From positions 62,001-126,000 of the forward strand of contig NZ_JARWAC010000001.1 in the NCBI RefSeq assembly GCF_029846175.1: a stretch of 64,000 bases of DNA, read 5' to 3'. Positions within the stretch are counted from its first letter, which is position 1, and the number at the start of each line of letters is the position of its first letter. The position numbers were made by a program, and so were the translations under genes. The DNA is from Sphaerisporangium sp. TRM90804. GTDB lineage: Bacteria; Actinomycetota; Actinomycetes; Streptosporangiales; Streptosporangiaceae. This document shows positions 1 through 64,000 of the stretch, in pieces. The notes below the pieces were generated by a model. The model ran no database searches and was not told the origin of the DNA. It saw only the letters and a list, made by a program, of their open reading frames with translations.

Positions 1-1806
<1,806 letters not shown>

Positions 1807-1828
1807 CCAAGCCCGGGCACAAGCGAGA

Positions 1829-1864
1829 TGCCCGGCCGCGCCCCTCGCGGGGTGCGGCCGGGCA
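1829..1864. terminator. Bidirectional hairpin terminator
   Basis: A 16-bp stem (arms 1829-1844 and 1849-1864, one G-T pair) closes on a 4-nt loop. It lies between the convergent ends of the protease gene and the ABC operon, 23 bases after the protease stop and 9 bases beyond the permease stop. There is no T-tract, as is common in high-GC actinobacteria. It probably ends transcription from both sides. Confidence 0.75.
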
Positions 1865-1872
1865 CCCCGGTG

Positions 1873-2589
1873 TCACTCGTCGCCGGTCAGGGACAGCGAG
1901 CGCAGGCGCTGCCCGGCCCACACGACCGCGCCGACGGTCACGATCACCACGGCGGGCACGGCGAAGCCCATGCTCACGGTGGCCTTGAAGAAGTCGGAGG
2001 TGCTGATCTCGGCCGCGAACGTCTGCGCCCACTGCTGGATGGAGAAGTTGCGCGCCCCGGGCACGTAGCCGCCGACCAGGTTCTCCCACACCACCGCGTA
2101 GATGATGCCGACGGTCACCGCGTGCCGCGTGATCACCCCGAGGAGCAGGAACACCGCCGCGTACGCGACGCCCCCGACCAGCGAGCCGAGCGCGAACCCG
2201 GCCGCGATGCCGGCCTCGCCGCGCAGCAGGATGTACCCCGCCACGAACGTCGGGACGGCGGCGAAGACGGCGAGCAGCGAGGCGGCGACCGCGAACTTGG
2301 TGGTCGCGATGACCGGCCGGGAGATCGGCTTGGACAGCAGGTGGATGATCGTGCCGTCGTCGATCTCCGGCGCGATCGTGCCGGTGCCCGCGATCAGCCC
2401 GAGCAGCGGCAGCATGGTGCCGATCGCGTAGACCTGCATCAGCGTGACGGCGGCCCGCTCGTCGGTGCTGCCGACGGCGCGCAGCAGGATCGCCAGGCCG
2501 ATCAGCACGGCGGGCAGCAGGATCAGCAGCAGCACCCGGCGGCGCCCGAGCACGGCCCGGTAGGTGATGCCGGCGACGACGGAGTTCAT
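1873..2589 (-). CDS. ABC-2 type transporter permease (small)
   Basis: This 238-residue integral membrane protein is the last gene of a leftward four-gene ABC operon. About six hydrophobic segments are visible (for example LLLILLPAVLIGLAILL near residues 20-36 and VPAVVIVTVGAVVWAG near the C-terminus). The loop EIDDGTIIHLLSKPISR, where a dibasic/Pro stretch follows the second helix, is typical of ABC-2 permeases that pair with CcmA-like ATPases. Its ATG overlaps the stop of the upstream ATPase as ATGA, which indicates translational coupling and a shared complex. The substrate cannot be read from sequence; exporters of this type handle lipids, antibiotics or peptides. Confidence 0.88.
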   Translation of the reverse strand: MNSVVAGITYRAVLGRRRVLLLILLPAVLIGLAILLRAVGSTDERAAVTLMQVYAIGTMLPLLGLIAGTGTIAPEIDDGTIIHLLSKPISRPVIATTKFAVAASLLAVFAAVPTFVAGYILLRGEAGIAAGFALGSLVGGVAYAAVFLLLGVITRHAVTVGIIYAVVWENLVGGYVPGARNFSIQQWAQTFAAEISTSDFFKATVSMGFAVPAVVIVTVGAVVWAGQRLRSLSLTGDE

Positions 2590-3503
2590 CGGGCGCTCCC
2601 GGAGATGAGGTAGGAGAAGACGCTTTCCAGGTCCTCGTCGGCCGGGGAGAGCTCCCAGACGGTCACCCCGGCGTCGCGGGCGACGCGGGGGAGCAGCCAG
2701 GTGAACCTGCGGAAGTCCACCGCCTGGACCTCCAGGCCGGCCTTCCCCAGCGACACGGCTCCGGAGGACGCGTCGGCGATCAGCGCGGCGGCCAGGCGGC
2801 GGTCGTCGCTGGAGCGGACGTGGTACAGGTGCGGCCGGTCGGTCATGCGCCTGCGGATCTCGCGGAAGTCGCCGGAGGCGGCGTGCCTGCCGGCGACCAG
2901 CACCTCGATCTGCTGGGCGACCCGCTCGACCTCCTCCAGGATGTGGGAGCTGAACAGGATGGTCCTGCCCGCGGCCCCGAGCTCCCTGACGAGATCCATC
3001 AGGTGCAGGCGCTGGCGGGGGTCCATGCCGTTGAACGGCTCGTCCAGCAGCAGCACCCGAGGCTCGTGGACGAGCGCGGCGGCCACCTTGACCCGCTGGC
3101 GCATGCCCTTGGAGTAGGTCTCGATGCGCCGGTCCTTGGCGGCCTCCATCTCGACCATGGCCAGGGCCTTGGCGGCGGCGTCCTCGGGGGACGGCAGCCG
3201 GTGCAGGCGGGCGCTGGACAGCACGAACTGCCAGCCGGTGAGGAACCCGTAGACGCCCTCCCGCTCGGGCACCAGGCCGATCGAGCGGTAGATCTCGTGG
3301 TTGCGCCAGATCGGCGTGCCGTCGAGGGTGGCGGTGCCGGTGGAGGGCGCGAGGAACCCGGCCATCATGTGCAGAAGCGTCGACTTGCCCGCCCCGTTCG
3401 GCCCCAGCAGGCCGGTGACGCCGGGGCCGACCGTCATCGTGACGTCGTTGACCGCGACGACGTTGCCGTACCAGCGGGAAACCTGGGCCAGTTCGATTAT
3501 CAC
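2586..3503 (-). CDS. ABC transporter ATP-binding protein (exporter type)
   Basis: The 305-residue nucleotide-binding subunit should energise the adjacent permeases. Walker A (GPNGAGKST), the ABC signature in an exporter-like form (YSKGMRQRVKVA) and Walker B with the catalytic Glu (VLLLDEPFNGMD) are all present, followed by the H-loop (FSSHILEE). I chose the GTG at 3503 because it overlaps the upstream permease stop (GTGA) and gives the family-typical start MIIELAQVSRWYG. A longer in-frame extension to 3686 would run antisense-like through the permease gene and is not credible. It probably pairs with the permease at 1873-2589, or with both permeases. Confidence 0.92.
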   Translation of the reverse strand: MIIELAQVSRWYGNVVAVNDVTMTVGPGVTGLLGPNGAGKSTLLHMMAGFLAPSTGTATLDGTPIWRNHEIYRSIGLVPEREGVYGFLTGWQFVLSSARLHRLPSPEDAAAKALAMVEMEAAKDRRIETYSKGMRQRVKVAAALVHEPRVLLLDEPFNGMDPRQRLHLMDLVRELGAAGRTILFSSHILEEVERVAQQIEVLVAGRHAASGDFREIRRRMTDRPHLYHVRSSDDRRLAAALIADASSGAVSLGKAGLEVQAVDFRRFTWLLPRVARDAGVTVWELSPADEDLESVFSYLISGSAR

Positions 3504-4432
3504 GATGAGGCCGCCTTGCGGTAGCGGAGGACGAGAGCGGTGACGCACACCCCGATGATCGCCAGCACGATGACGGCGGACACCGGGCCGCCCAGGTCGG
3601 GCGGGTAGCCGCCTTCGTTGTTGGGGCTGGTGCCGAACAGCCACACCTGGAGTGAGTCCACCAGGAAGAACGGGCTCAGCAGCCACGCCCAGGCCGCCGC
3701 GCCGTCGCGGCTGCTCGACAGCAGCACGCCCACCAGCACCGCCGACACGGCCGAGGTCAGCAGGTAGAACGCGATGACGGACGCGACGCCGAGCCCGCGC
3801 CGCGGCGTGAAGGAGGCCAGCGCCACCCCGACCGAGGCGAGCAGCACCGCGTAGATCACCGCGGTCGCCATGGCGGCGAGGTACTCGGCGGTCATCGGCG
3901 GGCCGGGCAGGTCGACGAGCAGCTCGCCCACGTACAGGACGGTCAGCGGCACCGCGATCAGCAGGAACAGCGCCATGGCCATCGACGAGAGCTTGGCGAT
4001 GACGTAGTCGACCGAGGTCACCGGGCGCGACAGGTAGAGCGGCAGCACCCGGAACCGAAGGTCGGGGGCGACCAGGTAGGGCGACTGCGCGGCCAGGAAG
4101 ACGGCGAGCACGGCCTGCATGGTGACGGCGTACGCCCCGTAGGGCACTGCCCGCTGCCCGATCATGGCCATCACCGCGATGGAGACCACGGCGGGCAGCA
4201 TCATCACGCCGGCCAGCAGGAACGGCATGATCTTCGCCCGGGCGGTGCGGCCGAGGCCGAAGACGCCGCGCAGGCTGTTCAGGGTGAGCGCCGACAGGGC
4301 GTGGCCCCGGCCGAGGCGCTGGCCGTCGTAGTGCCGGTAGCCGATGTCGTGGATGACCCCGGTCGGCGCCGCGAGCCCTCCGGCCTCGCGCAGGGCCCCG
4401 GGACCGGGCTGCTGGACGGTGGGGTCAGACAC
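3500..4432 (-). CDS. ABC-2 type transporter permease
   Basis: A 310-residue multi-pass membrane protein. After a hydrophilic N-terminus of about 75 residues there are six or more hydrophobic helices; the loop DLRFRVLPLYLSRPVTS between the second and third is the same motif type as in the downstream permease. The GTG start at 4432 overlaps the end of the upstream ATPase gene by 8 bases. A longer reading to 4483 would intrude further into that gene. Together with the neighbours it makes a permease/ATPase pair of the second exporter. Function beyond transport is unknown. Confidence 0.88.
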   Translation of the reverse strand: MSDPTVQQPGPGALREAGGLAAPTGVIHDIGYRHYDGQRLGRGHALSALTLNSLRGVFGLGRTARAKIMPFLLAGVMMLPAVVSIAVMAMIGQRAVPYGAYAVTMQAVLAVFLAAQSPYLVAPDLRFRVLPLYLSRPVTSVDYVIAKLSSMAMALFLLIAVPLTVLYVGELLVDLPGPPMTAEYLAAMATAVIYAVLLASVGVALASFTPRRGLGVASVIAFYLLTSAVSAVLVGVLLSSSRDGAAAWAWLLSPFFLVDSLQVWLFGTSPNNEGGYPPDLGGPVSAVIVLAIIGVCVTALVLRYRKAASS

Positions 4433-5333
4433 TGGACACCTCCTCGCGGAACACGTCCTCGATGCGGTGGCGGCCCTGCTCAAGGCGGACGAGGCACAGG
4501 TTCAGGTCGACGACGGCGTCGCGGACGGCGTCGTAGGTCTCGGGCGAGCCGACGTCGACGGTGAGCAGGCGGCCGTGCACGGCGACCTGCCGCCCGGCGG
4601 CCCGCAGCCGCTCGGCGAGCGGCTCCTGGCCCTCCTCGACCTCCACGGTGACCGACTGCGTGGCCTGCGTGAACTCCCCGATGGAGGAGGAGCGCAGCAG
4701 CCGTCCGCCGTCGATGACGATGACGTGGTCGCAGACGCGTTCGAGCTCGCCCAGCAGGTGGGAGGTGACGACCACGCTGATGCCGAACTCGGTGCCGATG
4801 CGCCGGATCAGGGCCAGCATGTCGTCGCGGCCCTGGGGGTCGAGGCCGTTGGTGGGCTCGTCGAGGAAGACGAGGCTGGGGTCGTGCACGAGGGCCTGGG
4901 CCAGCTTCACCCGCTGCCGCATGCCGGTCGAGTAGCCGCCGATGGGACGGTAGCGCTCCTCGTACAGGCCGACGTGGCGCAGAGTGTCGGCCGCGCGCTC
5001 GCGGGCGGCGGTGCGCGGCAGGCCGGACATCTGGGCCATGTGGACGGTGAACTCGGTGGCCGACACGTCGGGCGGGAGGCAGTCGTGCTCAGGCATGTAG
5101 CCGACGGCCCGCCGGATGTCCATGGCCTGGGTGGCGGGGCTCAGCCCGAGGACCGTGGCGGTCCCCTCGGTGGGCTCCAGCAGGCCCAGCAGCAGCTTGA
5201 TCAGCGTGGACTTGCCCGCACCGTTGGCGCCGACGAGGCCGGTGACGCCCTGGCCCGCGGTGACGGTGAGGCGGTCGAGCGCCGTGACCCGGGGGAAGCG
5301 CTTGGTCAGCCCCTCGGTGGCGAGGATGGTCAT
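4425..5333 (-). CDS. ABC transporter ATP-binding protein
   Basis: A 302-residue ATPase, first of the four coupled transporter genes. Motifs: Walker A GANGAGKST, signature YSTGMRQRVKLA, Walker B LVFLDEPTNGLD, H-loop VTSHLLGE. It resembles, but is clearly distinct from, the second ATPase of the operon, so the operon encodes two non-identical ATPase/permease pairs rather than a recent duplication. I chose the ATG at 5333 (MTILATEGLTKRF) over the upstream in-frame starts because the extra N-terminus is low-complexity Pro/Gly. The 40-bp gap to the DUF389 gene upstream allows co-transcription. Confidence 0.92.
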   Translation of the reverse strand: MTILATEGLTKRFPRVTALDRLTVTAGQGVTGLVGANGAGKSTLIKLLLGLLEPTEGTATVLGLSPATQAMDIRRAVGYMPEHDCLPPDVSATEFTVHMAQMSGLPRTAARERAADTLRHVGLYEERYRPIGGYSTGMRQRVKLAQALVHDPSLVFLDEPTNGLDPQGRDDMLALIRRIGTEFGISVVVTSHLLGELERVCDHVIVIDGGRLLRSSSIGEFTQATQSVTVEVEEGQEPLAERLRAAGRQVAVHGRLLTVDVGSPETYDAVRDAVVDLNLCLVRLEQGRHRIEDVFREEVSSV

Positions 5334-5373
5334 GGCACGGACACTATCCAAGCCCATGGCCTGCTCTCCTCCG

Positions 5374-6339
5374 TCAAACGGACGAATTCCGCCTCGTCCG
5401 CGCGGTGGGGGAGGCGATGTGCAGGCCATACCGCGACCAGAAGAAGCGCTGGAGCACCAGGGTGGCCGTGCCGGCGATCACCATGCCGGCGACGTTGACC
5501 GAGAGCTGGGAGACCGAGCCGGCCAGGTCCTCCCAGCGGCCGAGCGCGGTCGCGACCGCGGCGTACCCCGCGGCCGGCACGGTGGTCACCGAGATGAACA
5601 CCCCGACCAGCGCCGACGACTTGCCGGCCGTCACCGACAGCACCCCGGCGGCGCCGGCGAGCAGCGCCACGATGAACGACCAGCGGTCGGGCTTGACGAT
5701 GAACTCGACCTCGCCGTGCCCGTTGAGCTGGTCGGGGGTGATCCAGCCCAGCCCCCGGGACACCAGGGCGCAGGCGCAGGTGACCGCGATGGCCACCAGG
5801 AACCCGATGACGAGGGTGCGCACGGCCGAGGCGACCAGGTTCCACTCGCGGCGCAGCAGCCCGAAGCAGACGGCGGCCACCGGGCCGAACTCCGGCCCGA
5901 GCACCATGCCGCCCATGATCAGGATGATCGAGGGGAGCAGCACGCCGATGGCCACGATCTGCGTGGCGATCGCGAGGAAGGCCAGGAAGGCCCAGGTGAT
6001 CCGTGAGTCGTTGGCGACCTGCCGGGCCAGCTCCTCCCACACCACGGCGTCCTCGGCGTGGCCGGGCGCCTCGGCCTCGGCCTTCTCGGCCACGTCCGAC
6101 AGGGAGAGGTCGATGCGCTCGACGGCGATCGAGCCGTGCTCGTCCAGGCCGAGGTCCTTGAGCCGCTCGATGATCTCGTTGGCCGCCTCCCGGGCGACGT
6201 CGAAGAGCACCGCGTCGCCCTCGGGGCGGTGCGCGGCTCCGGGCATGACGACGATATTGGTGACGCCCGCCGCGTCGTCGAGCAGGCTCAGCACCTCGGG
6301 GGTGCGGGCGGCCGGGGAGATCACCCTCGCGTGCAGCAC
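5374..6339 (-). CDS. DUF389 family integral membrane protein
   Basis: 321 residues, GTG start. The N-terminal ~110 residues form a soluble alpha/beta region (MLHARVISPA ... SLSDVAEKAEAEA); the rest holds about six transmembrane helices. The signature region SRITWAFLAFLAIATQIVAI followed by PSIILIMGGMVLGPEFGPVAA is characteristic of DUF389. The biochemical role of the family is unknown. It sits 40 bases upstream of the ABC operon and 54 bases downstream of coaA, all leftward, so it may be co-transcribed with either. Family assignment is firm, function open. Confidence 0.88.
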   Translation of the reverse strand: MLHARVISPAARTPEVLSLLDDAAGVTNIVVMPGAAHRPEGDAVLFDVAREAANEIIERLKDLGLDEHGSIAVERIDLSLSDVAEKAEAEAPGHAEDAVVWEELARQVANDSRITWAFLAFLAIATQIVAIGVLLPSIILIMGGMVLGPEFGPVAAVCFGLLRREWNLVASAVRTLVIGFLVAIAVTCACALVSRGLGWITPDQLNGHGEVEFIVKPDRWSFIVALLAGAAGVLSVTAGKSSALVGVFISVTTVPAAGYAAVATALGRWEDLAGSVSQLSVNVAGMVIAGTATLVLQRFFWSRYGLHIASPTARTRRNSSV

Positions 6340-6393
6340 GGGTCACACCCTACGGAGGAACCGGGGCGCGTACAGCATGCCGGCGCGGCCGGG

Positions 6394-7317
6394 CTAGGTG
6401 CGGCGAAGGCGGACGCGGCGGACGGCGTGGTCGGAACCCTTGTAGAGCACCAGCCCGGCGCGCCCGCGGGTGGGGGCGATGTTCTCGACCAGGTTGCGCT
6501 CGTTGACGTCCCGCCAGACCTCCTTGGCGAAGCGGGTGGCGTCCTCCTCCGACATCTCGGCGATGTAGGAGAAGTACGACTTGGGGTCGGCGAAGGCCGT
6601 ACGGCGCAGCTTGTGGAAGCGGTCGACGTACCAGGACCGTATGTCCTCCGTCTTGGCGTCCACGTAGATCGAGAAGTCGAAGTAGTCGTTGACGGCCAGG
6701 GCCGTGGGCGGGGCGGGCTGCAGCACGTTCAGGCCCTCGACGACCAGGATGTCGGGCCGCCGCACGCACTGGACGGCGCCGGGCACGATGTCGTACGCCA
6801 GGTGGCTGTAGACGGGGGCGTTCATCTCCGGCACGCCGGCCTTCACCCCGGCCACGAAGCGCACCAGGGCCCGGCGGTCGTAGCTCTCCGGGAAGCCCTT
6901 GCGGTGGGTGATCCCGCGCTCCTCCAGCACCTTGTTGGGGTACAGGAAGGAGTCGGTCGTGATCAGGTCGACCCTCGGGTGCTCGGGCCAGCGGGCCAGC
7001 AGCGTGTGCAGCAGCCGGGCCGTGGTCGACTTGCCGACCGCGACGCTGCCCGCGATGCCCAGGATGTAGGGCGAGGGCGCCTGGCCGGCGCCGAGGAAGG
7101 TGTTCACCGCCGCGCTGCGCTGCCGGGCCCCGGTGAAGTGCAGGTTGAGCAGCCGGGTCAGCGGCAGGTAGATGTCGGTGACCTCGGCGAGGTCGATGGG
7201 CTCGTCGACGCCGCGCAGCTCTTCCAGCTCCTCGGCGGTGAGCGTCAGAGGCGTGTTCTGCCGTAGGTCGCGCCACTGCTCACGGCCCAGCTCGACGTAC
7301 GGATGCGGTGCCTCCAT
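6394..7317 (-). CDS. coaA: Type I pantothenate kinase
   Basis: Catalyses ATP-dependent phosphorylation of pantothenate, the first step of coenzyme A synthesis, in the cytosol. At 307 residues it has the usual bacterial CoaA length. It shows the P-loop [12 protein letters not shown] near residue 90, [11 protein letters not shown], the kinase motif [12 protein letters not shown], and VEGLNVLQ. Starting at ATG 7317 gives the family-typical N-terminus ([14 protein letters not shown]). The divergent neighbour acpS encodes the enzyme that uses CoA to load carrier proteins, a sensible functional pairing across a 137-bp gap. Confidence 0.96.
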
Positions 7318-7454
7318 GGACGCAGACTCTACTGACGCGTACGCGCCTCGGCGCCGCAGGGTCGTCCGCGCCGCCGGCGCGCTGCGCGCGGCCGCCGGGG
7401 GACCGGTGTGGCAGGGTGACCCCGGACGTCGTCGGCGGGAGCGGGTGGGGCGCG

Positions 7455-7805
7455 GTGATCGTGGGCATCGGGGTCGACGTGGTCGACATCGGGCGGCTGG
7501 AGTCCGCGCTCGCGCGCACCCCGGGGCTGCGCGACCGGGTGTTCACCGACGCGGAGCGGGAGCTGCCGATCCCCTCGCTGGCGGCGCGGTTCGCCGCCAA
7601 GGAGGCGGTGGCCAAGGCGCTGGGCGCGCCGCCCGGCCTGCTCCACCGGGACGCCGAGATCACCCCCGGCGCCCACGGGCGCCCGGTGCTCCGGGTGACC
7701 GGCCGGGTGGCCGAGGTCGCGGCCGAGCTGGGCGTGCGGCGCTGGCACGTGTCGCTCACCCACGACGGCGGCGTCGCCATCGCGTACGTCGTCGCCGAGG
7801 GCTGA
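7455..7805 (+). CDS. acpS: Holo-[acyl-carrier-protein] synthase
   Basis: Transfers 4'-phosphopantetheine from CoA to the serine of acyl carrier proteins. The 116-residue size is right for AcpS. Motifs: [12 protein letters not shown] with the metal-binding Asp near residue 8, [13 protein letters not shown] with the catalytic Glu, and the C-terminal [18 protein letters not shown] chose the GTG at 7455; a GTG two codons later (7461) is equally possible. The long in-frame extension upstream would overlap coaA in antisense and lacks family similarity. It heads the rightward acpS-nnr-alr-tsaE series. Confidence 0.94.
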
Positions 7806-7957
7806 GCGTCCGGCCGGGCCCGCCGGGCGCACCGCCGGGCACCGGGCACCACCGGGAGCCCGCGAGCCCTCGCGCGCCGCCGCCGTTCGCGTGCCCGCCG
7901 GGCGGCCACGGCGAGTGGCCCTCGCCCCGTTGATCGCCGAGGGCTAGATTCGGTGAG

Positions 7958-9550
7958 GTGCTGACCGCCTACACCTCCGACGAGATCAGGGCCGCCGAGC
8001 GGGCCCTGATGGAGCGCCTCCCCGACGGAGAGCTCATGCGCAGGGCCGCCTCCGGGCTGGCCGTCGCGTGCGCGCGTGCGCTGCCGCGTGTCTACGGCGC
8101 CCGTGTCGTGCTCCTGGTGGGAAGCGGCGACAACGGCGGCGACACGCTGTACGCGGGCGCCCTGCTGGCCCGCAGGGGCGCCCGGGTCGAGGCCGTGCTC
8201 GCAGGCTCGCGCACCCACCGGGGCGGCCTGGACGACCTGCGACGCGCGGGCGGCAGGATCCTCGACCTGCGCGCGGACGCCCACGGTGCGGCGGCGGGCG
8301 ACGACGACCGGGCCGCGGGGCCCGCCGGGGCCGCGGGGCCGGACGCCGGCTCCGAGGCCGCCGAGCTGATCCGCCGGGCCGATCTGGTCATGGACGGCCT
8401 GGTCGGCATCGGCGGCGCGGGCGCGCTGCGCGAGCCGTACGCCGCGCTGGCCAGGCTCACCGCGGACGCGCCGGGCGTCGTCGTGGCCGTGGACGTGCCG
8501 AGCGGCGTGGACGCGAGCACCGGCGAGGTCGAGGGCGACACCGTGCGCGCGCACCTCACCGTCACGTTCGGAGCGGTCAAGGCGGGCCTGCTGATCGATC
8601 CCGGGGCCTCCCGCGTGGGCACGCTGCACCCGGTCGACATCGGCCTCGGCCCCCACCTGCCCGACCCCGCCGTGGTCGCGCTCACGGCCCCCGACGTGGC
8701 CGACCTGCTGCCGCGCCCCGGCCCGGAGTCCGACAAGTACCGCCGGGGCGTGGTGGGCGTGGTGGCGGGCAGCGACCGCTTCACCGGGGCCGCCGTGCTC
8801 GCCGTCGGCGGCGCCGTGCGCGCGGGCGCCGGGCTGGTGCGCTTCGCGAGCGCAGAGGAGCCGGTGCGGCAGGTGCGCGCCCGGTGGCCCGAGGCCGTGA
8901 CCACGGTCATCTCCCCCGAGGAGGGGGTGGGCAACGTGGGCAGGGTGCAGGCGTGGGTGGTCGGGCCCGGCATGGGCACCGGCGACGACGCCCACGCCAT
9001 CGCCGGCTCCGTGCTCGCGGGTGACGTCCCGGTGCTGCTGGACGCCGACGGCCTGACGCTGGCAGCCCGCGACCCCTCCCTGCTGCGGCGGGACGCGCCC
9101 ACGCTCATCACCCCGCACGCCGGCGAGCTGGGCCGCCTCCTGAACGTGCCGCCGGCCCGCATCGAGGCCCGGCGGCTGTACTACGCGCGCCGAGCGGCCG
9201 CCGAACTCGGCGTGACGGTGCTGCTCAAGGGCTCGACTACCCTGGTCGCCGAGGAGGGCGGGCCCGTGCGCGTCAACCTCACGGGCACCCCCTGGCTGGC
9301 GACGGGCGGCACCGGCGACGTGCTCGCCGGCATCGCCGGAGCACTCCTGGCGGCGGGCAGGTCGTGTCGCGACGCCGGGTCGTGCGCGGCGTTCCTCCAC
9401 GGCTTCTCGGCCCGCACCGCGGCCGGCACCGGAAGCGGCGAGGCGCCCATCGCGGCGCTCGACGTCGCCCTCGAACTCCCCGCCGCCATCCGCGCGATCA
9501 CCGCCGGCACCTGGACCGGTCCGGGCGCCGGGTCACGACTGCCAGACTGA
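7958..9550 (+). CDS. nnr: Bifunctional NAD(P)H-hydrate epimerase / ADP-dependent dehydratase
   Basis: Repairs hydrated NADH and NADPH: the N-terminal YjeF_N domain epimerises R/S-NAD(P)HX and the C-terminal ribokinase-like domain dehydrates the S form. The 530-residue protein shows epimerase motif GSGDNGGDTLYAGALLARRG (~50-70) and VAVDVPSGVDASTGEVEGD, then from ~250 the dehydratase with KYRRGVVGVVAGS, the PHAGELGRLL motif and the nucleotide/anion hole TGGTGDVLAGIAGALL. An Ala/Gly/Asp-rich linker near residues 110-130 separates parts of the first domain. It is 4 bases upstream of alr, so the two are co-transcribed. Confidence 0.95.
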   Translation: MLTAYTSDEIRAAERALMERLPDGELMRRAASGLAVACARALPRVYGARVVLLVGSGDNGGDTLYAGALLARRGARVEAVLAGSRTHRGGLDDLRRAGGRILDLRADAHGAAAGDDDRAAGPAGAAGPDAGSEAAELIRRADLVMDGLVGIGGAGALREPYAALARLTADAPGVVVAVDVPSGVDASTGEVEGDTVRAHLTVTFGAVKAGLLIDPGASRVGTLHPVDIGLGPHLPDPAVVALTAPDVADLLPRPGPESDKYRRGVVGVVAGSDRFTGAAVLAVGGAVRAGAGLVRFASAEEPVRQVRARWPEAVTTVISPEEGVGNVGRVQAWVVGPGMGTGDDAHAIAGSVLAGDVPVLLDADGLTLAARDPSLLRRDAPTLITPHAGELGRLLNVPPARIEARRLYYARRAAAELGVTVLLKGSTTLVAEEGGPVRVNLTGTPWLATGGTGDVLAGIAGALLAAGRSCRDAGSCAAFLHGFSARTAAGTGSGEAPIAALDVALELPAAIRAITAGTWTGPGAGSRLPD

Positions 9551-9554
9551 GAGG

Positions 9555-10697
9555 GTGAGTCTTCCCATTCACGGTTCCCTCGTCACACCCGCCCAGGCCC
9601 GAGTGGACCTCTCGGCGATCGAGCACAACCTGGCCGTGCTGCGCGGCCACGCCGCCGGCGCCGAGGTCATGGCCGTGGTCAAGGCCGACGCCTACGGCCA
9701 CGGCCTGGTGCCCTGCGCTCGTGCCGCGCTCGCCGCGGGCGCGTCCCGCCTCGGCACCGCCTACATCCAGGAGGCGCTCGACCTGCGGGCCGCCGGCGTC
9801 ACCGCGCCGGTCCTGTCGTGGATCATCACGCCCGGGGAGCCGATCGACGACGCCGTGGCCGCAGCCGTCGACCTGTCGGCCGGTGCGGCCTGGCTGGTCG
9901 ACGACATCGCCGCGTCGGCCCGCCGGGCCGGCCGTGTCGCGCGCGTCCATCTGAAGGTCGACACCGGCATCGCCCGGGGCGGCGCCACGCCCGCCGAATG
10001 GCCCGCGCTGCTCGACCGCGCCCTGGCAGCCCAGGCCGAGGGCGCCATCGAGATCGCCGGGCTGTGGTCCCACTTCGCCTGTGCCGACATCCCCGGCCAC
10101 CCCTCGATCGGCCGCCAGCTCGCGATCTTCGACGAGGCCCTGGCCGTCGCCCAGAAGGCCGGCGCCGCCGGTTCGCACGTCCTGCGGCACATCGCCAACT
10201 CCGCCGCCACGGTGACCCTCCCCGAGGCGCGCTACGACATGGTGCGGCCGGGCATCGCCATGTACGGGCTGAGCCCCATCCCCGAGCTCGGCGACTTCGG
10301 GCTGCGGCCGGCCATGACGCTCAGCGCGCGGGCCGCCATGGTCAAGCGCGTGACCCCCGGCACCGGGGTGTCCTACGGCCACCTGTACACCACCGAGCGC
10401 GAGACCACCCTCGCCCTGGTGCCGCTCGGCTATGCCGACGGCATCCTGCGCGGGGCGACCAACCGCGCGCAGGTCCTGGTCGGCGGCAGGCGGCGCACGG
10501 TGTCCGGCCGGGTCTGCATGGACCAGTTCGTGGTCGACGTCGGCGACGACCCCGTGCGCGAGGGCGACGAGATCCTGCTGTTCGGCCCAGGTGCGGCGGG
10601 CGAGCCGACCGCCCAGGAGTGGGCGGATTCCCTCGGCACGATCACCCATGAGATCGTGACCAGGATCGGTTCTCGCGTGCCGCGCGTTTACCGCTAG
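9555..10697 (+). CDS. alr: Alanine racemase
   Basis: A PLP enzyme that interconverts L- and D-alanine for peptidoglycan. 380 residues, GTG start 4 bases after nnr. The PLP lysine is in AVVKADAYGHG (Lys43), the second catalytic base Tyr is in GVSYGHLY near residue 276, and RPGIAMYGLSP plus VCMDQFVVDVG are conserved family motifs. The nnr-alr-hydrolase-tsaE order matches other actinobacteria. Assignment is firm. Confidence 0.97.
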   Translation: MSLPIHGSLVTPAQARVDLSAIEHNLAVLRGHAAGAEVMAVVKADAYGHGLVPCARAALAAGASRLGTAYIQEALDLRAAGVTAPVLSWIITPGEPIDDAVAAAVDLSAGAAWLVDDIAASARRAGRVARVHLKVDTGIARGGATPAEWPALLDRALAAQAEGAIEIAGLWSHFACADIPGHPSIGRQLAIFDEALAVAQKAGAAGSHVLRHIANSAATVTLPEARYDMVRPGIAMYGLSPIPELGDFGLRPAMTLSARAAMVKRVTPGTGVSYGHLYTTERETTLALVPLGYADGILRGATNRAQVLVGGRRRTVSGRVCMDQFVVDVGDDPVREGDEILLFGPGAAGEPTAQEWADSLGTITHEIVTRIGSRVPRVYR

Positions 10698-10726
10698 AGA
10701 GCCGTTCACCCCTCAAGGAGGTCGTA

Positions 10727-11845
10727 ATGCCCACACGGCGCAGGGTCGGGATCGCGGGGGCGATCGTCGGAACCGCTTCGGCGGGGCTGGCGGCCGCGGC
10801 CCTGGCCAAGCGGTACGCCGTGGGACGCATCCGCCTGCGGGCCGACACCGAGGCCAGCGAGCCCTTCGGCGAGCTGCGGGGCCGCCCGTTCACCGTCAAG
10901 ACCTCCGACGGCGTCGAGCTGCACGCCGAGGTCGACGGCCCCGACGACGCCCCGCTGACGCTGGTCTTCTGCCACGGGTACACCCTCAACCTCGACTCCT
11001 GGCACTACCAGCGGCGCGAGCTGCGCGGCCGGCACCGCATGGTGTTCTGGGACCAGCGCCGCCACGGCCGCTCCAGCGGCACGCCCGCCGGCGACTGCAG
11101 CATCGACCGCCTCGGCGACGACCTCGCCGAGGTGCTCAAGGCGCTGGTGCCCGGCCCGTGCGTGCTGATCGGGCACTCCATGGGCGGCATGACCGTCATG
11201 GCCCTGGCCGACAAGCAGCCCGAGCTGTTCGGCGAGAAGATCCGCGGTGTCGCGCTGATCTCGACGTCGGCCGGGAGGCTGGCCGAGCTGACGCTGGGCC
11301 TGCCCGCGCTGTTCTCCAAGGTCGTGCACAGGGCCGCCCCGCCCGCGGTGTCGCTCATCGGCCGGCGCGGCGCGCTGGTCGACCGCGGCAGGCAGGCCGG
11401 CAACGACGTGTCGTTCCTGGCCCTGCGCTACCTCGGCTTCGGCGACCCCTCCTCCATCAGCCCCACGGTCGTCGACTTCGCCGAGTCGATGATCCGCTCC
11501 ACCTCCACCGAGGTGATCGCCGACTTCTACCCGGCGCTGATGTCGCACGACAAGCTGGCCGCACTCGACGTGCTCACCAAGGTGCCCACCTCCATCGTCG
11601 TCGGCGAGAAGGACTGGCTCACCCCGCCCGAGCACAGCGACGCCATCAGCGCGGTGCTGCCGTCCGCGCGGCTGACCCGCGTGCCCGGCGCCTCCCACCT
11701 GGTGCCGCTGGAGAAGCCCGACACCGTCAACCAGGCGATCCACGAGCTGCTGCGGGCGGTCGCCGACACCGACGCCGGCACGGGCGGCGCGCTGGGCGGC
11801 GTGAAGGCCCCCGACCCCACCGACCTGGCGGAGGAGGCCCGATGA
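10727..11845 (+). CDS. Alpha/beta-fold hydrolase, membrane-associated or secreted
   Basis: A 372-residue serine hydrolase with an N-terminal hydrophobic stretch (VGIAGAIVGTASAGLAAAALA) after three Arg residues, like a signal-anchor. The nucleophile elbow is GHSMGG (Ser near 148), the oxyanion region is FCHGYTLNLDSW, the acid is in VGEKDWLTP and the histidine in GASHLVPLEKP. A strong ribosome site (AAGGAGG) precedes ATG 10727. Its stop overlaps the tsaE start (ATGA), so the two are translationally coupled. Hydrolases in this position between alr and tsaE are conserved in actinobacteria, but their substrate is not known to me. Confidence 0.9.
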   Translation: MPTRRRVGIAGAIVGTASAGLAAAALAKRYAVGRIRLRADTEASEPFGELRGRPFTVKTSDGVELHAEVDGPDDAPLTLVFCHGYTLNLDSWHYQRRELRGRHRMVFWDQRRHGRSSGTPAGDCSIDRLGDDLAEVLKALVPGPCVLIGHSMGGMTVMALADKQPELFGEKIRGVALISTSAGRLAELTLGLPALFSKVVHRAAPPAVSLIGRRGALVDRGRQAGNDVSFLALRYLGFGDPSSISPTVVDFAESMIRSTSTEVIADFYPALMSHDKLAALDVLTKVPTSIVVGEKDWLTPPEHSDAISAVLPSARLTRVPGASHLVPLEKPDTVNQAIHELLRAVADTDAGTGGALGGVKAPDPTDLAEEAR

Positions 11846-12297
11846 GGCGCGCGGGCACGGCCGAGGAGATGCGTTCGCTGGGCGGGGAGATCGCCCGGCT
11901 GCTCGCCCCGGGAGACCTGGTGGTGATGTCCGGGCCGCTGGGCGCCGGCAAGACGACGCTCGTGCAGGGCATCGGCGAGGGCCTGAGGGTGCGCGGGCCG
12001 ATCACCTCGCCGACCTTCGTGATCGCGCGGGTCCACCCCTCCCTCGCCGGCGGGCCCCCGCTCGTGCACGCCGACGCCTACCGCCTCGGCGGCTCGCTGG
12101 AGGTGGACGACCTCGATCTGGACGCCTCCCTCGACGACTCGGTGACCGTCGTCGAGTGGGGCGAGGGCCTGGTCGAGGGCCTCGCCGACGACCGGCTGGA
12201 GGTCTCCATCGAGCGAGGCGAGGCCGGAGACGAGCGCCTCGTACGGCTGCGCGGAGTGGGCTCGCGGTGGGAGGATCTTCCCGAGGCGTTCGGCTGA
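11842..12297 (+). CDS. tsaE: tRNA threonylcarbamoyladenosine biosynthesis ATPase TsaE
   Basis: The ATPase partner of TsaB-TsaD in making t6A37 on ANN-decoding tRNAs. 151 residues with a P-loop GPLGAGKTTLVQGIGEGL, the conserved SPTFVIARVH, the HADAYRL segment (Walker-B-like Asp) and VVEWGEGL. ATG 11842 overlaps the hydrolase stop. The partner genes tsaB and tsaD lie 1.4-3.6 kb downstream, separated by a sortase gene pair. Confidence 0.95.
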   Translation: MRRAGTAEEMRSLGGEIARLLAPGDLVVMSGPLGAGKTTLVQGIGEGLRVRGPITSPTFVIARVHPSLAGGPPLVHADAYRLGGSLEVDDLDLDASLDDSVTVVEWGEGLVEGLADDRLEVSIERGEAGDERLVRLRGVGSRWEDLPEAFG

Positions 12298-12481
12298 CGG
12301 CCGTGGGCTGATCTAGACCGGTACTCACCCTGGCCTTGACGCGCGCCCTTCCCCCTCAGGATCATCGGTATGAAGATCGTTCCGATGGATTGGCCCATTT
12401 TTTCTGGGTATGCAGTGGGGTAGTCCCAGAGCGTGGCCGGATCGGGCGGGGTCGGATCGAGCGGCGGAGTGGAGTGCGACG

Positions 12482-13123
12482 GTGCACAGGATCGGGCAGG
12501 TCGCGGTTGCTGGAGCATTCCTACTGACGGGTTGTGTGGCCTGCACGGCCTCGGCACAGTCAGGTGAGCCGAGCCCGGCGCCCTCGCCGAGCGTGAGCAG
12601 GCAGGACATCAGGGTGCAGCTCGTCCCCGACCGCGTGCAGGGCGGGGCCACCAGGTCGATCCGGGTGCGGGCCTTCTGCCCGGTTCCCCAGGGCGGCACC
12701 GAGTACCGCGCCACCGCGCGGTCCGACGCGTTCACCGGCGTGGTCACCCTGACCCAGCCGCCCCCGGCGAGCCCGGCGGCCACGTCCGACCCGGTGACCA
12801 CCGAGGCCCCCTCGCCCGAGGTGCGCGGCTTCGCGCTCGTCGACGAGGACACCACGCCCGGCCGCTACGAGGTCGACGTGAAGTGCGAGGGCACCAACGA
12901 CACCGGCACCACGACGCTCACCGTCACCGCCCGGCCGAGGGCCACCGCCACCGAGACCCGCGTCGTGCCCACCCGGGCGCCCCGGGCGGGCGGCGGCGGC
13001 ACGGCGGCCGGAGCGGCCGAGGACGACTCCCCGGGCATCCCCGTGGGCGTCACGGTCGCGGTGGTCCTGGCCGCGCTCGGGGGCGGCGTCGCCGTGGCGC
13101 GCCGCTCGTCGGGGAAGCGCTGA
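12482..13123 (+). CDS. Exported Pro/Thr-rich lipoprotein-like protein with C-terminal membrane helix
   Basis: 213 residues from GTG 12482. The N-terminus (VAVAGAFLLTGC) is a signal peptide with a lipobox-like LTG-Cys at residue 18. The body is a beta-rich domain with a Cys pair (RAFCPVP ... VDVKCEGT) and Pro/Thr/Ala-rich segments. A hydrophobic helix (IPVGVTVAVVLAALGGGVAVA) and basic tail RRSSGKR close it. That tail resembles a cell-wall sorting signal, but no LPXTG-type motif precedes the helix. It ends 21 bases before the class F sortase gene, so the two form a pair; whether it is the sortase substrate is unclear. I do not recognise a named family. Confidence 0.75.
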   Translation: MHRIGQVAVAGAFLLTGCVACTASAQSGEPSPAPSPSVSRQDIRVQLVPDRVQGGATRSIRVRAFCPVPQGGTEYRATARSDAFTGVVTLTQPPPASPAATSDPVTTEAPSPEVRGFALVDEDTTPGRYEVDVKCEGTNDTGTTTLTVTARPRATATETRVVPTRAPRAGGGGTAAGAAEDDSPGIPVGVTVAVVLAALGGGVAVARRSSGKR

Positions 13124-13144
13124 CCTGCGGCCCGCCCCACCCCC

Positions 13145-13690
13145 ATGGCAGAGACGAAGTGGCTGAAGATCGTGGTGGCCGGGTTCCTCACCGGCGCCGT
13201 CATGTTCGCGATCACCGGGCCCGAGAAGGACGCCCAGGAGCCGCGTAAGGTCTCGGCGGTCCCCAAACGGCTCGACATCCCCTCGCTCGACCTGCGGGCG
13301 CCGCTGATGAAGCTCGGCCTCACCGGTGACGGCGAGGTCGAGCTGCCGCCGTACGAGAAGCCGGCGACGGCCGGGTGGTTCCAGGAGAGCGTGGTCCCCG
13401 GCGAGACCGGCCCCTCGGTGATCATCGGGCACGTCGACACCAAGACGGCGCCCGCGGTCTTCTACCGCCTGCGCCACGTCAAGCGGGGCGCCGTCGTCAA
13501 GGTGCTGCGCAGCGACGGCAAGGTCGCCCAGTACAAGGTCGACTCCGTGGAGCAGGTGGCCAAGGAGGAGTTCCCGGCGCAGCGCGTGTACGTGGACGAG
13601 GGGCTCCGCCTGGTGACCTGCGGCGGCGGGTTCGATCGCGCGAACGGCGAGTACCTCGACAACGTCATCGTCTACGCCTCGCCGGTCTGA
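13145..13690 (+). CDS. Class F sortase
   Basis: A membrane-anchored cysteine transpeptidase. 181 residues: an N-terminal anchor helix (IVVAGFLTGAVMFAI), then the sortase beta-barrel. The active-site triad is visible: His96 in IIGHVDTK, Cys159 in LVTCGGGF and Arg165 in FDRANGEY. The compact size and lack of extra domains fit actinobacterial class F. It follows the exported protein gene by 21 bases and precedes tsaB by 54. The pair is inserted within an otherwise conserved tsaE-tsaB-rimI-tsaD series. Confidence 0.92.
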   Translation: MAETKWLKIVVAGFLTGAVMFAITGPEKDAQEPRKVSAVPKRLDIPSLDLRAPLMKLGLTGDGEVELPPYEKPATAGWFQESVVPGETGPSVIIGHVDTKTAPAVFYRLRHVKRGAVVKVLRSDGKVAQYKVDSVEQVAKEEFPAQRVYVDEGLRLVTCGGGFDRANGEYLDNVIVYASPV

Positions 13691-13744
13691 TGCCCCCCGC
13701 CGGCTAACCGCACACGAAAAAAACACCCGCCGAAGCGACTACCC

Positions 13745-14419
13745 TTGACGTCCGTGCTGGTCTTGGCCTTCGATACCGCGACTCCGGCCGTCACCGCCGC
13801 GCTGCACGACGGCAGCCGCGTGCTCGCCGAGTCGACGACGGTGGACGCCCGCCGCCACGGTGAGCTGCTGATCCCCTCCGTCCAGGCGATCCTGCGCGAG
13901 GCGGGCGCCGCCCTCGGCGACGTCACCGCCATCGTCGCGGGCACCGGCCCCGGCCCCTACACCGGCCTGCGCGTCGGGCTGGTGACCGCCCAGGCGCTGT
14001 CCTCGGCGAGCGGCGCCCCGGCGTACGGCGTGTGCACGCTCGACGTCGTCGCCTACGCCTCGGGCCTGTCGGGGCCCTTCCTGGTCGCCACGGACGCCCG
14101 GCGCAAGGAGCTGTTCTGGGCCCGCTACGCCGACATGCGCACCCGCGTGGACGGCCCCGCGGTCGACCTCCCCGGCGATCTCCCCGCCGAGCTGCCGGTC
14201 GTCGGCGCGGGCGCCGAGATGTACGCCGAGGTGCTGGGCGCGGGCCGGCTGGTCGAGGGCGCCCCCGCCTACCCCGCGGCCGGGGCGCTGGCGGCGCTCG
14301 CCGCCGAGCGCCTCGCGGCCGGCGGCTCCGGCGACTCCGTCCTCACCACGCCGCGCCCCATCTACCTGCGCAGGCCGGACGCCCGGGTGCCCGGCCCGCC
14401 CAAGAGGGTGACGGCGTGA
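13745..14419 (+). CDS. tsaB: tRNA threonylcarbamoyladenosine biosynthesis protein TsaB
   Basis: Non-catalytic ASKHA-fold partner that stabilises TsaD in the t6A complex. 224 residues with LAFDTATPAVTAALHDG, the conserved RHGELLIPSVQAIL and GTGPGPYTGLRVGL. The start is TTG 13745 or GTG 13754 three codons later; both are in frame and neither has a strong ribosome site. Its stop overlaps the rimI GTG (GTGA). The C-terminal third is degenerate compared with TsaD, as expected. Confidence 0.94.
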   Translation: MTSVLVLAFDTATPAVTAALHDGSRVLAESTTVDARRHGELLIPSVQAILREAGAALGDVTAIVAGTGPGPYTGLRVGLVTAQALSSASGAPAYGVCTLDVVAYASGLSGPFLVATDARRKELFWARYADMRTRVDGPAVDLPGDLPAELPVVGAGAEMYAEVLGAGRLVEGAPAYPAAGALAALAAERLAAGGSGDSVLTTPRPIYLRRPDARVPGPPKRVTA

Positions 14420-14889
14420 GCGTCGCCACACTGCGGCGGATGACCCGGGCCGACCTCCCCGCCGTCATGAGGATCGAACGCTCCACGTTCCCCCTGGACG
14501 CCTGGAGCGAGGGCATGATGCGCGGCGAGCTGGACGACCAGCCGCGAACCCGCCACTACATCGTCGCCCTCGTCGAGGGCGAGATCGTCGGGTACGCCGG
14601 GCTCGCCGCCGCCGGCGACCAGGCCGACGTGCAGACCATCGCGGTGTCCGCGGGCAACCAGCGCGCGGGCATCGGCAGCGCGATGCTGGGAGAGCTGCTC
14701 GCCGAGGCCGTCCGCCGGGGCACCGCGGCGGTGTTCCTGGAGGTCCGGGCCGACAACCCGCCCGCGCAGGCGATGTACAGGCGCTTCGGCTTCCGGCCGA
14801 TCGGCGTGCGCGCCGACTACTACGACGACGGAACCGACGCGATCATGATGGTGCGCAGGCTGGACGAGGAAGGTGACGGGAATGGCTGA
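14416..14889 (+). CDS. rimI: Ribosomal protein alanine N-acetyltransferase-like GNAT
   Basis: GNAT-family acetyltransferase of 157 residues that transfers acetyl from acetyl-CoA, by homology to the N-terminal alanine of ribosomal protein S18. It shows the acetyl-CoA-binding motif [34 protein letters not shown] and a C-terminal [12 protein letters not shown] typical of RimI. It is coupled to tsaB by GTGA and overlaps the start of tsaD. RimI between TsaB and TsaD is the standard actinobacterial order. Confidence 0.93.
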
Positions 14890-15913
14890 CCAGCCCCTGG
14901 TCCTGGGCATCGAGACCTCCTGCGACGAGACCGGCGTCGGCCTCGTCCGGGGCCACACGCTGCTCGCCGACACGATCGCCTCCAGCGTCGAGGAGCACGC
15001 CCGGTTCGGCGGCGTGGTGCCCGAGGTCGCATCGCGCGCCCACCTGGAGGCCATGGCCCCGACCGTCGAGCGCGCCCTGCAGCGCGCCGGCGTGCGCTTC
15101 GCCGACATCGACGCGGTGGCCGTCACCGCGGGCCCCGGGCTCGCCGGTGCGCTGCTCGTGGGCGTCGCGGCGGCCAAGGCGTACGCGCTGGGGCTCGGGG
15201 TGCCGCTCTACGGCGTCAACCACCTGGCCGCGCACGTGGCCGTCGACCAGCTCGAACACGGCGCGCTGCCCAAGCCCTGCATCGCCATGCTGGTGTCGGG
15301 CGGGCACTCCTCGCTGCTGCTGGTGCCCGACGTCGCCAAGGAGGTCATCCCGCTCGGGTCGACCGTCGACGACGCGGCGGGGGAGGCCTTCGACAAGGTC
15401 GCCCGGGTGCTGGGCCTGCCCTTCCCCGGCGGCCCGCACATCGACCGCGCCGCCACCGAGGGCTCGGGCGGCGCGATCGCCTTCCCGCGCGGCAAGTACG
15501 ACGACGGCACGCTCGACTTCTCGTTCTCGGGTTTGAAGACCGCCGTGGCGCGCTGGGTGGAGGCCCGCGAGCGGGCCGGGGAGCCCGTGCCGCTGGCCGA
15601 CGTGGCGGCGTCCTTCCAGGAGGCCGTCGTCGACGTGCTCACCCGCAAGGCGCTCCAGGCCTGCCGCCGGCACGGCGTGCGCGATCTTCTGATCGGCGGC
15701 GGCGTGGCGGCCAACTCCCGCCTGCGGGCGCTGGCGCGTGAGCGCTGTGAGGCGGCCGGGGTGCGCCTGCGCGTGCCCCGTCCGGGCCTGTGCACCGACA
15801 ACGGCGCGATGGTCGCCGCCCTGGGCTCGGAGCTGGCCGCCGCGGGCGTGAGCCCCTCCGGGCTCGACATCCCGGCCGACTCCTCCCTGCCGATCACCGC
15901 CATCCACATGTGA
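14882..15913 (+). CDS. tsaD: tRNA N6-adenosine threonylcarbamoyltransferase TsaD
   Basis: Catalytic subunit that transfers the threonylcarbamoyl group to A37 of tRNA. 343 residues from ATG 14882, chosen because GAGGAAGG lies 8 bases upstream; an in-frame GTG at 14873 sits inside that ribosome site. Motifs: [10 protein letters not shown], the metal-binding NHLAAHVAV with two His, [22 protein letters not shown] and [11 protein letters not shown]. It overlaps the end of rimI by 8 bases. A hairpin lies 12 bases past the stop. Confidence 0.96.
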
Positions 15914-15924
15914 CGCGGCCGGGC

Positions 15925-15946
15925 CGTCCTCCCCCGAGGGGGGACG
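15925..15946. terminator. Hairpin terminator between convergent genes
   Basis: A 9-bp stem with one G-T pair (15925-15933 with 15938-15946) and a 4-nt loop lies in the 42-bp gap between the tsaD stop and the stop of the leftward coiled-coil gene. It probably terminates both. Confidence 0.6.
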
Positions 15947-15955
15947 GAGCCTCGG

Positions 15956-17464
15956 TCAGTCTTTGGGGGGGCGGGTGGGGCGCAGGAGCGCCTCGGCCAG
16001 GGCGAGCATGGTCTCCTCCAGGGCGCCCAGCCTGCGGGTGAGGTCGTCGTGGGTGGGCTGGACGATCTCGCCGACGGTCTCGGTGAGCTGGGCGCGGTCG
16101 GGGCGGGCCCTCACCAGCTCGGCCAGCGGGGTAACGGCGGCGGCGGCCTCCGCCAGACGGTCGTCCAGCGCGTCGAACCGCCTGCCCTGGACGTCGCCCT
16201 GGGCGTTGATCAGCTCGCCCACGCGCTTGGGCACCTCGCCGACCTCCAGCAGGGCGGGGAGCTGGCCGACGCGCTGGTTGACCGCCTCCACGCGGTCGTC
16301 GACGATGTCGAGGCGCTCGTTGATGCCCTCGAAGACGGGGTCGAACGCGGCGAGCCGCCCCTCGTGCCCGGCCAGGCCGCCGTCGACGCCGGCGAGCCGC
16401 CGGTTGGTCTCCTCCAGCCCCGCGGTGAGGCGCTCGCCGAGCTCGTCGAGCGCGCCGGTCACCCCGGTGAGGGTGGTGTCGACGGCGGACAGGCGCGAGT
16501 CGGTGGCCTCGACGCGGCCGTCCACGGCCTGGAGCCGGACGTCCACGGTCTCCAGGCGGCCCTCCACGGCCCCCAGGTGGCTGTCGACGGTGTCGAAACG
16601 CTCGCCGAGGCCGGACAGCCGGGCCTCGACGGCGGCTCCGCGAGAGTCGGCGGAGTCGAGCCGGCCCTCGAAGGAGGCGAGGCGGCCGTCGACGCCGTCG
16701 AGGCGGTCGCCGAGGCGGGTCTCGGCGTCGGCGAGCCGCGCCGTCATGTCGTCGATCTTGCGGGCGAGTTGGCCGACCGAGCCGGTGATCCGCTCGACCG
16801 CGGAGGCCAGGGTCTCCTCCAGGCCCTCGCTGAGGTCGAGCACGCCGCCCTCGACACGCTCTGTGCGCTGGACGAGGTCGTGTAAGGCCTTGTCGAGGCG
16901 GGTGAAGCGCCCCGCGGCGGCCTCGATGCCCGACTGGAACTGGGAGAGCCTGCGGTCGAACTCCGCCATGTGCGCGGCCATGTCGTGGCCGCCGTCGAGC
17001 AGCGCCTGGACGCGCTTCAGCGCCTCGGCGACGCCCTCCCTGACCGTGCCCAGATCGGTCAGCAGGCCGGGCAGCTCGGCGACGGGCTTGAGGCGGTCGC
17101 CGACGGCCTCCACGCGGTCGCCGACGGCCGCCAGACGGTTGCCCAGGGCGTCCACGCGGTCGCGGACCAGCTCGACGTGCTGGGCCAGCCCCTCCGCCCA
17201 CGTGGGCGGCCGGGCCGCCAGCTCGCCCAGGCGCCCGTCGAGGCTCTCGAGCGCGCCGCTGAGGCCGCCCAGCTCGCGCTCGCGGACCTCGCGGAGCAGC
17301 CACTCCATGCCCTCCAGCCGCTGCCGGATCTCGTCGAGCACGGCGCCCTGGGTGCGCTGCTCGTAGACGTGGTCCTGTGCGGCCCTGGCGAGCAGCTCGC
17401 GCATCCGATCGGAGATGGCGGTCTGGTTTCCTGCCTGGAGGAGGGTGTGGTTGGAGTGGTCCAC
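15956..17464 (-). CDS. Long coiled-coil protein of unknown function
   Basis: About 502 residues, almost entirely predicted alpha-helical heptads without signal peptide, membrane helix or enzymatic motif. The start GTG 17464 follows AAGGAG by 6 bases; the next upstream GTG is inside that site. Residues ~70-420 are built from imperfect 7-residue units of the type VDxRLxA (GAVEGRLETVDVRLQAVDGR is a good example). The N-terminus (DHSNHTLLQAGNQTAISDRM) and a C-terminal segment (TVGEIVQPTHDDLTRRLG) are less repetitive. Such rods resemble cytoskeletal scaffolds, tail-fibre stalks or chemoreceptor-like bundles, but none is identifiable. It lies between the t6A genes and a methyltransferase and is transcribed against tsaD. 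Confidence 0.8.
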   Translation of the reverse strand: MDHSNHTLLQAGNQTAISDRMRELLARAAQDHVYEQRTQGAVLDEIRQRLEGMEWLLREVRERELGGLSGALESLDGRLGELAARPPTWAEGLAQHVELVRDRVDALGNRLAAVGDRVEAVGDRLKPVAELPGLLTDLGTVREGVAEALKRVQALLDGGHDMAAHMAEFDRRLSQFQSGIEAAAGRFTRLDKALHDLVQRTERVEGGVLDLSEGLEETLASAVERITGSVGQLARKIDDMTARLADAETRLGDRLDGVDGRLASFEGRLDSADSRGAAVEARLSGLGERFDTVDSHLGAVEGRLETVDVRLQAVDGRVEATDSRLSAVDTTLTGVTGALDELGERLTAGLEETNRRLAGVDGGLAGHEGRLAAFDPVFEGINERLDIVDDRVEAVNQRVGQLPALLEVGEVPKRVGELINAQGDVQGRRFDALDDRLAEAAAAVTPLAELVRARPDRAQLTETVGEIVQPTHDDLTRRLGALEETMLALAEALLRPTRPPKD

Positions 17465-17666
17465 CGAAAGCTCCTTCACTCGCCGGCGGTCGGCCGCACG
17501 GCGGTGGGGTTGGTCCGGTCGTCTTGGCGTGACGAAGAGGGCGGGTAAACCTTCGATCAGGGAATTCCCGCGCTCGCCAATGTAGTGGGTCGGGGGCAGA
17601 CTTTCGGGGCCGACTTTAAAACTTCGTGATTAACGATAGATTGACCGAGTTTGCCATCGCCGCAGG

Positions 17667-18863
17667 TCAGGCGGGAGCACAGATGAACGCGTAAGGACGC
17701 TCGCCGATACGCGTGAGGAGCACCACACATGATTTGTCCCCTGAAAGGCGCAAATCTTTTCGCAGGCGCTCCAGGTCGAGCGCCGAACCCCGTTTCTTGA
17801 GCGTCACGCTGCCGACGCCGCGGGCGCGCAGTGCCGCCCGAAGGCGTTTCAGCGAGAACGCGAGCGTCTCCAGCACCTCGTACCGGTGCGCCCACGGGGT
17901 GACGGCGGGCTCGTCGCCGGTGATGTACGCGATGTGCGGGTCGAGCAGGTGCCCGCCCACCTGGGCGGCGACCTCGGCCACCAGGTGCGCCCGTATGGCC
18001 GCGCCGTCCGGCTCGTACAGGTAGCGGGCCACCGGGCCGACGGCCGGAGGGCCGAGGGCGGGGTCGGCGGTCAGCGTCTCGCCCGAGGGCAGCAGCGTCG
18101 CTCTGCGGGCGAACGGCCCCTCCCGATCGGCGCCGGCGTCCCCGGTGGCCAGGGCGCCGGTCCACACGGCGGCCTCCTTGACCTCGCCCTTGTGGGAGAC
18201 CCATTCGGCCTCGGCGCCCGCCGGGAGAGCCTCGTAAGGGATCCCGGGCGCCACCTTCAGGCAGGCGGCCGGGGAGCGGGCGGCCAGGCCGAGGACGGCC
18301 GGCCAGGGCGGCGAGTACGCCATCGGGTCGAAGGTGCGCCTGCCGGACGACCGGCGCGCGGGGTCGGCGAACAGGGCGTCGTACGCCCCGGGGTCGACCT
18401 CGGCGGCCTCGCCCACGCGGACGGAGACGCCGCGCAGGCCCAGCGCGGCGGCGTTGGCCCGCGCGACCTCGACGGTGAGCGGGTCGCGGTCCACGGCGTC
18501 GACCACGCATCCGGCGCGGGCGAGCGCGATGAGGTCGCCGCCGATGCCGCAGCAGGCGTCGGCCACCCGCGTGCCGGGGCGGAACCGGCGCGCGCGGTGC
18601 GCCGCCACCTCGGCGCGGGTCGCCTGCTCCAGGCCGTCCGGTGTGAAGTACATGACAGCGGCGTCCGCCCCGAACTTGGCGACGGCCCGCGCCCGGAGCT
18701 CCGCCTGCGTGAGCGCCGCCGCGGTGAGCGGCGCGTCGTAGGACCGCCGCAGCCTGCGGGCCGCCGTCACCGCCCCCACGCCCTCCTGAAGGCTCGCGAC
18801 GGCCTCCGCCAGGGCCTCCCGCCCCCGCGGGCCCAGCAACGCGACGAACGCCTCCAGATCCAC
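17667..18863 (-). CDS. THUMP-like / class I SAM-dependent methyltransferase
   Basis: A 398-residue soluble protein. An N-terminal helical region precedes the Rossmann methyltransferase core with motif I VADACCGIGGDLIALARAG and acidic motif II VDAVDRDPLTVEVARANA. The C-terminal ~80 residues (WAHRYEVLETLAFSLKRLRA ... SVTLKKRGSALDLERLRKDL ... SCVVLLTRIG) match the THUMP-like domain found at the end of this actinobacterial family, which suggests an RNA substrate. I chose GTG 18863 (MDLEAFVALLGPRG); readings to 19076 would enter the groES promoter and consist of Pro-rich sequence. It is divergent from groES across 278 bases. Confidence 0.85.
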   Translation of the reverse strand: MDLEAFVALLGPRGREALAEAVASLQEGVGAVTAARRLRRSYDAPLTAAALTQAELRARAVAKFGADAAVMYFTPDGLEQATRAEVAAHRARRFRPGTRVADACCGIGGDLIALARAGCVVDAVDRDPLTVEVARANAAALGLRGVSVRVGEAAEVDPGAYDALFADPARRSSGRRTFDPMAYSPPWPAVLGLAARSPAACLKVAPGIPYEALPAGAEAEWVSHKGEVKEAAVWTGALATGDAGADREGPFARRATLLPSGETLTADPALGPPAVGPVARYLYEPDGAAIRAHLVAEVAAQVGGHLLDPHIAYITGDEPAVTPWAHRYEVLETLAFSLKRLRAALRARGVGSVTLKKRGSALDLERLRKDLRLSGDKSCVVLLTRIGERPYAFICAPA

Positions 18864-18986
18864 GTCCCGAGACGCTACCGCCTCCGGACGCGCAGTCCTC
18901 GGCGGGAGTGGAGGGTTCGGCGGCGTTCGGGGGGTAGGGGGTGGTGGGCGATCAGGGGTGTTCTGACCTGGGACGGCCTGTCCATG

Positions 18987-19015
18987 TTGACTGAGTGGGC
19001 GGCCTTGCATACTGT
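18987..19015 (+). promoter_or_regulatory. Probable groES promoter (sigma-70-like)
   Basis: TTGACT at 18987-18992 is a good -35 box. The -10 is either CATACT (19008-19013, spacer 15) or TACTGT (19010-19015, spacer 17). It directly precedes the CIRCE operator, the expected arrangement for an HrcA-repressed chaperonin promoter. Confidence 0.6.
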
Positions 19016-19021
19016 TCAGTG

Positions 19022-19048
19022 TTGGCACTCGGCTAGTGAGAGTGCCAG
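19022..19048 (+). promoter_or_regulatory. CIRCE operator (HrcA binding site)
   Basis: Inverted repeat TTGGCACTC (19022-19030), 9-base spacer, GAGTGCCAG (19040-19048). This is the CIRCE layout with 8 of 9 positions paired, placed between the promoter and the groES start. It predicts heat-inducible control by HrcA, whose gene is not in this window. Confidence 0.92.
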
Positions 19049-19141
19049 ACATAATGCGACGAGGCAGGTCTGACACCCGCGACGGCAGGCCGCTGGTCGC
19101 CTCTTCAGCTCATCAACACAATCTGAAGGGGAGGTCCGATC

Positions 19142-19453
19142 GTGACGACCGCCACCAAGGTTCCCGTTAAGCCGCTCGGCGACCGCATCGTGGTTCAGCC
19201 GCTTGAGGCCGAGCAGACGACCGCTTCCGGTCTGGTTATCCCGGACACCGCCAAGGAGAAGCCGCAAGAGGGCAAGGTCCTCGCGGTGGGCCCGGGCAAC
19301 TGGGACGAGGACGGCGAGAAGCGCATCCCGCTCGACGTCAAGGAAGGGGACATCGTCCTCTACAGCAAGTACGGCGGTACCGAGGTCAAGTACGGCGGCG
19401 AGGAGTACCTGGTGCTCTCCGCCCGCGACGTTCTCGCGATCATCGAGAAGTAG
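19142..19453 (+). CDS. groES: Co-chaperonin GroES
   Basis: The 103-residue heptameric lid of the GroEL chaperonin. Typical motifs: [16 protein letters not shown], the mobile loop with [35 protein letters not shown] and C-terminal [16 protein letters not shown] start with ribosome site GGGGAGG. Controlled by the CIRCE promoter and followed by a hairpin before groEL. Confidence 0.98.
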
Positions 19454-19507
19454 AGCTTCAGGCGCGCGAGCGCCCCTCTGCTGCGGAGCCAAAAAAATTG
19501 CGTATCA

Positions 19508-19539
19508 AGCCCCGGGCACTTCGCAGAAGGCCCGGGGCT
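19508..19539 (+). promoter_or_regulatory. Intercistronic hairpin between groES and groEL
   Basis: Perfect 10-bp stem (19508-19517 with 19530-19539) with a 12-nt loop in the 107-bp groES-groEL gap, preceded by an A-rich run. It could act as an attenuator or as an mRNA processing/stability element setting the GroES:GroEL ratio; intercistronic processing of groESL1 mRNA is reported in mycobacteria. Confidence 0.55.
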
Positions 19540-19560
19540 CTGATGCGGAGAGGACCTTAA

Positions 19561-21183
<1,623 letters not shown>

Positions 21184-21251
21184 GCCGATCGCCGACGACA
21201 CCCCGAGCGCCCGGCCCGAGCCGGCCGGCCACGGGAGTCCGATCGACCGGA

Positions 21252-21285
21252 GTACGGCCCGCGCCCATGAGGGCGCGGGCCGTAC
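21252..21285 (+). terminator. Strong hairpin terminator after groEL
   Basis: Perfect 15-bp stem (21252-21266 with 21271-21285) with ATGA loop, followed by GCGTTTGTGTG. It lies 68 bases past the groEL stop and should end the groESL transcript. Confidence 0.85.
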
Positions 21286-21542
21286 GCGTTTGTGTGAATC
21301 GATTTTCCTCGCGCGGGATTTGACGGGACGGTAAACCGTCGGGTGTGGCCGGGCGTCGGCGCGATCCGCCCGAGCGCCCTCCAACCTGGAGCAACAACCA
21401 ACAAATATCCGACGAATTCCCTCAGCCGCGGGAAATATGGAAACGCTACTGTGTTCACTTGATTACGCACGGTTATCGTCGCGTCAATGTGACCAATCCG
21501 TATCCATTCACGATGACGACATGCGCGATCGTGGCGGGCATC
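21286..21542 (+). promoter_or_regulatory. Regulatory region upstream of the shbA/sigD-like gene
   Basis: The most AT-rich stretch of this part of the window. It contains a perfect palindrome GACGGT-AA-ACCGTC (21327-21340), which could be a protein-binding site, and A/T-rich runs at about 21395-21470. No -35/-10 pair stands out clearly. The region must hold the sigma-gene promoter because groEL is cut off by the terminator. Confidence 0.4.
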
Positions 21543-22169
21543 ATGCCTAACGTGACCGAGGGACGCGTCGCCGACGCCAAGACTGGGGTAAGGCTTGCGA
21601 CGAGATCGGACGAGTCCGACCTCAGGGAACTGACGAGCCTTGCCGTACAGGGGGATCGCTCAGCGATCGAATCGCTGCTGGGGCAGTTGCGCCCCATGGT
21701 GGTGCGCTATTGCCGCGCGCGGTTGGGCCGGGTCTCCGGTCACTACCACATAGCCGACGACGTGGCCCAGGAGGTGTGCATCGCGGTGCTGGCCGCGCTG
21801 CCGCGCTACCGCGACATGGGCCGCCCGTTCGCGTCGTTCGTCTTCGGCATCGCCTCCCACAAGGTGGCCGACGCGCTGCGCAGCTCCGTGCGCTCGGCGG
21901 TGCCGACGCCCGACCTGCCCGACGGCCCCGACCAGGGCCCGGGGCCGGAGGAGACGGTGGTGCGTTACATCGAGGCCGAGCACGCCCGCGCGCTGCTGTC
22001 GCGGCTGCCCGACAACCAGCGAGAGCTGATCATTCTTCGGGTGGTGTCGGGACTGTCGGCCGAGGAGACCGGTAACGTACTGGGTATGTCACCAGGTGCG
22101 GTTCGCGTCGCCCAGCATCGGGCGCTGGCCAGACTCCGGGCGATGGCAGAGCTGGAGTCGATAGCTTGA
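21543..22169 (+). CDS. shbA: ECF-type RNA polymerase sigma factor, ShbA/SigD orthologue
   Basis: 208-residue sigma factor from ATG 21543; an in-frame ATG at 21513 is a possible alternative. Region 2 is seen in [20 protein letters not shown] and [18 protein letters not shown], region 4 in [17 protein letters not shown] and [20 protein letters not shown]. The position between groEL1 and guaB is that of sigD in M. tuberculosis and shbA in Streptomyces; ShbA there drives transcription of the principal sigma gene hrdB. The stop overlaps the TTG of the next small gene (TTGA), a typical sigma/anti-sigma coupling. Confidence 0.9.
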
Positions 22170-22372
22170 CCTCGCTCCACCCGGCGCGTTCGGTCCGAAA
22201 ACGGGGGCCGGAGGCGGATGCCGAAGTGCTCAGGACCGACGCCGTCCTTTCCGCGCTCGCGCGGCGGGAGGCCGCGGGCGAGCACGACGACGACGTGGTG
22301 CGGCTGCTGCGCGCCCTCGTCGACGACGTCGATCAGCGGCTCTCCTCGGTGTCGATCACTCCGTCGACGTAG
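22166..22372 (+). CDS. Short RsdA-like anti-sigma factor (sigma-binding region only)
   Basis: 68 residues, TTG start overlapping the sigma-gene stop. The segment [14 protein letters not shown] ... [16 protein letters not shown] resembles, from memory, the N-terminal sigma-D-binding region of M. tuberculosis RsdA (RTD, two residues, LLDALAERE, then a second helix ending in WRDDL). Mycobacterial RsdA continues into a transmembrane helix and long periplasmic part; here the frame stops after a short tail (SSVSITPST), so there is no membrane segment. It would be a soluble anti-sigma. An alternative GTG start at 22226 would remove the first part. The 3' end overlaps the convergent DUF5319 gene by 40 bases. 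Confidence 0.7.
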
Positions 22373-22719
22373 CCCCTGGCGTACTCCCACGAGACGTAGT
22401 CGGACGGCTCGGGCTCGAAGGCCGGCTCGTGCACCTGTGGACGCCCGTGATCGATCATCTGCCGCAGGTTGCCGCGGAGCAGATCCCAGTTGAAGTAGTG
22501 CTGTTCGCCGCATTCGGGGCAGTCGAGCACGAGCCCGAGCACGCCCTGCGGTTCGAGCAGCGAGCGGAAGACCTCCACATCGGCGAGGTCGGTGAGCGCC
22601 TCGTCGCGCTCAGCGAGGGTCAGCGGTTCGCAGTCGTCGAACTCGCCCAGCGAGGCCGCGGGGTCGTTCGGGTCATCCGCGAAGGGGTCGCGGGGGACGT
22701 CTTCCAGCACGCGTTCCAC
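22333..22719 (-). CDS. DUF5319 family protein
   Basis: 128 residues, acidic, soluble. Conserved features: DPFADDPNDPAASLG near the start and a CxxC-type pair in LDCPECGEQHYFNWDLL that may bind metal, then [15 protein letters not shown]. This corresponds in position to M. tuberculosis Rv3412, a DUF5319 protein of unknown function. I chose GTG 22719 because GGCGAGGG lies about 7 bases upstream; the in-frame ATG 22743 lacks a ribosome site. Confidence 0.85.
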   Translation of the reverse strand: MERVLEDVPRDPFADDPNDPAASLGEFDDCEPLTLAERDEALTDLADVEVFRSLLEPQGVLGLVLDCPECGEQHYFNWDLLRGNLRQMIDHGRPQVHEPAFEPEPSDYVSWEYARGYVDGVIDTEESR

Positions 22720-22726
22720 CTTATGA

Positions 22727-24373
<1,647 letters not shown>

Positions 24374-24620
24374 GCGCGGCCCATCACGATGAAGCCCTGC
24401 GTCTCACCGGGCCGCCGACGGCGGCCGGTGGCGCCGGAGGGCCCGGCGACCGCCGTCGATGACGGCGGCCCATCGGGGTAGAGACGGTACGTACGTGCCG
24501 CCTCGGGCAGGTACGTCCCGGGGCGTGCCCTGGAGACATCCGAGTAGAGGACGGCCGCCGCGCGGTCCCCGGCAGGCGGGGGTGCGGCGGCCTCTCAGAG
24601 CGACGGGAACGAGCGAGAGC

Positions 24621-25739
24621 ATGAGTCAGGTGGAGATCGGGCGCGGCAAGAGCGGACGCCGGGGTTACGCGCTGGACGAGATCGGCATCGTGCCGTCCCG
24701 GCGCACCCGCGACCCCGAGGAGGTGTCGATCGCCTGGCAGATCGACGCCTACCGCTTCGAGCTGCCCATCGTGGTCAGCCCGATGGACAGCGTCGTCTCG
24801 CCGGCGACGGCCATCCAGATCGGGCGGCTCGGCGGCCTGGGCGTGCTCGACCTCGAAGGCCTCTGGACCCGCTACGAGGACCCCGCGCCCCTGCTGGCCG
24901 AGGTCGCCGAGCTGCGCGGCGAGGCCGCGACCAAGCGGCTGCAGGAGATGTACGCGGCGCCGATCAGCGACGAGCTCATCGGCCGCCGCATCGAGGAGAT
25001 CCGGTCGGCCGGCGTGACCGCCGCCGCCCGGCTGTCCCCCCAGCGCACCGCCCAGCACTACAAGGCCGTGGTCGACGCCGGGGCCGACATCTTCGTCATC
25101 CGGGGCACCACGGTCTCGGCCGAGCACGTCTCCGGGCGGGCCGAGCCGCTCAACCTCAAGCAGTTCATCTACGAGCTCGACGTCCCCGTGGTGGTCGGCG
25201 GCTGCGCCACCTACACCGCCGCCCTGCACCTCATGCGCACCGGCGCGGCGGGCGTGCTGGTGGGCTTCGGCGGCGGCTCCGGCCACACCACCCGCACGGT
25301 GCTCGGCGTCGCGGTGCCGATGGCCACCGCGATCGGCGACGTCGCCGCCGCCCGGCGCGACTACCTCGACGAGTCCGGCGGCCGTTACGTGCACGTCATC
25401 GCCGACGGCGGCATGACCAGCTCCGGCGACATCGCCAAGGCCATCGCCTGCGGCTCCGACGCCGTCATGGTCGGCTCCCCGCTCGCCCGCGCCGTCGAGG
25501 CCCCCGGCCGCGGCCACCACTGGGGCTCGGAGGCCCACCACGGCGACCTGCCGCGCGGCGCCCGCGTCGAGGTCGGCACCATCGGCACGCTGGAGCACAT
25601 CCTGCACGGCCCGTCCACCGTCGCCGACGGCTCGATGAACCTCATGGGCGCCCTGCGCCGCACGATGGCCACCGCCGGCTACTCCGACATCAAGGAGTTC
25701 CAACGAGTGGAGGTCGTCGTAGCCCCCCACGTCCACTGA
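24621..25739 (+). CDS. guaB3: GuaB3 family IMP dehydrogenase-like protein
   Basis: 372 residues, an IMPDH-like TIM barrel without CBS domains. SPMDSVVSPATAIQIGRLGG and DAGADIFVIRGTTVS match the family. The active-site loop that carries the catalytic Cys in guaB (GSICTTR) reads GGGSGHTTRTVLG here, with His in place of Cys; I recall the same substitution in other GuaB3 proteins. The exact reaction is therefore uncertain, since true IMPDH chemistry needs that Cys. ATG 24621 follows a purine-rich GAGCGAGAGC. It lies 247 bases after guaB. Confidence 0.92.
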   Translation: MSQVEIGRGKSGRRGYALDEIGIVPSRRTRDPEEVSIAWQIDAYRFELPIVVSPMDSVVSPATAIQIGRLGGLGVLDLEGLWTRYEDPAPLLAEVAELRGEAATKRLQEMYAAPISDELIGRRIEEIRSAGVTAAARLSPQRTAQHYKAVVDAGADIFVIRGTTVSAEHVSGRAEPLNLKQFIYELDVPVVVGGCATYTAALHLMRTGAAGVLVGFGGGSGHTTRTVLGVAVPMATAIGDVAAARRDYLDESGGRYVHVIADGGMTSSGDIAKAIACGSDAVMVGSPLARAVEAPGRGHHWGSEAHHGDLPRGARVEVGTIGTLEHILHGPSTVADGSMNLMGALRRTMATAGYSDIKEFQRVEVVVAPHVH

Positions 25740-25747
25740 CCCACCCG

Positions 25748-25823
25748 CCCCGGCGCCCGCCTTCCGCGGGCCCGGGACTTCGTATCGTCCACCCCCGGCG
25801 CCCGCCTTCCGCGGGCCCCGGGA
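25748..25823. repeat. 45-bp-period direct repeat with internal palindrome
   Basis: Two nearly identical ~30-bp copies (25748-25777 and 25793-25823) begin CCCCGGCGCCCGCCTTCCGC. Each contains a small inverted repeat (CCCGC ... GCGGG). They lie in the gap between the convergent guaB3 and nagA genes and may serve as paired terminators. Confidence 0.75.
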
Positions 25824-25923
25824 TCGCGTTCTCGGCCGCCGGGCGCGCACTCCGGTGGGAGCGCGAGCGGTCCGCCGCGCGCATCCCACCGGGCTGGGAG
25901 GGCGGGGGTGCGGGGGCGCATGG

Positions 25924-27057
25924 TCAGGGGGAGCTGATCCAGGTGCCCCTGCGCATCACGCCGGTGACGGTGAGGTCCTCGTCCAGGACCACCAGGTCGG
26001 CGTCCTTGCCGACGGCGATGGAGCCGACGCGGTCGTCCAGGCCCAGCACCCGGGCGGGGGTGAGCGAGGCCATGGCCGAGGCCTCGGGCACGGTGAAGCC
26101 GGCCTCGCGGACCGTGCGGCGGAAGGCGACGTCCATGGTGAGGGTGCTTCCGGCGATCGCCCCGCCCTCGACCAGGCGGGCGGCGCCGCCGGCGACCTCC
26201 ACCTCCATCGAGCCGAGGCGGTAGGTGCCGTCGCCCATGCCGGCGGCGGCCATCGCGTCGGTGACGAGCGCCGTGCGGGCCGGGCCCGCGAGCGTGCCCG
26301 CCAGCCTGATCATGGCGGGGTGGGCGTGCACGCCGTCGTTGATCAGCTCGACCGTCACCCGCTCGTCCGACAGCAGCGCGGCGATCGGCCCGGGGTCGCG
26401 GTGGTGCAGCGGGGGAAGCGCGTTGTACAGGTGGGTCGCGACGGTGCAGCCCGCTTCGATGCCGGTCACGGCCTGCTCGTAGGTGGCGTCGCTGTGCCCG
26501 AGCGCGGCGATCACGCCCTCCGACACCGCCGCGGCGATGGTGTCCAGCGCCCCGGGCAGCTCGGGGGCGATGGTGAGCATCCGCACGTGCCCGTGCCCGG
26601 CCTTCAGCAGCTCGGTGAGCTCCGCGGGCGAGGGATCCCTGAGCTGGGTGGGGTTGTGCGCCCCGCAGCGCGCCGCGGCGATGTAGGGCCCTTCGAAGTG
26701 GACGCCCGCCAGCAGCCCGTCGTCGCACAGCTCGGCCAGCGCGGCCGTGGCCCGCGCGATGTCGGCGAGCGGCGCGGTGACCAGGCTCGCCATGATCGTC
26801 GTGGTGCCGTGCCCGGCGTGGAAGGCGGCGGCCCGCCGCGCCTGCTCCTGATCGCCCGAGGGGAACGACCCGCCGGCTCCGCCGTGGGTGTGGATGTCGA
26901 CGAACCCAGGCACGACGTACCGCCCGGCCAGGCCGTGGCCGTCGCGCGGGGCCCGGCCCCGGCCGATGTGGGTGAAGCGGCCGTCCTCGATGGTGATCCA
27001 GCCCTCGTGCACGCCGCCGGGGGTCACGACACGGGCGTCGGCGAGTGTGATGCTCAT
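25924..27057 (-). CDS. nagA: N-acetylglucosamine-6-phosphate deacetylase
   Basis: Removes acetate from GlcNAc-6-P to give glucosamine-6-P in chitin and wall amino-sugar recycling; cytosolic. 377 residues from ATG 27057 (MSITLADARVV). Amidohydrolase motifs: DIHTHGG, VHFEGPYIAAARCGAHNP with the metal Glu, LGHSDATYEQ, THLYNALPPLHHRDPG, ELINDGVHAHP and the catalytic Asp in ALVTDAMAAAG. A longer frame to 27300 is Arg/Pro-rich and non-coding in character. No nagB or PTS genes are adjacent. Confidence 0.94.
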   Translation of the reverse strand: MSITLADARVVTPGGVHEGWITIEDGRFTHIGRGRAPRDGHGLAGRYVVPGFVDIHTHGGAGGSFPSGDQEQARRAAAFHAGHGTTTIMASLVTAPLADIARATAALAELCDDGLLAGVHFEGPYIAAARCGAHNPTQLRDPSPAELTELLKAGHGHVRMLTIAPELPGALDTIAAAVSEGVIAALGHSDATYEQAVTGIEAGCTVATHLYNALPPLHHRDPGPIAALLSDERVTVELINDGVHAHPAMIRLAGTLAGPARTALVTDAMAAAGMGDGTYRLGSMEVEVAGGAARLVEGGAIAGSTLTMDVAFRRTVREAGFTVPEASAMASLTPARVLGLDDRVGSIAVGKDADLVVLDEDLTVTGVMRRGTWISSP

Positions 27058-27673
27058 GAGGACAGGATCACAGACGCCCGGACGTGCCCCCGCCGCCCCC
27101 CGGCGCCGGACCGGCGCGGCGCCCCGGGTCTGGACCGGTGCGGCGCCCCTGGGGTGGACCGGCGCGCCCGCCTCCCTCCGCCGGTGAGTCCCGCCGCACG
27201 CGGCCGCCACGGCGGCGGTCCTCGGCCGCGATGCCCTCGGCCATCGCGGGAGCGCGCACGGCCGGCACGGCCGCCAGAGTGTGCCGTCAGCGGTTTCCAA
27301 CGCCCGTGGCCGGTGCTGGCGGCGTCATCGGGGTGTCTCAAGGTCGGGCCGTGTGGAGGGCGGGGCTTGGCGGGGGTGCCCGCGTGGGGGGTCGGGAGGT
27401 GTGGAGGAGGATGGGGCGAGCCGGGTGTATGGGAGGTCGTCTTGCACGGAGGTGGTGTGCCTGAGGTCGGCGTAGGGCATGCGAATAGCTACCGGCGGGT
27501 AGATATCAGGACGCGATAGGACAAGCCGCACCCTAGGGGGATCGCGATGGCGGCGCACACGGCCGGTGTCCGGGCACGACCCGACAGGCGGGTCGCCGGG
27601 GTGGGACGGTGGAGTAGGAGCAGGGCGGCGGCGCGACGCGGCGCCGGTCGCCCGGGAAGAGGATGGCACCGGC
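27058..27673. other. 616-bp non-coding region between divergent nagA and glpD
   Basis: Holds no credible gene. Near 27110-27170 there are two or three degenerate copies of a GGACCGGTGCGGCGCC-like unit. 27340-27420 is very G-rich on the + strand with several GGG runs. A small A/T-richer island (about 27478-27515, GCGAATAGCTACCGGCGGGTAGATATC) is the best place for a glpD promoter or operator, but I cannot assign boxes. Confidence 0.4.
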
Positions 27674-29485
27674 GTGAATACCGATAACGGCGGAACAGCG
27701 GCGCAGGCGGGCGAGGCCCGGAACGGCGCGGGGGTGCGCCTCGGCGGCATGCACTCGGCCCGGCTCGGCCCGGCCGAACGGGCGGCCGCGCTCGCCCGCA
27801 TGACCGAGCCCGGCCAGGAACTGGACGTGATCGTGGTCGGCGGCGGGGTGGTCGGCTCCGGCGTCGCGCTCGACGCGGTCACCCGGGGCCTGTCGGTCGG
27901 CCTGGTCGAGGCGCGCGACTTCTCCTCGGGCACCTCCTCACGCTCGTCCAAGCTGATCCACGGCGGCCTGCGCTACCTGGAGCAGCTCAACTTCGACCTC
28001 GTCCGCGAGGCCCTGCAGGAGCGGGCGCTGCTGCTCCAGCGCATCGCCCCCCACCTGGTGCGCCCGGTGCCGTTCCTGTTCCCGCTCACCCACCACCTGT
28101 GGGAGCGGCCCTACCTGGGCGCGGGCCTGACGATGTACGACACGCTGGGCTTCTCCACCGGCCTCACCCGTGGCGTCCCCGGGCACCGGCACCTGTCGCG
28201 GCGCCGCGCCCTGCGGCTGGCGCCCGCGCTGCGCCGGTCGTCGCTCACCGGCGCCGTGCAGTACTGGGACGCCCAGGTGGACGACGCCCGGTACGTCAGC
28301 ACCATGCTGCGCACGGCCGCCGCGTACGGCGCCCACGTGGCGTCGCGCACCTCGGTCATCGGGTTCCTGCGGGAGGGCGAGCGGGTCACCGGGGTGCGGG
28401 TGCGCGACCTGGAGTCGGGTGCCGAGTTCGACGTACGGGCCCGTCAGGTGGTCAACGCCACCGGCGTGTGGACCGACGACATCCAGCAGATGGTCGGCGG
28501 GCGCGGCCAGATCCACGTCCGCTCGTCCAAGGGCGTCCACCTGGTCGTGCCGCGCGACCGCATCCACTCGCTCACCGGCATCATCCTGCGCACCGAGAAG
28601 TCGGTGCTCTTCGTGATCCCCTGGGGGCGGCACTGGATCGTCGGCACCACCGACACCCAGTGGTCGCTGGACAAGGCGCACCCCGCCGCCTCGCGCCAGG
28701 ACATCGACTACGTGCTCGACCACGTCAACGCCGTGCTGTCGGTGCCGCTGACCCGCGACGACGTCGAGGGCGTGTACGCCGGCCTGCGGCCGCTGCTGGC
28801 CGGGGAGTCGGAGGAGACCTCCGCGCTCTCCCGCGAGCACGTCGTGACCCACCCCGTGCCCGGCCTGGTGATGATCGCGGGCGGGAAGTACACCACGTAC
28901 CGCGTGATGGCCCGGGACGCCGTGGACGCGGTCGCGCACGGGCTCGACCAGCGTGTCCCGCCCTCCTGCACCGACCAGATCCCGCTCGTCGGGGCGGAGG
29001 GATACCAGGCGCTGTGGAACGCGCGGCACCGGCTGGCGCGCTCCTCGGGCCTGCACGTGGCCCGCATCGAGCACCTGCTGCAGCGGTACGGGTCGCTGAT
29101 CGACGAGGTGCTGACGCTCATCGAGGCCGACCCCTCGCTCGCCCGCCCGTTGTCCGGCGCGGACGACTACCTGCGGGCGGAGGTCGTCTACGCGGCCACG
29201 CACGAGGGCGCGCGGCACCTCAACGACACCCTCACCCGGCGCACCCGCATCTCGATCGAGACCTTCCACCGGGGCGTCGCGGTGGCCCAGGAGGCCGCCG
29301 AGCTGATGGCGGGCCCGCTGGGGTGGGACGCCGAGCAGGTCAAGCGCGAGGTCGAGTACTACACCAAGCGGGTCGAGGCCGAGCGCGCCTCCCAGGAGCA
29401 GGACACCGACCAGGAGGCCGACGCCATCCGTTTGGGCGCCCCGGAGATCGTCCCCGTCGCCGAGCCCCAGGTAAAGCCCGTCTGA
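27674..29485 (+). CDS. glpD: Aerobic glycerol-3-phosphate dehydrogenase
   Basis: Membrane-associated FAD enzyme that oxidises glycerol-3-phosphate to DHAP and feeds electrons to quinone. About 603 residues from GTG 27674; starts at 27731 or 27749 are possible because the first ~25 residues are unconserved. The FAD motif VIVVGGGVVGSGVALDAV, SSGTSSRSSKLIHGGLRYLE and the second FAD site GGKYTTYRVMARDAVD are clear. The C-terminal ~130 residues form the helical cap. No glpF/glpK neighbour is present. Confidence 0.94.
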   Translation: MNTDNGGTAAQAGEARNGAGVRLGGMHSARLGPAERAAALARMTEPGQELDVIVVGGGVVGSGVALDAVTRGLSVGLVEARDFSSGTSSRSSKLIHGGLRYLEQLNFDLVREALQERALLLQRIAPHLVRPVPFLFPLTHHLWERPYLGAGLTMYDTLGFSTGLTRGVPGHRHLSRRRALRLAPALRRSSLTGAVQYWDAQVDDARYVSTMLRTAAAYGAHVASRTSVIGFLREGERVTGVRVRDLESGAEFDVRARQVVNATGVWTDDIQQMVGGRGQIHVRSSKGVHLVVPRDRIHSLTGIILRTEKSVLFVIPWGRHWIVGTTDTQWSLDKAHPAASRQDIDYVLDHVNAVLSVPLTRDDVEGVYAGLRPLLAGESEETSALSREHVVTHPVPGLVMIAGGKYTTYRVMARDAVDAVAHGLDQRVPPSCTDQIPLVGAEGYQALWNARHRLARSSGLHVARIEHLLQRYGSLIDEVLTLIEADPSLARPLSGADDYLRAEVVYAATHEGARHLNDTLTRRTRISIETFHRGVAVAQEAAELMAGPLGWDAEQVKREVEYYTKRVEAERASQEQDTDQEADAIRLGAPEIVPVAEPQVKPV

Positions 29486-29502
29486 CCCCACCGGACCGTG
29501 CC

Positions 29503-29612
29503 GTCCCTGCGCGGGGCCGCGCCCGACCTTGCACCGGGCCGCGTGCGTTCCTGCGCGGAGCCGCGTGAGTTCCTGCGCGGGGCCGGGCGCGTTCCTGTGC
29601 CGGTTGCGCGTG
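29503..29612. repeat. Tandem array, five 22-bp units
   Basis: Units start at 29503, 29525, 29547, 29569 and 29591, exactly 22 bp apart, with the unit GTTCCTGCGCGGAGCCGCGT plus 2 bases. Outer units are more diverged. It begins 18 bases after the glpD stop in the convergent glpD/lipoprotein gap. Confidence 0.85.
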
Positions 29613-29735
29613 GCTCGCCGGGCAGGACGCCCGTTACCCGGACGGGCGGCCCGCGCGGCCGTCCGTCTCCCGGACGGAGGTGGCGCGGGTTCGTGCCGCC
29701 CTCGGGTCCGGGCGGTTCCCGCCCCTGAATGCCGA

Positions 29736-29778
29736 CGGCCGTACGTCCCGGTTGTGGGCGAGCCGGGTCGTACGGCCG
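29736..29778. terminator. Hairpin in convergent intergenic region
   Basis: 15 paired bases with one T-T mismatch (29736-29751 with 29763-29778) around an 11-nt loop. It is 250 bases beyond glpD and 83 bases beyond the end of the leftward lipoprotein gene, so it could terminate either. Confidence 0.6.
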
Positions 29779-29820
29779 TGGCACTCCGGGCGGACTGCGC
29801 GATACCGCCCGGAAGCTGCG

Positions 29821-29848
29821 GGACCCGGACCGGCGGCGGTCCGGGTCC
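29821..29848. terminator. Perfect hairpin beyond the beta-propeller gene
   Basis: 11-bp perfect stem (29821-29831 with 29838-29848) with GGCGGC loop, 12 bases past the stop of the leftward gene at 29861. It is probably that gene's terminator. Confidence 0.7.
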
Positions 29849-29860
29849 GGGGTGCGGTGC

Positions 29861-32173
29861 TCAGGTGAAGGGGATCCACCCCCGCTCGTCGAGGGTCGCG
29901 GCGTCGCTGGCCTTGAGGCCGGCGTCGGAGACCGTCCACAGGGTGTCGCCGATGACCAGGGCCCGGCGCAGGGCCGGATCCACGGGCATCCGGTCGTTCG
30001 CCGCGGCCTCCGGCTGGGGATGGGTGACCACGCCGGTCTTGGTGATGCCGTCGTCCGCTATTTTCAGCACCAGGGCGCCGCTGCGCGCGCCGGCGGCGAG
30101 CCGGCCGCCCCACTCGTTGAGCGGCATGACGGCGAGCCCGGTCGCGGGCCAGTACAGGAAGGCGTGCGGGTCCCACTCGGCCTCGGAGCCGGAGTTCTGC
30201 TGGTGGAACTGCGACAGCCGGGCCGGCTTGGCCGGGTCGCTGACGTCGAACAGCGAGACCTGCGTGCCGAGCGTCCTGCCCTTCTCGCTCGCCTCCTGAC
30301 CGATGCCGAGCAGCCGCCCCTCACCGGCCGGGTGCAGGTACGCCGAGTATCCGGTGATCTTCAGTTCGCCGGTGACGACCGGCTTGGCCGGGTCGCGCAG
30401 GTCGAGCGTGTAGAGCGGGTCGACCTGCCGGAACGTCACGACGTAGCCCACCGGGCCGATGAAGCGGACCGAGTAGATGCGCTCGCCGCGGCCCAGGCCG
30501 GTGACCTGGCCCACCTCGGCCAGCGTCTCGGCGTCCAGCACGTAGACGCCGCTGGAGCTGTCGGCGGCGACCACGCCCTCGCCGCCGGTCGACGTGGTGG
30601 CGACGCGGAGGTGCCCGTCGTGCTCGGACAGGGAGTACTGGTTGAGCAGCCGCCCGGGGACGCCGCCGGAGGCGATGTAGCGGGGCGCCCCGGCCCCGGT
30701 GATGTCGAACCGGTGGACCTCGGTGCGCTCCGGGGGCGCCTCGGGCGAGCCGGGGGTGGCGCTGCGGGGCGCGTCGCCGGCCGTGCCGGTGTCGGTGGGC
30801 GACGGGACGGGCGTCACCGGGGTCTCGGGCGTCGCGGAGGCCTCCGGCGCGGTGGCCGTGGGGGCGGGCTCGGGCAGCAGTGACGGCATGGACGGGTCGT
30901 TGCTGGGCTCGACCTTCTCGGCGGGCGGCGCGCTGGTCTGCACCTTCGGCGCGACGACGTCCGTCCCCGGCGGGGAGGGGGCCGCCGCACCCGGCGTCGC
31001 ACCGTCCTGCCCGGCGCCGCCGGGGGCGTCCGGCGCGGCGGTCCCCGTGGAGGGGGTGGTCGTGTCGCCGGTGCCCGGGTCGACCTGGGGCGTCGAGGGC
31101 GCGGGCTCCAGGACCTGGGGGTCGACCACGGGCCGCCACCAGCGGGGGTTGCTGGTGACGTACAGGCTGGTGGCGGTGGCGTACACGGTGTCGCCGTCGG
31201 CGGCCACGCTGACCGGGGCGGCGGCCGTGGCCTGCGCGCCGATGCCGGCGGCGAGGTCGACGGTGTGCATGGTGAGCATCGACGTCCCGGTGTAGGTCTC
31301 CGGGTGGCTGACCTGCTCGCAGGCCACCTTCTCCTGGCGAGGCCTCCCGTCGGGCCCGGCGACCTCGTAGGCGGGCAGCCAGGCGTCGATCGGGGCCGAC
31401 GCCACCACTTCCCGGTTGCGCTCCAGCAGGCTCTTCTCCGGCTGGTCCGGCCGGGGCTGCGGGAACTTGATCTGCGGCTGCGACCTGACGACGAGGCGCA
31501 CGGTCGACCCGACCATGCGCGCGTCCACGTGGGTGCCCTGGGGGGTGATGGAGCCGATGACCTTCAGCTCCTTCAGGTCGACCAGGACGTACCTGGGCCC
31601 GGCGAAGGCGGCGCGCTTGGTGGCCCCCAGGGGGATCATGCCGCCGCTGCCGCCCAGCAGCACCAGGGCCCGGTCGCCGTCGACCAGCAGGTCTCCGGGC
31701 GTCCAGCCCTGGTCGGCCGGAAGGACGCGCACCGTGCCGGTGACCTTCCGGGAGGCCGCGTCCACGACGCGGAGCACGCCCCGGTTGTAGGTGAGGATGC
31801 GCCGGCCGTCGGTCTTGACCAGGTCGGGCTCGTCGGTGCCGGCCTCCTGGACGTTGGTGGTCGAGTGATCGGCGTTCGGCGCGCTCTCGGCCTTGGCCAT
31901 CCTGCCGTCGGCGACCTCCCTGCCGGCGGCGAAGATCATGTCGCCGCCGAGGCCGTAGGGTCCGACGTTCTCGGCCGTGGCCGCGCGCAACCCCTCCAGC
32001 ATGTCGTCGCAGTCGCTGTACGCGACGAGCTTCACGTCGCCCAGTGGCACGGCGGCCCCGGCGCCGCCGGTCGGGGGGACGGCGCCGTCGGTGCACGCCG
32101 CCGCCAGCAGGCCGATGGCGAGCGCGGCGGCGGCGACGGTGCCGATCGAAGTCCTCATGCCCCTACGACGCAT
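29861..32173 (-). CDS. Secreted beta-propeller lipoprotein (PF09826-like)
   Basis: 770 residues. The signal peptide ends in a lipobox (GLLAAAC) and the mature protein is expected outside on the membrane. The fold is a WD40-like beta-propeller as in the secreted beta-propeller family PF09826: NVQEAGTDEPDLVKTDGRRI is its hallmark, followed by blades with VYATATSLYVTSNPRWW, LNQYSLSEHDGHLRVATT, VSLFDVSDPAKPARLSQF and WDPHAFLYWPATGLAVMPL. About 125 residues of Pro/Thr/Ala/Glu low-complexity sequence (roughly 340-470) are inserted between blades. Function of the family is unknown; surface protein binding is a reasonable guess. Divergent from guaA. Confidence 0.88.
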   Translation of the reverse strand: MRRRGMRTSIGTVAAAALAIGLLAAACTDGAVPPTGGAGAAVPLGDVKLVAYSDCDDMLEGLRAATAENVGPYGLGGDMIFAAGREVADGRMAKAESAPNADHSTTNVQEAGTDEPDLVKTDGRRILTYNRGVLRVVDAASRKVTGTVRVLPADQGWTPGDLLVDGDRALVLLGGSGGMIPLGATKRAAFAGPRYVLVDLKELKVIGSITPQGTHVDARMVGSTVRLVVRSQPQIKFPQPRPDQPEKSLLERNREVVASAPIDAWLPAYEVAGPDGRPRQEKVACEQVSHPETYTGTSMLTMHTVDLAAGIGAQATAAAPVSVAADGDTVYATATSLYVTSNPRWWRPVVDPQVLEPAPSTPQVDPGTGDTTTPSTGTAAPDAPGGAGQDGATPGAAAPSPPGTDVVAPKVQTSAPPAEKVEPSNDPSMPSLLPEPAPTATAPEASATPETPVTPVPSPTDTGTAGDAPRSATPGSPEAPPERTEVHRFDITGAGAPRYIASGGVPGRLLNQYSLSEHDGHLRVATTSTGGEGVVAADSSSGVYVLDAETLAEVGQVTGLGRGERIYSVRFIGPVGYVVTFRQVDPLYTLDLRDPAKPVVTGELKITGYSAYLHPAGEGRLLGIGQEASEKGRTLGTQVSLFDVSDPAKPARLSQFHQQNSGSEAEWDPHAFLYWPATGLAVMPLNEWGGRLAAGARSGALVLKIADDGITKTGVVTHPQPEAAANDRMPVDPALRRALVIGDTLWTVSDAGLKASDAATLDERGWIPFT

Positions 32174-32198
32174 GCGGGCCCCGCCCGGTTCAAGGCCG

Positions 32199-32259
32199 GA
32201 GCGGGCGATCCGGCGGGTGATCGGACGGGTGATCGGACCGGTGATCGGGGTGGGTGATC
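32199..32259. repeat. Iteron-like 12-bp tandem repeats upstream of guaA
   Basis: Five head-to-tail units ending in GATC start at 32199, 32211, 32223, 32235 and 32247. The consensus is GGACGGGTGATC; the first four are exactly 12 bp and the last 13 bp. They occupy the 158-bp gap between the divergent lipoprotein and guaA genes, where a regulator or architectural protein could bind cooperatively. Confidence 0.8.
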
Positions 32260-32331
32260 GGGCGGGCGTCCGGCATGGCTCGCCGCCGATAGACTGTGTG
32301 GACCGCGGCGTCTTCTGGGGGGTCTTGCCAG

Positions 32332-33882
32332 GTGTCTGAGTTCGACACGGTCCTTGTCGTCGACTTCGGTGCGCAGTACGCGCAGCTCATCGCGCGCCGG
32401 GTCCGCGAGTGCCACGTGTACTCCGAGATCGTGCCGTCCACGATGCCGGTGCGCGAGATGCTGGCGAAGAACCCCAAGGCGATCATCCTGTCCGGCGGCC
32501 CGTCCTCGGTGTACGCCGTGGACGCCCCGGCGGCCCCCGAGGGTCTCTTCGAGACCGGCGTGCCCACCTTCGGCATCTGCTACGGCTTCCAGGAGATGGC
32601 CCGGGTCCTGGGCGGCCAGGTCGCGCAGACCGGCATCGCCGAGTACGGCGGCACGCCTCTCACCATCGAGCGCGAGGGCGTGCTGTTCGCCGGCCTCCCC
32701 GCGGCCCAGTCGGTGTGGATGTCGCACGGCGACAGCGTCACGGCCGCCCCCCGCGGCTTCGAGGTCACCGCGTGGACGCCCGACACCCCGGTGGCCGCGA
32801 TGGAGAGCCGCGAGCGCGGCCTGTACGGCGTGCAGTTCCACCCCGAGGTGCTGCACTCCGAGCACGGCCAGGCGGTGCTGAAGCACTTCCTGGACGCCGC
32901 CGGGTGCCGTCCCTCGTGGACGATGCTCAACATCGTCGAGGACGCCGTCGAGGCGGTGCGCGAGCAGGTCGGCCCCGAGGGCCGCGCCATCTGCGGCCTG
33001 TCGGGCGGCGTCGACTCCGCGGTGGCGGCCGCCATCGTGCAACGCGCCATCGGCGACCGCCTGACCTGCGTGTTCGTCGACCACGGCCTGCTGCGCAAGG
33101 GCGAGGCCGAGCAGGTCGAGCGCGACTTCGTGGCGGCCACGGGCGTGCGGCTGCGCGTGGTGGACGCCGCCGAGCGCTTCCTCAAGGCGCTGGCGGGCGT
33201 GAGCGACCCCGAGGAGAAGCGCAAGATCATCGGTCGCGAGTTCATCCGGGTGTTCGAGGACGAACAGCGCGCCATCCTGGCCGACGGCCCGGTCGACTTC
33301 CTCGTGCAGGGCACGCTCTACCCCGACGTGGTCGAGTCGGGCGGCGGCACGGGCACCGCCAACATCAAGTCCCACCACAACGTCGGCGGCCTGCCGGACG
33401 ACCTGAAGTTCTCCCTGGTCGAGCCGCTGCGCACGCTGTTCAAGGATGAGGTGCGGCGAGCGGGCGAGGAGCTCGGCCTGCCCCCGGCCATGGTGTGGCG
33501 CCAGCCGTTCCCCGGGCCGGGGCTCGGCATCCGCATCGTCGGCGAGGTCACCCACGACCGCCTGGCCATCCTGCGCGAGGCCGACGCCATCGCCCGCGAG
33601 GAGCTGTCCCGCGCGGGCCTCGACCGCGAGATCTGGCAGTGCCCGGTGGTGCTGCTCGCCGACGTCCGTTCGGTCGGCGTCCAGGGCGACGGCCGCACCT
33701 ACGGCCACCCGGTGGTCCTGCGCCCGGTCAGCAGCGAGGACGCCATGACCGCCGACTGGTCCCGCGTCCCCTACGACGTCCTGGCCCGCATCTCCACCCG
33801 CATCACCAACGAGGTCCGCGACATCAACCGCGTCGTCCTGGACGTCACCAGCAAGCCCCCGGGCACCATCGAGTGGGAGTGA
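32332..33882 (+). CDS. guaA: GMP synthase (glutamine-hydrolysing)
   Basis: Converts XMP to GMP using glutamine and ATP. 516 residues from GTG 32332, with GGGGGG 8 bases upstream. The N-terminal class I amidotransferase has Cys in [10 protein letters not shown] and His/Glu in [10 protein letters not shown]. The ATP-pyrophosphatase domain has the PP-loop [15 protein letters not shown]. The C-terminal dimerisation domain ends with the conserved [20 protein letters not shown]. It completes the guanine branch with guaB 8 kb upstream. Confidence 0.97.
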
Positions 33883-34114
33883 TCCCCGCTCCGCGGCGCC
33901 GCACCGGTCGCCCGCCGACGACCTGACACGGTCCCCGCGAAAAGTTCACCGCCTGGGCCGCCGGCGGCCGACGCGGGTGGGGCCACGCCTCACTCGCGTC
34001 CGCCGGTGCACCGGCTGCCCCGTCCCGCCGCCGGTCCCTCTTCGCTGATGCGCTAATGCGGACAAATGTTGGGGGCTGTCGTGTAGGAGGGGCCGGGAAG
34101 GTAAGTTCTTTCGA

Positions 34115-35320
34115 GTGCTTTCCGCCCACCTCCGGACCGCGTCGCCCCCCGCGCCTCCGGGTGAACCGGGGGCGCGGCTCGCGTGGCTCGACGCCATCAG
34201 GGGCATCGGGTCGACGGCGGTGCTGCTGGAGCACATGCTCTACCGGTTCCTGCCGGGGCTGCGGCCCCACTGGTTCCACCTCGGCATGTACGGGGTGATC
34301 GTCTTCTTCCTGGTGAGCGGCTACATCATTCCGGCCTCGCTGGAGCACCGGGGGGACGTCCGGGCGTTCTGGGTGGGCAGGCTGTTCCGGCTCTACCCGC
34401 TGTACCTGCTGGTCGTCGTGCTCGTCCTGCTGATGACCCCGGTCGTGCCGCTGCGGCGGGCGGTCGCGCCCGACCTGGCGACGGTCGCGGCGCACGCCAC
34501 GATGCTGGTCGACGTCGTCGGGGCGGCCGGCATCGCGGACACCATGTGGACGCTCTCGTACGAGATGATCTTCTACCTGCTGGTCACCGCCCTGTACGTC
34601 TCGGGCACGCACCGGCGCAGCGGGCTGTGGGCGGCCGGGTTCGCCGTCGCCGCGTTCGGCGTCGGCCTGGTGCTGGCGGCGCCGGCGCTGGAGCGCGGGC
34701 CCGCCGCGCTCGTCTCGTTCGCCGTCATGACCGCCGGGCTGGCGTGTGTGGTGTTCGGCTCCGGGCGGGTGCGCACGGCCGGAGCGCTCGCGGCCGGCGT
34801 CCTGGCGGTCGTCCTGGTGCTGATCGGCGGGCGCACGCCCTGGCTGGGGCCCGCGATCCTCGCGATCATGTTCGCCGGCACCGCCCTGTACCGCTGGGAG
34901 CGCGGGCAGGCCTCGGCGCTGTGGGTGGTCGCGGTCGTGGCGGCCACGCTCGCCGTGATCCCGTTCTTCGCGTTCCCCAGCGACTGGTGGGCCTACCCGC
35001 GCCAGTGGATCACCACGCTGGCGCTGGCCGGGGCCACGTTCGCGGCCGGCATGCTGCTGCGCCACCGCAGGATGCCCGGCGTGCTGGTCTGGCTGGGGGT
35101 GATCAGCTACTCGGTCTACCTGATGCACAACCCGATGCTGAAGCTCTACCTCGCGCTCTTCGGCGACCCGCGCCGGTGGCCGCTGCCGGTCCAGGGGGCG
35201 CTCGCCGTCGCCTTCATCACCGTGGTGCTGTTCGTGAGCTGGCTCACGTACCGCTACGTCGAGTGCCCGGCGCGCAGGCTCGGCCGGCGCCTCACCCGCC
35301 CCGCCGCGACCCCCGGGTAA
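34115..35320 (+). CDS. Acyltransferase 3 family membrane protein (OafA/YrhL-like)
   Basis: 401 residues from GTG 34115, with about ten transmembrane helices. The family signature is at the N-terminus: RLAWLDAIRGIGSTAVLLEH with the conserved His, followed by GVIVFFLVSGYIIPASLE and FWVGRLFRLYPLYLL. The C-terminus has SYSVYLMHNPML. Members O-acylate sugars, peptidoglycan or antibiotics using acyl-CoA at the cytoplasmic membrane. The acceptor cannot be told, but the neighbourhood is rich in envelope genes. Confidence 0.9.
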   Translation: MLSAHLRTASPPAPPGEPGARLAWLDAIRGIGSTAVLLEHMLYRFLPGLRPHWFHLGMYGVIVFFLVSGYIIPASLEHRGDVRAFWVGRLFRLYPLYLLVVVLVLLMTPVVPLRRAVAPDLATVAAHATMLVDVVGAAGIADTMWTLSYEMIFYLLVTALYVSGTHRRSGLWAAGFAVAAFGVGLVLAAPALERGPAALVSFAVMTAGLACVVFGSGRVRTAGALAAGVLAVVLVLIGGRTPWLGPAILAIMFAGTALYRWERGQASALWVVAVVAATLAVIPFFAFPSDWWAYPRQWITTLALAGATFAAGMLLRHRRMPGVLVWLGVISYSVYLMHNPMLKLYLALFGDPRRWPLPVQGALAVAFITVVLFVSWLTYRYVECPARRLGRRLTRPAATPG

Positions 35321-35330
35321 GGCGGCCGGG

Positions 35331-35438
35331 GTTCGGGCCCGTCATGGTCGCGCACGCCGGCGGCCCGTCCAGGCCCTGGGTCAGGGCGATCAGGGCTCGG
35401 GCCCGTCATGGTCACGCATGAGGGCGCCCCGTCCCGGC
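35331..35438. repeat. Direct repeat pair, 63 bp apart
   Basis: GGGCCCGTCATGGTC occurs at about 35335 and 35398 within longer ~40-bp similar segments, between the acyltransferase and DUF2157 genes. Divergence outside the core suggests an old duplication. No gene is seen here. Confidence 0.6.
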
Positions 35439-35566
35439 CCGCTTGTGAGGCGCTCCCTTCTTCGCGCCGTCGCCGGTTGGCGGGACGAAGGGGGAGACCG
35501 TTCGCGGGCACCCTAGTAGCGTGGACGATCGCCTCCCTGAGCGGGGGACGAGGGAAGCGGGCGCGT

Positions 35567-36739
35567 ATGGACGCTGGAAGGCACGACCCGGTGCGGGTTC
35601 CCGCCCGGCGCCTGGCGTGGTTGCGCGCCGAGCTGGCGCGGTGGCAGGCGGAGGGCGTGATCGACGCCGAGACCGCCGAGCGCATCGCCGGGCGCTACGC
35701 CGCCGGACGCCGCGTGAGCCTCGAACGGCTGGTGCTGCTGCTCGGAGGCGGTTTCCTCGGGGTCGGGCTGATCTGGCTGGTGTCGGCCAACCTCGACCGG
35801 CTGCCGCCGCTGACGCGCTTCGCGGGCGTCGTCCTGGTCTGGCTCGCCGCCGCGGCGGCCGGCGAGGTGCTCCGGTCGCCGGCGCGCGCCGAGGCCGCCC
35901 GGCTGGTCACCGTGCTCGCGGCCGGGGGAGTGGTGTTCCAGGCCGCGCAGAGCCTGCAGGTGCCGGCGTACGCGTCCAGCCTGCTGGGGGTCTGGGCCGC
36001 CGGCACGCTGGCCTACGCGTACGCGACCGCCGCCGTCGGCCCATTGCTGGCCGGGGTCGCCCTGGCGTCGGTCTGGTACGGGTGGTACGTGGGCGAGCAG
36101 GGCTCCCGGGCGGCGGCCGTCGCGGTGTCGCTCGTGGTCGCGGGGGTGGTGGCGACGTCCGCCGCCGTCCTGCACGAGCGGCGGTGGCGGCCCGGCTTCG
36201 CGCCGGCGTGGCGGCTCGCCGGCATCGTGCTCGCCCTCGCCGGGCTGTTCGTCGCGGCCTTCCCCGGTGTCGCCGCCGGCGACATGTACGGGTCGCCGGC
36301 GCTCTGGACGGGCCTGGGCGCCGCCGCGCTGGCCGCGGGCGCCGCCGCCGCGCTCGGCGGCGCGGCCGGGCGCCGGGAGGTCGTCCCCGTGGTGCTCATG
36401 GTGGGCGCGGCCCTGCTGCTGGCCGCCTGGGCGCCCGGTGACGGGGCCCGGTACGCGGCCGGGCCGGACGCCGCGCAGACCCTGCGGGCCCTCGCGGGCA
36501 CGCTGGTGTACATCCTGGCGGCGGTGTGGTTCGCGGCCGTGGCCGCCCGCCGTGACCTCCCCGCCCTGGTGTACCTCGCCACGGCCGCGCTCGTGGTGTT
36601 CGTGACGGTGCAGAGCTTCGCGGTGTTCCAGCCGCTGTTGTCCGGTGCCGCGCTGTTCCTGGCCCTGGGCGTCGTGTTCCTCGTCACCGGCGTGCTCGTG
36701 GACCGTGGCCGCCGCCGCCTGATGGAGGTGGCCAGGTGA
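35567..36739 (+). CDS. DUF2157 domain membrane protein
   Basis: 390 residues from ATG 35567, preceded by GAGGGAAGC. The N-terminal ~60 residues are soluble (LRAELARWQAEGVIDAETAERIAGRY), the hallmark of DUF2157, followed by about ten transmembrane helices. The family has no assigned activity; it usually sits beside a GDYXXLXY-motif protein, as here. Its last codons (RRRLMEVAR) overlap the GTG of a 29-codon mini-ORF, and this junction is duplicated twice downstream. Confidence 0.85.
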   Translation: MDAGRHDPVRVPARRLAWLRAELARWQAEGVIDAETAERIAGRYAAGRRVSLERLVLLLGGGFLGVGLIWLVSANLDRLPPLTRFAGVVLVWLAAAAAGEVLRSPARAEAARLVTVLAAGGVVFQAAQSLQVPAYASSLLGVWAAGTLAYAYATAAVGPLLAGVALASVWYGWYVGEQGSRAAAVAVSLVVAGVVATSAAVLHERRWRPGFAPAWRLAGIVLALAGLFVAAFPGVAAGDMYGSPALWTGLGAAALAAGAAAALGGAAGRREVVPVVLMVGAALLLAAWAPGDGARYAAGPDAAQTLRALAGTLVYILAAVWFAAVAARRDLPALVYLATAALVVFVTVQSFAVFQPLLSGAALFLALGVVFLVTGVLVDRGRRRLMEVAR

Positions 36740-36825
36740 CCACACGGCCGTCCTTGTCGGGCTCCGGCGGTCTCGCCTGTGTGCTCGTGGTTCACGGGTG
36801 CCGCTTGACGGAGGTGGCCGGATGA
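36736..36825 (+). CDS. 29-codon coupled mini-ORF 1
   Basis: A short frame (MTTRPSLSG ... LTEVAG) that begins with GTG overlapping the DUF2157 stop and ends with a TGA overlapping the ATG of mini-ORF 2. It arose as a chimera of the next gene's start and the previous gene's end through tandem duplication. Its own ribosome site GGAGG lies 7 bases upstream. Whether the peptide matters or only passes ribosomes down the mRNA is unknown; it may be a by-product. Confidence 0.45.
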   Translation: MTTRPSLSGSGGLACVLVVHGCRLTEVAG

Positions 36826-36911
36826 CCACGCGGCCGTCCCTTTCGGGCCTCGGCGGTCTCGCCCGCGTGCTCGTGATACGCGGGCGCCGCCTGATGGAGG
36901 TGGCCGGATGA
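36822..36911 (+). CDS. 29-codon coupled mini-ORF 2
   Basis: A diverged copy of mini-ORF 1 of identical length (MTTRPSLSG ... LMEVAG). Its ATG overlaps the stop of mini-ORF 1 and its stop overlaps the ATG of the GDYXXLXY gene. About 14 substitutions separate the two copies, yet start, ribosome site, length and both overlaps are intact. That is compatible with selection for coupling, though chance preservation over 90 bases cannot be excluded. Confidence 0.45.
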   Translation: MTTRPSLSGLGGLARVLVIRGRRLMEVAG

Positions 36912-37495
36912 CCACGCGACCGCCGTCCTCGGGCCCCGATGGCCCGTCGTCCTCCGGGCCCGCGGGGCCGGAGCCCGCCGGCCCCCTGGGGGGCGTCGCG
37001 AGCCGCTCCACGCTGGGTTCCCGGCTGCGTTCGCGCCCGGTTCTGGTCGCCCTCGCGCTGCTGCTGCAGCTCGTCCTGCTCGCGGTGGTCGTCGGGCCCC
37101 GGCTGTCGGCCCGGTTCACGGGCGAGGAGTACCGGCTGGCCGTCGGCCCGGTCGATCCCGTCGACCCGTTCCGCGGCGCGTACGTGACGCTGGACTACCC
37201 GGGCCTGCCCGCGCCTCCCCAGGGATACAAGGAGGACGTGGCGTTCGTGCCGCTGGTGCGCGACGGCGCGTTGTGGAAGGGCGCCGGGATCACGGCGCGC
37301 CGGCCGCAGGCCCCGCCGTACCTGGCCTGCCGGGCCACCGGCTACGGGTGGATGAGCTGCGGCGTCGAGAGCCTGTTCCTCCCGGAGGACAAGGCGCGCC
37401 GCGTGCAGGACGAGCTGACCGCCGACCGCGCCGCAGCCGTGCTGAGGATCGACCGGAACGGCAACGCCGCCATCGTCGACGTCGTACCGCGCTGA
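36908..37495 (+). CDS. GDYXXLXY-motif membrane protein
   Basis: 195 residues. A Pro/Ser/Gly-rich cytosolic N-terminus (~40) precedes one transmembrane helix (VLVALALLLQLVLLAVVV), then an extracytoplasmic domain containing the defining motif as RGAYVTLDY. It is the usual partner of DUF2157 proteins; function unknown. Its start lies in the third copy of the 86-bp repeat. Confidence 0.82.
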   Translation: MTTRPPSSGPDGPSSSGPAGPEPAGPLGGVASRSTLGSRLRSRPVLVALALLLQLVLLAVVVGPRLSARFTGEEYRLAVGPVDPVDPFRGAYVTLDYPGLPAPPQGYKEDVAFVPLVRDGALWKGAGITARRPQAPPYLACRATGYGWMSCGVESLFLPEDKARRVQDELTADRAAAVLRIDRNGNAAIVDVVPR

Positions 37496-37515
37496 ACCTC
37501 GGCGCGGTGCGCGCG

Positions 37516-37746
37516 TCAGTCGTCGAACTCGCCGTCGCGGACGCCCAGCACGAAGGCGTTCCACTCGCCGGCCGTGTAACGCAGCACGGTGCCGGCGGGG
37601 TCGGCCGGATTGCGTAGCGCGACCGCGCCGCCGGGAAGGTAGGCGATCTCGATGCGGTCGTCCGAGACGCTGCCGGGGGCGCTCAGCCAGGTGACACCGG
37701 AGATGTCGAGCGCGTACAGCTCGGCCTTCTCGCTCGCGTCGCTCAT
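37516..37746 (-). CDS. DUF397 domain protein
   Basis: 76 residues from ATG 37746, with GGAG well placed upstream. DUF397 features: LDISGVTWLSAP near the N-terminus, VALRNPADPAGTVLRYTAGE, and the closing WNAFVLGVRDGEFDD. Members act with an adjacent Scr1-like XRE regulator in many actinomycetes; here none is adjacent, so the gene is an orphan. Convergent with the GDYXXLXY gene with 20 bases between. Confidence 0.88.
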   Translation of the reverse strand: MSDASEKAELYALDISGVTWLSAPGSVSDDRIEIAYLPGGAVALRNPADPAGTVLRYTAGEWNAFVLGVRDGEFDD

Positions 37747-38020
37747 CGTCGACCGATCTCCTTCGGTTACGGTCTGGGTGAACGGGACCCATGCGGGGCG
37801 GAGACAACGGGGCGCGGCGCTCAGAGCCACGGCGGCGCCCCAGACCGGCAGCATACACGGCGAGCGGGCCCGTGGTGGCAGACCGTGACGATCAGGTCCA
37901 CCGGCACCGTGACGTTCGGCTCGCGCCGCTCTGACATCGGGTCTCAGCGCCGGTGACGACGACGCCGGTGACGACGATCGCGTCCGGCTGCCTTCGGACT
38001 TGGTCCGGTGAGTCCGGCGG

Positions 38021-38824
38021 CTACCTCCAGCCGCCGAGCGGGAAGATCTCCCCGGCCGGAAGGCTCTTGCCGCGGAGCAGCGCGGTGGCCGGGACGACGT
38101 GGTAGCCCTTCTTCTTCAGCGTCTTCAGGATGCCCGGCATGGCCTTCACCGTCTCGGGCCACACGTCGTGCATGAGGATCACCCGGTCGCGCCTGGCCAG
38201 GCCGACGACCTTCTTGGTGATGGCCTTGACGTCGCGCAGCTCCCAGTCGCGGGAGGAGCCGTTCCACAGGATCTGCGACAGCCCCAGCTCGGCGGCGGCC
38301 GCGGCCACGCGCTCGTCGGTGTCGCCGTACGGCGGGCGCATGATGCCGGGCCGCTTGCCGGTGGCCTCGCGGATGACGTCCTGCGTGCGGCTGAGCTCGT
38401 CGTAGATGTGGTCGTCGAGCAGGGACGTCAGGTACGGGTGGTCGTAGCTGTGGTTGCCGACCTCGTGACCCTCTCGGGCGATGCGCCGCGCGAGCGCCGG
38501 GTACCGCTCGACCCGGGTGCCGACGAGGAAGAACGACACCTTCACCTTGGCCTTGCGCAGGGTGTCCAGCAGCTTCCCGGTGTAGGCGCCCGGCCCGTCG
38601 TCGAAGGTGAGCGCGATGCACTTCACCTTCGCGCAGTTGACCTTCTTCGCGGCCGTGCCGCGCGCGCCCGTCTCGCCGGCGGTCGCCCGCCCCGCGGGGG
38701 CGGAGGCCGCCTCGGTGTTGGTGCTGCTCGTATGGCGCGTTCCAGCCGTGTCGGCGGACGCGACAGGCGCCGCCGTCAGGCTCACGGTGGCCAGAACCAG
38801 GACCGGTATCCATCGCCGCATCAT
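38021..38824 (-). CDS. Secreted polysaccharide deacetylase (NodB fold)
   Basis: 267 residues. Signal peptide (IPVLVLATVSLTAAPVASA), a Ser/Thr/Ala linker, then the NodB domain. Motif 1 TFDDGPGAYTGKLLDTLR has the catalytic and metal Asp, motif 2 HEVGNHSYDHP the two metal His, motif 3 RPPYGDTDERV, and a later ILMHDVW supplies the catalytic His. It probably deacetylates peptidoglycan or another wall glycan. GGAAGGAG precedes tandem ATGs at 38824 and 38821; the second has better spacing. Divergent from the CDP-alcohol transferase gene. Confidence 0.92.
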   Translation of the reverse strand: MMRRWIPVLVLATVSLTAAPVASADTAGTRHTSSTNTEAASAPAGRATAGETGARGTAAKKVNCAKVKCIALTFDDGPGAYTGKLLDTLRKAKVKVSFFLVGTRVERYPALARRIAREGHEVGNHSYDHPYLTSLLDDHIYDELSRTQDVIREATGKRPGIMRPPYGDTDERVAAAAAELGLSQILWNGSSRDWELRDVKAITKKVVGLARRDRVILMHDVWPETVKAMPGILKTLKKKGYHVVPATALLRGKSLPAGEIFPLGGWR

Positions 38825-39061
38825 CGGTCTCCTTCCGTCAGCGCCGCGCCACCATATCCCAGCAACCCGCCAACCGGAAAAATCATGACAAAGTCGGTAT
38901 AGGCGGCAGCGGAGGCGATACAGGAGCGGACGCTTCAGGTGCAGGGAGCGGTCAAGCCCGCGGGGCGAGTCGCCGGTGCCAGTCAAGAAAGCACCTAGAG
39001 ATCTCATGTTAGTTACAGAGGGTGAGTTTTCGGTGACTTCAGGTCGCCATGCTGGGCGGTC

Positions 39062-40132
39062 ATGAGGTCCTATTCGATGGATGACGTCCGTGCGACGCTC
39101 AAACGCAGAGACTCGTGGTGGACGGTGTTCCTGGTCGACCCGCTGGCCTGCCGCGTGGCGCTGGTCGTCGCCAACCGCACCGAGATCACCCCGAACGGCC
39201 TCACCCGCTTCTCGCTGGTCCTGGGCATGGCGTCCGCCGCCTGCTTCGCGGCCGGCCGCCTCGCGCTCGGCGCGGCGCTGTTCTACCTCAGCTTCATGAT
39301 CGACTGCGTGGACGGCAAGATCGCCCGGCTCAAGGGAACCGGGACGCCGTTCGGCCTTTGGCTCGACTACGTCGGCGACCGGATCCGCGTGGTGTGCTGC
39401 GCCGCCGGCATCGCCTACGGGCAGTACGCCGCGACCGGGGAGATGGCGTACGTCCTGCTGGGCGCGGGCATCGCCGTCCTCGACCTGTTCCGCTACGTCA
39501 ACGCCCCCCAGATGAAGCGGGTCCGGCAGACGGTCAGGACGCGCCGCCGAGCCGCGCGGCGGGCGGAGCTGATCGAGATGCGCGACGCGATGGCCCTGGA
39601 ATGGCTGGACCAGGAGTACGAGGACCAGCCGCTCCAGCCCGGCTCGCCGTACGACGTGCCCGACCAGGACGCGGAGTACCCCGAGTGGCCCGAGCCCGGC
39701 TTCAGCGTGCCACGGCAGGCGCCGGGCGGGTCCGAGACGCTCGCCTCGCTGCGGCGGGACGAGCTCTCCCACGCGCCGCCCTCGTCCCCGTCCGGGGGCG
39801 GGGACGAGGGCTCCCTCGAACCGGGGACCGGCGAACCCCGGCTCGGGAGGCGGCAGCGGGTCTACCAGTTCCTGCTCGCGCACCGCGTGCGCACGCACGT
39901 GTGGAGCGGCATCGAGTTCCACGCGGCCGTCTTCGTGCTCGCGCCGCTCGCCGGGCCGCCGGCCCTGTTGCCGGTTACGACCGCGGCCGGCGCCCTGCTC
40001 GTCGTCAACGAGATCTTCCTGGTCTACCGCATGTGGCTCTCCACGCGGACCGTGCCGGCGAAAGCCGTTCCCGCGGCGCGGAACGCGGCCGAGCAGCCAG
40101 TGCGGACGGACCCGTTCTTCACGGGGGTGTAG
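39062..40132 (+). CDS. CDP-alcohol phosphatidyltransferase family membrane enzyme
   Basis: 356 residues. The family active site is complete: DCVDGKIARLK, then after eight residues Gly, and LDYVGD, which fits DGxxAR-x8-G-x3-D-x3-D (residues ~80-105). Helices flank it. An unusually long, acidic and Pro/Gly-rich cytosolic insert (about residues 190-265, DVPDQDAEYPEWPEPG) separates the catalytic part from the last two helices. The acceptor alcohol is unknown; context suggests a wall polymer or special phospholipid. The sulfotransferase gene starts 4 bases later. Confidence 0.87.
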   Translation: MRSYSMDDVRATLKRRDSWWTVFLVDPLACRVALVVANRTEITPNGLTRFSLVLGMASAACFAAGRLALGAALFYLSFMIDCVDGKIARLKGTGTPFGLWLDYVGDRIRVVCCAAGIAYGQYAATGEMAYVLLGAGIAVLDLFRYVNAPQMKRVRQTVRTRRRAARRAELIEMRDAMALEWLDQEYEDQPLQPGSPYDVPDQDAEYPEWPEPGFSVPRQAPGGSETLASLRRDELSHAPPSSPSGGGDEGSLEPGTGEPRLGRRQRVYQFLLAHRVRTHVWSGIEFHAAVFVLAPLAGPPALLPVTTAAGALLVVNEIFLVYRMWLSTRTVPAKAVPAARNAAEQPVRTDPFFTGV

Positions 40133-40136
40133 ATCG

Positions 40137-41183
40137 ATGAACCCAGACAGACCGATCTTCGTCATCGGCTGCCCGCGCTCGGGCACCACGATGCTGCAGC
40201 TCATGCTGCACTCACACGAGAGGATCGCGGTCCCGCCGGAGACACGATTCCTGCTCCAGGCGTACTACCACCGCCGGGTCCACGGCGACATGCGCGACGC
40301 CGACAACCGGCGCAGGCTCGCCGAGTGGATCGTCACCGACAAGACGACCAAGTTCCGCGAGCTGGGGCTCGACCGCAAGGCGTACGTGCGCAAGGTCGTG
40401 GAGGGGCCCGGGTCGCTGGGGTCGGTGACCGGCGAGGCGTTCCGCGCGTACGCCGAGCGGTTCGGCAAGCCGCGGTGGGGCGACAAGCGCCCGAGCTACT
40501 TCAAGCACGTCGGGCTGTTGCTCCGGCTCTTCCCCGACGCCCAGTTCGTGCACCTCGTGCGGGACGGGCGCGACTGCGTGGCCTCGCTCAAGGAGATGCC
40601 GTGGTACACCCACGACGTCTTCCACGCGATCGCCAACTGGGCGGAGGCCATCGACCACGGGCGGCGGTACGCCGCGGCGCTGCCGGCCGACAGCTACCAC
40701 GAGATGCGCTACGAGCGCCTGACCGCCGACCCCGAGGGCGAGCTGGGCAAGCTGTGCGCGTTCCTGGGGGAGGAGTACGACCCCGCGATGTGCGAGCCCC
40801 GGCGCATGGCGACCACCGCGGTGCCCGCGCACAAGGTGTGGCACAGCAACACGCACAACGAGATCACCCCGGCCCGGGTGGGCAGTTGGGCGGACCGGCT
40901 GGAGCCCTGGGAGATCTCGCTGTGCGAGACGGTGCTGGGACGCCGCCTGCGCGCGTACGGCTACGAGCTGAGCGACGCCGGCCCCGCGTCCTCGCGCCAC
41001 CTGCTGACCTACCGCAGGGTGGCGGCCAAGCGCGCGCTGTCCACGGTGCGCCAGCGTTCGCGCGACCGCTTCAACCAGCTCCGCGAGCCCGGCCCCCTTC
41101 CGGCCATGCTCACCTCCGGCCAGCTCTCCATGGCCCGCGTCCCGCGCCAGCGCATCCCCGACAGAGAACTCACCAGCCGCTAG
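40137..41183 (+). CDS. PAPS-dependent sulfotransferase
   Basis: 348 residues, soluble. The 5'-phosphosulfate loop is FVIGCPRSGTTMLQLML and the 3'-phosphate-binding motif is FVHLVRDGRDCVASLKEM, as in the sulfotransferase family that includes mycobacterial Stf enzymes. It should transfer sulfate from PAPS to a carbohydrate or lipid hydroxyl. It follows the CDP-alcohol transferase by 4 bases, so both products probably act on the same envelope molecule. No PAPS synthesis genes are nearby. Confidence 0.88.
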   Translation: MNPDRPIFVIGCPRSGTTMLQLMLHSHERIAVPPETRFLLQAYYHRRVHGDMRDADNRRRLAEWIVTDKTTKFRELGLDRKAYVRKVVEGPGSLGSVTGEAFRAYAERFGKPRWGDKRPSYFKHVGLLLRLFPDAQFVHLVRDGRDCVASLKEMPWYTHDVFHAIANWAEAIDHGRRYAAALPADSYHEMRYERLTADPEGELGKLCAFLGEEYDPAMCEPRRMATTAVPAHKVWHSNTHNEITPARVGSWADRLEPWEISLCETVLGRRLRAYGYELSDAGPASSRHLLTYRRVAAKRALSTVRQRSRDRFNQLREPGPLPAMLTSGQLSMARVPRQRIPDRELTSR

Positions 41184-41739
41184 CCCGTTCTCACCGTACG
41201 GCGGCGCCTTCAGCCAGGCCCCGCCGTACGGCGGGGCCTTCGGTCCCGTCAGGCGTCATCGCGCCAGACCTCGCACCCGCCCGCCCGCTCGCCGGCCCCG
41301 CCACCAACCGGGCCCGGGCCTCTACCGCCATCAGCCAGCCGGCCGCCGTCCCCTTCAAGCCGCGGCCCCTTCAAACGGCGCCTTCGGCACGCCCATCAAG
41401 GGCGACCCTCACCCAGCCCTCATCACCCCGTCGCGCGAGCGACCCCTCTCAGGCGCTGAAAGCCCCGGTCCCGATGTTTGTGTCGTCAGCCGGGTGCTCC
41501 GCCGTAACCGGCGCCGATTCCGCCGTACGGCTTCTCGGCGACGCGGCGCCGGGGGACGAACCTGGGTGGCGGCGGGGGCACGCGCGGCCGTGACGTGGTG
41601 GGCACCGCGTCGGAGAGTCGCGCGGCTTACGGCGGTGCCGGAGGTGGGCTCTCGATGGCGGCGGGGCAGGGTGACCGGCGAATGTGGGCGGAAGGGGTGC
41701 GCCGGCGGGTGTGGTCAGCGGGGTGCGCCGGCGGGTGGG
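41184..41739. other. 556-bp non-coding region with palindromes and a dispersed repeat
   Basis: No credible gene. Just after the sulfotransferase stop are two copies of a CCGTACGGCGG-like unit, the second inside the perfect palindrome CCGCCGTACGGCGG at 41221. Copy I of the hairpin-prone dispersed element lies at 41373-41414. Another CCGCCGTACGGC occurs near 41520. These probably act as terminators between the convergent sulfotransferase and GT4 genes. Confidence 0.5.
41373..41414 (+). repeat. Dispersed ~42-bp intergenic element, copy I
   Basis: Starts AAACGGCGCCTTCGGCACGC and ends with ATCAAGGGCGACCCTCACCC. Related copies lie at 51976-52017 (+), 52523-52567 (-) and 52874-52917 (-). CCTT/AAGG ends and the GGCGCC-TTCG core give it hairpin potential. 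Confidence 0.75.
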
Positions 41740-42816
41740 TCAGCGGTGGGTGTGGGCGAAGAGGGTTTCCCAGCGGTCGAGGACCTTTTCCAGGGTGAAC
41801 GAACGGGCGTGGGCTCGGGCGGCGGTGCCCAGGCGGCGGCGTCTGGCGGGGTCGGCCATCAGGCCGTTGAGGGCGCCGGTGAAGGCGTCCACGTCGGCTG
41901 GCGGGACGAGCACGCCCGTGCCGCCGTGCAGCACCAGGGAGCGGACGCCGCCGGAGACGTCGAACGCCACCGACGGCAGGCCGTACGACGCGGCCTCGGC
42001 GACGGCGAGCGGCAGGCCCTCGTGCTCGCTGGACATCCCGAGGACGGCGCCGTTGAGGTACTCACGGGCCATCTCCGCGGCGGGCACCCGGCCGCGGAAC
42101 ACCACCCGGCCGGCCACGCCGAGGGACGCGGCGTGCGCCCGGAGGCGGGGCATCTCGGGGCCGTCGCCCACCAGGTGCAGCTCCCACCGGGCACGTGTGC
42201 GGGCCGCGCGCGCGAAGGCCGTGATCAGCCGGTCGAACCGCTTGACGGCCACCAGGCGCCCGACGCCGAGCACCCGGGGGACGTCCAGGTACGAGGGCGC
42301 GCCGGGCCAGGAGCGCAGCGGGTTGGGCAGATGGGCGGTGTTGGGCAGCAGTGCCTCCTCCGCGAACCGCCAGGCGTCGTCGGGGCTGAGGAAGACGGCC
42401 TGGTCGAGTTCGCCGTAGTGGCGGCGCACGGAGGCGAAGTGCCAGGTGGCACGGGCGTGGGCGAACGAGCCGTGGTACTGGCCGATGGTGCGCGACCGCG
42501 CCGGCACGGTGCCCGCCAGCCACGCCACCACCGTCGGCGAGGTCAGCACGGTGTACCCCGGGCCGAGGGACGACACGAACCGGGCGAACCGGAGCCGAGC
42601 CACCCGGCGGCCTCCCTCCCCGAGCGGCCGGGACTGGACGACGTGCCGCTCGTACCGGGGGTTCTCGACGTACCGCACCACGTCGCGCGCCCGGTGCAGC
42701 CCGACCACGTGCACGTCGTGCCCGCGCCCGGCCAGCCCCTGGGCCACGGTGTGCGTCACCTGCTGCACCCCGCCGAGCGTGTCGGCGTCCATGCACGCGA
42801 ACACCACCCTGCTCAC
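41740..42816 (-). CDS. GT4 family glycosyltransferase
   Basis: 358 residues, GT-B fold, cytosolic. The N-terminal domain has DADTLGGVQQVTHTVAQGL; the C-terminal domain has GVGRLVAVKRFDRLITAFA, HLVGDGPEMPRLRAHA and the GT4 donor-site motif SSEHEGLPLAVAEAASYG (EX7E type). GTG 42816 was chosen over an in-frame start at 42867 because the added residues are Arg/Pro-rich. It lies downstream of the TagF-like gene on the same strand and probably decorates the same polymer. Confidence 0.9.
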   Translation of the reverse strand: MSRVVFACMDADTLGGVQQVTHTVAQGLAGRGHDVHVVGLHRARDVVRYVENPRYERHVVQSRPLGEGGRRVARLRFARFVSSLGPGYTVLTSPTVVAWLAGTVPARSRTIGQYHGSFAHARATWHFASVRRHYGELDQAVFLSPDDAWRFAEEALLPNTAHLPNPLRSWPGAPSYLDVPRVLGVGRLVAVKRFDRLITAFARAARTRARWELHLVGDGPEMPRLRAHAASLGVAGRVVFRGRVPAAEMAREYLNGAVLGMSSEHEGLPLAVAEAASYGLPSVAFDVSGGVRSLVLHGGTGVLVPPADVDAFTGALNGLMADPARRRRLGTAARAHARSFTLEKVLDRWETLFAHTHR

Positions 42817-42881
42817 CGGCGCGACCCGCCCCGACCAACGGCCCTCCAGCGCCGGGCGGCGGACCACTCGCGCCGGGCGGT

Positions 42882-42948
42882 GGGCGTCGGGTTCGGGTGG
42901 GCCGCGCGGGGGGTGTGGTCGTGGTGGGTGGGCGTGGTGGGGAAGGGG
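42882..42948 (+). other. G-run clusters with quadruplex-forming pattern
   Basis: Two G3+N1-7 patterns lie on the + strand: GGG runs at 42882, 42889, 42895 and 42899; and runs at 42926, 42930, 42939 and 42945. They fall in the 169-bp gap between the two leftward glycosyltransferase genes. Confidence 0.4.
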
Positions 42949-42985
42949 CCCGGGGCGGGTGTGGGCCGAGAGTGCGGGACTCCCA

Positions 42986-45667
42986 TCACGGGCGGCGTCC
43001 GTTGGCGTGGAAGAAGGCGTCCACGACGCGGGAGGCGGCTTTGCCGGTCTCCCCCGAGCAGAACAGGGTGGCGAACTCCTTGTAGCGCTCGGCGTACCCG
43101 GCCTGGATGGACGGTAGGGCGCGCAGGGCCGCGATCAGCTCGGCTGTGGTCTCCAGCACCGGGCCCGGGGCGATCTCGCGCAGGTCGTAGTTGAGGCCGC
43201 GCTCCGCCGTCGAATACTCGTCGTAGTCGTCGGCGTAAAGCAGGATCGGCCGCCCGGTGCAGGCGTAGTCGCAGATGATCGAGGAGTAGTCGCTGAGCAG
43301 GGCGTCCGAGGCGAGGATCAGGTCGTTGACCTCCGGGTACGTCCCGGCCGCGCGCACGAGGTGGCGTACGCGCTCGGGCACCTCGAAGCGTTCGACCGGG
43401 TGGGTGCGCAGCAGCACCACCCACTCGCCGGCCAGCGCCTCGCCCAGCGCGTCCAGGTCCACCCGCACCGACGTGCCCTTCCCCTTGGACAGGTCGCGGT
43501 ACGTCGGCGCGTACAGCAGCACCTTGCGGCCGGCGGGGATCTCCAGCGCCTCGCGCACGCGGGTCGACGCCGACGGGTCGCCGGTGACCAGCACGTCGCA
43601 GCGCGGTGAGCCGAAGCCGAGCACGACGCCGGTGTAGCCGTTCGACGGGACGAAGACCCGCTGGAACTCCGGCCCGGCGGACACCAGGGCGTCCCAGCGG
43701 GCCACCGCGTCGCGCCACTGCTCGCGCGGGCCGGGGAAGTCGCCGCGCAGGGCGGGGGCGTCGTAGCCGACGGTCTTGAGCGTCTGGCCGTGCCAGGTCT
43801 GCAGGTAGCGCGTGCCCTTCGGCTTGGGGAAGTCCAGCGGGAAGCCGTGGCTGTCCACCCAGTAGCCCGCCCGCGCCATGACCCACACGTGACGCCAGCT
43901 CATGCGGCGCACCAGCGAGACGTCCGGCGGGAAGCCGGTGCGGTCGCCGCTCATCGACCAGCACACCTTCAGCGGCAGCCCGCGCCGCCGGATCTCCTCG
44001 TAGAGGTACTTGGGGTTGCCGGTGCAGCCCGCGCCGGCGTCGGACTCGAACAGGGCCAGGTCGCGCCGGCGCGGCACCACGGGCAGCATGCGGCGGTACA
44101 CCCACAGCTTGAGGTCGGCGCGGGCGGCCAGGGCGCGCAGGCCGCGCAGCCGGGTGGCCTGACGCAGCACCCCGGCGCGCCGCCAGCGGAACCGCAGGAA
44201 CGCGCTGTCGCCCTCGGGCGCGACGGTGACGCGGTGCCCGGCGACCGCGCACACCAGCGGGGGCGTCTTGGGGTCGACGAGCAGCGTGTCGCCGGTGACG
44301 TGCCCGTCGGAGCGGGTGAACTCCACGCGCGCGTCGCAGGCGCCGTCGAAGCCGAGCGGGCCGAGTGCCGCCTCGGCCAGGTCGAGCCGCGCCCGGGTGA
44401 GGTAGCCGCCGTCCTGCTGCCTGCGCGGGGCCAGCCGCACCCGTACGCCCCGCACGGTCAGGTCGGCCACCGTGGGGTGGCGGCGCAGCACCGCGAACGG
44501 GTCGTAGGTGCGTATGGCCATCGTGACGACCGTCCCCTCCAGCGACAGCTCGCTGACCTCGTGCCGGATCCTGGACGCCGAGAACGGCAGCTCGGCCAGG
44601 CGCAGCGCGGTGATGTCCAGCCCCGGGTCGGCCCGTGTCCCCCAGTAGGTGCGGCCGTCCACGCGCAGCGCGTGGCGGGGCGGGGCCTTGGCGCCGGTCA
44701 GCGAGCGGGCGGCCACCATGAGGTCGTCGCACCGGTCGGTGCGGATCAGGTTGCAGCACACGACGACGGCCGGGTCGGCGCGGCGCATCACGCCCGGCAC
44801 CAGCTCGTCGAGGTACGGGCGCACCACCGAGGCGAACTCCTTGACCCAGAGCGTGGTGTGGCGGGGGAGTCTGCCGAGGTAGACCCGGAGATCCTGGCCG
44901 AGGAAGTTGTCCTGCCGGCGGCCGATCAGGTCCGAGTAGCCGTTGTCCCGCAGGATGGCGTCGCTGACCTGCGCCGCGCGAACCCGGTGCCGCACGTTGT
45001 CCATCTCCCGCGACGGCGAGATGGACGTCGGCCGGCCCGCGCGGCGCCAGTGGTAGACCGTCCACGGGACGACCGCGAAGCGGCGGGCCGCGCAGAACAG
45101 CGCGGCGGTGAAGGCGTGGTCCTCGTAGCGCAGGCTCTCGGCGAACCGCAGGCCGTGCTCGCGGAGGAACGCGGTCCGGTACAGCTTGTTGGCGGCGAAC
45201 CCGTCGAGGAACATGGCCGGGTCCGCGCGGATGCCCTCGACGACCCGGCGCGGCCGGTAGAGGGAGGGGTGGTAGTGCCGGGCTCTGCCGGTGGCGTCCG
45301 ACGGCCGGGAGATCTGGCCGGTGGCGAAGTCGGCGCCCGTGCGCTCGACCTCGGTGACCAGGCTCTTGCAGGCGTGCCGGGTCAGCTCGTCGTCGCTGTC
45401 GAGGAACATGATGTACGGAGCCCGGGCGGCGTCCATGCCGTCGTTGCGCGGCGCCCCGCGCCCGCCGCTGTCGGCCTCCCGGCGGATGTACCTGACCCGG
45501 GGGTCGTCGAAGCGCGCGAGCACGCGCGCGGTGTCGTCGGTGCCGGCGTCGTCGACGACGATGACCTCGAGGTTGTGCAGCGACTGACCGAGAACGGACG
45601 CGACCGTCCGCGACAGCCGGGCGGAATCGTTGTAGGTGATGAGCACCACGCTGACGTCCGGCTGCAT
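42986..45667 (-). CDS. Two-domain GT2 glycosyltransferase / CDP-glycerol glycerophosphotransferase (TagF-like)
   Basis: 893 residues from ATG 45667, with GGGGGA 7 bases upstream. Residues 1-~230 are a GT2 domain: VSVVLITYNDSARLSRTVAS, VIVVDDAGTDDT and the metal site FLDSDDE. A beta-rich middle region (~320-510) follows. From ~520 the CDP-glycerol:poly(glycerophosphate) transferase fold appears, with QTWHGQTLK, LLYAPTYRD, LRTHP, ASDALLSDYSSIICDYA and GRPILLYADDYDEY. Enzymes of this kind polymerise glycerol- or ribitol-phosphate teichoic-acid-like chains. With the GT4, sulfotransferase and CDP-alcohol enzymes it points to an anionic wall glycopolymer. Confidence 0.9.
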   Translation of the reverse strand: MQPDVSVVLITYNDSARLSRTVASVLGQSLHNLEVIVVDDAGTDDTARVLARFDDPRVRYIRREADSGGRGAPRNDGMDAARAPYIMFLDSDDELTRHACKSLVTEVERTGADFATGQISRPSDATGRARHYHPSLYRPRRVVEGIRADPAMFLDGFAANKLYRTAFLREHGLRFAESLRYEDHAFTAALFCAARRFAVVPWTVYHWRRAGRPTSISPSREMDNVRHRVRAAQVSDAILRDNGYSDLIGRRQDNFLGQDLRVYLGRLPRHTTLWVKEFASVVRPYLDELVPGVMRRADPAVVVCCNLIRTDRCDDLMVAARSLTGAKAPPRHALRVDGRTYWGTRADPGLDITALRLAELPFSASRIRHEVSELSLEGTVVTMAIRTYDPFAVLRRHPTVADLTVRGVRVRLAPRRQQDGGYLTRARLDLAEAALGPLGFDGACDARVEFTRSDGHVTGDTLLVDPKTPPLVCAVAGHRVTVAPEGDSAFLRFRWRRAGVLRQATRLRGLRALAARADLKLWVYRRMLPVVPRRRDLALFESDAGAGCTGNPKYLYEEIRRRGLPLKVCWSMSGDRTGFPPDVSLVRRMSWRHVWVMARAGYWVDSHGFPLDFPKPKGTRYLQTWHGQTLKTVGYDAPALRGDFPGPREQWRDAVARWDALVSAGPEFQRVFVPSNGYTGVVLGFGSPRCDVLVTGDPSASTRVREALEIPAGRKVLLYAPTYRDLSKGKGTSVRVDLDALGEALAGEWVVLLRTHPVERFEVPERVRHLVRAAGTYPEVNDLILASDALLSDYSSIICDYACTGRPILLYADDYDEYSTAERGLNYDLREIAPGPVLETTAELIAALRALPSIQAGYAERYKEFATLFCSGETGKAASRVVDAFFHANGRRP

Positions 45668-45821
45668 ACATGGTCCCCCGAGTCGTTGACCTGACTCGGA
45701 TATGCCCCGGAACCTCCCCGTCCCGCCCCCTTCAGCCGACTGCTGACCTCCACTTGCCCCACTTTTACGCCAGAACCCACCAATCCACCCGCCACCACCC
45801 AGCACGCCCTAAACGACCTCG

Positions 45822-46355
45822 TCCCTTAGCGCCCCGGCACTCCACCACACCGGCGCCGCGACGGCGATCAGCCGGCACGGCGAGGACGGCGCCGTAAACG
45901 GTGGCCGACCCTGACCCCGAGCGGCCGGGTGGGACTTCTCCGCCTGGGGCTCGGAGCCTTGCCCGGCACCGCGACGGCGATCAGTCGGCACGGCGAAGAC
46001 GGCGCCGTAAACGGGGACCAGCCCAACCGATGGACGAACGGCCCCCGTCCCCTCGTGCCCGGCACTCCACCACACCGGCGCCGCGACGGCGATCAGCCGG
46101 CACGGCGAAGACGGCGCCGTATACGGCGGCCGACCCTGACCCCGAGTGGCCGGGTGGGGACTTTTCCGCCTAGGGCTGGAGCCTTTCCCCGGCACCGCGA
46201 CGGCGATCAGCCGGCACGGCGAAGACGGCGCCGTATACGGTGGCCAGCCCAACCGATGGACGAACGGCCCTCGTCCCCTCGTGCCCCGGCACTCCACTAC
46301 ACCGGCGCCGCGACGGCGATCAGTCGGTACGGCGAAGACGGCGCCGTGTGCGGCG
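45822..46355. repeat. 113-bp tandem array with alternating segments (226-bp higher-order unit)
   Basis: A ~47-bp core (CCGCGACGGCGATCAGCCGG ... ACGGCGCCGT) recurs at 45856, 45969, 46081, 46195 and 46308, spaced 112-114 bp. The intervening ~66-bp segments alternate between two types: A (GACCCTGACCCCGAGCGGCC) after cores 1 and 3, and B (CAGCCCAACCGATGGACGAA) after cores 2 and 4. The true unit is therefore core-A-core-B. Each core contains the palindrome ACGGCGCCGT. It lies between the CoxG-like gene and the start of the TagF-like gene. Confidence 0.92.
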
Positions 46356-46384
46356 GGCTGGGTCGAGCGGATCGGCCGATCAGG

Positions 46385-47560
46385 CTACTTCTGGGTGAGG
46401 ATTCGGCGGATCAGCCATATCGCGAGGATGAGGAGGGTCAGGCCGCCGGCGATCGGGGCGGCCCGCTTGAGCAGGGGGACGCCGGCGATTTCCAGCAGGT
46501 CGAGCGCTTCCTCGTCGGCGGTGCGGGACGTGCGGGCGGTGCCCGCCGGGTGGGCCTCGCGGCCGACGGCTTCCTCGGCGTAGGTGGGGTCGAACTGGTT
46601 GGGCACGGCGGTGAGGTGGCGCACGGGCTGTTCAGGCCCGGCTGCGTCCTCGTCCCCATCGGACGGGCCAGCGGCGGGCGCGCCGAACGGCGTGGGCGCG
46701 GCCTCCCCGGCCGGCGCGGCCGTCGGCTCACTGAACGCGGTGGCTCCGGCCTCGCGCTCGACCGGTGGGACGGCCGGTTCGGCCGCGGCGGCGGGCTGCC
46801 CGGCGGGTTCGGCAGGTTCAGCCGGCGGCGTGGACGGTTCGTCCACCGCGGTGATGGGGCGGACGACCGTCGCGCCAGCGGGCTCGTTGAACGGTGTGGC
46901 GACGGGCTCGTCGGACAGGGGTGGCGCGGCCGGTTCGTTGAACGGTGTGGCGGCGGGCTCGGAGACGGGCGTGGCCGGTTCGTCATACGAGGCGGCGGCG
47001 GGCTCGTCGGACGGTGGCACGGCGGGGTCGTTGAACGGTGTGGGGGCGGGCTCGTCGGACAGGGGCGGGGCGGCGCCCTGGGCCAGAGCCGTCTCCGAGG
47101 GGGGCTCGGGGGTTTCGCGCAGCAGCGCGGCCAGGTTGGCGGCGAAGCGGTCGATGAGCTTGGCGCCGACCTCGGCCATGACCCCGCGTCCGAACTGGGC
47201 GGGCCGACCGGTGACGTTGAACGAGGTCTCGACGTTCACTCGGGTGTGGGAGCCCTGACCCGACAGCGCCGCGGCCACGGTGGCGCTGGCGGTGCCGGTG
47301 CCGCGCGCTTCCTTGCCCGACGCCTTGATGCTGATCGAGTGCGCGTCCTTGTCGACGGCCGCGAATGAAGCCTCGCCCCGGTAGGTCACCGTGATCGGGC
47401 CCACCTTGACCTTCATCCGGCCGGTGAAGACGTCGCCGTCGACGGTGTCGAGCGTCGCTCCCGGGAGGCAGGGCGCCACCCTTTCGACGTCGAGCAGCAC
47501 CGCCCAGGCCTGCTCGACCGGTACGGGGACCGTGAACTCGTGCTCGAACCGCATCGCCAT
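46385..47560 (-). CDS. Membrane-tethered CoxG/SRPBCC protein
   Basis: 391 residues. The N-terminal ~150 residues are a CO-dehydrogenase-subunit-G-like SRPBCC domain: FEHEFTVPVPVEQAWAVLLD, VAPCLPGATLD, FTGRMKVKVGPITVTYRGEA and NVTGRPAQFGRGVMAEVG. A ~190-residue linker with repeated SDEP/FNEPAAPP-type units follows, then a C-terminal helix (GGLTLLILAIWLIRRILTQK). Typical CoxG proteins are about half this length; this one would be held at the membrane. ATG 47560 or 47554 are both possible starts. The coxSLM operon is 5.4 kb away. Confidence 0.87.
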   Translation of the reverse strand: MAMRFEHEFTVPVPVEQAWAVLLDVERVAPCLPGATLDTVDGDVFTGRMKVKVGPITVTYRGEASFAAVDKDAHSISIKASGKEARGTGTASATVAAALSGQGSHTRVNVETSFNVTGRPAQFGRGVMAEVGAKLIDRFAANLAALLRETPEPPSETALAQGAAPPLSDEPAPTPFNDPAVPPSDEPAAASYDEPATPVSEPAATPFNEPAAPPLSDEPVATPFNEPAGATVVRPITAVDEPSTPPAEPAEPAGQPAAAAEPAVPPVEREAGATAFSEPTAAPAGEAAPTPFGAPAAGPSDGDEDAAGPEQPVRHLTAVPNQFDPTYAEEAVGREAHPAGTARTSRTADEEALDLLEIAGVPLLKRAAPIAGGLTLLILAIWLIRRILTQK

Positions 47561-47720
47561 CAGGTCCTCGGCAGGGAGCCACCACCCCGCGGGATGGCAG
47601 GAGCCAGACCCTGCCTTCCTCCTCTCACCAGTGCGTACGCGCCGTGCCCTGGCCTGTCGTTCTTGCGACATTATGTCCGCCCGGGGGTCTCCCGCTACCC
47701 CAAGGCCGGTCACGCTGGGG

Positions 47721-47990
47721 TCAGGCGGACTTGTGAGACATCTGGTGCCGAGAGATCGCGCTCCCGGACGGACGCTGTGGCACCCCGCGGGAACCGGCGA
47801 TCGCCTCGCGCAATTCGGCGGGATCGGACGACATCAAGATCCTGTGGCGGCCCTGGATCGCGTACCACCAGTGCCTGATCAGCAGGAACCCGAGATGGGG
47901 GAATTCGGCGCGCAGCTTCGCCAACTCGGCCCGGGACGTCTCCTCGTACCGGTAGCCACATGCGGACGGGAGCCTGCCACCGGCCGTCAT
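47721..47990 (-). CDS. Small protein coupled to the RsbW-like ATPase
   Basis: 89 residues, no recognised family. Its ATG overlaps the stop of the ATPase gene (ATGA). The core EETSRAELAKLRAEFPHLGF, IRHWWYAIQGRHRILMSSDP and ELREAIAGSRG looks helical and well composed, with normal codon character, so it is likely a real protein. A partner of the ATPase is the natural inference. Confidence 0.7.
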   Translation of the reverse strand: MTAGGRLPSACGYRYEETSRAELAKLRAEFPHLGFLLIRHWWYAIQGRHRILMSSDPAELREAIAGSRGVPQRPSGSAISRHQMSHKSA

Positions 47991-48622
47991 GACGGACGCC
48001 GTTCCGGTGTGGGGTCGGCGAACAGTGCCCACACCAGGTGGCCGGTGGCCGGGTCGCCTCGCCAGCCCACGCGGGCCGCCAGGGAGGTGACGGCGTCGAG
48101 GCCACGGCCGTGCTCGTGGAGCAGGGCGTTCTCGGGATCCTCCATCCGATGGCCGGCGCGGGCGGGGGTTCCACCGCCGCCGAGGTCGTACACGCCGAGG
48201 CGCACGCTGCGGGGGCGCCGGGTGAGCTCGACGACGAAGTAGCCGCCCGGCTCGCCCGAGCGGCTGTGGAACAGCGAGTTGCTGACGAGTTCGGCGACGG
48301 TGAACTCGGCCTCGTCCACCCAGCGGGTTCCGGCCAGCAGGCAACGTACGAAGGCGCGGGCCTTGGGCGCCTCCTCGGCGAGTCCGGCGAACGCGCGGCG
48401 CCACAGCAGCTTCCCGGTGGGAACGAGGCGGTGCCGCGTGCGGGGAGCGGCCGTCACGTCGACGATGGGGGCGGCCGTGAGGTCCACGATGGGGGCGGCC
48501 GTGACGTGGACGGTGGGGGCGGCCGTGAGGTCCACGATGGGGGCGGCCGTGACGTGGACGGTGGGAGCGGCCGTGACGTGGACGGTGGGAGCGGTCGTGA
48601 CGTCGACGGGGGGATCGGCCAT
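47987..48622 (-). CDS. RsbW-like ATP-binding regulator (HATPase) with octapeptide-repeat N-terminus
   Basis: 211 residues. The C-terminal ~140 form a GHKL ATPase of the anti-sigma/SpoIIE-partner kind: AEFTVAELVSNSLFHS is the N box, VYDLGGGGTP the G1 box and HGRGLDAVTSLA the G2 box. Residues ~8-60 are seven copies of an 8-residue unit TAAP(T/I)V(H/D)(V/L) encoded by a 24-bp tandem repeat. ATG 48622 has AAGGAGG 8 bases upstream; the in-frame GTG 48631 lies inside that site. Such proteins bind and phosphorylate anti-anti-sigma factors. Confidence 0.85.
   Translation of the reverse strand: MADPPVDVTTAPTVHVTAAPTVHVTAAPIVDLTAAPTVHVTAAPIVDLTAAPIVDVTAAPRTRHRLVPTGKLLWRRAFAGLAEEAPKARAFVRCLLAGTRWVDEAEFTVAELVSNSLFHSRSGEPGGYFVVELTRRPRSVRLGVYDLGGGGTPARAGHRMEDPENALLHEHGRGLDAVTSLAARVGWRGDPATGHLVWALFADPTPERRPS
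48447..48614. repeat. Seven 24-bp tandem repeats inside the ATPase gene
   Basis: Units start at 48447, 48471, 48495, 48519, 48543, 48567 and 48591 with no gaps (GCGGCCGTGACGTGGACGGT plus four bases). Two variants alternate (GTGACGTGGACGG and GTGAGGTCCACGA). The frame is kept, so each unit adds eight residues to the protein N-terminus. Confidence 0.95.
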
Positions 48623-48909
48623 GACGGCCACCTCCTTGCCGGTGGTCGCGGGACCACCCCGCGCCGAGCAGTACTGTCGCGCGCCTCACCGCACGTCTCC
48701 GCCCCCCGGGACCTCGGACGGGAGGACGCCCGCCGTGAAGCGCCGTACCTGCCCGCCCACGCGGCAGCGGCCCTCCCATGACGCCCGCCGCCGCTTCACA
48801 TCAACCCCACGAGCGCCGCCAACCGTGATCGGGCAGACACTCTCGGTGAGTAAAGTGTTGCCCGCAGACAGCGAACGGACGGTTCATCCGTGGCAAGGGA
48901 GCCTGATCA

Positions 48910-50503
48910 ATGACCGAGGGGCACCGCGTACTGGATCACCTGCCGCAGGCGCGGGGAGATCCTGCGCGCGAAGGGCTTCACGTACGAGCAGATCGCCGAC
49001 GTCCTGGCCCTCGACCTGTGTGACAGCCCGCTGCTGCTGCACCGGTACGCCCACGGGTTGACCGCCGCGCAGGTGGTGGCCGCGTTCAACGAGCTGGACC
49101 CCGCCGGTAGCGCGTCCATGCGCACCGCCAGGCTGTACGACCTGGAGGGGTGGCCCGAGAGCAGACGCCGACCCTCGCCGAGGGTGCTCGGCCTCCTGGC
49201 CCGCATCTACCAGACCACCGCCCGCCGTCTGGTGACCGACCAGACCTACGGCACCTACGCCCCCGGCGACCGCGAGCTGATCGACGCCACCGACTATCGC
49301 CACCTCGACCCCTGCCAGCGCACCAGCCTCATCCCTGCGGTGCCCGGAATGTCGCGTGCGACCATGGATCCGACCGGAGCCTGGCCGGTGCGCGCCCCGG
49401 CCGCGACGTCCGGGCCCCGACCGGCCGAGTGTGCTGCTCTGTTCCGCGCCCTCACCGCCGAGGAGGCCGATGTGAAGCGTCGTGAACTGCTCTTCGAGCT
49501 GGCCGTGGTCCTCGGCGGAGTCCCCGCGCTGCGCCTGCTGCGCCACCTCACCCCGGACGAGGAGGCGCGGCTCGCGCAGGCCGTCCAGGGCACCGGCCGC
49601 GTGGACGCCCAGACCGTCACCGCCATCGAGAAACTGATCGCCCACTGCTGGGAGGTCGGGGAGACATACGGCGCCACGAAACTGGTGTCTCTCGCCGACG
49701 CGCAGCGTGATGTCATCGCCAGGCTCCTCGGCAGGGAGTCGCTCACCCCGGCCCTGCGTGATCGCCTTGTCGCGGCCTACTCCGGTCTGTCGCACATGGG
49801 GGGCTGGCTTTCCTACGACCTGCTGGACTACGCCGGGGCGGTCCGTCGATACGAGGAGGGCGTCGAGGCGGCGCACGAGGTGCGGCACGCGGGTCTCATC
49901 GCCCACCTTCACGGATGCCTGGCGCATGTGGCCGTCTCGCAGGGAAAGGCGGCGAAGGCACTCGACCACGCGTATGCCGCCCAGTCGTGGGCGATGGAGA
50001 GTCCCAGCCGTCTTCAGCAGGCGGCGATCGCCCACCCGGTGGCCCGAGCGTTGGCGGACGCGGGGAAAGGGGAGGACGGCCTCCGCCTCCTCGATCGCGC
50101 ATGTGAGCTAGCGGGTTCTCCACGTACCGAGGAGGACCCCTCTCACCTCCTGTGGTGCACTCCCACGATCACGCAGCGGAACGTGAGCTACTGCCTGACA
50201 GCCCTCAAGCGCGCGGACCAAGCGCTGCACGCGGGGGAGCGGGCGCTGACGGGGATAGGACGGACTTTCCCGAAGACCCGCGGATTCGTACTCGCGGAGC
50301 AGGTGACCGCTCTGATCCAGAAACGCGAGATAGCGGCCGCCGCGCACCGGCTTGAGGAGGTCGCCCGGATCATCACCGAGCACCCCTCCGCGCGCCTCCT
50401 CGACACGGTGCGTACCGCGAGAAGGCGCCTCCACCCCTGGGCCACCAATACCCACGTGACCGCCCTGGACGAGAAGCTGCGCCACCTCGGGGTCACAGCC
50501 TGA
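48910..50503 (+). CDS. HTH/TPR-like regulatory protein with apparent 1-base frameshift near the start
   Basis: About 530 residues if the frameshift is corrected. ATG 48910 has AAGGGAG about 8 bases upstream, but its frame (ATGACCGAGGGGCACC) stops at 49019-49021. The conserved-looking frame begins one base later in phase: YWITCRRRGEILRAKGFTYE, IADVLALD and LLLHRYAHGLTAAQVVAAFN. Removing one G from the GGGG run at 48918-48921 joins them. Without correction only a TTG at 49058 could start, losing the N-terminal HTH-like part. The remainder is helical and TPR-like (AVRRYEEGVEAAHEVRHAGL, KALDHAYAAQSWAM, QALHAGERALTG). Similar proteins in actinomycetes are regulators; the role is unknown. Confidence 0.7.
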
Positions 50504-50511
50504 CCTGCGGG

Positions 50512-50868
50512 CTAGCTCGGGGCGTGTTGGGCGTCGGTCACGGTGCCGAGGACGTGGTCGCGGCCCCAGTCGCCGAGGGGGGCCAAGGCCTGGTTGAGGG
50601 AGATGCCGAGGGGGGTCAGGGAGTACTCGACGCGGGGCGGCACCTCCTCGTACACCTCGCGGTGCACGATGCCGTCGGCCTCCATCTCGCGCAGGTGGGA
50701 GGCGAGCACCTTCTCGGTCACGCCGGGCAACCGCCTGCGCAGCTCGCCGAAGCGGCAGGCGCCTTCGTCGAGCGCCCAGAGGATCGACGTCTTCCACCTG
50801 CCGCCGATCACGTCCATCGCCGCCTCGGTTCCGCAGTGGTACGCCCCCGGACGCCGCCGGATCGTCAT
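50512..50868 (-). CDS. HxlR-family transcriptional regulator
   Basis: 118-residue winged-helix repressor/activator. Features: Cys15 near the start (AYHCGTEAAMDVIGGRWK), ILWALDEGACRFGELRRRLP, GVTEKVLASHLREMEADGIV and YSLTPLGISL. ATG 50868 is preceded by AGGAAGG at 9 bases; the ATG at 50877 abuts that site. The single conserved Cys could sense quinones or electrophiles as in some HxlR proteins. It is divergent from an oxidoreductase gene that it probably regulates. Confidence 0.92.
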   Translation of the reverse strand: MTIRRRPGAYHCGTEAAMDVIGGRWKTSILWALDEGACRFGELRRRLPGVTEKVLASHLREMEADGIVHREVYEEVPPRVEYSLTPLGISLNQALAPLGDWGRDHVLGTVTDAQHAPS

Positions 50869-50909
50869 GAGCCACATCCTTCCTGGGCGCTAACCCCCGG
50901 GTAATCACC

Positions 50910-50928
50910 CACTTCGAAGTGCGTACTT
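50910..50928. promoter_or_regulatory. Palindromic operator in HxlR/oxidoreductase gap
   Basis: CACTTCGAAGTG (50910-50921) is a perfect 12-bp palindrome, overlapping AAGTGCGTACTT (50917-50928), a near-palindrome with the spaced AAGT/ACTT half-sites seen in HxlR operators. It lies mid-way in the 95-bp divergent intergenic region. Confidence 0.6.
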
Positions 50929-50963
50929 GATCACCCCGAGGGGTCGCCGCGAGCCTTGCCAGT

Positions 50964-51842
50964 ATGGAACACAGCACCGACAAGCCGGGGCTCACCCTTC
51001 TCGGGCTCGGCGACATGGGCACCGCGCTCGCCCGCGCCTGGCTGGCCGCCGGGCATCCCCTGACCGTGTGGAACCGCACCTCCGGCAAGGCCGCGCCGCT
51101 GGCGGCCGAAGGCGCGAGGGTCGCGCGGACGGCCGCCGAGGCGGTGGCCGCGAGCACCCTCGTGGTCGTCTGCCTGCTCGACGACGCCTCGGTCGGCGAG
51201 GCTCTGGCCGACGCCGATCTCACCGGCAAGGACGTCGTCAACCTCACCACCGGCACCCCCGCCGAGGCCCGGGCCCGCGCGAAGTGGGCGCAGGCGCGCG
51301 GCGCCCGCTTCCTGGACGGCGGGATCATGGCGGTCCCGCCGATGATCGGCGTTCCGGAGTCCGGCGGCTACGTCTTCTACAGCGGCTCCCGCGCACTCTT
51401 CGACGCTCACCACGGCACGCTGGCCACCCCGGCCGGCACCACGTACGTCGGCGAGGACCCCGGCTTCGCCGCCCTGCACGACGTGGCGCTGCTGAGCGCG
51501 ATGACCGGGATGTTCGCCGGGGTCACGCACGCCTTCGCGCTGGTTCGCGGGGAGGACGTCCCGCCCAAGGACCTCGCCCCCCTGCTGACCGCCTGGCTCG
51601 TCGCCATGACCCCGTACGCGTCCGAGATCGCCGACCGCCTGACCAGCGGCGACTACACCGAGGGCGTGACCTCCAACCTCGCCATGATGGTCCAGGGCAA
51701 CGCCACGCTCCTCCGGACGGCCCGGGAACAGGGAGTAAGCCCCGAACTGCTGACCCCCTTCACAACCCTCATGGAACGCCGCCTCGCCGCCGGCCACGGA
51801 GACGAGGACACCACAGGCCTGATCGACCTCCTCACCCCCTGA
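50964..51842 (+). CDS. NAD(P)-dependent oxidoreductase, 6-PGDH/imine reductase-like
   Basis: 292 residues. Rossmann motif LTLLGLGDMGTALARAWLAA and NRTSGKAAPLAAEGA at the NADP site; then VVVCLLDDASV, VVNLTTGTPAEARA, and DGGIMAVPPMIGVPES, which replaces the usual hydroxyacid-dehydrogenase signature and matches the imine-reductase-like branch. The C-terminal helical domain forms a swapped dimer in relatives. Substrate unknown; regulation by the divergent HxlR protein is likely. Confidence 0.9.
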   Translation: MEHSTDKPGLTLLGLGDMGTALARAWLAAGHPLTVWNRTSGKAAPLAAEGARVARTAAEAVAASTLVVVCLLDDASVGEALADADLTGKDVVNLTTGTPAEARARAKWAQARGARFLDGGIMAVPPMIGVPESGGYVFYSGSRALFDAHHGTLATPAGTTYVGEDPGFAALHDVALLSAMTGMFAGVTHAFALVRGEDVPPKDLAPLLTAWLVAMTPYASEIADRLTSGDYTEGVTSNLAMMVQGNATLLRTAREQGVSPELLTPFTTLMERRLAAGHGDEDTTGLIDLLTP

Positions 51843-51975
51843 CCCACCCGCGCCACCCAACCCCGCAACCGCTCACCTGACCGCGCCGTATGGCGTCCGG
51901 CGGGTGGTGATCCATGTGTCAGCACGGCTCGCGCTGCCTCTGTCGCCGTTTGCTGCTGATTCGTCACCGTCCTTG

Positions 51976-52567
51976 AAACGGTGCCTTCGGCGCGCCTTAT
52001 CAAGGGCGGCCCTCGCCTCGGTCCCCCCGTGGTGGCGCAAGTTGCTGACCTCAGCCGCTGAAGGGCCGGGGGAACGGGCAGGGCGACCGGTCGGTCTTTC
52101 ATCGAGCCCGTGTTGGGCCGGTCCACCGGCGTCGTGTCGATGGGGGTCGGGCGGATGATCCACCCACTGAGCGGGCCGTGCCTCCGCACCGCGCGACAGC
52201 GGGACACCCACCCGGCACCTAGCGCTATCCCACCCGGCACCCTGCGCTATTCCACCCGCCCCCTGCCCCACCCCACCCGCATCCTGCCCACCCCACCCGC
52301 ACCCTGCGCTATCCCACCCGCATCCTGTGCCGTCCCACCCGCACAAGGGCAAGGGCATTCTGTGCCGTCCCACCCGCACCCTGTGCCATCCTCCGCCGCC
52401 TGGTGGAGTGCCTTGGCGGCGCCGCGTCGGTGGGAAGTAGTGCGGCGAAGTCGGCGCCTTCCTACGGCGCGCGATCCGGTGAACGGCTGTGGGCGGTCGT
52501 GCGCGCGATGGTGGGGTTGGTCGGTGAGGGTCGCCCTTGATAGGGCTGCGCCGAAGGCACCATTTTT
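51976..52567. mobile_element. MITE-like element with ~42-bp imperfect terminal inverted repeats
   Basis: The left end (51976-52017, AAACGGTGCCTTCGGCGCGC ... TCAAGGGCGGCCCTC) and right end (52523-52567, inverted: TGGTGCCTTCGGCGCAGCCC ... TCAAGGGCGACCCTC) are related copies of one sequence in opposite orientation. They enclose 592 bp with no transposase. The same end sequence occurs singly at 41373 and 52874. No clear target-site duplication is visible, so a pair of independent repeat copies remains possible. Confidence 0.5.
52206..52390. repeat. Tandem array of about eight 21-bp units
   Basis: Unit CCACCCGCATCCTGTGCCGT plus C, repeated roughly eight times with variants GCACCCTGCGCTAT and CCCCTGCCCCACC, and one unit expanded by an internal AAGGGCAAGGGC. 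Strongly C-biased on the + strand. Confidence 0.8.
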
Positions 52568-52601
52568 AGGCGGGCGGAGGGCCAGCGCTCACCGCTGGGC
52601 T

Positions 52602-52632
52602 CGCCCGTGGATCCTCGCCGGATCCACGGGCG
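52602..52632. terminator. Perfect 13-bp stem hairpin
   Basis: Arms 52602-52614 and 52620-52632 (CGCCCGTGGATCC) with loop TCGCC. It is 300 bases beyond the coxM stop in the leftward sense, too far to be its immediate terminator, and may belong to the repeat island. Confidence 0.6.
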
Positions 52633-52776
52633 ATCCCTGGCAGCCCGGACGTTCGCCGGGTTGCACGTCGTACGGCGGCGCCGCTTTCACCGTACAACCC
52701 CCCACCGACGCGGCGCCAAAAATGGGGACCGTGCAGGTGGAGGGGTGGTTGAGGCGCTTGCTTGCGTGATGGGGGG

Positions 52777-52846
52777 ACAGCCGTGCTCCGCCCGTGGTTT
52801 CCGGGAGGGTGACGGCCGTGCTCCGCCCGTGGCCTCCGGGAGGGTC
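52777..52846. repeat. 35-bp tandem duplication
   Basis: Two adjacent copies (52777-52811 and 52812-52846) containing GCCGTGCTCCGCCCGTGG and TCCGGGAGGGT, differing at about four positions. Confidence 0.85.
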
Positions 52847-52873
52847 ACGGGCGGGTGCGGCACCGGCCCAGTG

Positions 52874-52917
52874 GGGTGAGGGTCGCCTTGAGTAAGCGCG
52901 CCGAAGGCACCCTTCAG
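52874..52917 (-). repeat. Dispersed ~42-bp element, copy IV
   Basis: Read on the minus strand: CCCTGAAGGGTGCCTTCGGC, GCGCTTACTCAAGG, CGACCCTCACC. It matches the other three copies in the GGTGCCTTCGGCGC and TCAAGG-CGACCCTCACC blocks. It lies 18 bases beyond the coxM stop and could act as its terminator. Confidence 0.7.
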
Positions 52918-52934
52918 GGAAGGCGGCCGGTTGG

Positions 52935-53939
52935 TCATCCCCCCAATGCGCTTCTGGCGGCGGTGCCCAGGGCGCGGTAGGTGAGGACTCGGGCCAGGTG
53001 TCTGCGGTAGCCGGGGCCGCCGTGCAGGTCGGTCGGGGGGGAGGTGCCCTCGGCGGCCAGTTCGGAGGCCTGGCGCAGGGCGCCTCTCGGGCCGGGGCCG
53101 CCGTGCGGGGCCGAGCCGGCGCCATTGCCGTTGCCGGGAGCGGCGCCCTCCTGGGAGCGCGGGTGGCCGTTGACGCTGCCCCCGCCGCCGGAGCCGTTCG
53201 TGCCCGCCTGGCCGTTCAGCTCGGCGCCGCGGACGGCGGCCTCGACCTCCGTGGCCCGCACGGGCGTCGAGCCCATGTTGGTCAGGCCGACCCGCGCCTC
53301 CTCGATGTGCCTGCCGCCCTGGGTGGACACGCGGACGGCGGCGGCGACGCCGACGGTCGCCCACGCCTGTGCCGTGCGGTGGAACTTCTCGTAGTGGAAG
53401 CCCCAGCCGTCGCCCAGCTTGGGCACGCGGATCTCGGTGATGATCTCGCCGGGCGCGAGCGCCGTCTCCAGGTAGTCGACGAAGAAGTCCCGCGCCGCGA
53501 CGATCCGCTCGCCGGAGGAGGAGCGGATGACGAACTCCATGTCCAGCGCGACCGCCACGGCCGGCAGGTCGCCGGCCGGGTCGGCGTGCGCCAGGGAGCC
53601 GCCGAACGTGCCCCGGTGCCGGACGGCCGGGTCGGCGACGGTCGCCGTGGCGAGCGCGACCAGCGGGCACTCGGCGTTGACCAGCGGCGACCTGACGACC
53701 TCGTCGTGCGTGGCGGCGGCCCCGATGGCGAGGTGGCCGCCCTCGTCACGGATGCCGCGGAGCTCCTCCAGCCGGCCCACGTCGACCAGCACGCTCGGGT
53801 AGGAGAGCCGCATCCGCAGCAGCGGGAGCAGCGACTGCCCGCCCGACAGCACCTTGGCCTCCTCCCCGGCGCCGTCGAGGGCAGCGACGGCCTCCTCCAG
53901 CGAGGCCGGGCGGACGTAGTCGAACGACGCCGGGATCAC
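52935..53939 (-). CDS. coxM: CO dehydrogenase-like medium (FAD) subunit
   Basis: 334 residues, the FAD-binding subunit of a xanthine-oxidase-family molybdenum hydroxylase. Motifs: PASFDYVRPASLEEAVAALD, the FAD site LSGGQSLLPLLRMRLS and the second FAD loop ADPAVRHRGTFGGSLAHADP. A Gly/Asn/Ser/Pro-rich insert of about 60 residues (roughly 235-295) splits the C-terminal domain before RRHLARVLTYRAL. GTG 53939 overlaps the coxL stop (GTGA). It is last in an S-L-M operon. Confidence 0.9.
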   Translation of the reverse strand: MIPASFDYVRPASLEEAVAALDGAGEEAKVLSGGQSLLPLLRMRLSYPSVLVDVGRLEELRGIRDEGGHLAIGAAATHDEVVRSPLVNAECPLVALATATVADPAVRHRGTFGGSLAHADPAGDLPAVAVALDMEFVIRSSSGERIVAARDFFVDYLETALAPGEIITEIRVPKLGDGWGFHYEKFHRTAQAWATVGVAAAVRVSTQGGRHIEEARVGLTNMGSTPVRATEVEAAVRGAELNGQAGTNGSGGGGSVNGHPRSQEGAAPGNGNGAGSAPHGGPGPRGALRQASELAAEGTSPPTDLHGGPGYRRHLARVLTYRALGTAARSALGG

Positions 53940-56341
53940 GAGCCACCTCCGTGTACTGCGCGCCACACCCGTTCGGGGGTGCACGGCATGGGAACGTCCT
54001 TGACGCCGAACGGCCGCAACGCGTCGACGATCGCGTTCACCACGGCCGGCGTCGAGGCGATCGTCCCGGCCTCGCCCACTCCCTTGACGCCGAGCGGGTT
54101 GCTGGTCGCCGGGGTCTCGGTGCGGTCGGTGGTGAACTCGGGCAGGTCGGCGGCCGACGGCAGCAGGTAGTCGGCCATCGTCGTGGTGAGCAGGTTGCCC
54201 TCGGCGTCGTACACCGCCTCCTCGAACAGCGCCTGCGCGACGCCCTGGGCGATGCCGCCGTGCACCTGACCCTCGACGATCATGGGGTTGACCACGTTGC
54301 CCACGTCGTCCACGGCGACGTACTCGCGGATCCTCGTCGCGCCGGTCTCGGTATCGACCTCCACCGCGCACAGGTGGGTGCCGTGCGGGTAGGAGAAGTT
54401 CTCGGGGTCGAACGTCGCCTCGGAGTCCAGGCTGGCCTCGACGCCCGGCGGCAGGTCGTGGGCGGCGAACGCGGCCAGGGCCACCTCCTGGATCGTCTTG
54501 GCGGCGTCGGTGCCGCGCACCCGGAACGTGCCGCCGGCGAACTCGACGTCGTCGGGCGACGCCTCCAGCATGTGCGCGGCGATGTGCCGGGCCTTCTCCT
54601 TGACCTTGTCGCACGCCTGGACGACGGCGATCCCGCCCACCACGAGCGAGCGCGAGCCGTAGGTGTCCATGCCCTTGTGCGAGGAGGACGTGTCGCCGTG
54701 GATCACCGACACGTCGTCGAACGGGACGCTGAGCGCGTCGGCGACGATCTGGCTCCAGGCGGTCTCGTGGCCCTGCCCGTGCGGGCTCGTGCCGGTGACG
54801 ACCTCGACCTTCCCGGTGGGCAGCATGCGCACGGACGCGTGCTCCCAGCCGCCGGCCCCGTAGCTCAGCGAGCCCAGCACCCGGCTGGGCGCCAGGCCGC
54901 ACATCTCGGTGTAGGTGGACACGCCGATGCCGAGCTGCACCGGTTCGCCGCGCTCGCGCCGGTCGGCCTGCTCGGCCCTGAGCTTGTCGTAGCCGAACAC
55001 CGCGAGCGCCCGGTCGGTGGCGGCCTCGTAGTTGCCCGAGTCGTAGGTCAGGTTCGCGACCGTGGTGTAGGGGAACTCCTCGTGGCCGATCCAGTTGCGC
55101 CGCCGCAGGTCGACGGGGTCGAGGGACAGCTCGTCGGCCAGCTCGTCCATCAGGCGCTCGATCGCGAACGTCGCCTCCGGACGTCCGGCGCCGCGGTAGG
55201 CGTCGGTCGGCATCTTGGTGGTGAACACGCCCGTGCACGTGAAGTCGTAGGCGTCCATCTTGTAGATGCCGTTGTACATGAACGCGCCGAGGATGGGGAT
55301 CCCCGGCGTGACCAGCATGAGGTACGCCCCCATGTCGGCCAGCAGGTCGACCCGCAGGCCCCTGAGCCGGCCGTCGGCGTCCGCCGCGAGCGCCAGGCGC
55401 TGGATCTGGTCGCGGCCGTGGTGGACGGTCAGGTTGCCCTCCGAGCGCGACTCGGTCCACTTGACCGGCTTGCCGAGCCGCCTGGCCAGGAGCAGCAGGA
55501 TGACCTCCTCGGCGGTCACCTGCAGCTTGGAGCCGAACCCGCCGCCGACGTCCGGGGCGACCACGCGGAGCTTGTGCTCGGGGATGCCGGTCACCTGGGC
55601 CAGCATGATGCGCAGGATGTGCGGGATCTGCGTGGAGGAGTGCAGCGTGAAGAAGTCGCCGTCGGTCTCGGCCACCACGGCGCGCGGCTCCATCGCCGAG
55701 GGGATCAGCCGCTGCTGCACGTAGGTGCGTTCGATGACCACCGGCGCGTCGCGGAACGCCGCGTCCACGTCGCCGGTCCCGAACTTCCACACGTACGAGC
55801 GGTTGCCCGCCTCGTGCACCTTCGGGCTGCCTTCTTCGAGGGCTTTCACCATGTCGAGCACGGCCGGGAGCGGCTCGTAGTCGACCTCGACCGCCTCCAG
55901 CGCGTCGGCCGCCTTGTACCGGTCGGTGGCGATGACGCAGGCGACGGCCTCGCCGGCGTACCGCACCTCCTCCACCGCCATGGGCGGGTGGTCGGGCAGG
56001 ACGATGTCCTCGGTGACCGGCCAGGCGCACGGCAGGCTGCCCTGCTCGCCTGCCAGGTCGGCGCCGCTCAGCGCGGCGACCACGCCGGGCATCGCCCGCG
56101 CGGCCGAGGTGTCCACCCTGGTGACGCGCGCGTGCGCCATGGGGCTGCGCACGAACGCCACGTAGAGCATGCCGGGGAGCTGGATGTTGTCGGTCCACCT
56201 CGTGCGCCCGGTGACCAGGCGGGCGTCCTCCTTGCGCCGCCGCGCCGCGCCGACCTCGTTCCTGCCGGGGGCCGGTTCGCTCAGGTCGCCGTCCTCGGCG
56301 ATCCGGCGCGCCACCATTCCGGCGTCGATCTCCTCCGTCAT
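53936..56341 (-). CDS. coxL: CO dehydrogenase-like large (molybdopterin) subunit, form II type
   Basis: 801 residues carrying the Mo-molybdopterin cytosine dinucleotide site. The active-site loop reads DAYRGAGRPEA: AYRGAGR is the form II signature, whereas genuine CO-oxidising form I enzymes have AYxCSFR with the Cu-binding Cys. Other motifs: EPRAVVAETDG, VVAPDVGGGFGSKLQ, GTSPHGQGHETAW and the catalytic Glu in GVKGVGEAGTIAS. The substrate is therefore probably not CO, or only poorly so; other aromatic or aldehyde substrates are plausible. ATG 56341 overlaps the coxS stop. Confidence 0.92.
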   Translation of the reverse strand: MTEEIDAGMVARRIAEDGDLSEPAPGRNEVGAARRRKEDARLVTGRTRWTDNIQLPGMLYVAFVRSPMAHARVTRVDTSAARAMPGVVAALSGADLAGEQGSLPCAWPVTEDIVLPDHPPMAVEEVRYAGEAVACVIATDRYKAADALEAVEVDYEPLPAVLDMVKALEEGSPKVHEAGNRSYVWKFGTGDVDAAFRDAPVVIERTYVQQRLIPSAMEPRAVVAETDGDFFTLHSSTQIPHILRIMLAQVTGIPEHKLRVVAPDVGGGFGSKLQVTAEEVILLLLARRLGKPVKWTESRSEGNLTVHHGRDQIQRLALAADADGRLRGLRVDLLADMGAYLMLVTPGIPILGAFMYNGIYKMDAYDFTCTGVFTTKMPTDAYRGAGRPEATFAIERLMDELADELSLDPVDLRRRNWIGHEEFPYTTVANLTYDSGNYEAATDRALAVFGYDKLRAEQADRRERGEPVQLGIGVSTYTEMCGLAPSRVLGSLSYGAGGWEHASVRMLPTGKVEVVTGTSPHGQGHETAWSQIVADALSVPFDDVSVIHGDTSSSHKGMDTYGSRSLVVGGIAVVQACDKVKEKARHIAAHMLEASPDDVEFAGGTFRVRGTDAAKTIQEVALAAFAAHDLPPGVEASLDSEATFDPENFSYPHGTHLCAVEVDTETGATRIREYVAVDDVGNVVNPMIVEGQVHGGIAQGVAQALFEEAVYDAEGNLLTTTMADYLLPSAADLPEFTTDRTETPATSNPLGVKGVGEAGTIASTPAVVNAIVDALRPFGVKDVPMPCTPERVWRAVHGGGS

Positions 56342-56853
56342 AGCTCCTCCGCCGATCGTGCGCCCGCCGCTGCCGCCTCGGGGTCCTGGCTCATGCTGTG
56401 CGCGCCGCGGCGTACGGCGCGGACGATGTTGGTGTAGCCGGTGCACCGGCACAGGTTGCCCTCAAGGCCCTTGCGTATCGCCTCGTCGGAGGGGTCGGGG
56501 TCGTCCTTCAGCAGGTCGATGGCGGCCATGATCATCCCGGGCGTGCAGTAGCCGCACTGGAGGGCGTGCTCCTCGTGGAAGGCCCGCTGCATCGGGTGCC
56601 AGTCGGTGCCGCCTGAGGCCAGGCCCTCGACGGTCACGATGTCCTGGCCGTCCACCTGCACGGCCAGGACCGAGCAGCTCTTCACGCTCCGGCCTTCGAG
56701 CATGACCGTGCAGGCGCCGCAGTTGCTGGTGTCGCAGCCGATGGGGGTCCCGGTCCGACCCAGCCGATCTCGCAGCAGATGGACGAGCAGCAGGCGTGGC
56801 TCGACGTCCTCCTCATAGGTGACGCCGTCGACGGTGACGTTGATACGAGTCAT
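56338..56853 (-). CDS. coxS: CO dehydrogenase-like small (2x 2Fe-2S) subunit
   Basis: 171 residues. The N-terminal plant-type ferredoxin domain has [16 protein letters not shown] plus an upstream Cys set; the C-terminal cluster has [17 protein letters not shown] and [13 protein letters not shown]. It passes electrons from coxL to coxM. ATG 56853 has GGAGGGA 3 bases upstream. First gene of the S-L-M operon; that order fits form II clusters. No coxD/E/F-like maturation genes are adjacent. Confidence 0.93.
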
Positions 56854-57002
56854 TCGTCCCTCCATGCGCGCGGGCTGGCAGGCTCGGTGGCGTGCGCCGG
56901 CCGTGCGGGCCTCGCGGAGGCGGAACGTGCGTCAGAGGGGATGGTGACGAGGCGAGCGCACTGACGGCTGTGGTGTGAGTGGAGTGAGAACCGACAAATG
57001 CG

Positions 57003-57030
57003 AAAGTACGCCCCTGATGTACGGGGTCAA
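57003..57030 (-). promoter_or_regulatory. Possible promoter of the cox operon
   Basis: On the minus strand, TTGACC (57030-57025) and TACTTT (57008-57003) are separated by 16 bases, 150 bases upstream of coxS. A short inverted repeat ACGGGG/CCCCGT (57021-57037) overlaps the -35 box and might be an operator, or might be the terminator of the upstream small gene. Confidence 0.4.
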
Positions 57031-57080
57031 CCCCCGTGGCGCCAAAACACGGCCGCCTTTCACCGCGGAGACGCGCCGGG

Positions 57081-57257
57081 TCAGCGCCTGCGGATGGCCT
57101 TGGCGATGATGGCGACGAACCCGGCCAGGCCCAGCCCGAAGACCAGGATCAACCCCATCACCAGCGTGTCGGGGGGGTCGTCGACCAGGTAGCGGATGCC
57201 CAGGCCGATGAACAGCAGGCCCGCGAGCAGCGACAGCCAGTCGGTCCTATGCGGCAC
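57081..57257 (-). CDS. 58-residue two-helix membrane protein
   Basis: A GTG-start frame overlapping the 3' end of the PspC-domain gene by 11 bases. It encodes a basic start (MPHRTDW), a first hydrophobic helix (LSLLAGLLFIGLGIRYLV), a short loop with DDPPD, a second helix (LVMGLILVFGLGLAGFVAII) and a basic end (AKAIRRR). Composition and overlap support a real coupled gene. No family known to me; a small accessory of the PspC envelope-stress module is likely. Confidence 0.72.
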   Translation of the reverse strand: MPHRTDWLSLLAGLLFIGLGIRYLVDDPPDTLVMGLILVFGLGLAGFVAIIAKAIRRR

Positions 57258-58974
57258 GGCGCACCTCGACGTCCCCGATGCCGGCCTTGAGGTGCAGCTC
57301 GATCACCGGCGCCCCGCCCGGCGGCGGCCCGCCCCGCGGTGTCACGTCCGGTTCGAGCACGGCGATGTGCTCGATGTCGGTGCCGCCCTTGACCTTGTGC
57401 TCGATCTTCACCTCACCCACCCGCGTGTAGCCGGAGACCTCCACGCGGGCCGACCGCGGCACGATCACCTTCAGCTGGCCGACCGACACCGAGGCGTCGA
57501 ACCGCGTGCGCGAGCCGGGGACGAACAGGGTGTCGCCGAGATCGAGCGTGCCGTCCCCGATGTCCACCGAGTAGGTGCGTACGGCCTGCGCGGCGTCCAT
57601 CGGGTGCCAGACGTAGGTGCCGACGTTGCGCGGCAGCCCGGTCGTGGCGGCGGTCGTCCCCGCGGCCGCCACCAGCACGAGCGCGACGACCGTCCCCGCG
57701 GCCACCAGGCCCGTGCCCCGCCCGAACCAGGTCGCCACGAGCAGCCCGGCCCCGATCAGGATGAGCACCACCCCGCCGACCAGCGGAAGGCTGGCCGATG
57801 TGGGTGGTGACTGCGTGGCGACCATGATTCCTCCGACCACGAACGCGATGAGAAGCGTGATTCCCCCGATGCGGGGCCCCGGCCGCCTCTCGCTCGCCGC
57901 CCCCGCCGTGCTCTCCTCGGGAACTCCCGGCCGCCTCCACGGGTAGGGCTGTGGGGCGTACGCCCGGCGAGAGCCGTCCGGGTCGTGGCCGGGTGGCCTG
58001 CTGTACGGGCCGCGGGGGGCGAACGGCTCCCCCGAGGAGTCGAAACCGGCCGGGCCGTACGGCCCCCGGCCGTACCCTCCCTGGTCTCGCTCCGGCTGGT
58101 CCTGGATCCGGGTGTTCGGGGTCCGGGAGTCCATGCGGTTGTGGGCCGCCTCGATGAGGTCCGACAGGCGCCGGTACTCCGAGGTGGGCGGTGCCGCCCC
58201 CGCGTCCGCGAAGGGCCTCGTCTCCGCGTCGCGGGGGGTCTCCATGGCCGGGCCCGTCGCGGCCGGCGCGCCGGCCTGGGCCGGCGTGTCCACGGGCGGG
58301 GAGGTGTCCGCGTGCGCTGGCGCGCCGGGGGGCGAGAAGGTGCTCGGGCCGGTGGCGGGTGAGAAGGCGCCCGGGCCGGCTGGTGCGGTGAACGCGGCCG
58401 ACGGGGCTCCCGCCCGGGGGTCGAACGGCCGGTACTCGCCGGCCGGCGACGCCGCCTCCGCGGAGCCGAACGGCTGGTGGGCGCCGGCGACGCTCGCCCT
58501 CTTGATGCGCTCGGGCAGCGTCTTGGCCAGCTCCAGCAGGTCGGCGCCCCGGGCGTGCGCCGCGAGCAGGGAGACCGCCAGCAGCGTGCCGACGATCACG
58601 GTGGCGGTGCTGATGCCGCCCGCCGCCAGGTTGACGATGAGGCCGAACGAGAAGACCGCGGCCAGCAGCCCCAGGACCGTGTCGGCGTCGAAGAGCCGGC
58701 GGGTCCACTGCTCGACGTAGCCGGGCCCGCCGTCGGTGGCCCGCATCAGCAGGATCGCCGCGATGTACAGCATGATGCCGATGCCCGAGCCGACGACCAG
58801 GGCGGCGAAGCCCACCCGGAAGATCACCGGGTCCATCCCGGTGTAACGGCCCAGCCCGGCGCACACGCCCGTGAGCATGCGACCGTCGCTACTACGCTTG
58901 AGTACGCGCTCCTCATCCACGGGAGCGAACGTACCCGGTGCCGACGTGGTGCCGGCTTCGCCCGCTTCGGTCAT
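57247..58974 (-). CDS. PspC-domain membrane protein with C-terminal toastrack-like domain
   Basis: 575 residues. The N-terminal PspC domain (LKRSSDGRMLTGVCAGLGRY ... GIGIMLYIAAILLMRA) is followed by two further helices, a long Pro/Ala/Gly-rich linker (~190-375), about four more helices and a C-terminal beta-rich domain (TFDASVSVGQ-type residues: SVSVGQLKVIVPRSARVEV, VGEVKIEHKVKGG) resembling the LiaF/toastrack adhesin-like fold. Such proteins sense envelope stress with an adjacent PspC histidine kinase, here divergent. ATG 58974 is the likeliest start; 59019 is possible. Confidence 0.87.
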   Translation of the reverse strand: MTEAGEAGTTSAPGTFAPVDEERVLKRSSDGRMLTGVCAGLGRYTGMDPVIFRVGFAALVVGSGIGIMLYIAAILLMRATDGGPGYVEQWTRRLFDADTVLGLLAAVFSFGLIVNLAAGGISTATVIVGTLLAVSLLAAHARGADLLELAKTLPERIKRASVAGAHQPFGSAEAASPAGEYRPFDPRAGAPSAAFTAPAGPGAFSPATGPSTFSPPGAPAHADTSPPVDTPAQAGAPAATGPAMETPRDAETRPFADAGAAPPTSEYRRLSDLIEAAHNRMDSRTPNTRIQDQPERDQGGYGRGPYGPAGFDSSGEPFAPRGPYSRPPGHDPDGSRRAYAPQPYPWRRPGVPEESTAGAASERRPGPRIGGITLLIAFVVGGIMVATQSPPTSASLPLVGGVVLILIGAGLLVATWFGRGTGLVAAGTVVALVLVAAAGTTAATTGLPRNVGTYVWHPMDAAQAVRTYSVDIGDGTLDLGDTLFVPGSRTRFDASVSVGQLKVIVPRSARVEVSGYTRVGEVKIEHKVKGGTDIEHIAVLEPDVTPRGGPPPGGAPVIELHLKAGIGDVEVRRAA

Positions 58975-59089
58975 GTTCTCATCGTGGCCGTGGGCGTCCC
59001 GTCCCGCCATCCGGGACACCCCTGACTCTTCCCCGACCGGTCAGGGCAGGAGTCAGGGAGCGCCCTGATGCGCGAAGGCCCGTTCACGT

Positions 59090-60292
59090 GTGACGATGCG
59101 AGAGATGTCTGAGTCCCCGACCCTTCCCGAGGCGTTCCCCCGGATGATGCGGCCCATGCGAGGCCGGCTCGTCGCGGGCGTCGCCCAAGGCGCCGCCGCC
59201 CAGCTGAGGCTGGATCCCGTCGTGCTGCGCCTCGCCTTCGTGCTGCTCAGCGTGCTCGACGGCCTCGGCCTGCTCGCCTACGCCGCCCTGTGGATGTTCA
59301 CCCCGCGCGAGGCGCACGAGGGCCCGGCCCCGGGCCGCGACTGGGGCCAGGTGACCGCGTACGCGGTGCTCGGCATGGCGCTGACGGCGTTCGGCTGGCT
59401 CACGGGCGCCTCCACCGGCGGGGTCGGCACCTGGTCGATCGCCGTCGGCGGCATCGGCACCCTCATCCTGTGGCAGCAGGCCGAGCCCGGCCGGCGCCAG
59501 CGCTGGATGACCGACGCCGTCCGGCAGGTGCGGCGCTCGTGGGTGCGCACCGCCATCGGGCTGCTGCTCGTGGTGGTCGGCGCCATCGGCTTCCTGGCCG
59601 CCCAGGGGCAGCTCGCCGACGCCCGCCCGGGCCTGGTCTTCACCGCCGTCGTCGTCGGCGGCCTGGTGCTGATCGCGGCCCCCTGGCTGACGGCCCTGTG
59701 GAAGGAGCTCCAGAAGGAGCGCAGGGAGCGCATCCGGCAGGAGGAGCGCGCCGAGATGGCCGCCCACGTGCACGACTCCGTGCTGCACACGCTGACGCTC
59801 ATCCAGCGCAACGCGCAGGACCCCTTCGAGGTGACCCGCCTGGCCCGCTCCCAGGAGCGCGAGCTGCGCAACTGGCTCTACCAGCCCAAGGCCGACGCCG
59901 ACGCCTCCATGGCCGCCGCCGTGCGGCGGGTGGCCGCCGAGATCGAGGACGAGCACGGCATCCCCATCGAGATCGTCTGCGTGGGCGACTGCGAGCTGGA
60001 GGACAACCTGCGCGCCATGCTGCAGGCGGTGCGGCAGGCGATGGTCAACGCCGCCAAGTACGCCGGAGCGCCGGTGATCTCGGTCTACGCCGAGGTTGAA
60101 GCGGACGAGGTTACCCTTTTCGTCCGAGACCGCGGCAAGGGGTTCATCATTGACGATGTTCCGGAAGACCGCATGGGTATCAGCCAGTCGATCATCGGCC
60201 GGATGGAGCGCCACGGCGGCTCGGCGCGGATCAAGACCGCGCCGGGCGAGGGCACGGAAGTGATGCTGACGATGAGGCGGGAGAAGTCGTGA
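59090..60292 (+). CDS. PspC-domain sensor histidine kinase
   Basis: 400 residues from GTG 59090; ATG 59105 is an alternative. The N-terminal PspC domain (RPMRGRLVAGVAQGAAAQLR ... LDGLGLLAYAALWMF) plus three more helix pairs lead to a HisKA_3-type dimerisation helix with the phospho-His in MAAHVHDSVLHTLTLI and a HATPase domain (RQAMVNAAKYAGA is the N box, LFVRDRGKGF the G1 box, GGSARIKTAPGEGTEV the end). It phosphorylates the LuxR regulator encoded 25 bases downstream. The PspC fusion links it to the neighbouring PspC membrane protein. Confidence 0.93.
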   Translation: MTMREMSESPTLPEAFPRMMRPMRGRLVAGVAQGAAAQLRLDPVVLRLAFVLLSVLDGLGLLAYAALWMFTPREAHEGPAPGRDWGQVTAYAVLGMALTAFGWLTGASTGGVGTWSIAVGGIGTLILWQQAEPGRRQRWMTDAVRQVRRSWVRTAIGLLLVVVGAIGFLAAQGQLADARPGLVFTAVVVGGLVLIAAPWLTALWKELQKERRERIRQEERAEMAAHVHDSVLHTLTLIQRNAQDPFEVTRLARSQERELRNWLYQPKADADASMAAAVRRVAAEIEDEHGIPIEIVCVGDCELEDNLRAMLQAVRQAMVNAAKYAGAPVISVYAEVEADEVTLFVRDRGKGFIIDDVPEDRMGISQSIIGRMERHGGSARIKTAPGEGTEVMLTMRREKS

Positions 60293-60317
60293 TGGTCTGT
60301 CCGAGGTGTGAGGCGAC

Positions 60318-60956
60318 GTGAACATGGTCAAGGTCCTGATCGTGGACGACCACCGGCTCTTCCGGTCGGGGGTGCGCGCGGAGCTCGGCCCGCGGATCGA
60401 GGTGATCGGCGAGGCGGAGGACGTCGAGTCGGCGGTGTCGGCGATCGCGGAGCTGAAGCCGGACGTCGTCCTGCTGGACGTCCACATGCCCGGCGGCGGC
60501 GGCCAGGAGGTGCTGCGCCGGGTGCTCGGCGCGGGGGCCCCGGTGCGCTTCCTCGCGCTGTCGGTCTCCGACGCCGCCGAGGACGTCATCGGCGTGATCC
60601 GCGGCGGCGCGCGCGGCTACGTCACCAAGACGATCAGCGGCACCGAGCTCACCGACGCGATCGTCCGGGTCTCCGAGGGCGACGCGGTCTTCTCGCCCCG
60701 GCTGGCCGGCTTCGTGCTCGACGCGTTCTCCTCCACCGAGGCGCCGTCCATCGACCCCGAGCTCGACTCGCTGACCACCCGCGAGCGCGAGGTGCTGCGG
60801 CTCATCGCCCGGGGGTACGCCTACAAGGAGATCGCCAAGGAGCTGTTCATCTCGGTCAAGACGGTCGAGACCCACGTGTCCTCGGTGCTGCGCAAGCTCC
60901 AGCTCTCCAACCGCCACGAGCTGTCCCGCTGGGCCACCGCCCGCCGGCTGGTGTGA
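60318..60956 (+). CDS. NarL/LuxR-family response regulator
   Basis: 212 residues. Receiver domain: VLIVDDHRLFRSGVRAEL with the acidic pair, phospho-Asp in VVLLDVHMPGGGG and Lys in RGYVTKTISG. The output domain is a LuxR-type HTH: LTTREREVLRLIARGYAYKE and ISVKTVETHVSSVLRKLQ. Partner of the PspC kinase. Start GTG 60318 or ATG 60324. A hairpin follows the stop. Confidence 0.95.
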   Translation: MNMVKVLIVDDHRLFRSGVRAELGPRIEVIGEAEDVESAVSAIAELKPDVVLLDVHMPGGGGQEVLRRVLGAGAPVRFLALSVSDAAEDVIGVIRGGARGYVTKTISGTELTDAIVRVSEGDAVFSPRLAGFVLDAFSSTEAPSIDPELDSLTTREREVLRLIARGYAYKEIAKELFISVKTVETHVSSVLRKLQLSNRHELSRWATARRLV

Positions 60957-60975
60957 CCGTCCCCCGCCGGGGCGT

Positions 60976-60994
60976 CGTCCCTCGCGGAGGGACG
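60976..60994 (+). terminator. Hairpin terminator after the response regulator
   Basis: Perfect 8-bp stem (60976-60983 with 60987-60994, CGTCCCTC/GAGGGACG) with GCG loop, 20 bases after the stop codon. Confidence 0.7.
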
Positions 60995-61034
60995 GGCCCG
61001 CGCGCGCGGCGGTGCGGTCCGCCAGGATGAGGGG

Positions 61035-61724
61035 GTGACCCGACGCGCCCTCCTGCCGCTCGTGCTCGCAGCGGTGTTCGCCGCGAGCTGCTCCTCCCTC
61101 GACTACTGGAAGGACCAGTTCTCCGCCCCCAGCCCACGCACGCCCTCCGAGGGGGGCTCGGCCGAGCCCGCCGGGCAGACGTTCGAGGAGGACGTCGAAC
61201 TGGCGCGTGCGCTCACCGAGGACTACTGGCGGCAGACCTTCCAGGCATCGGGCAGGGAGTACCGGCCCCTGCAGCGGTTCGTGCCCTACTCCGGCCAGGA
61301 CGGGCCCGACTGCGGCGGCCAGCCCGCCGTGCCGGAGAACGCCTTCTACTGCCCCGTGGGCCACTTCGTCGCCTACGACCAGGAATGGATGCGCAAGCTG
61401 TACGAGGAGCTGGGGGACGGCTCGGTCTACCTGATCATCCCGCACGAGATCGGGCACGCCGTCCAGGCGCAGCTCCAGTCCGGCTTCGACCTCAGCATCC
61501 AGCGCGAGCTGCAGGCCGACTGCTACGCCGGCGGCGCGCTCAGCGGGCTCATGAAGAGCAACCGCATCGAGGCCGAGAGCGGCGACGAGGCCGAGCTGCT
61601 GGCCAACCTGGCCGCGGCCGGCGACCCCACGGAGGCCTGGTGGCGCGAGGACGCCCACGGCACGCCCGCCCAGCGCCAGGAGGCGTTCGCCGGCGGCTAC
61701 AACAACGGGGTCGACGCGTGCTGA
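61035..61724 (+). CDS. Neutral zinc metallopeptidase lipoprotein
   Basis: 229 residues. Signal peptide with lipobox (VFAASC) gives a surface lipoprotein. The zincin active site is IIPHEIGHAVQAQL, with the third ligand likely the Glu/Asp in QRELQADCYAGGAL, as in YpfJ-type neutral zinc metallopeptidases (PF04228). Three further Cys may form disulfides. GTG 61035 follows GAGGG. Its stop overlaps the start of the CPBP protease gene. Confidence 0.9.
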   Translation: MTRRALLPLVLAAVFAASCSSLDYWKDQFSAPSPRTPSEGGSAEPAGQTFEEDVELARALTEDYWRQTFQASGREYRPLQRFVPYSGQDGPDCGGQPAVPENAFYCPVGHFVAYDQEWMRKLYEELGDGSVYLIIPHEIGHAVQAQLQSGFDLSIQRELQADCYAGGALSGLMKSNRIEAESGDEAELLANLAAAGDPTEAWWREDAHGTPAQRQEAFAGGYNNGVDAC

Positions 61725-62554
61725 GGCGGGGGAGGTCCGGGCCGCGCGGCATGCTGGTGCCGGCCGTCGCCGTGCTGGCGGCGGCGAACGTCGTCAACAA
61801 CCGGGTCGCCCCGCGGCTGGGGCCGGTGACCTCCGCGGCCGCCACGGGCGCGCTTGTGCTGCTGGCCCGGCGGTCGGGGCTGTCGTGGGCCGAGATGGGC
61901 TTCGAACGCCGGCGGCGCGGCGCCGTGATCGGCGGCGCCCTCGCGACGGCGGTCGCCGCCGCCTACGCCGGGGGGCTGGCGACGTCGCGCACCCGGGCCC
62001 TGCTGCTCGACGACCGGGCTCTGGCGCTGTCACGCGCCCGGCTGCTTGAGGAGATCCTCGTCCAGGTGCCCATCGGCACGGTGCTGCTGGAGGAGGTCGC
62101 CTTCCGGGGCGTGCTCCCGGCCGCGCTGGGCCGCGCCTACGGGCCGGTGGCGGCGGTCGCGGGGTCCTCGGCGCTGTTCGGGCTCTGGCACATCCTGCCG
62201 TCCCTCGACATGGCGGACGCCAACCCGGCGCTCGGCCGGCTCACCGCCGGGGAGAGCCCGGGCCGGGCGACGGAGACGGCCCCGCCCGGGGAGGCGGGGA
62301 CGTCCGGCGGGCGGGGGGTCCCCGCGGCGGCCGTGGTCGTCGGCTCGGTGATCTCCACGGGCGTGGTGGGCGTGTTCTTCCAGGAGCTGCGCTGGCACGG
62401 GGGTCTGCTGGCGCCGTCCCTCACCCACTTGGCGACCAACTCGCTCGGGTACGTCGCGGCGCGCGTCGCCCGGCGCGTCTCCCGCGCGAAGGAGGGGAAG
62501 GCGGCGCAGGCGAAGGCTCAGGCCGTGGTGACGACCTGGAACGCCTCGGCGTAG
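61718..62554 (+). CDS. CPBP-family intramembrane metalloprotease
   Basis: 278 residues, about six helices. The Abi/CPBP motifs are present: VLLEEVAFRGVLPAALG (EExxxR), SALFGLWHILPSLD (FxxxH) and the third motif SLTHLATNSLG. A Gly/Ala/Pro-rich loop of about 45 residues (~175-215) is inserted between motifs 2 and 3. GTG 61718 overlaps the upstream stop by 7 bases; ATG 61751 is an alternative start. The 3' end overlaps the convergent PIG-L gene by 37 bases. Substrate unknown. Confidence 0.87.
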   Translation: MLRRGRSGPRGMLVPAVAVLAAANVVNNRVAPRLGPVTSAAATGALVLLARRSGLSWAEMGFERRRRGAVIGGALATAVAAAYAGGLATSRTRALLLDDRALALSRARLLEEILVQVPIGTVLLEEVAFRGVLPAALGRAYGPVAAVAGSSALFGLWHILPSLDMADANPALGRLTAGESPGRATETAPPGEAGTSGGRGVPAAAVVVGSVISTGVVGVFFQELRWHGGLLAPSLTHLATNSLGYVAARVARRVSRAKEGKAAQAKAQAVVTTWNASA

Positions 62555-63246
62555 GCGCCGTCGGGCAAGCCCGCTGCCTTGGCGTTCGTGCCGAGGAAGG
62601 CCTTGACGAACTTCTCCAGGCCGTCGTCCATGTGCGAGGTCTGCGTGACGTGGGCCCGCAGCGCCGCGAGCTTGCGGTCCAGGGTGGCGGTGACGTCGAC
62701 GTAGTGGTCCGACGCCTGGCCCCCGGTCAGCCACACCTCGCGCACCGTCCAGGCATCGAGCCCCTCGTCGGCCAGCAGCTCGGGGAAGGCGTACGGGTTG
62801 CGGGCGTCGGGATAGACCGCGTCGAGCGTGGCGGAGCCGACGGCCCGGTGGTCGGGGTGGCTCGGCCCGATGCGCGCGTAGTTGCGCTCCGGGGTGGAGG
62901 TGATCACCCGGTCGGGGCGCACCTGGCGGATCACGCGGGCGATGTCGCGGCGCAGGCCCAGGGTCGGCTCCAAGGTGCCGTCCCCGTAGCCCAGGAACCG
63001 CAGGTCGAAGACGCCGACCCGCTTGGCGGCCTCGGTCTGCTCGGCGCGGCGCAGCGTCGCCATCGAGCCGTTGTCGACGCCCCGGTCGAACCCTCCGGCG
63101 TCACCGTCGGTGACGACGCAGTACACCACTTCGATACCCTTGTCGGTGAACGTCGCGACGGTCCCCGCCGCGCCGAAGTCCACGTCGTCCGGGTGCGCGG
63201 TCACCACGAGCACTCGACTGATCTGTGAGTCGTCCAGCGCGGTCAC
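62518..63246 (-). CDS. PIG-L family deacetylase
   Basis: 242 residues from GTG 63246, with GAGGAGGA 5 bases upstream. The zinc motif AHPDDVDFGAAGT and the second HPDH (IGPSHPDHRAVG) are intact, with VTDGDAGG between. The family includes MshB and Mca of mycothiol metabolism and GlcNAc deacetylases; this sequence lacks clear marks of MshB, so the substrate is open. It is transcribed away from the UvrD/PcrA gene. Confidence 0.92.
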   Translation of the reverse strand: MTALDDSQISRVLVVTAHPDDVDFGAAGTVATFTDKGIEVVYCVVTDGDAGGFDRGVDNGSMATLRRAEQTEAAKRVGVFDLRFLGYGDGTLEPTLGLRRDIARVIRQVRPDRVITSTPERNYARIGPSHPDHRAVGSATLDAVYPDARNPYAFPELLADEGLDAWTVREVWLTGGQASDHYVDVTATLDRKLAALRAHVTQTSHMDDGLEKFVKAFLGTNAKAAGLPDGAYAEAFQVVTTA

Positions 63247-63411
63247 GATTGTCCTCCTCGGTTCACAGGGCGGTGAACAAAGGGCATTGTCTCGATATTT
63301 CCACCCGGACGCCGTCCGGCCACGCCGGTCGGCCCGGCCCGCCCGGCGGCCCGGTGCCCCGGTGGCGCCGAAGAGGCGCCCACTGTCGGTGGCGCGCCAT
63401 AACCTAGGGGC

Positions 63412-64000
63412 GTGTCGAGCCGCGCCGTGAACCCCACCGTTGATCACCCCCTCCTCGACGGCCTCAACCCGCAGCAGCGGGACGCCGTCGTCCACGAGGG
63501 CACCCCGCTCCTGATCGTCGCGGGCGCGGGCTCGGGCAAGACTCGGGTGCTCGCCCATCGCATCGCCTACCTGCTGGCCGAGCGCGCCGCGCAGCCGCAG
63601 GAGATCCTGGCGATCACCTTCACCAACAAGGCCGCCAGAGAGATGCGCGAGCGGGTCGAGCGGCTGGTCGGCCCGAGGGCCAAGGCCATGTGGGTGCTCA
63701 CCTTCCACAGCGCCTGCATCCGCATCCTGCGCCGCGAGGCCAAGCGGCTGGGCTTCACCCCGAGCTTCTCGATCTACGACCAGGCCGACTCCCAGCGCCT
63801 GATGGCGATGGTCTGCCGCGAGCTGGAGCTCGACCCCAAGCGCTACCCGCCGCGCTCGTTCTCGGCGCAGGTCAGCAACCTGAAGAACGAGCTGATCGAC
63901 TACGAGACGGCGGCCGGCAAGGCGCAGACCCACCTGGAGCGCACGCTCGCCGAGGCCTACCGCACCTACCAGCAGCGGCTCACCGAGGCCGGCGCGATGG
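63412..64000 (+). CDS. pcrA: ATP-dependent DNA helicase UvrD/PcrA, 3' truncated by window
   Basis: The first 196 codons of an SF1A helicase, open to the window end. GTG 63412 gives MSSRAVNPTVDHPLLDGLNP, followed by the Q-motif LNPQQRDAVVHEG, Walker A VAGAGSGKTRVLAHRI, motif Ia AITFTNKAAREMRERVERLV and motif Ib VLTFHSACIRILRREA. It unwinds DNA in repair and plasmid/rolling-circle replication. The symbol is by family; UvrD1 would be the mycobacterial name. Confidence 0.93.
   Translation, partial: MSSRAVNPTVDHPLLDGLNPQQRDAVVHEGTPLLIVAGAGSGKTRVLAHRIAYLLAERAAQPQEILAITFTNKAAREMRERVERLVGPRAKAMWVLTFHSACIRILRREAKRLGFTPSFSIYDQADSQRLMAMVCRELELDPKRYPPRSFSAQVSNLKNELIDYETAAGKAQTHLERTLAEAYRTYQQRLTEAGAM

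Follow-up and report, generated by a model that had tools for sequence, protein, structure and literature searches.

The window analyzed here, a 64,000-nucleotide stretch of the Sphaerisporangium sp. TRM90804 genome, contains a DUF2157 gene followed on the same strand by a GDYXXLXY gene, and the junction between them is occupied by a tandem repeat that holds two mini-ORFs (Table 1). The three start codons (GTG for mini-ORF 1, ATG for mini-ORF 2 and for the GDYXXLXY gene) are spaced by exactly 86 bp. Each mini-ORF has 30 codons including its stop, opens on the preceding stop, and closes on the following start, with a GTGA or ATGA overlap at all joints, and after the two units the GDYXXLXY frame is again that of DUF2157, with stops in between. 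The same ribosome-site-like sequence, GGAGGTGGCC, precedes all three starts without any difference. Tandem Repeats Finder gave 82% matches and a score of 310 for the repeat, which is far from chance, and the 86-bp repeat occurs at a single place in the 8.3-Mb genome (86 contigs) at E<=0.001.

Table 1. Features of the DUF2157/GDYXXLXY junction, in window positions.
Feature	Position	Strand	Basis
DUF2157 gene (upstream gene A); last bases GTGA	35408..36739	+	Longest ORF, putative start; Pfam PF09925, E 2.3e-22
Original DUF2157 tail, source copied into both units	36691..36739	+	Sequence comparison
Tandem repeat, period 86 bp, 2.6 copies	36713..36938	+	Tandem Repeats Finder
GGAGGTGGCC, ribosome-site-like, ahead of mini-ORF 1	36724..36733	+	Sequence
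Mini-ORF 1: GTG start, 29 aa, ATGA overlap at end; GDYXXLXY head + DUF2157 tail	36736..36825	+	
GGAGGTGGCC ahead of mini-ORF 2	36810..36819	+	Sequence
Mini-ORF 2: ATG start, 29 aa, ATGA overlap at end; second unit	36822..36911	+	
GGAGGTGGCC ahead of GDYXXLXY gene	36896..36905	+	Sequence
GDYXXLXY gene (downstream gene B), 195 aa; head is source of each unit's first half	36908..37495	+	Pfam PF14345, E 1.9e-20

Composition of the repeat units and test for constraint

In each unit the first half corresponds to the GDYXXLXY head and the second half to the DUF2157 tail, and therefore the unit is the stop-start junction itself, tandemly duplicated. The event is thus a tandem duplication across the overlap, and both real genes remain complete. 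The 86-bp match fades outside the units on both flanks. The real DUF2157 tail, VLVDRGRRRLMEVAR, is longer by one codon than the unit tails VLVVHGCRLTEVAG and VLVIRGRRLMEVAG, each read up to the stop; because the DUF2157-tail half of either unit lacks these 3 nt, the homology extends back to about 36691. An initial annotation made from the window alone had described the junction duplication with its leftmost limit at 36691, its stop-by-stop layout, the ribosome sites of the individual starts, and about 14 differences in 90 positions between the units, and all of these features were recovered here, the last as exactly 14 of 90.

The same annotation had taken the retention of start, stop, length, and both overlaps in the face of these differences as a sign of constraint, and this part of its interpretation did not hold. 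The differences between units 1 and 2 fall 7/3/4 at codon positions 1/2/3, so that a third-position bias is absent, and the ten differing codons comprise three synonymous changes, six amino acid changes, and one start codon. When units were simulated with 7-14 random substitutions and no indels, 35-69% of the runs still gave proper mini-ORFs. The longest difference-free run between the units (13, counted cyclically) was no longer than expected by chance (P 0.89), and, as described below, lengths of 2 mod 3 are favored in any case. Constraint on the units was consequently rejected, purifying selection on the peptide was not detected in a comparison confined to two units, and the peptides show no sign of mattering. 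The duplication, the geometry, the ribosome sites, and a possible passage of ribosomes from stop to start stand. The last of these agrees with published observations, in the available portion of a review, that coupling is most efficient at spacings of -4 to +3 (PMC12548453).

The junction in related genomes

A GDYXXLXY gene is present in 5 of 11 Sphaerisporangium genomes, and the other four congeners that bear it (L003-L006) have a plain GTGA or ATGA overlap without the unit. A wider survey yielded 89 loci, or 81 once 8 repeats of the same contigs were removed; the alignment-based scan contributed 78 loci and the single-protein scan no relative. DUF2157 lies directly upstream in 80 of the 81. 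A direct -4 or -1 overlap is possible in 70 of these 80 pairs, and the ten remaining pairs are the window, two from Planotetraspora, one that has a 3-codon frame, and six that are spaced in other ways. The initial annotation had suggested counting repeat units at this junction in relatives; among the 4 congeners and the 80 DUF2157-GDYXXLXY pairs no relative with a different number of copies of this unit was found.

Planotetraspora thailandica (L007, 1442-1552) and P. phitsanulokensis carry one mini-ORF each, of 36 and 37 aa, with an ATGA overlap at both ends, and no likeness of these peptides to the window peptides was seen. In P. kaengkrachanensis this stretch is continuous in frame with the gene that follows, and the pair was for that reason counted among the 70. 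The stretches of P. thailandica and P. phitsanulokensis differ by indels of 2, 1, and 2 nt that sum to 3, and thus both overlaps are conserved, unlike the central part of the peptide.

The head of the GDYXXLXY protein in the window (36908-37033) consists of ∼41 Ser/Pro/Gly-rich residues ahead of a conserved SRPVLV, which is preceded by 5-8 residues in congeners L003-L005 and by about 19 in L006. Tandem Repeats Finder also reported a separate 25-bp tandem repeat within this head (36920-36969).

Duplicated junctions elsewhere in the genome, the family, and the class

We scanned 2.72 of the 8.32 Mb of the genome for NTGA junctions with surroundings that are repeated downstream (at least 70% over 38 nt) and with coding-looking genes on both sides. 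Seven junctions were listed, against 263 direct NTGA junctions in the same sample, and they comprise five mini-ORF chains and two in-frame fusions. The chains lie between DUF2157 and GDYXXLXY in the window (two units of 86 bp), an ABC ATPase and an FtsX permease (two of 80 bp, differing at 4 of 80 positions), an acyl-CoA dehydrogenase pair (one of 95 bp), an ATP-grasp and an MFS protein (three of 29 bp), and T2SSE and T2SSF (units of 134 and 140 bp). The T2SSE/T2SSF array is the most diverged of the genome and has a compensating +1/-1 pair and a 6-nt gap. The own-genome arrays thereby span units of 29 to 140 bp and one to three hops. In the fusions the duplication forms an in-frame N-terminal extension of the second gene, in one case over 42 bp between a sigma factor and an RskA-type anti-sigma factor (87% alike) and in the other over 123 bp with a weaker match (71%). 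Families were assigned for ten flanking proteins, that is five pairs, with the 123-bp pair left out. The 42-bp duplication (genome G000, contig C4, minus strand, 261932, L192) could add 14 residues to the N terminus of the anti-sigma factor. A scan of 0.75 Mb under looser settings returned additional rows in which the first gene was not coding-looking, and these were left out of the counts. Chains counted by anatomy alone (25 rows in a 0.75-Mb scan and 103 of 372 pairs in the 2.72-Mb sample) were rejected as evidence because start calls were lax and NTGA codons inside genes inflate the numbers, and the distribution of 210/85/77 at 2/0/1 mod 3 among the lax pairs was not used on the same grounds.

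To the family we applied a search pattern of two GGAG-N7-ATGA sites 36-96 bp apart, which matched 114 of 297 genomes. Phases were counted on complete-string rows only, and CRISPR-like arrays of two genomes were thereby excluded. Among the matches listed, the 86 complete-string rows were distributed 47/29/10 at 2/0/1 mod 3, and the 42 rows with similar spacers 23/14/5. Four of the five similar-spacer rows at 1 mod 3 span a 23- or 26-bp unit twice over, and one row at 2 mod 3 likewise spans two copies of a 25-bp unit, away from any coding-looking junction. Gene context was fetched for 40 places, made up of 35 of the 36 distinct places with a spacer identity of at least 5/7, one incomplete-string array, and 4 of the 10 rows at 4/7; 39 of them were read, one at a contig edge being missed. 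Coding-looking genes lie on both sides at 12 of the 39 places, which amount to 11 distinct loci because one is common to two congeners. Ten of the 11 have a length of 2 mod 3 and a mini-ORF that closes on the start that follows; the remaining locus is 0 mod 3, and 1 mod 3 does not occur. In four of the ten (L277, L280, L283, and L285) the copies are weakly similar, and these may be ordinary small ORFs. The locus found in two congeners (44 bp) lies between a response-regulator DNA-binding (PF00486) protein and a protein with a weak, sub-cut-off HAMP match that is probably a sensor kinase. Four borderline places stayed outside the 11: L272, L248, and L278 have a length of 2 mod 3 but lack a coding call on one side, and L270 is 0 mod 3. 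A similar short ORF (e.g., MTIHVVRAVPGVSGGIA) that ends on ATGA was observed in five family genomes (G053, G095, G119, G139, and G025) with start spacings of 50, 50, 50, 59, and 41, all of them 2 mod 3, and is possibly a conserved coupled small ORF.

At class level, matches came from 73 of 394 genomes, of which some had already appeared in the family search. Phases were counted on the matched strings alone, with multi-copy arrays reduced to one period, for the 39 complete rows outside the family, of which 13 are duplication-like. These 13 are distributed 6/4/3 at 2/1/0 mod 3. Seven have a stop no more than 8 nt from the following start (for two, this is a stop other than the overlapping TGA), three continue in frame, and three do neither. 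The phase bias is thus weaker outside the family.

Codon phase of the duplicated lengths

The seven own-genome and eleven family loci together give 18 junction loci, with lengths distributed 15/3/0 at 2/0/1 mod 3. A junction duplication of any length leaves both genes whole, and therefore a naive null would assign one third to each phase; under it, 15 of 18 has P of about 2e-5. This null was rejected after a codon-phase control, in which the terminal 100 nt of the upstream gene were compared with the initial 100 nt of the downstream gene at the 263 real junctions and exact matches were collected. The shares of these matches at 2 mod 3 were 0.53, 0.56, 0.63, 0.71, and 0.86 for lengths of 5, 6, 7, 8, and 9 nt, respectively. 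Tail/head matches favor this phase because at this GC content both genes show strong codon periodicity and stand one base out of step at NTGA. On the basis of the shares for 6-8 nt matches (0.56-0.71), 15 of 18 has P of 0.02-0.19, and the absence of any 1-mod-3 case among the 18 has P of 0.01-0.08, or 0.03-0.14 without the four weak loci. The control already favors 2 mod 3, and therefore phase alone is no proof of selection. Most of the phase bias is accounted for by the codon-phase control; there may be a small residual excess, and the absence of 1-mod-3 cases hints at some purging of uncoupled arrays.

Discussion

With modest confidence, we favor the interpretation that the array is a tolerated, nearly neutral passenger, a junction duplication that stays translationally coupled, alters GDYXXLXY output modestly at most, and encodes inert peptides. 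The ancestral DUF2157-GDYXXLXY pair would have overlapped by NTGA, as the relatives do. From the composition of the units, a tandem duplication would have had one end inside the final ∼15 codons of DUF2157 and the other inside the opening ∼14 codons of GDYXXLXY, and one further amplification, presumably a later event, would have produced the two 86-bp units. Chance matches between tail and head would mostly share codon phase, as the measured matches do, and recombination between them could have yielded lengths of 2 mod 3, at which each unit would become a small ORF from one stop to the next start. Ribosomes that end DUF2157 may then restart on mini-ORF 1, on mini-ORF 2, and finally on GDYXXLXY, and the termination-reinitiation path would be kept with two extra hops, aided by the copied ribosome sites. 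This scheme borrows the minimal-impact logic proposed for MIRUs, with duplication in place of insertion. In its support, the same anatomy occurs at four further junctions of this genome, alongside the two in-frame fusions, and at the 11 family loci. Against a purely neutral reading stand the +1/-1 pair and 6-nt gap of the most diverged array and the Planotetraspora indels that sum to 3, which, as far as sequence can tell, offer hints of frame upkeep beyond neutral need. The lack of 1-mod-3 loci among the 18 and the weaker phase bias outside the family also count against the favored account.

These hints would count for selected tuning, a development of the proposal in the initial annotation that copy number could tune the ratio of the two proteins. 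In this reading every hop reduces translation of GDYXXLXY by a constant factor, and selection maintains the number of units that gives the DUF2157:GDYXXLXY ratio. Both units have retained their starts, stops, overlaps, and ribosome sites, and none of the 18 junction loci is 1 mod 3; but the unit is missing from the four congeners that have the pair and is confined to the window among the 80 pairs, the phase bias is largely explained by codon-phase matches, the peptide is without constraint, and the same phenomenon is found at unrelated operons. We regard tuning as quite unlikely. Coupling might also be absent, with the GDYXXLXY start independently using its own strong ribosome site and the mini-ORFs silent or translated without effect. 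A GGAGG site stands ahead of each start, and therefore fresh initiation is possible; moreover, single mini-ORFs are common here by anatomy, as the 103 of 372 lax pairs show, and therefore anatomy proves little. The direct stop-start overlap kept in 70 of 80 pairs suggests, if indirectly, that coupling matters for the pair, and we consider independent initiation rather unlikely.

The units might instead act through RNA structure or an internal promoter. The RNA of 36690-36960 folds somewhat better than its shuffles (z -2.03, and -2.29 in a second run), and MIRUs between senX3 and regX3 reportedly drive regX3 expression, according to the accessible part of PMC4213456. Among 12 other stretches of the two genes, however, one reaches z -2.57 (the others range from -1.11 to 0.93), and scans of 35400-37000 gave neither a sigma-70-like site nor a terminator, the sigma-70 scan being poorly suited to this GC content; we judge this explanation very unlikely. 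Functional small proteins are the reading to which we give almost no credence: both mini-ORFs are open and have ribosome sites, but neither has a Pfam match, both are hybrids of the ends of two other proteins, six of the ten differing codons alter the amino acid (start residue aside), and the unit is absent from the four congeners examined. Insertion of a MIRU-like mobile repeat at the junction would account for the size, the tandem arrangement, and the -4 overlaps, all of which agree with the reviewed MIRUs as far as the available descriptions go. It is largely refuted by the single genomic place of the repeat, and the unit is built of its own two flanking genes; we hold it to be extremely improbable.

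The MIRU features used for comparison come from the available portions of PMC4213456, PMC3914561, PMC4128351, and PMC12548453. There, MIRUs are described as tandem units of 46-101 bp that are dispersed, with 41 loci in one genome (PMC3914561), and as 77-bp units in senX3-regX3 (PMC4213456); they contain an ORF that is coupled at a spacing of -4, a feature that likely allows insertion with little effect, and they appear mobile (PMC12548453). The array shares with them short tandem units between co-directional genes (two of 86 bp) and small ORFs coupled at -4 (GTGA/ATGA at 36736, 36822, and 36908), and in the portions of PMC12548453, PMC4213456, and PMC3914561 at hand MIRU copy number varies. 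Whereas MIRUs are dispersed and seemingly mobile, the window unit has one place and is made from its own flanking genes, a composition that argues against mobility. Because dispersal fails and the unit is built from its own flanks, we do not file the array as a MIRU; by analogy, it would work like a MIRU array without being one, a distinction drawn from published MIRU descriptions. It also resembles NTGA termination-reinitiation, with -4 start-stop overlaps and a ribosome site at each joint (PMC12548453, available sections). Ordinarily, two genes are joined directly in such coupling, whereas here two tiny hybrid ORFs intervene and coupling is suggested by geometry. A short ORF ahead of a gene can affect the translation of that gene, as the accessible text of PMC8708949 and PMC8092293 describes, and the mini-ORFs are in this respect like the axe-txe minigenes, for which distance to the next start outweighed minigene length (PMC8708949), and the small ORF between mgtC and mgtB (PMC8092293). 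In the parts of these papers at hand those are single elements with tested effects, whereas the window ORFs are by-products of a duplication, known from sequence alone. The array falls into a class that we propose here, the junction tandem duplication, in which the head of the downstream gene and the tail of the upstream gene are duplicated and both genes remain whole.

Tentatively, and with more doubt than conviction, we suggest that duplication of the overlap is a general and recurring origin of coupled mini-cistron chains among high-GC actinomycetes; the one-base offset would make the coupled phase the commonest, and selection would then remove uncoupling arrays. We recognized no description of junction duplication as a source of such chains in the available portions of the open-license PMC literature searched. 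A duplicated overlapping junction and codon periodicity would make a mini-cistron chain a likely outcome, which offers a simple, testable origin for coupled small ORFs without a mobile element or design and a possible model for the first origin of MIRU-like arrays; neat frames in such arrays would be no proof of selection. If the proposal is true, these arrays are a genome-wide natural experiment on termination-reinitiation, and the range of unit lengths and hop numbers in this one genome could allow the per-hop cost of reinitiation to be measured. The interest thus lies chiefly in the recurrent class and the codon-phase rule, and less in the single locus.

Tandem Repeats Finder reported two further tandem repeats in the window, a long one at 45817-46356 (period 226, 2.4 copies, 91% matches) and a 24-bp repeat at 48443-48631 (7.7 copies, 85% matches).
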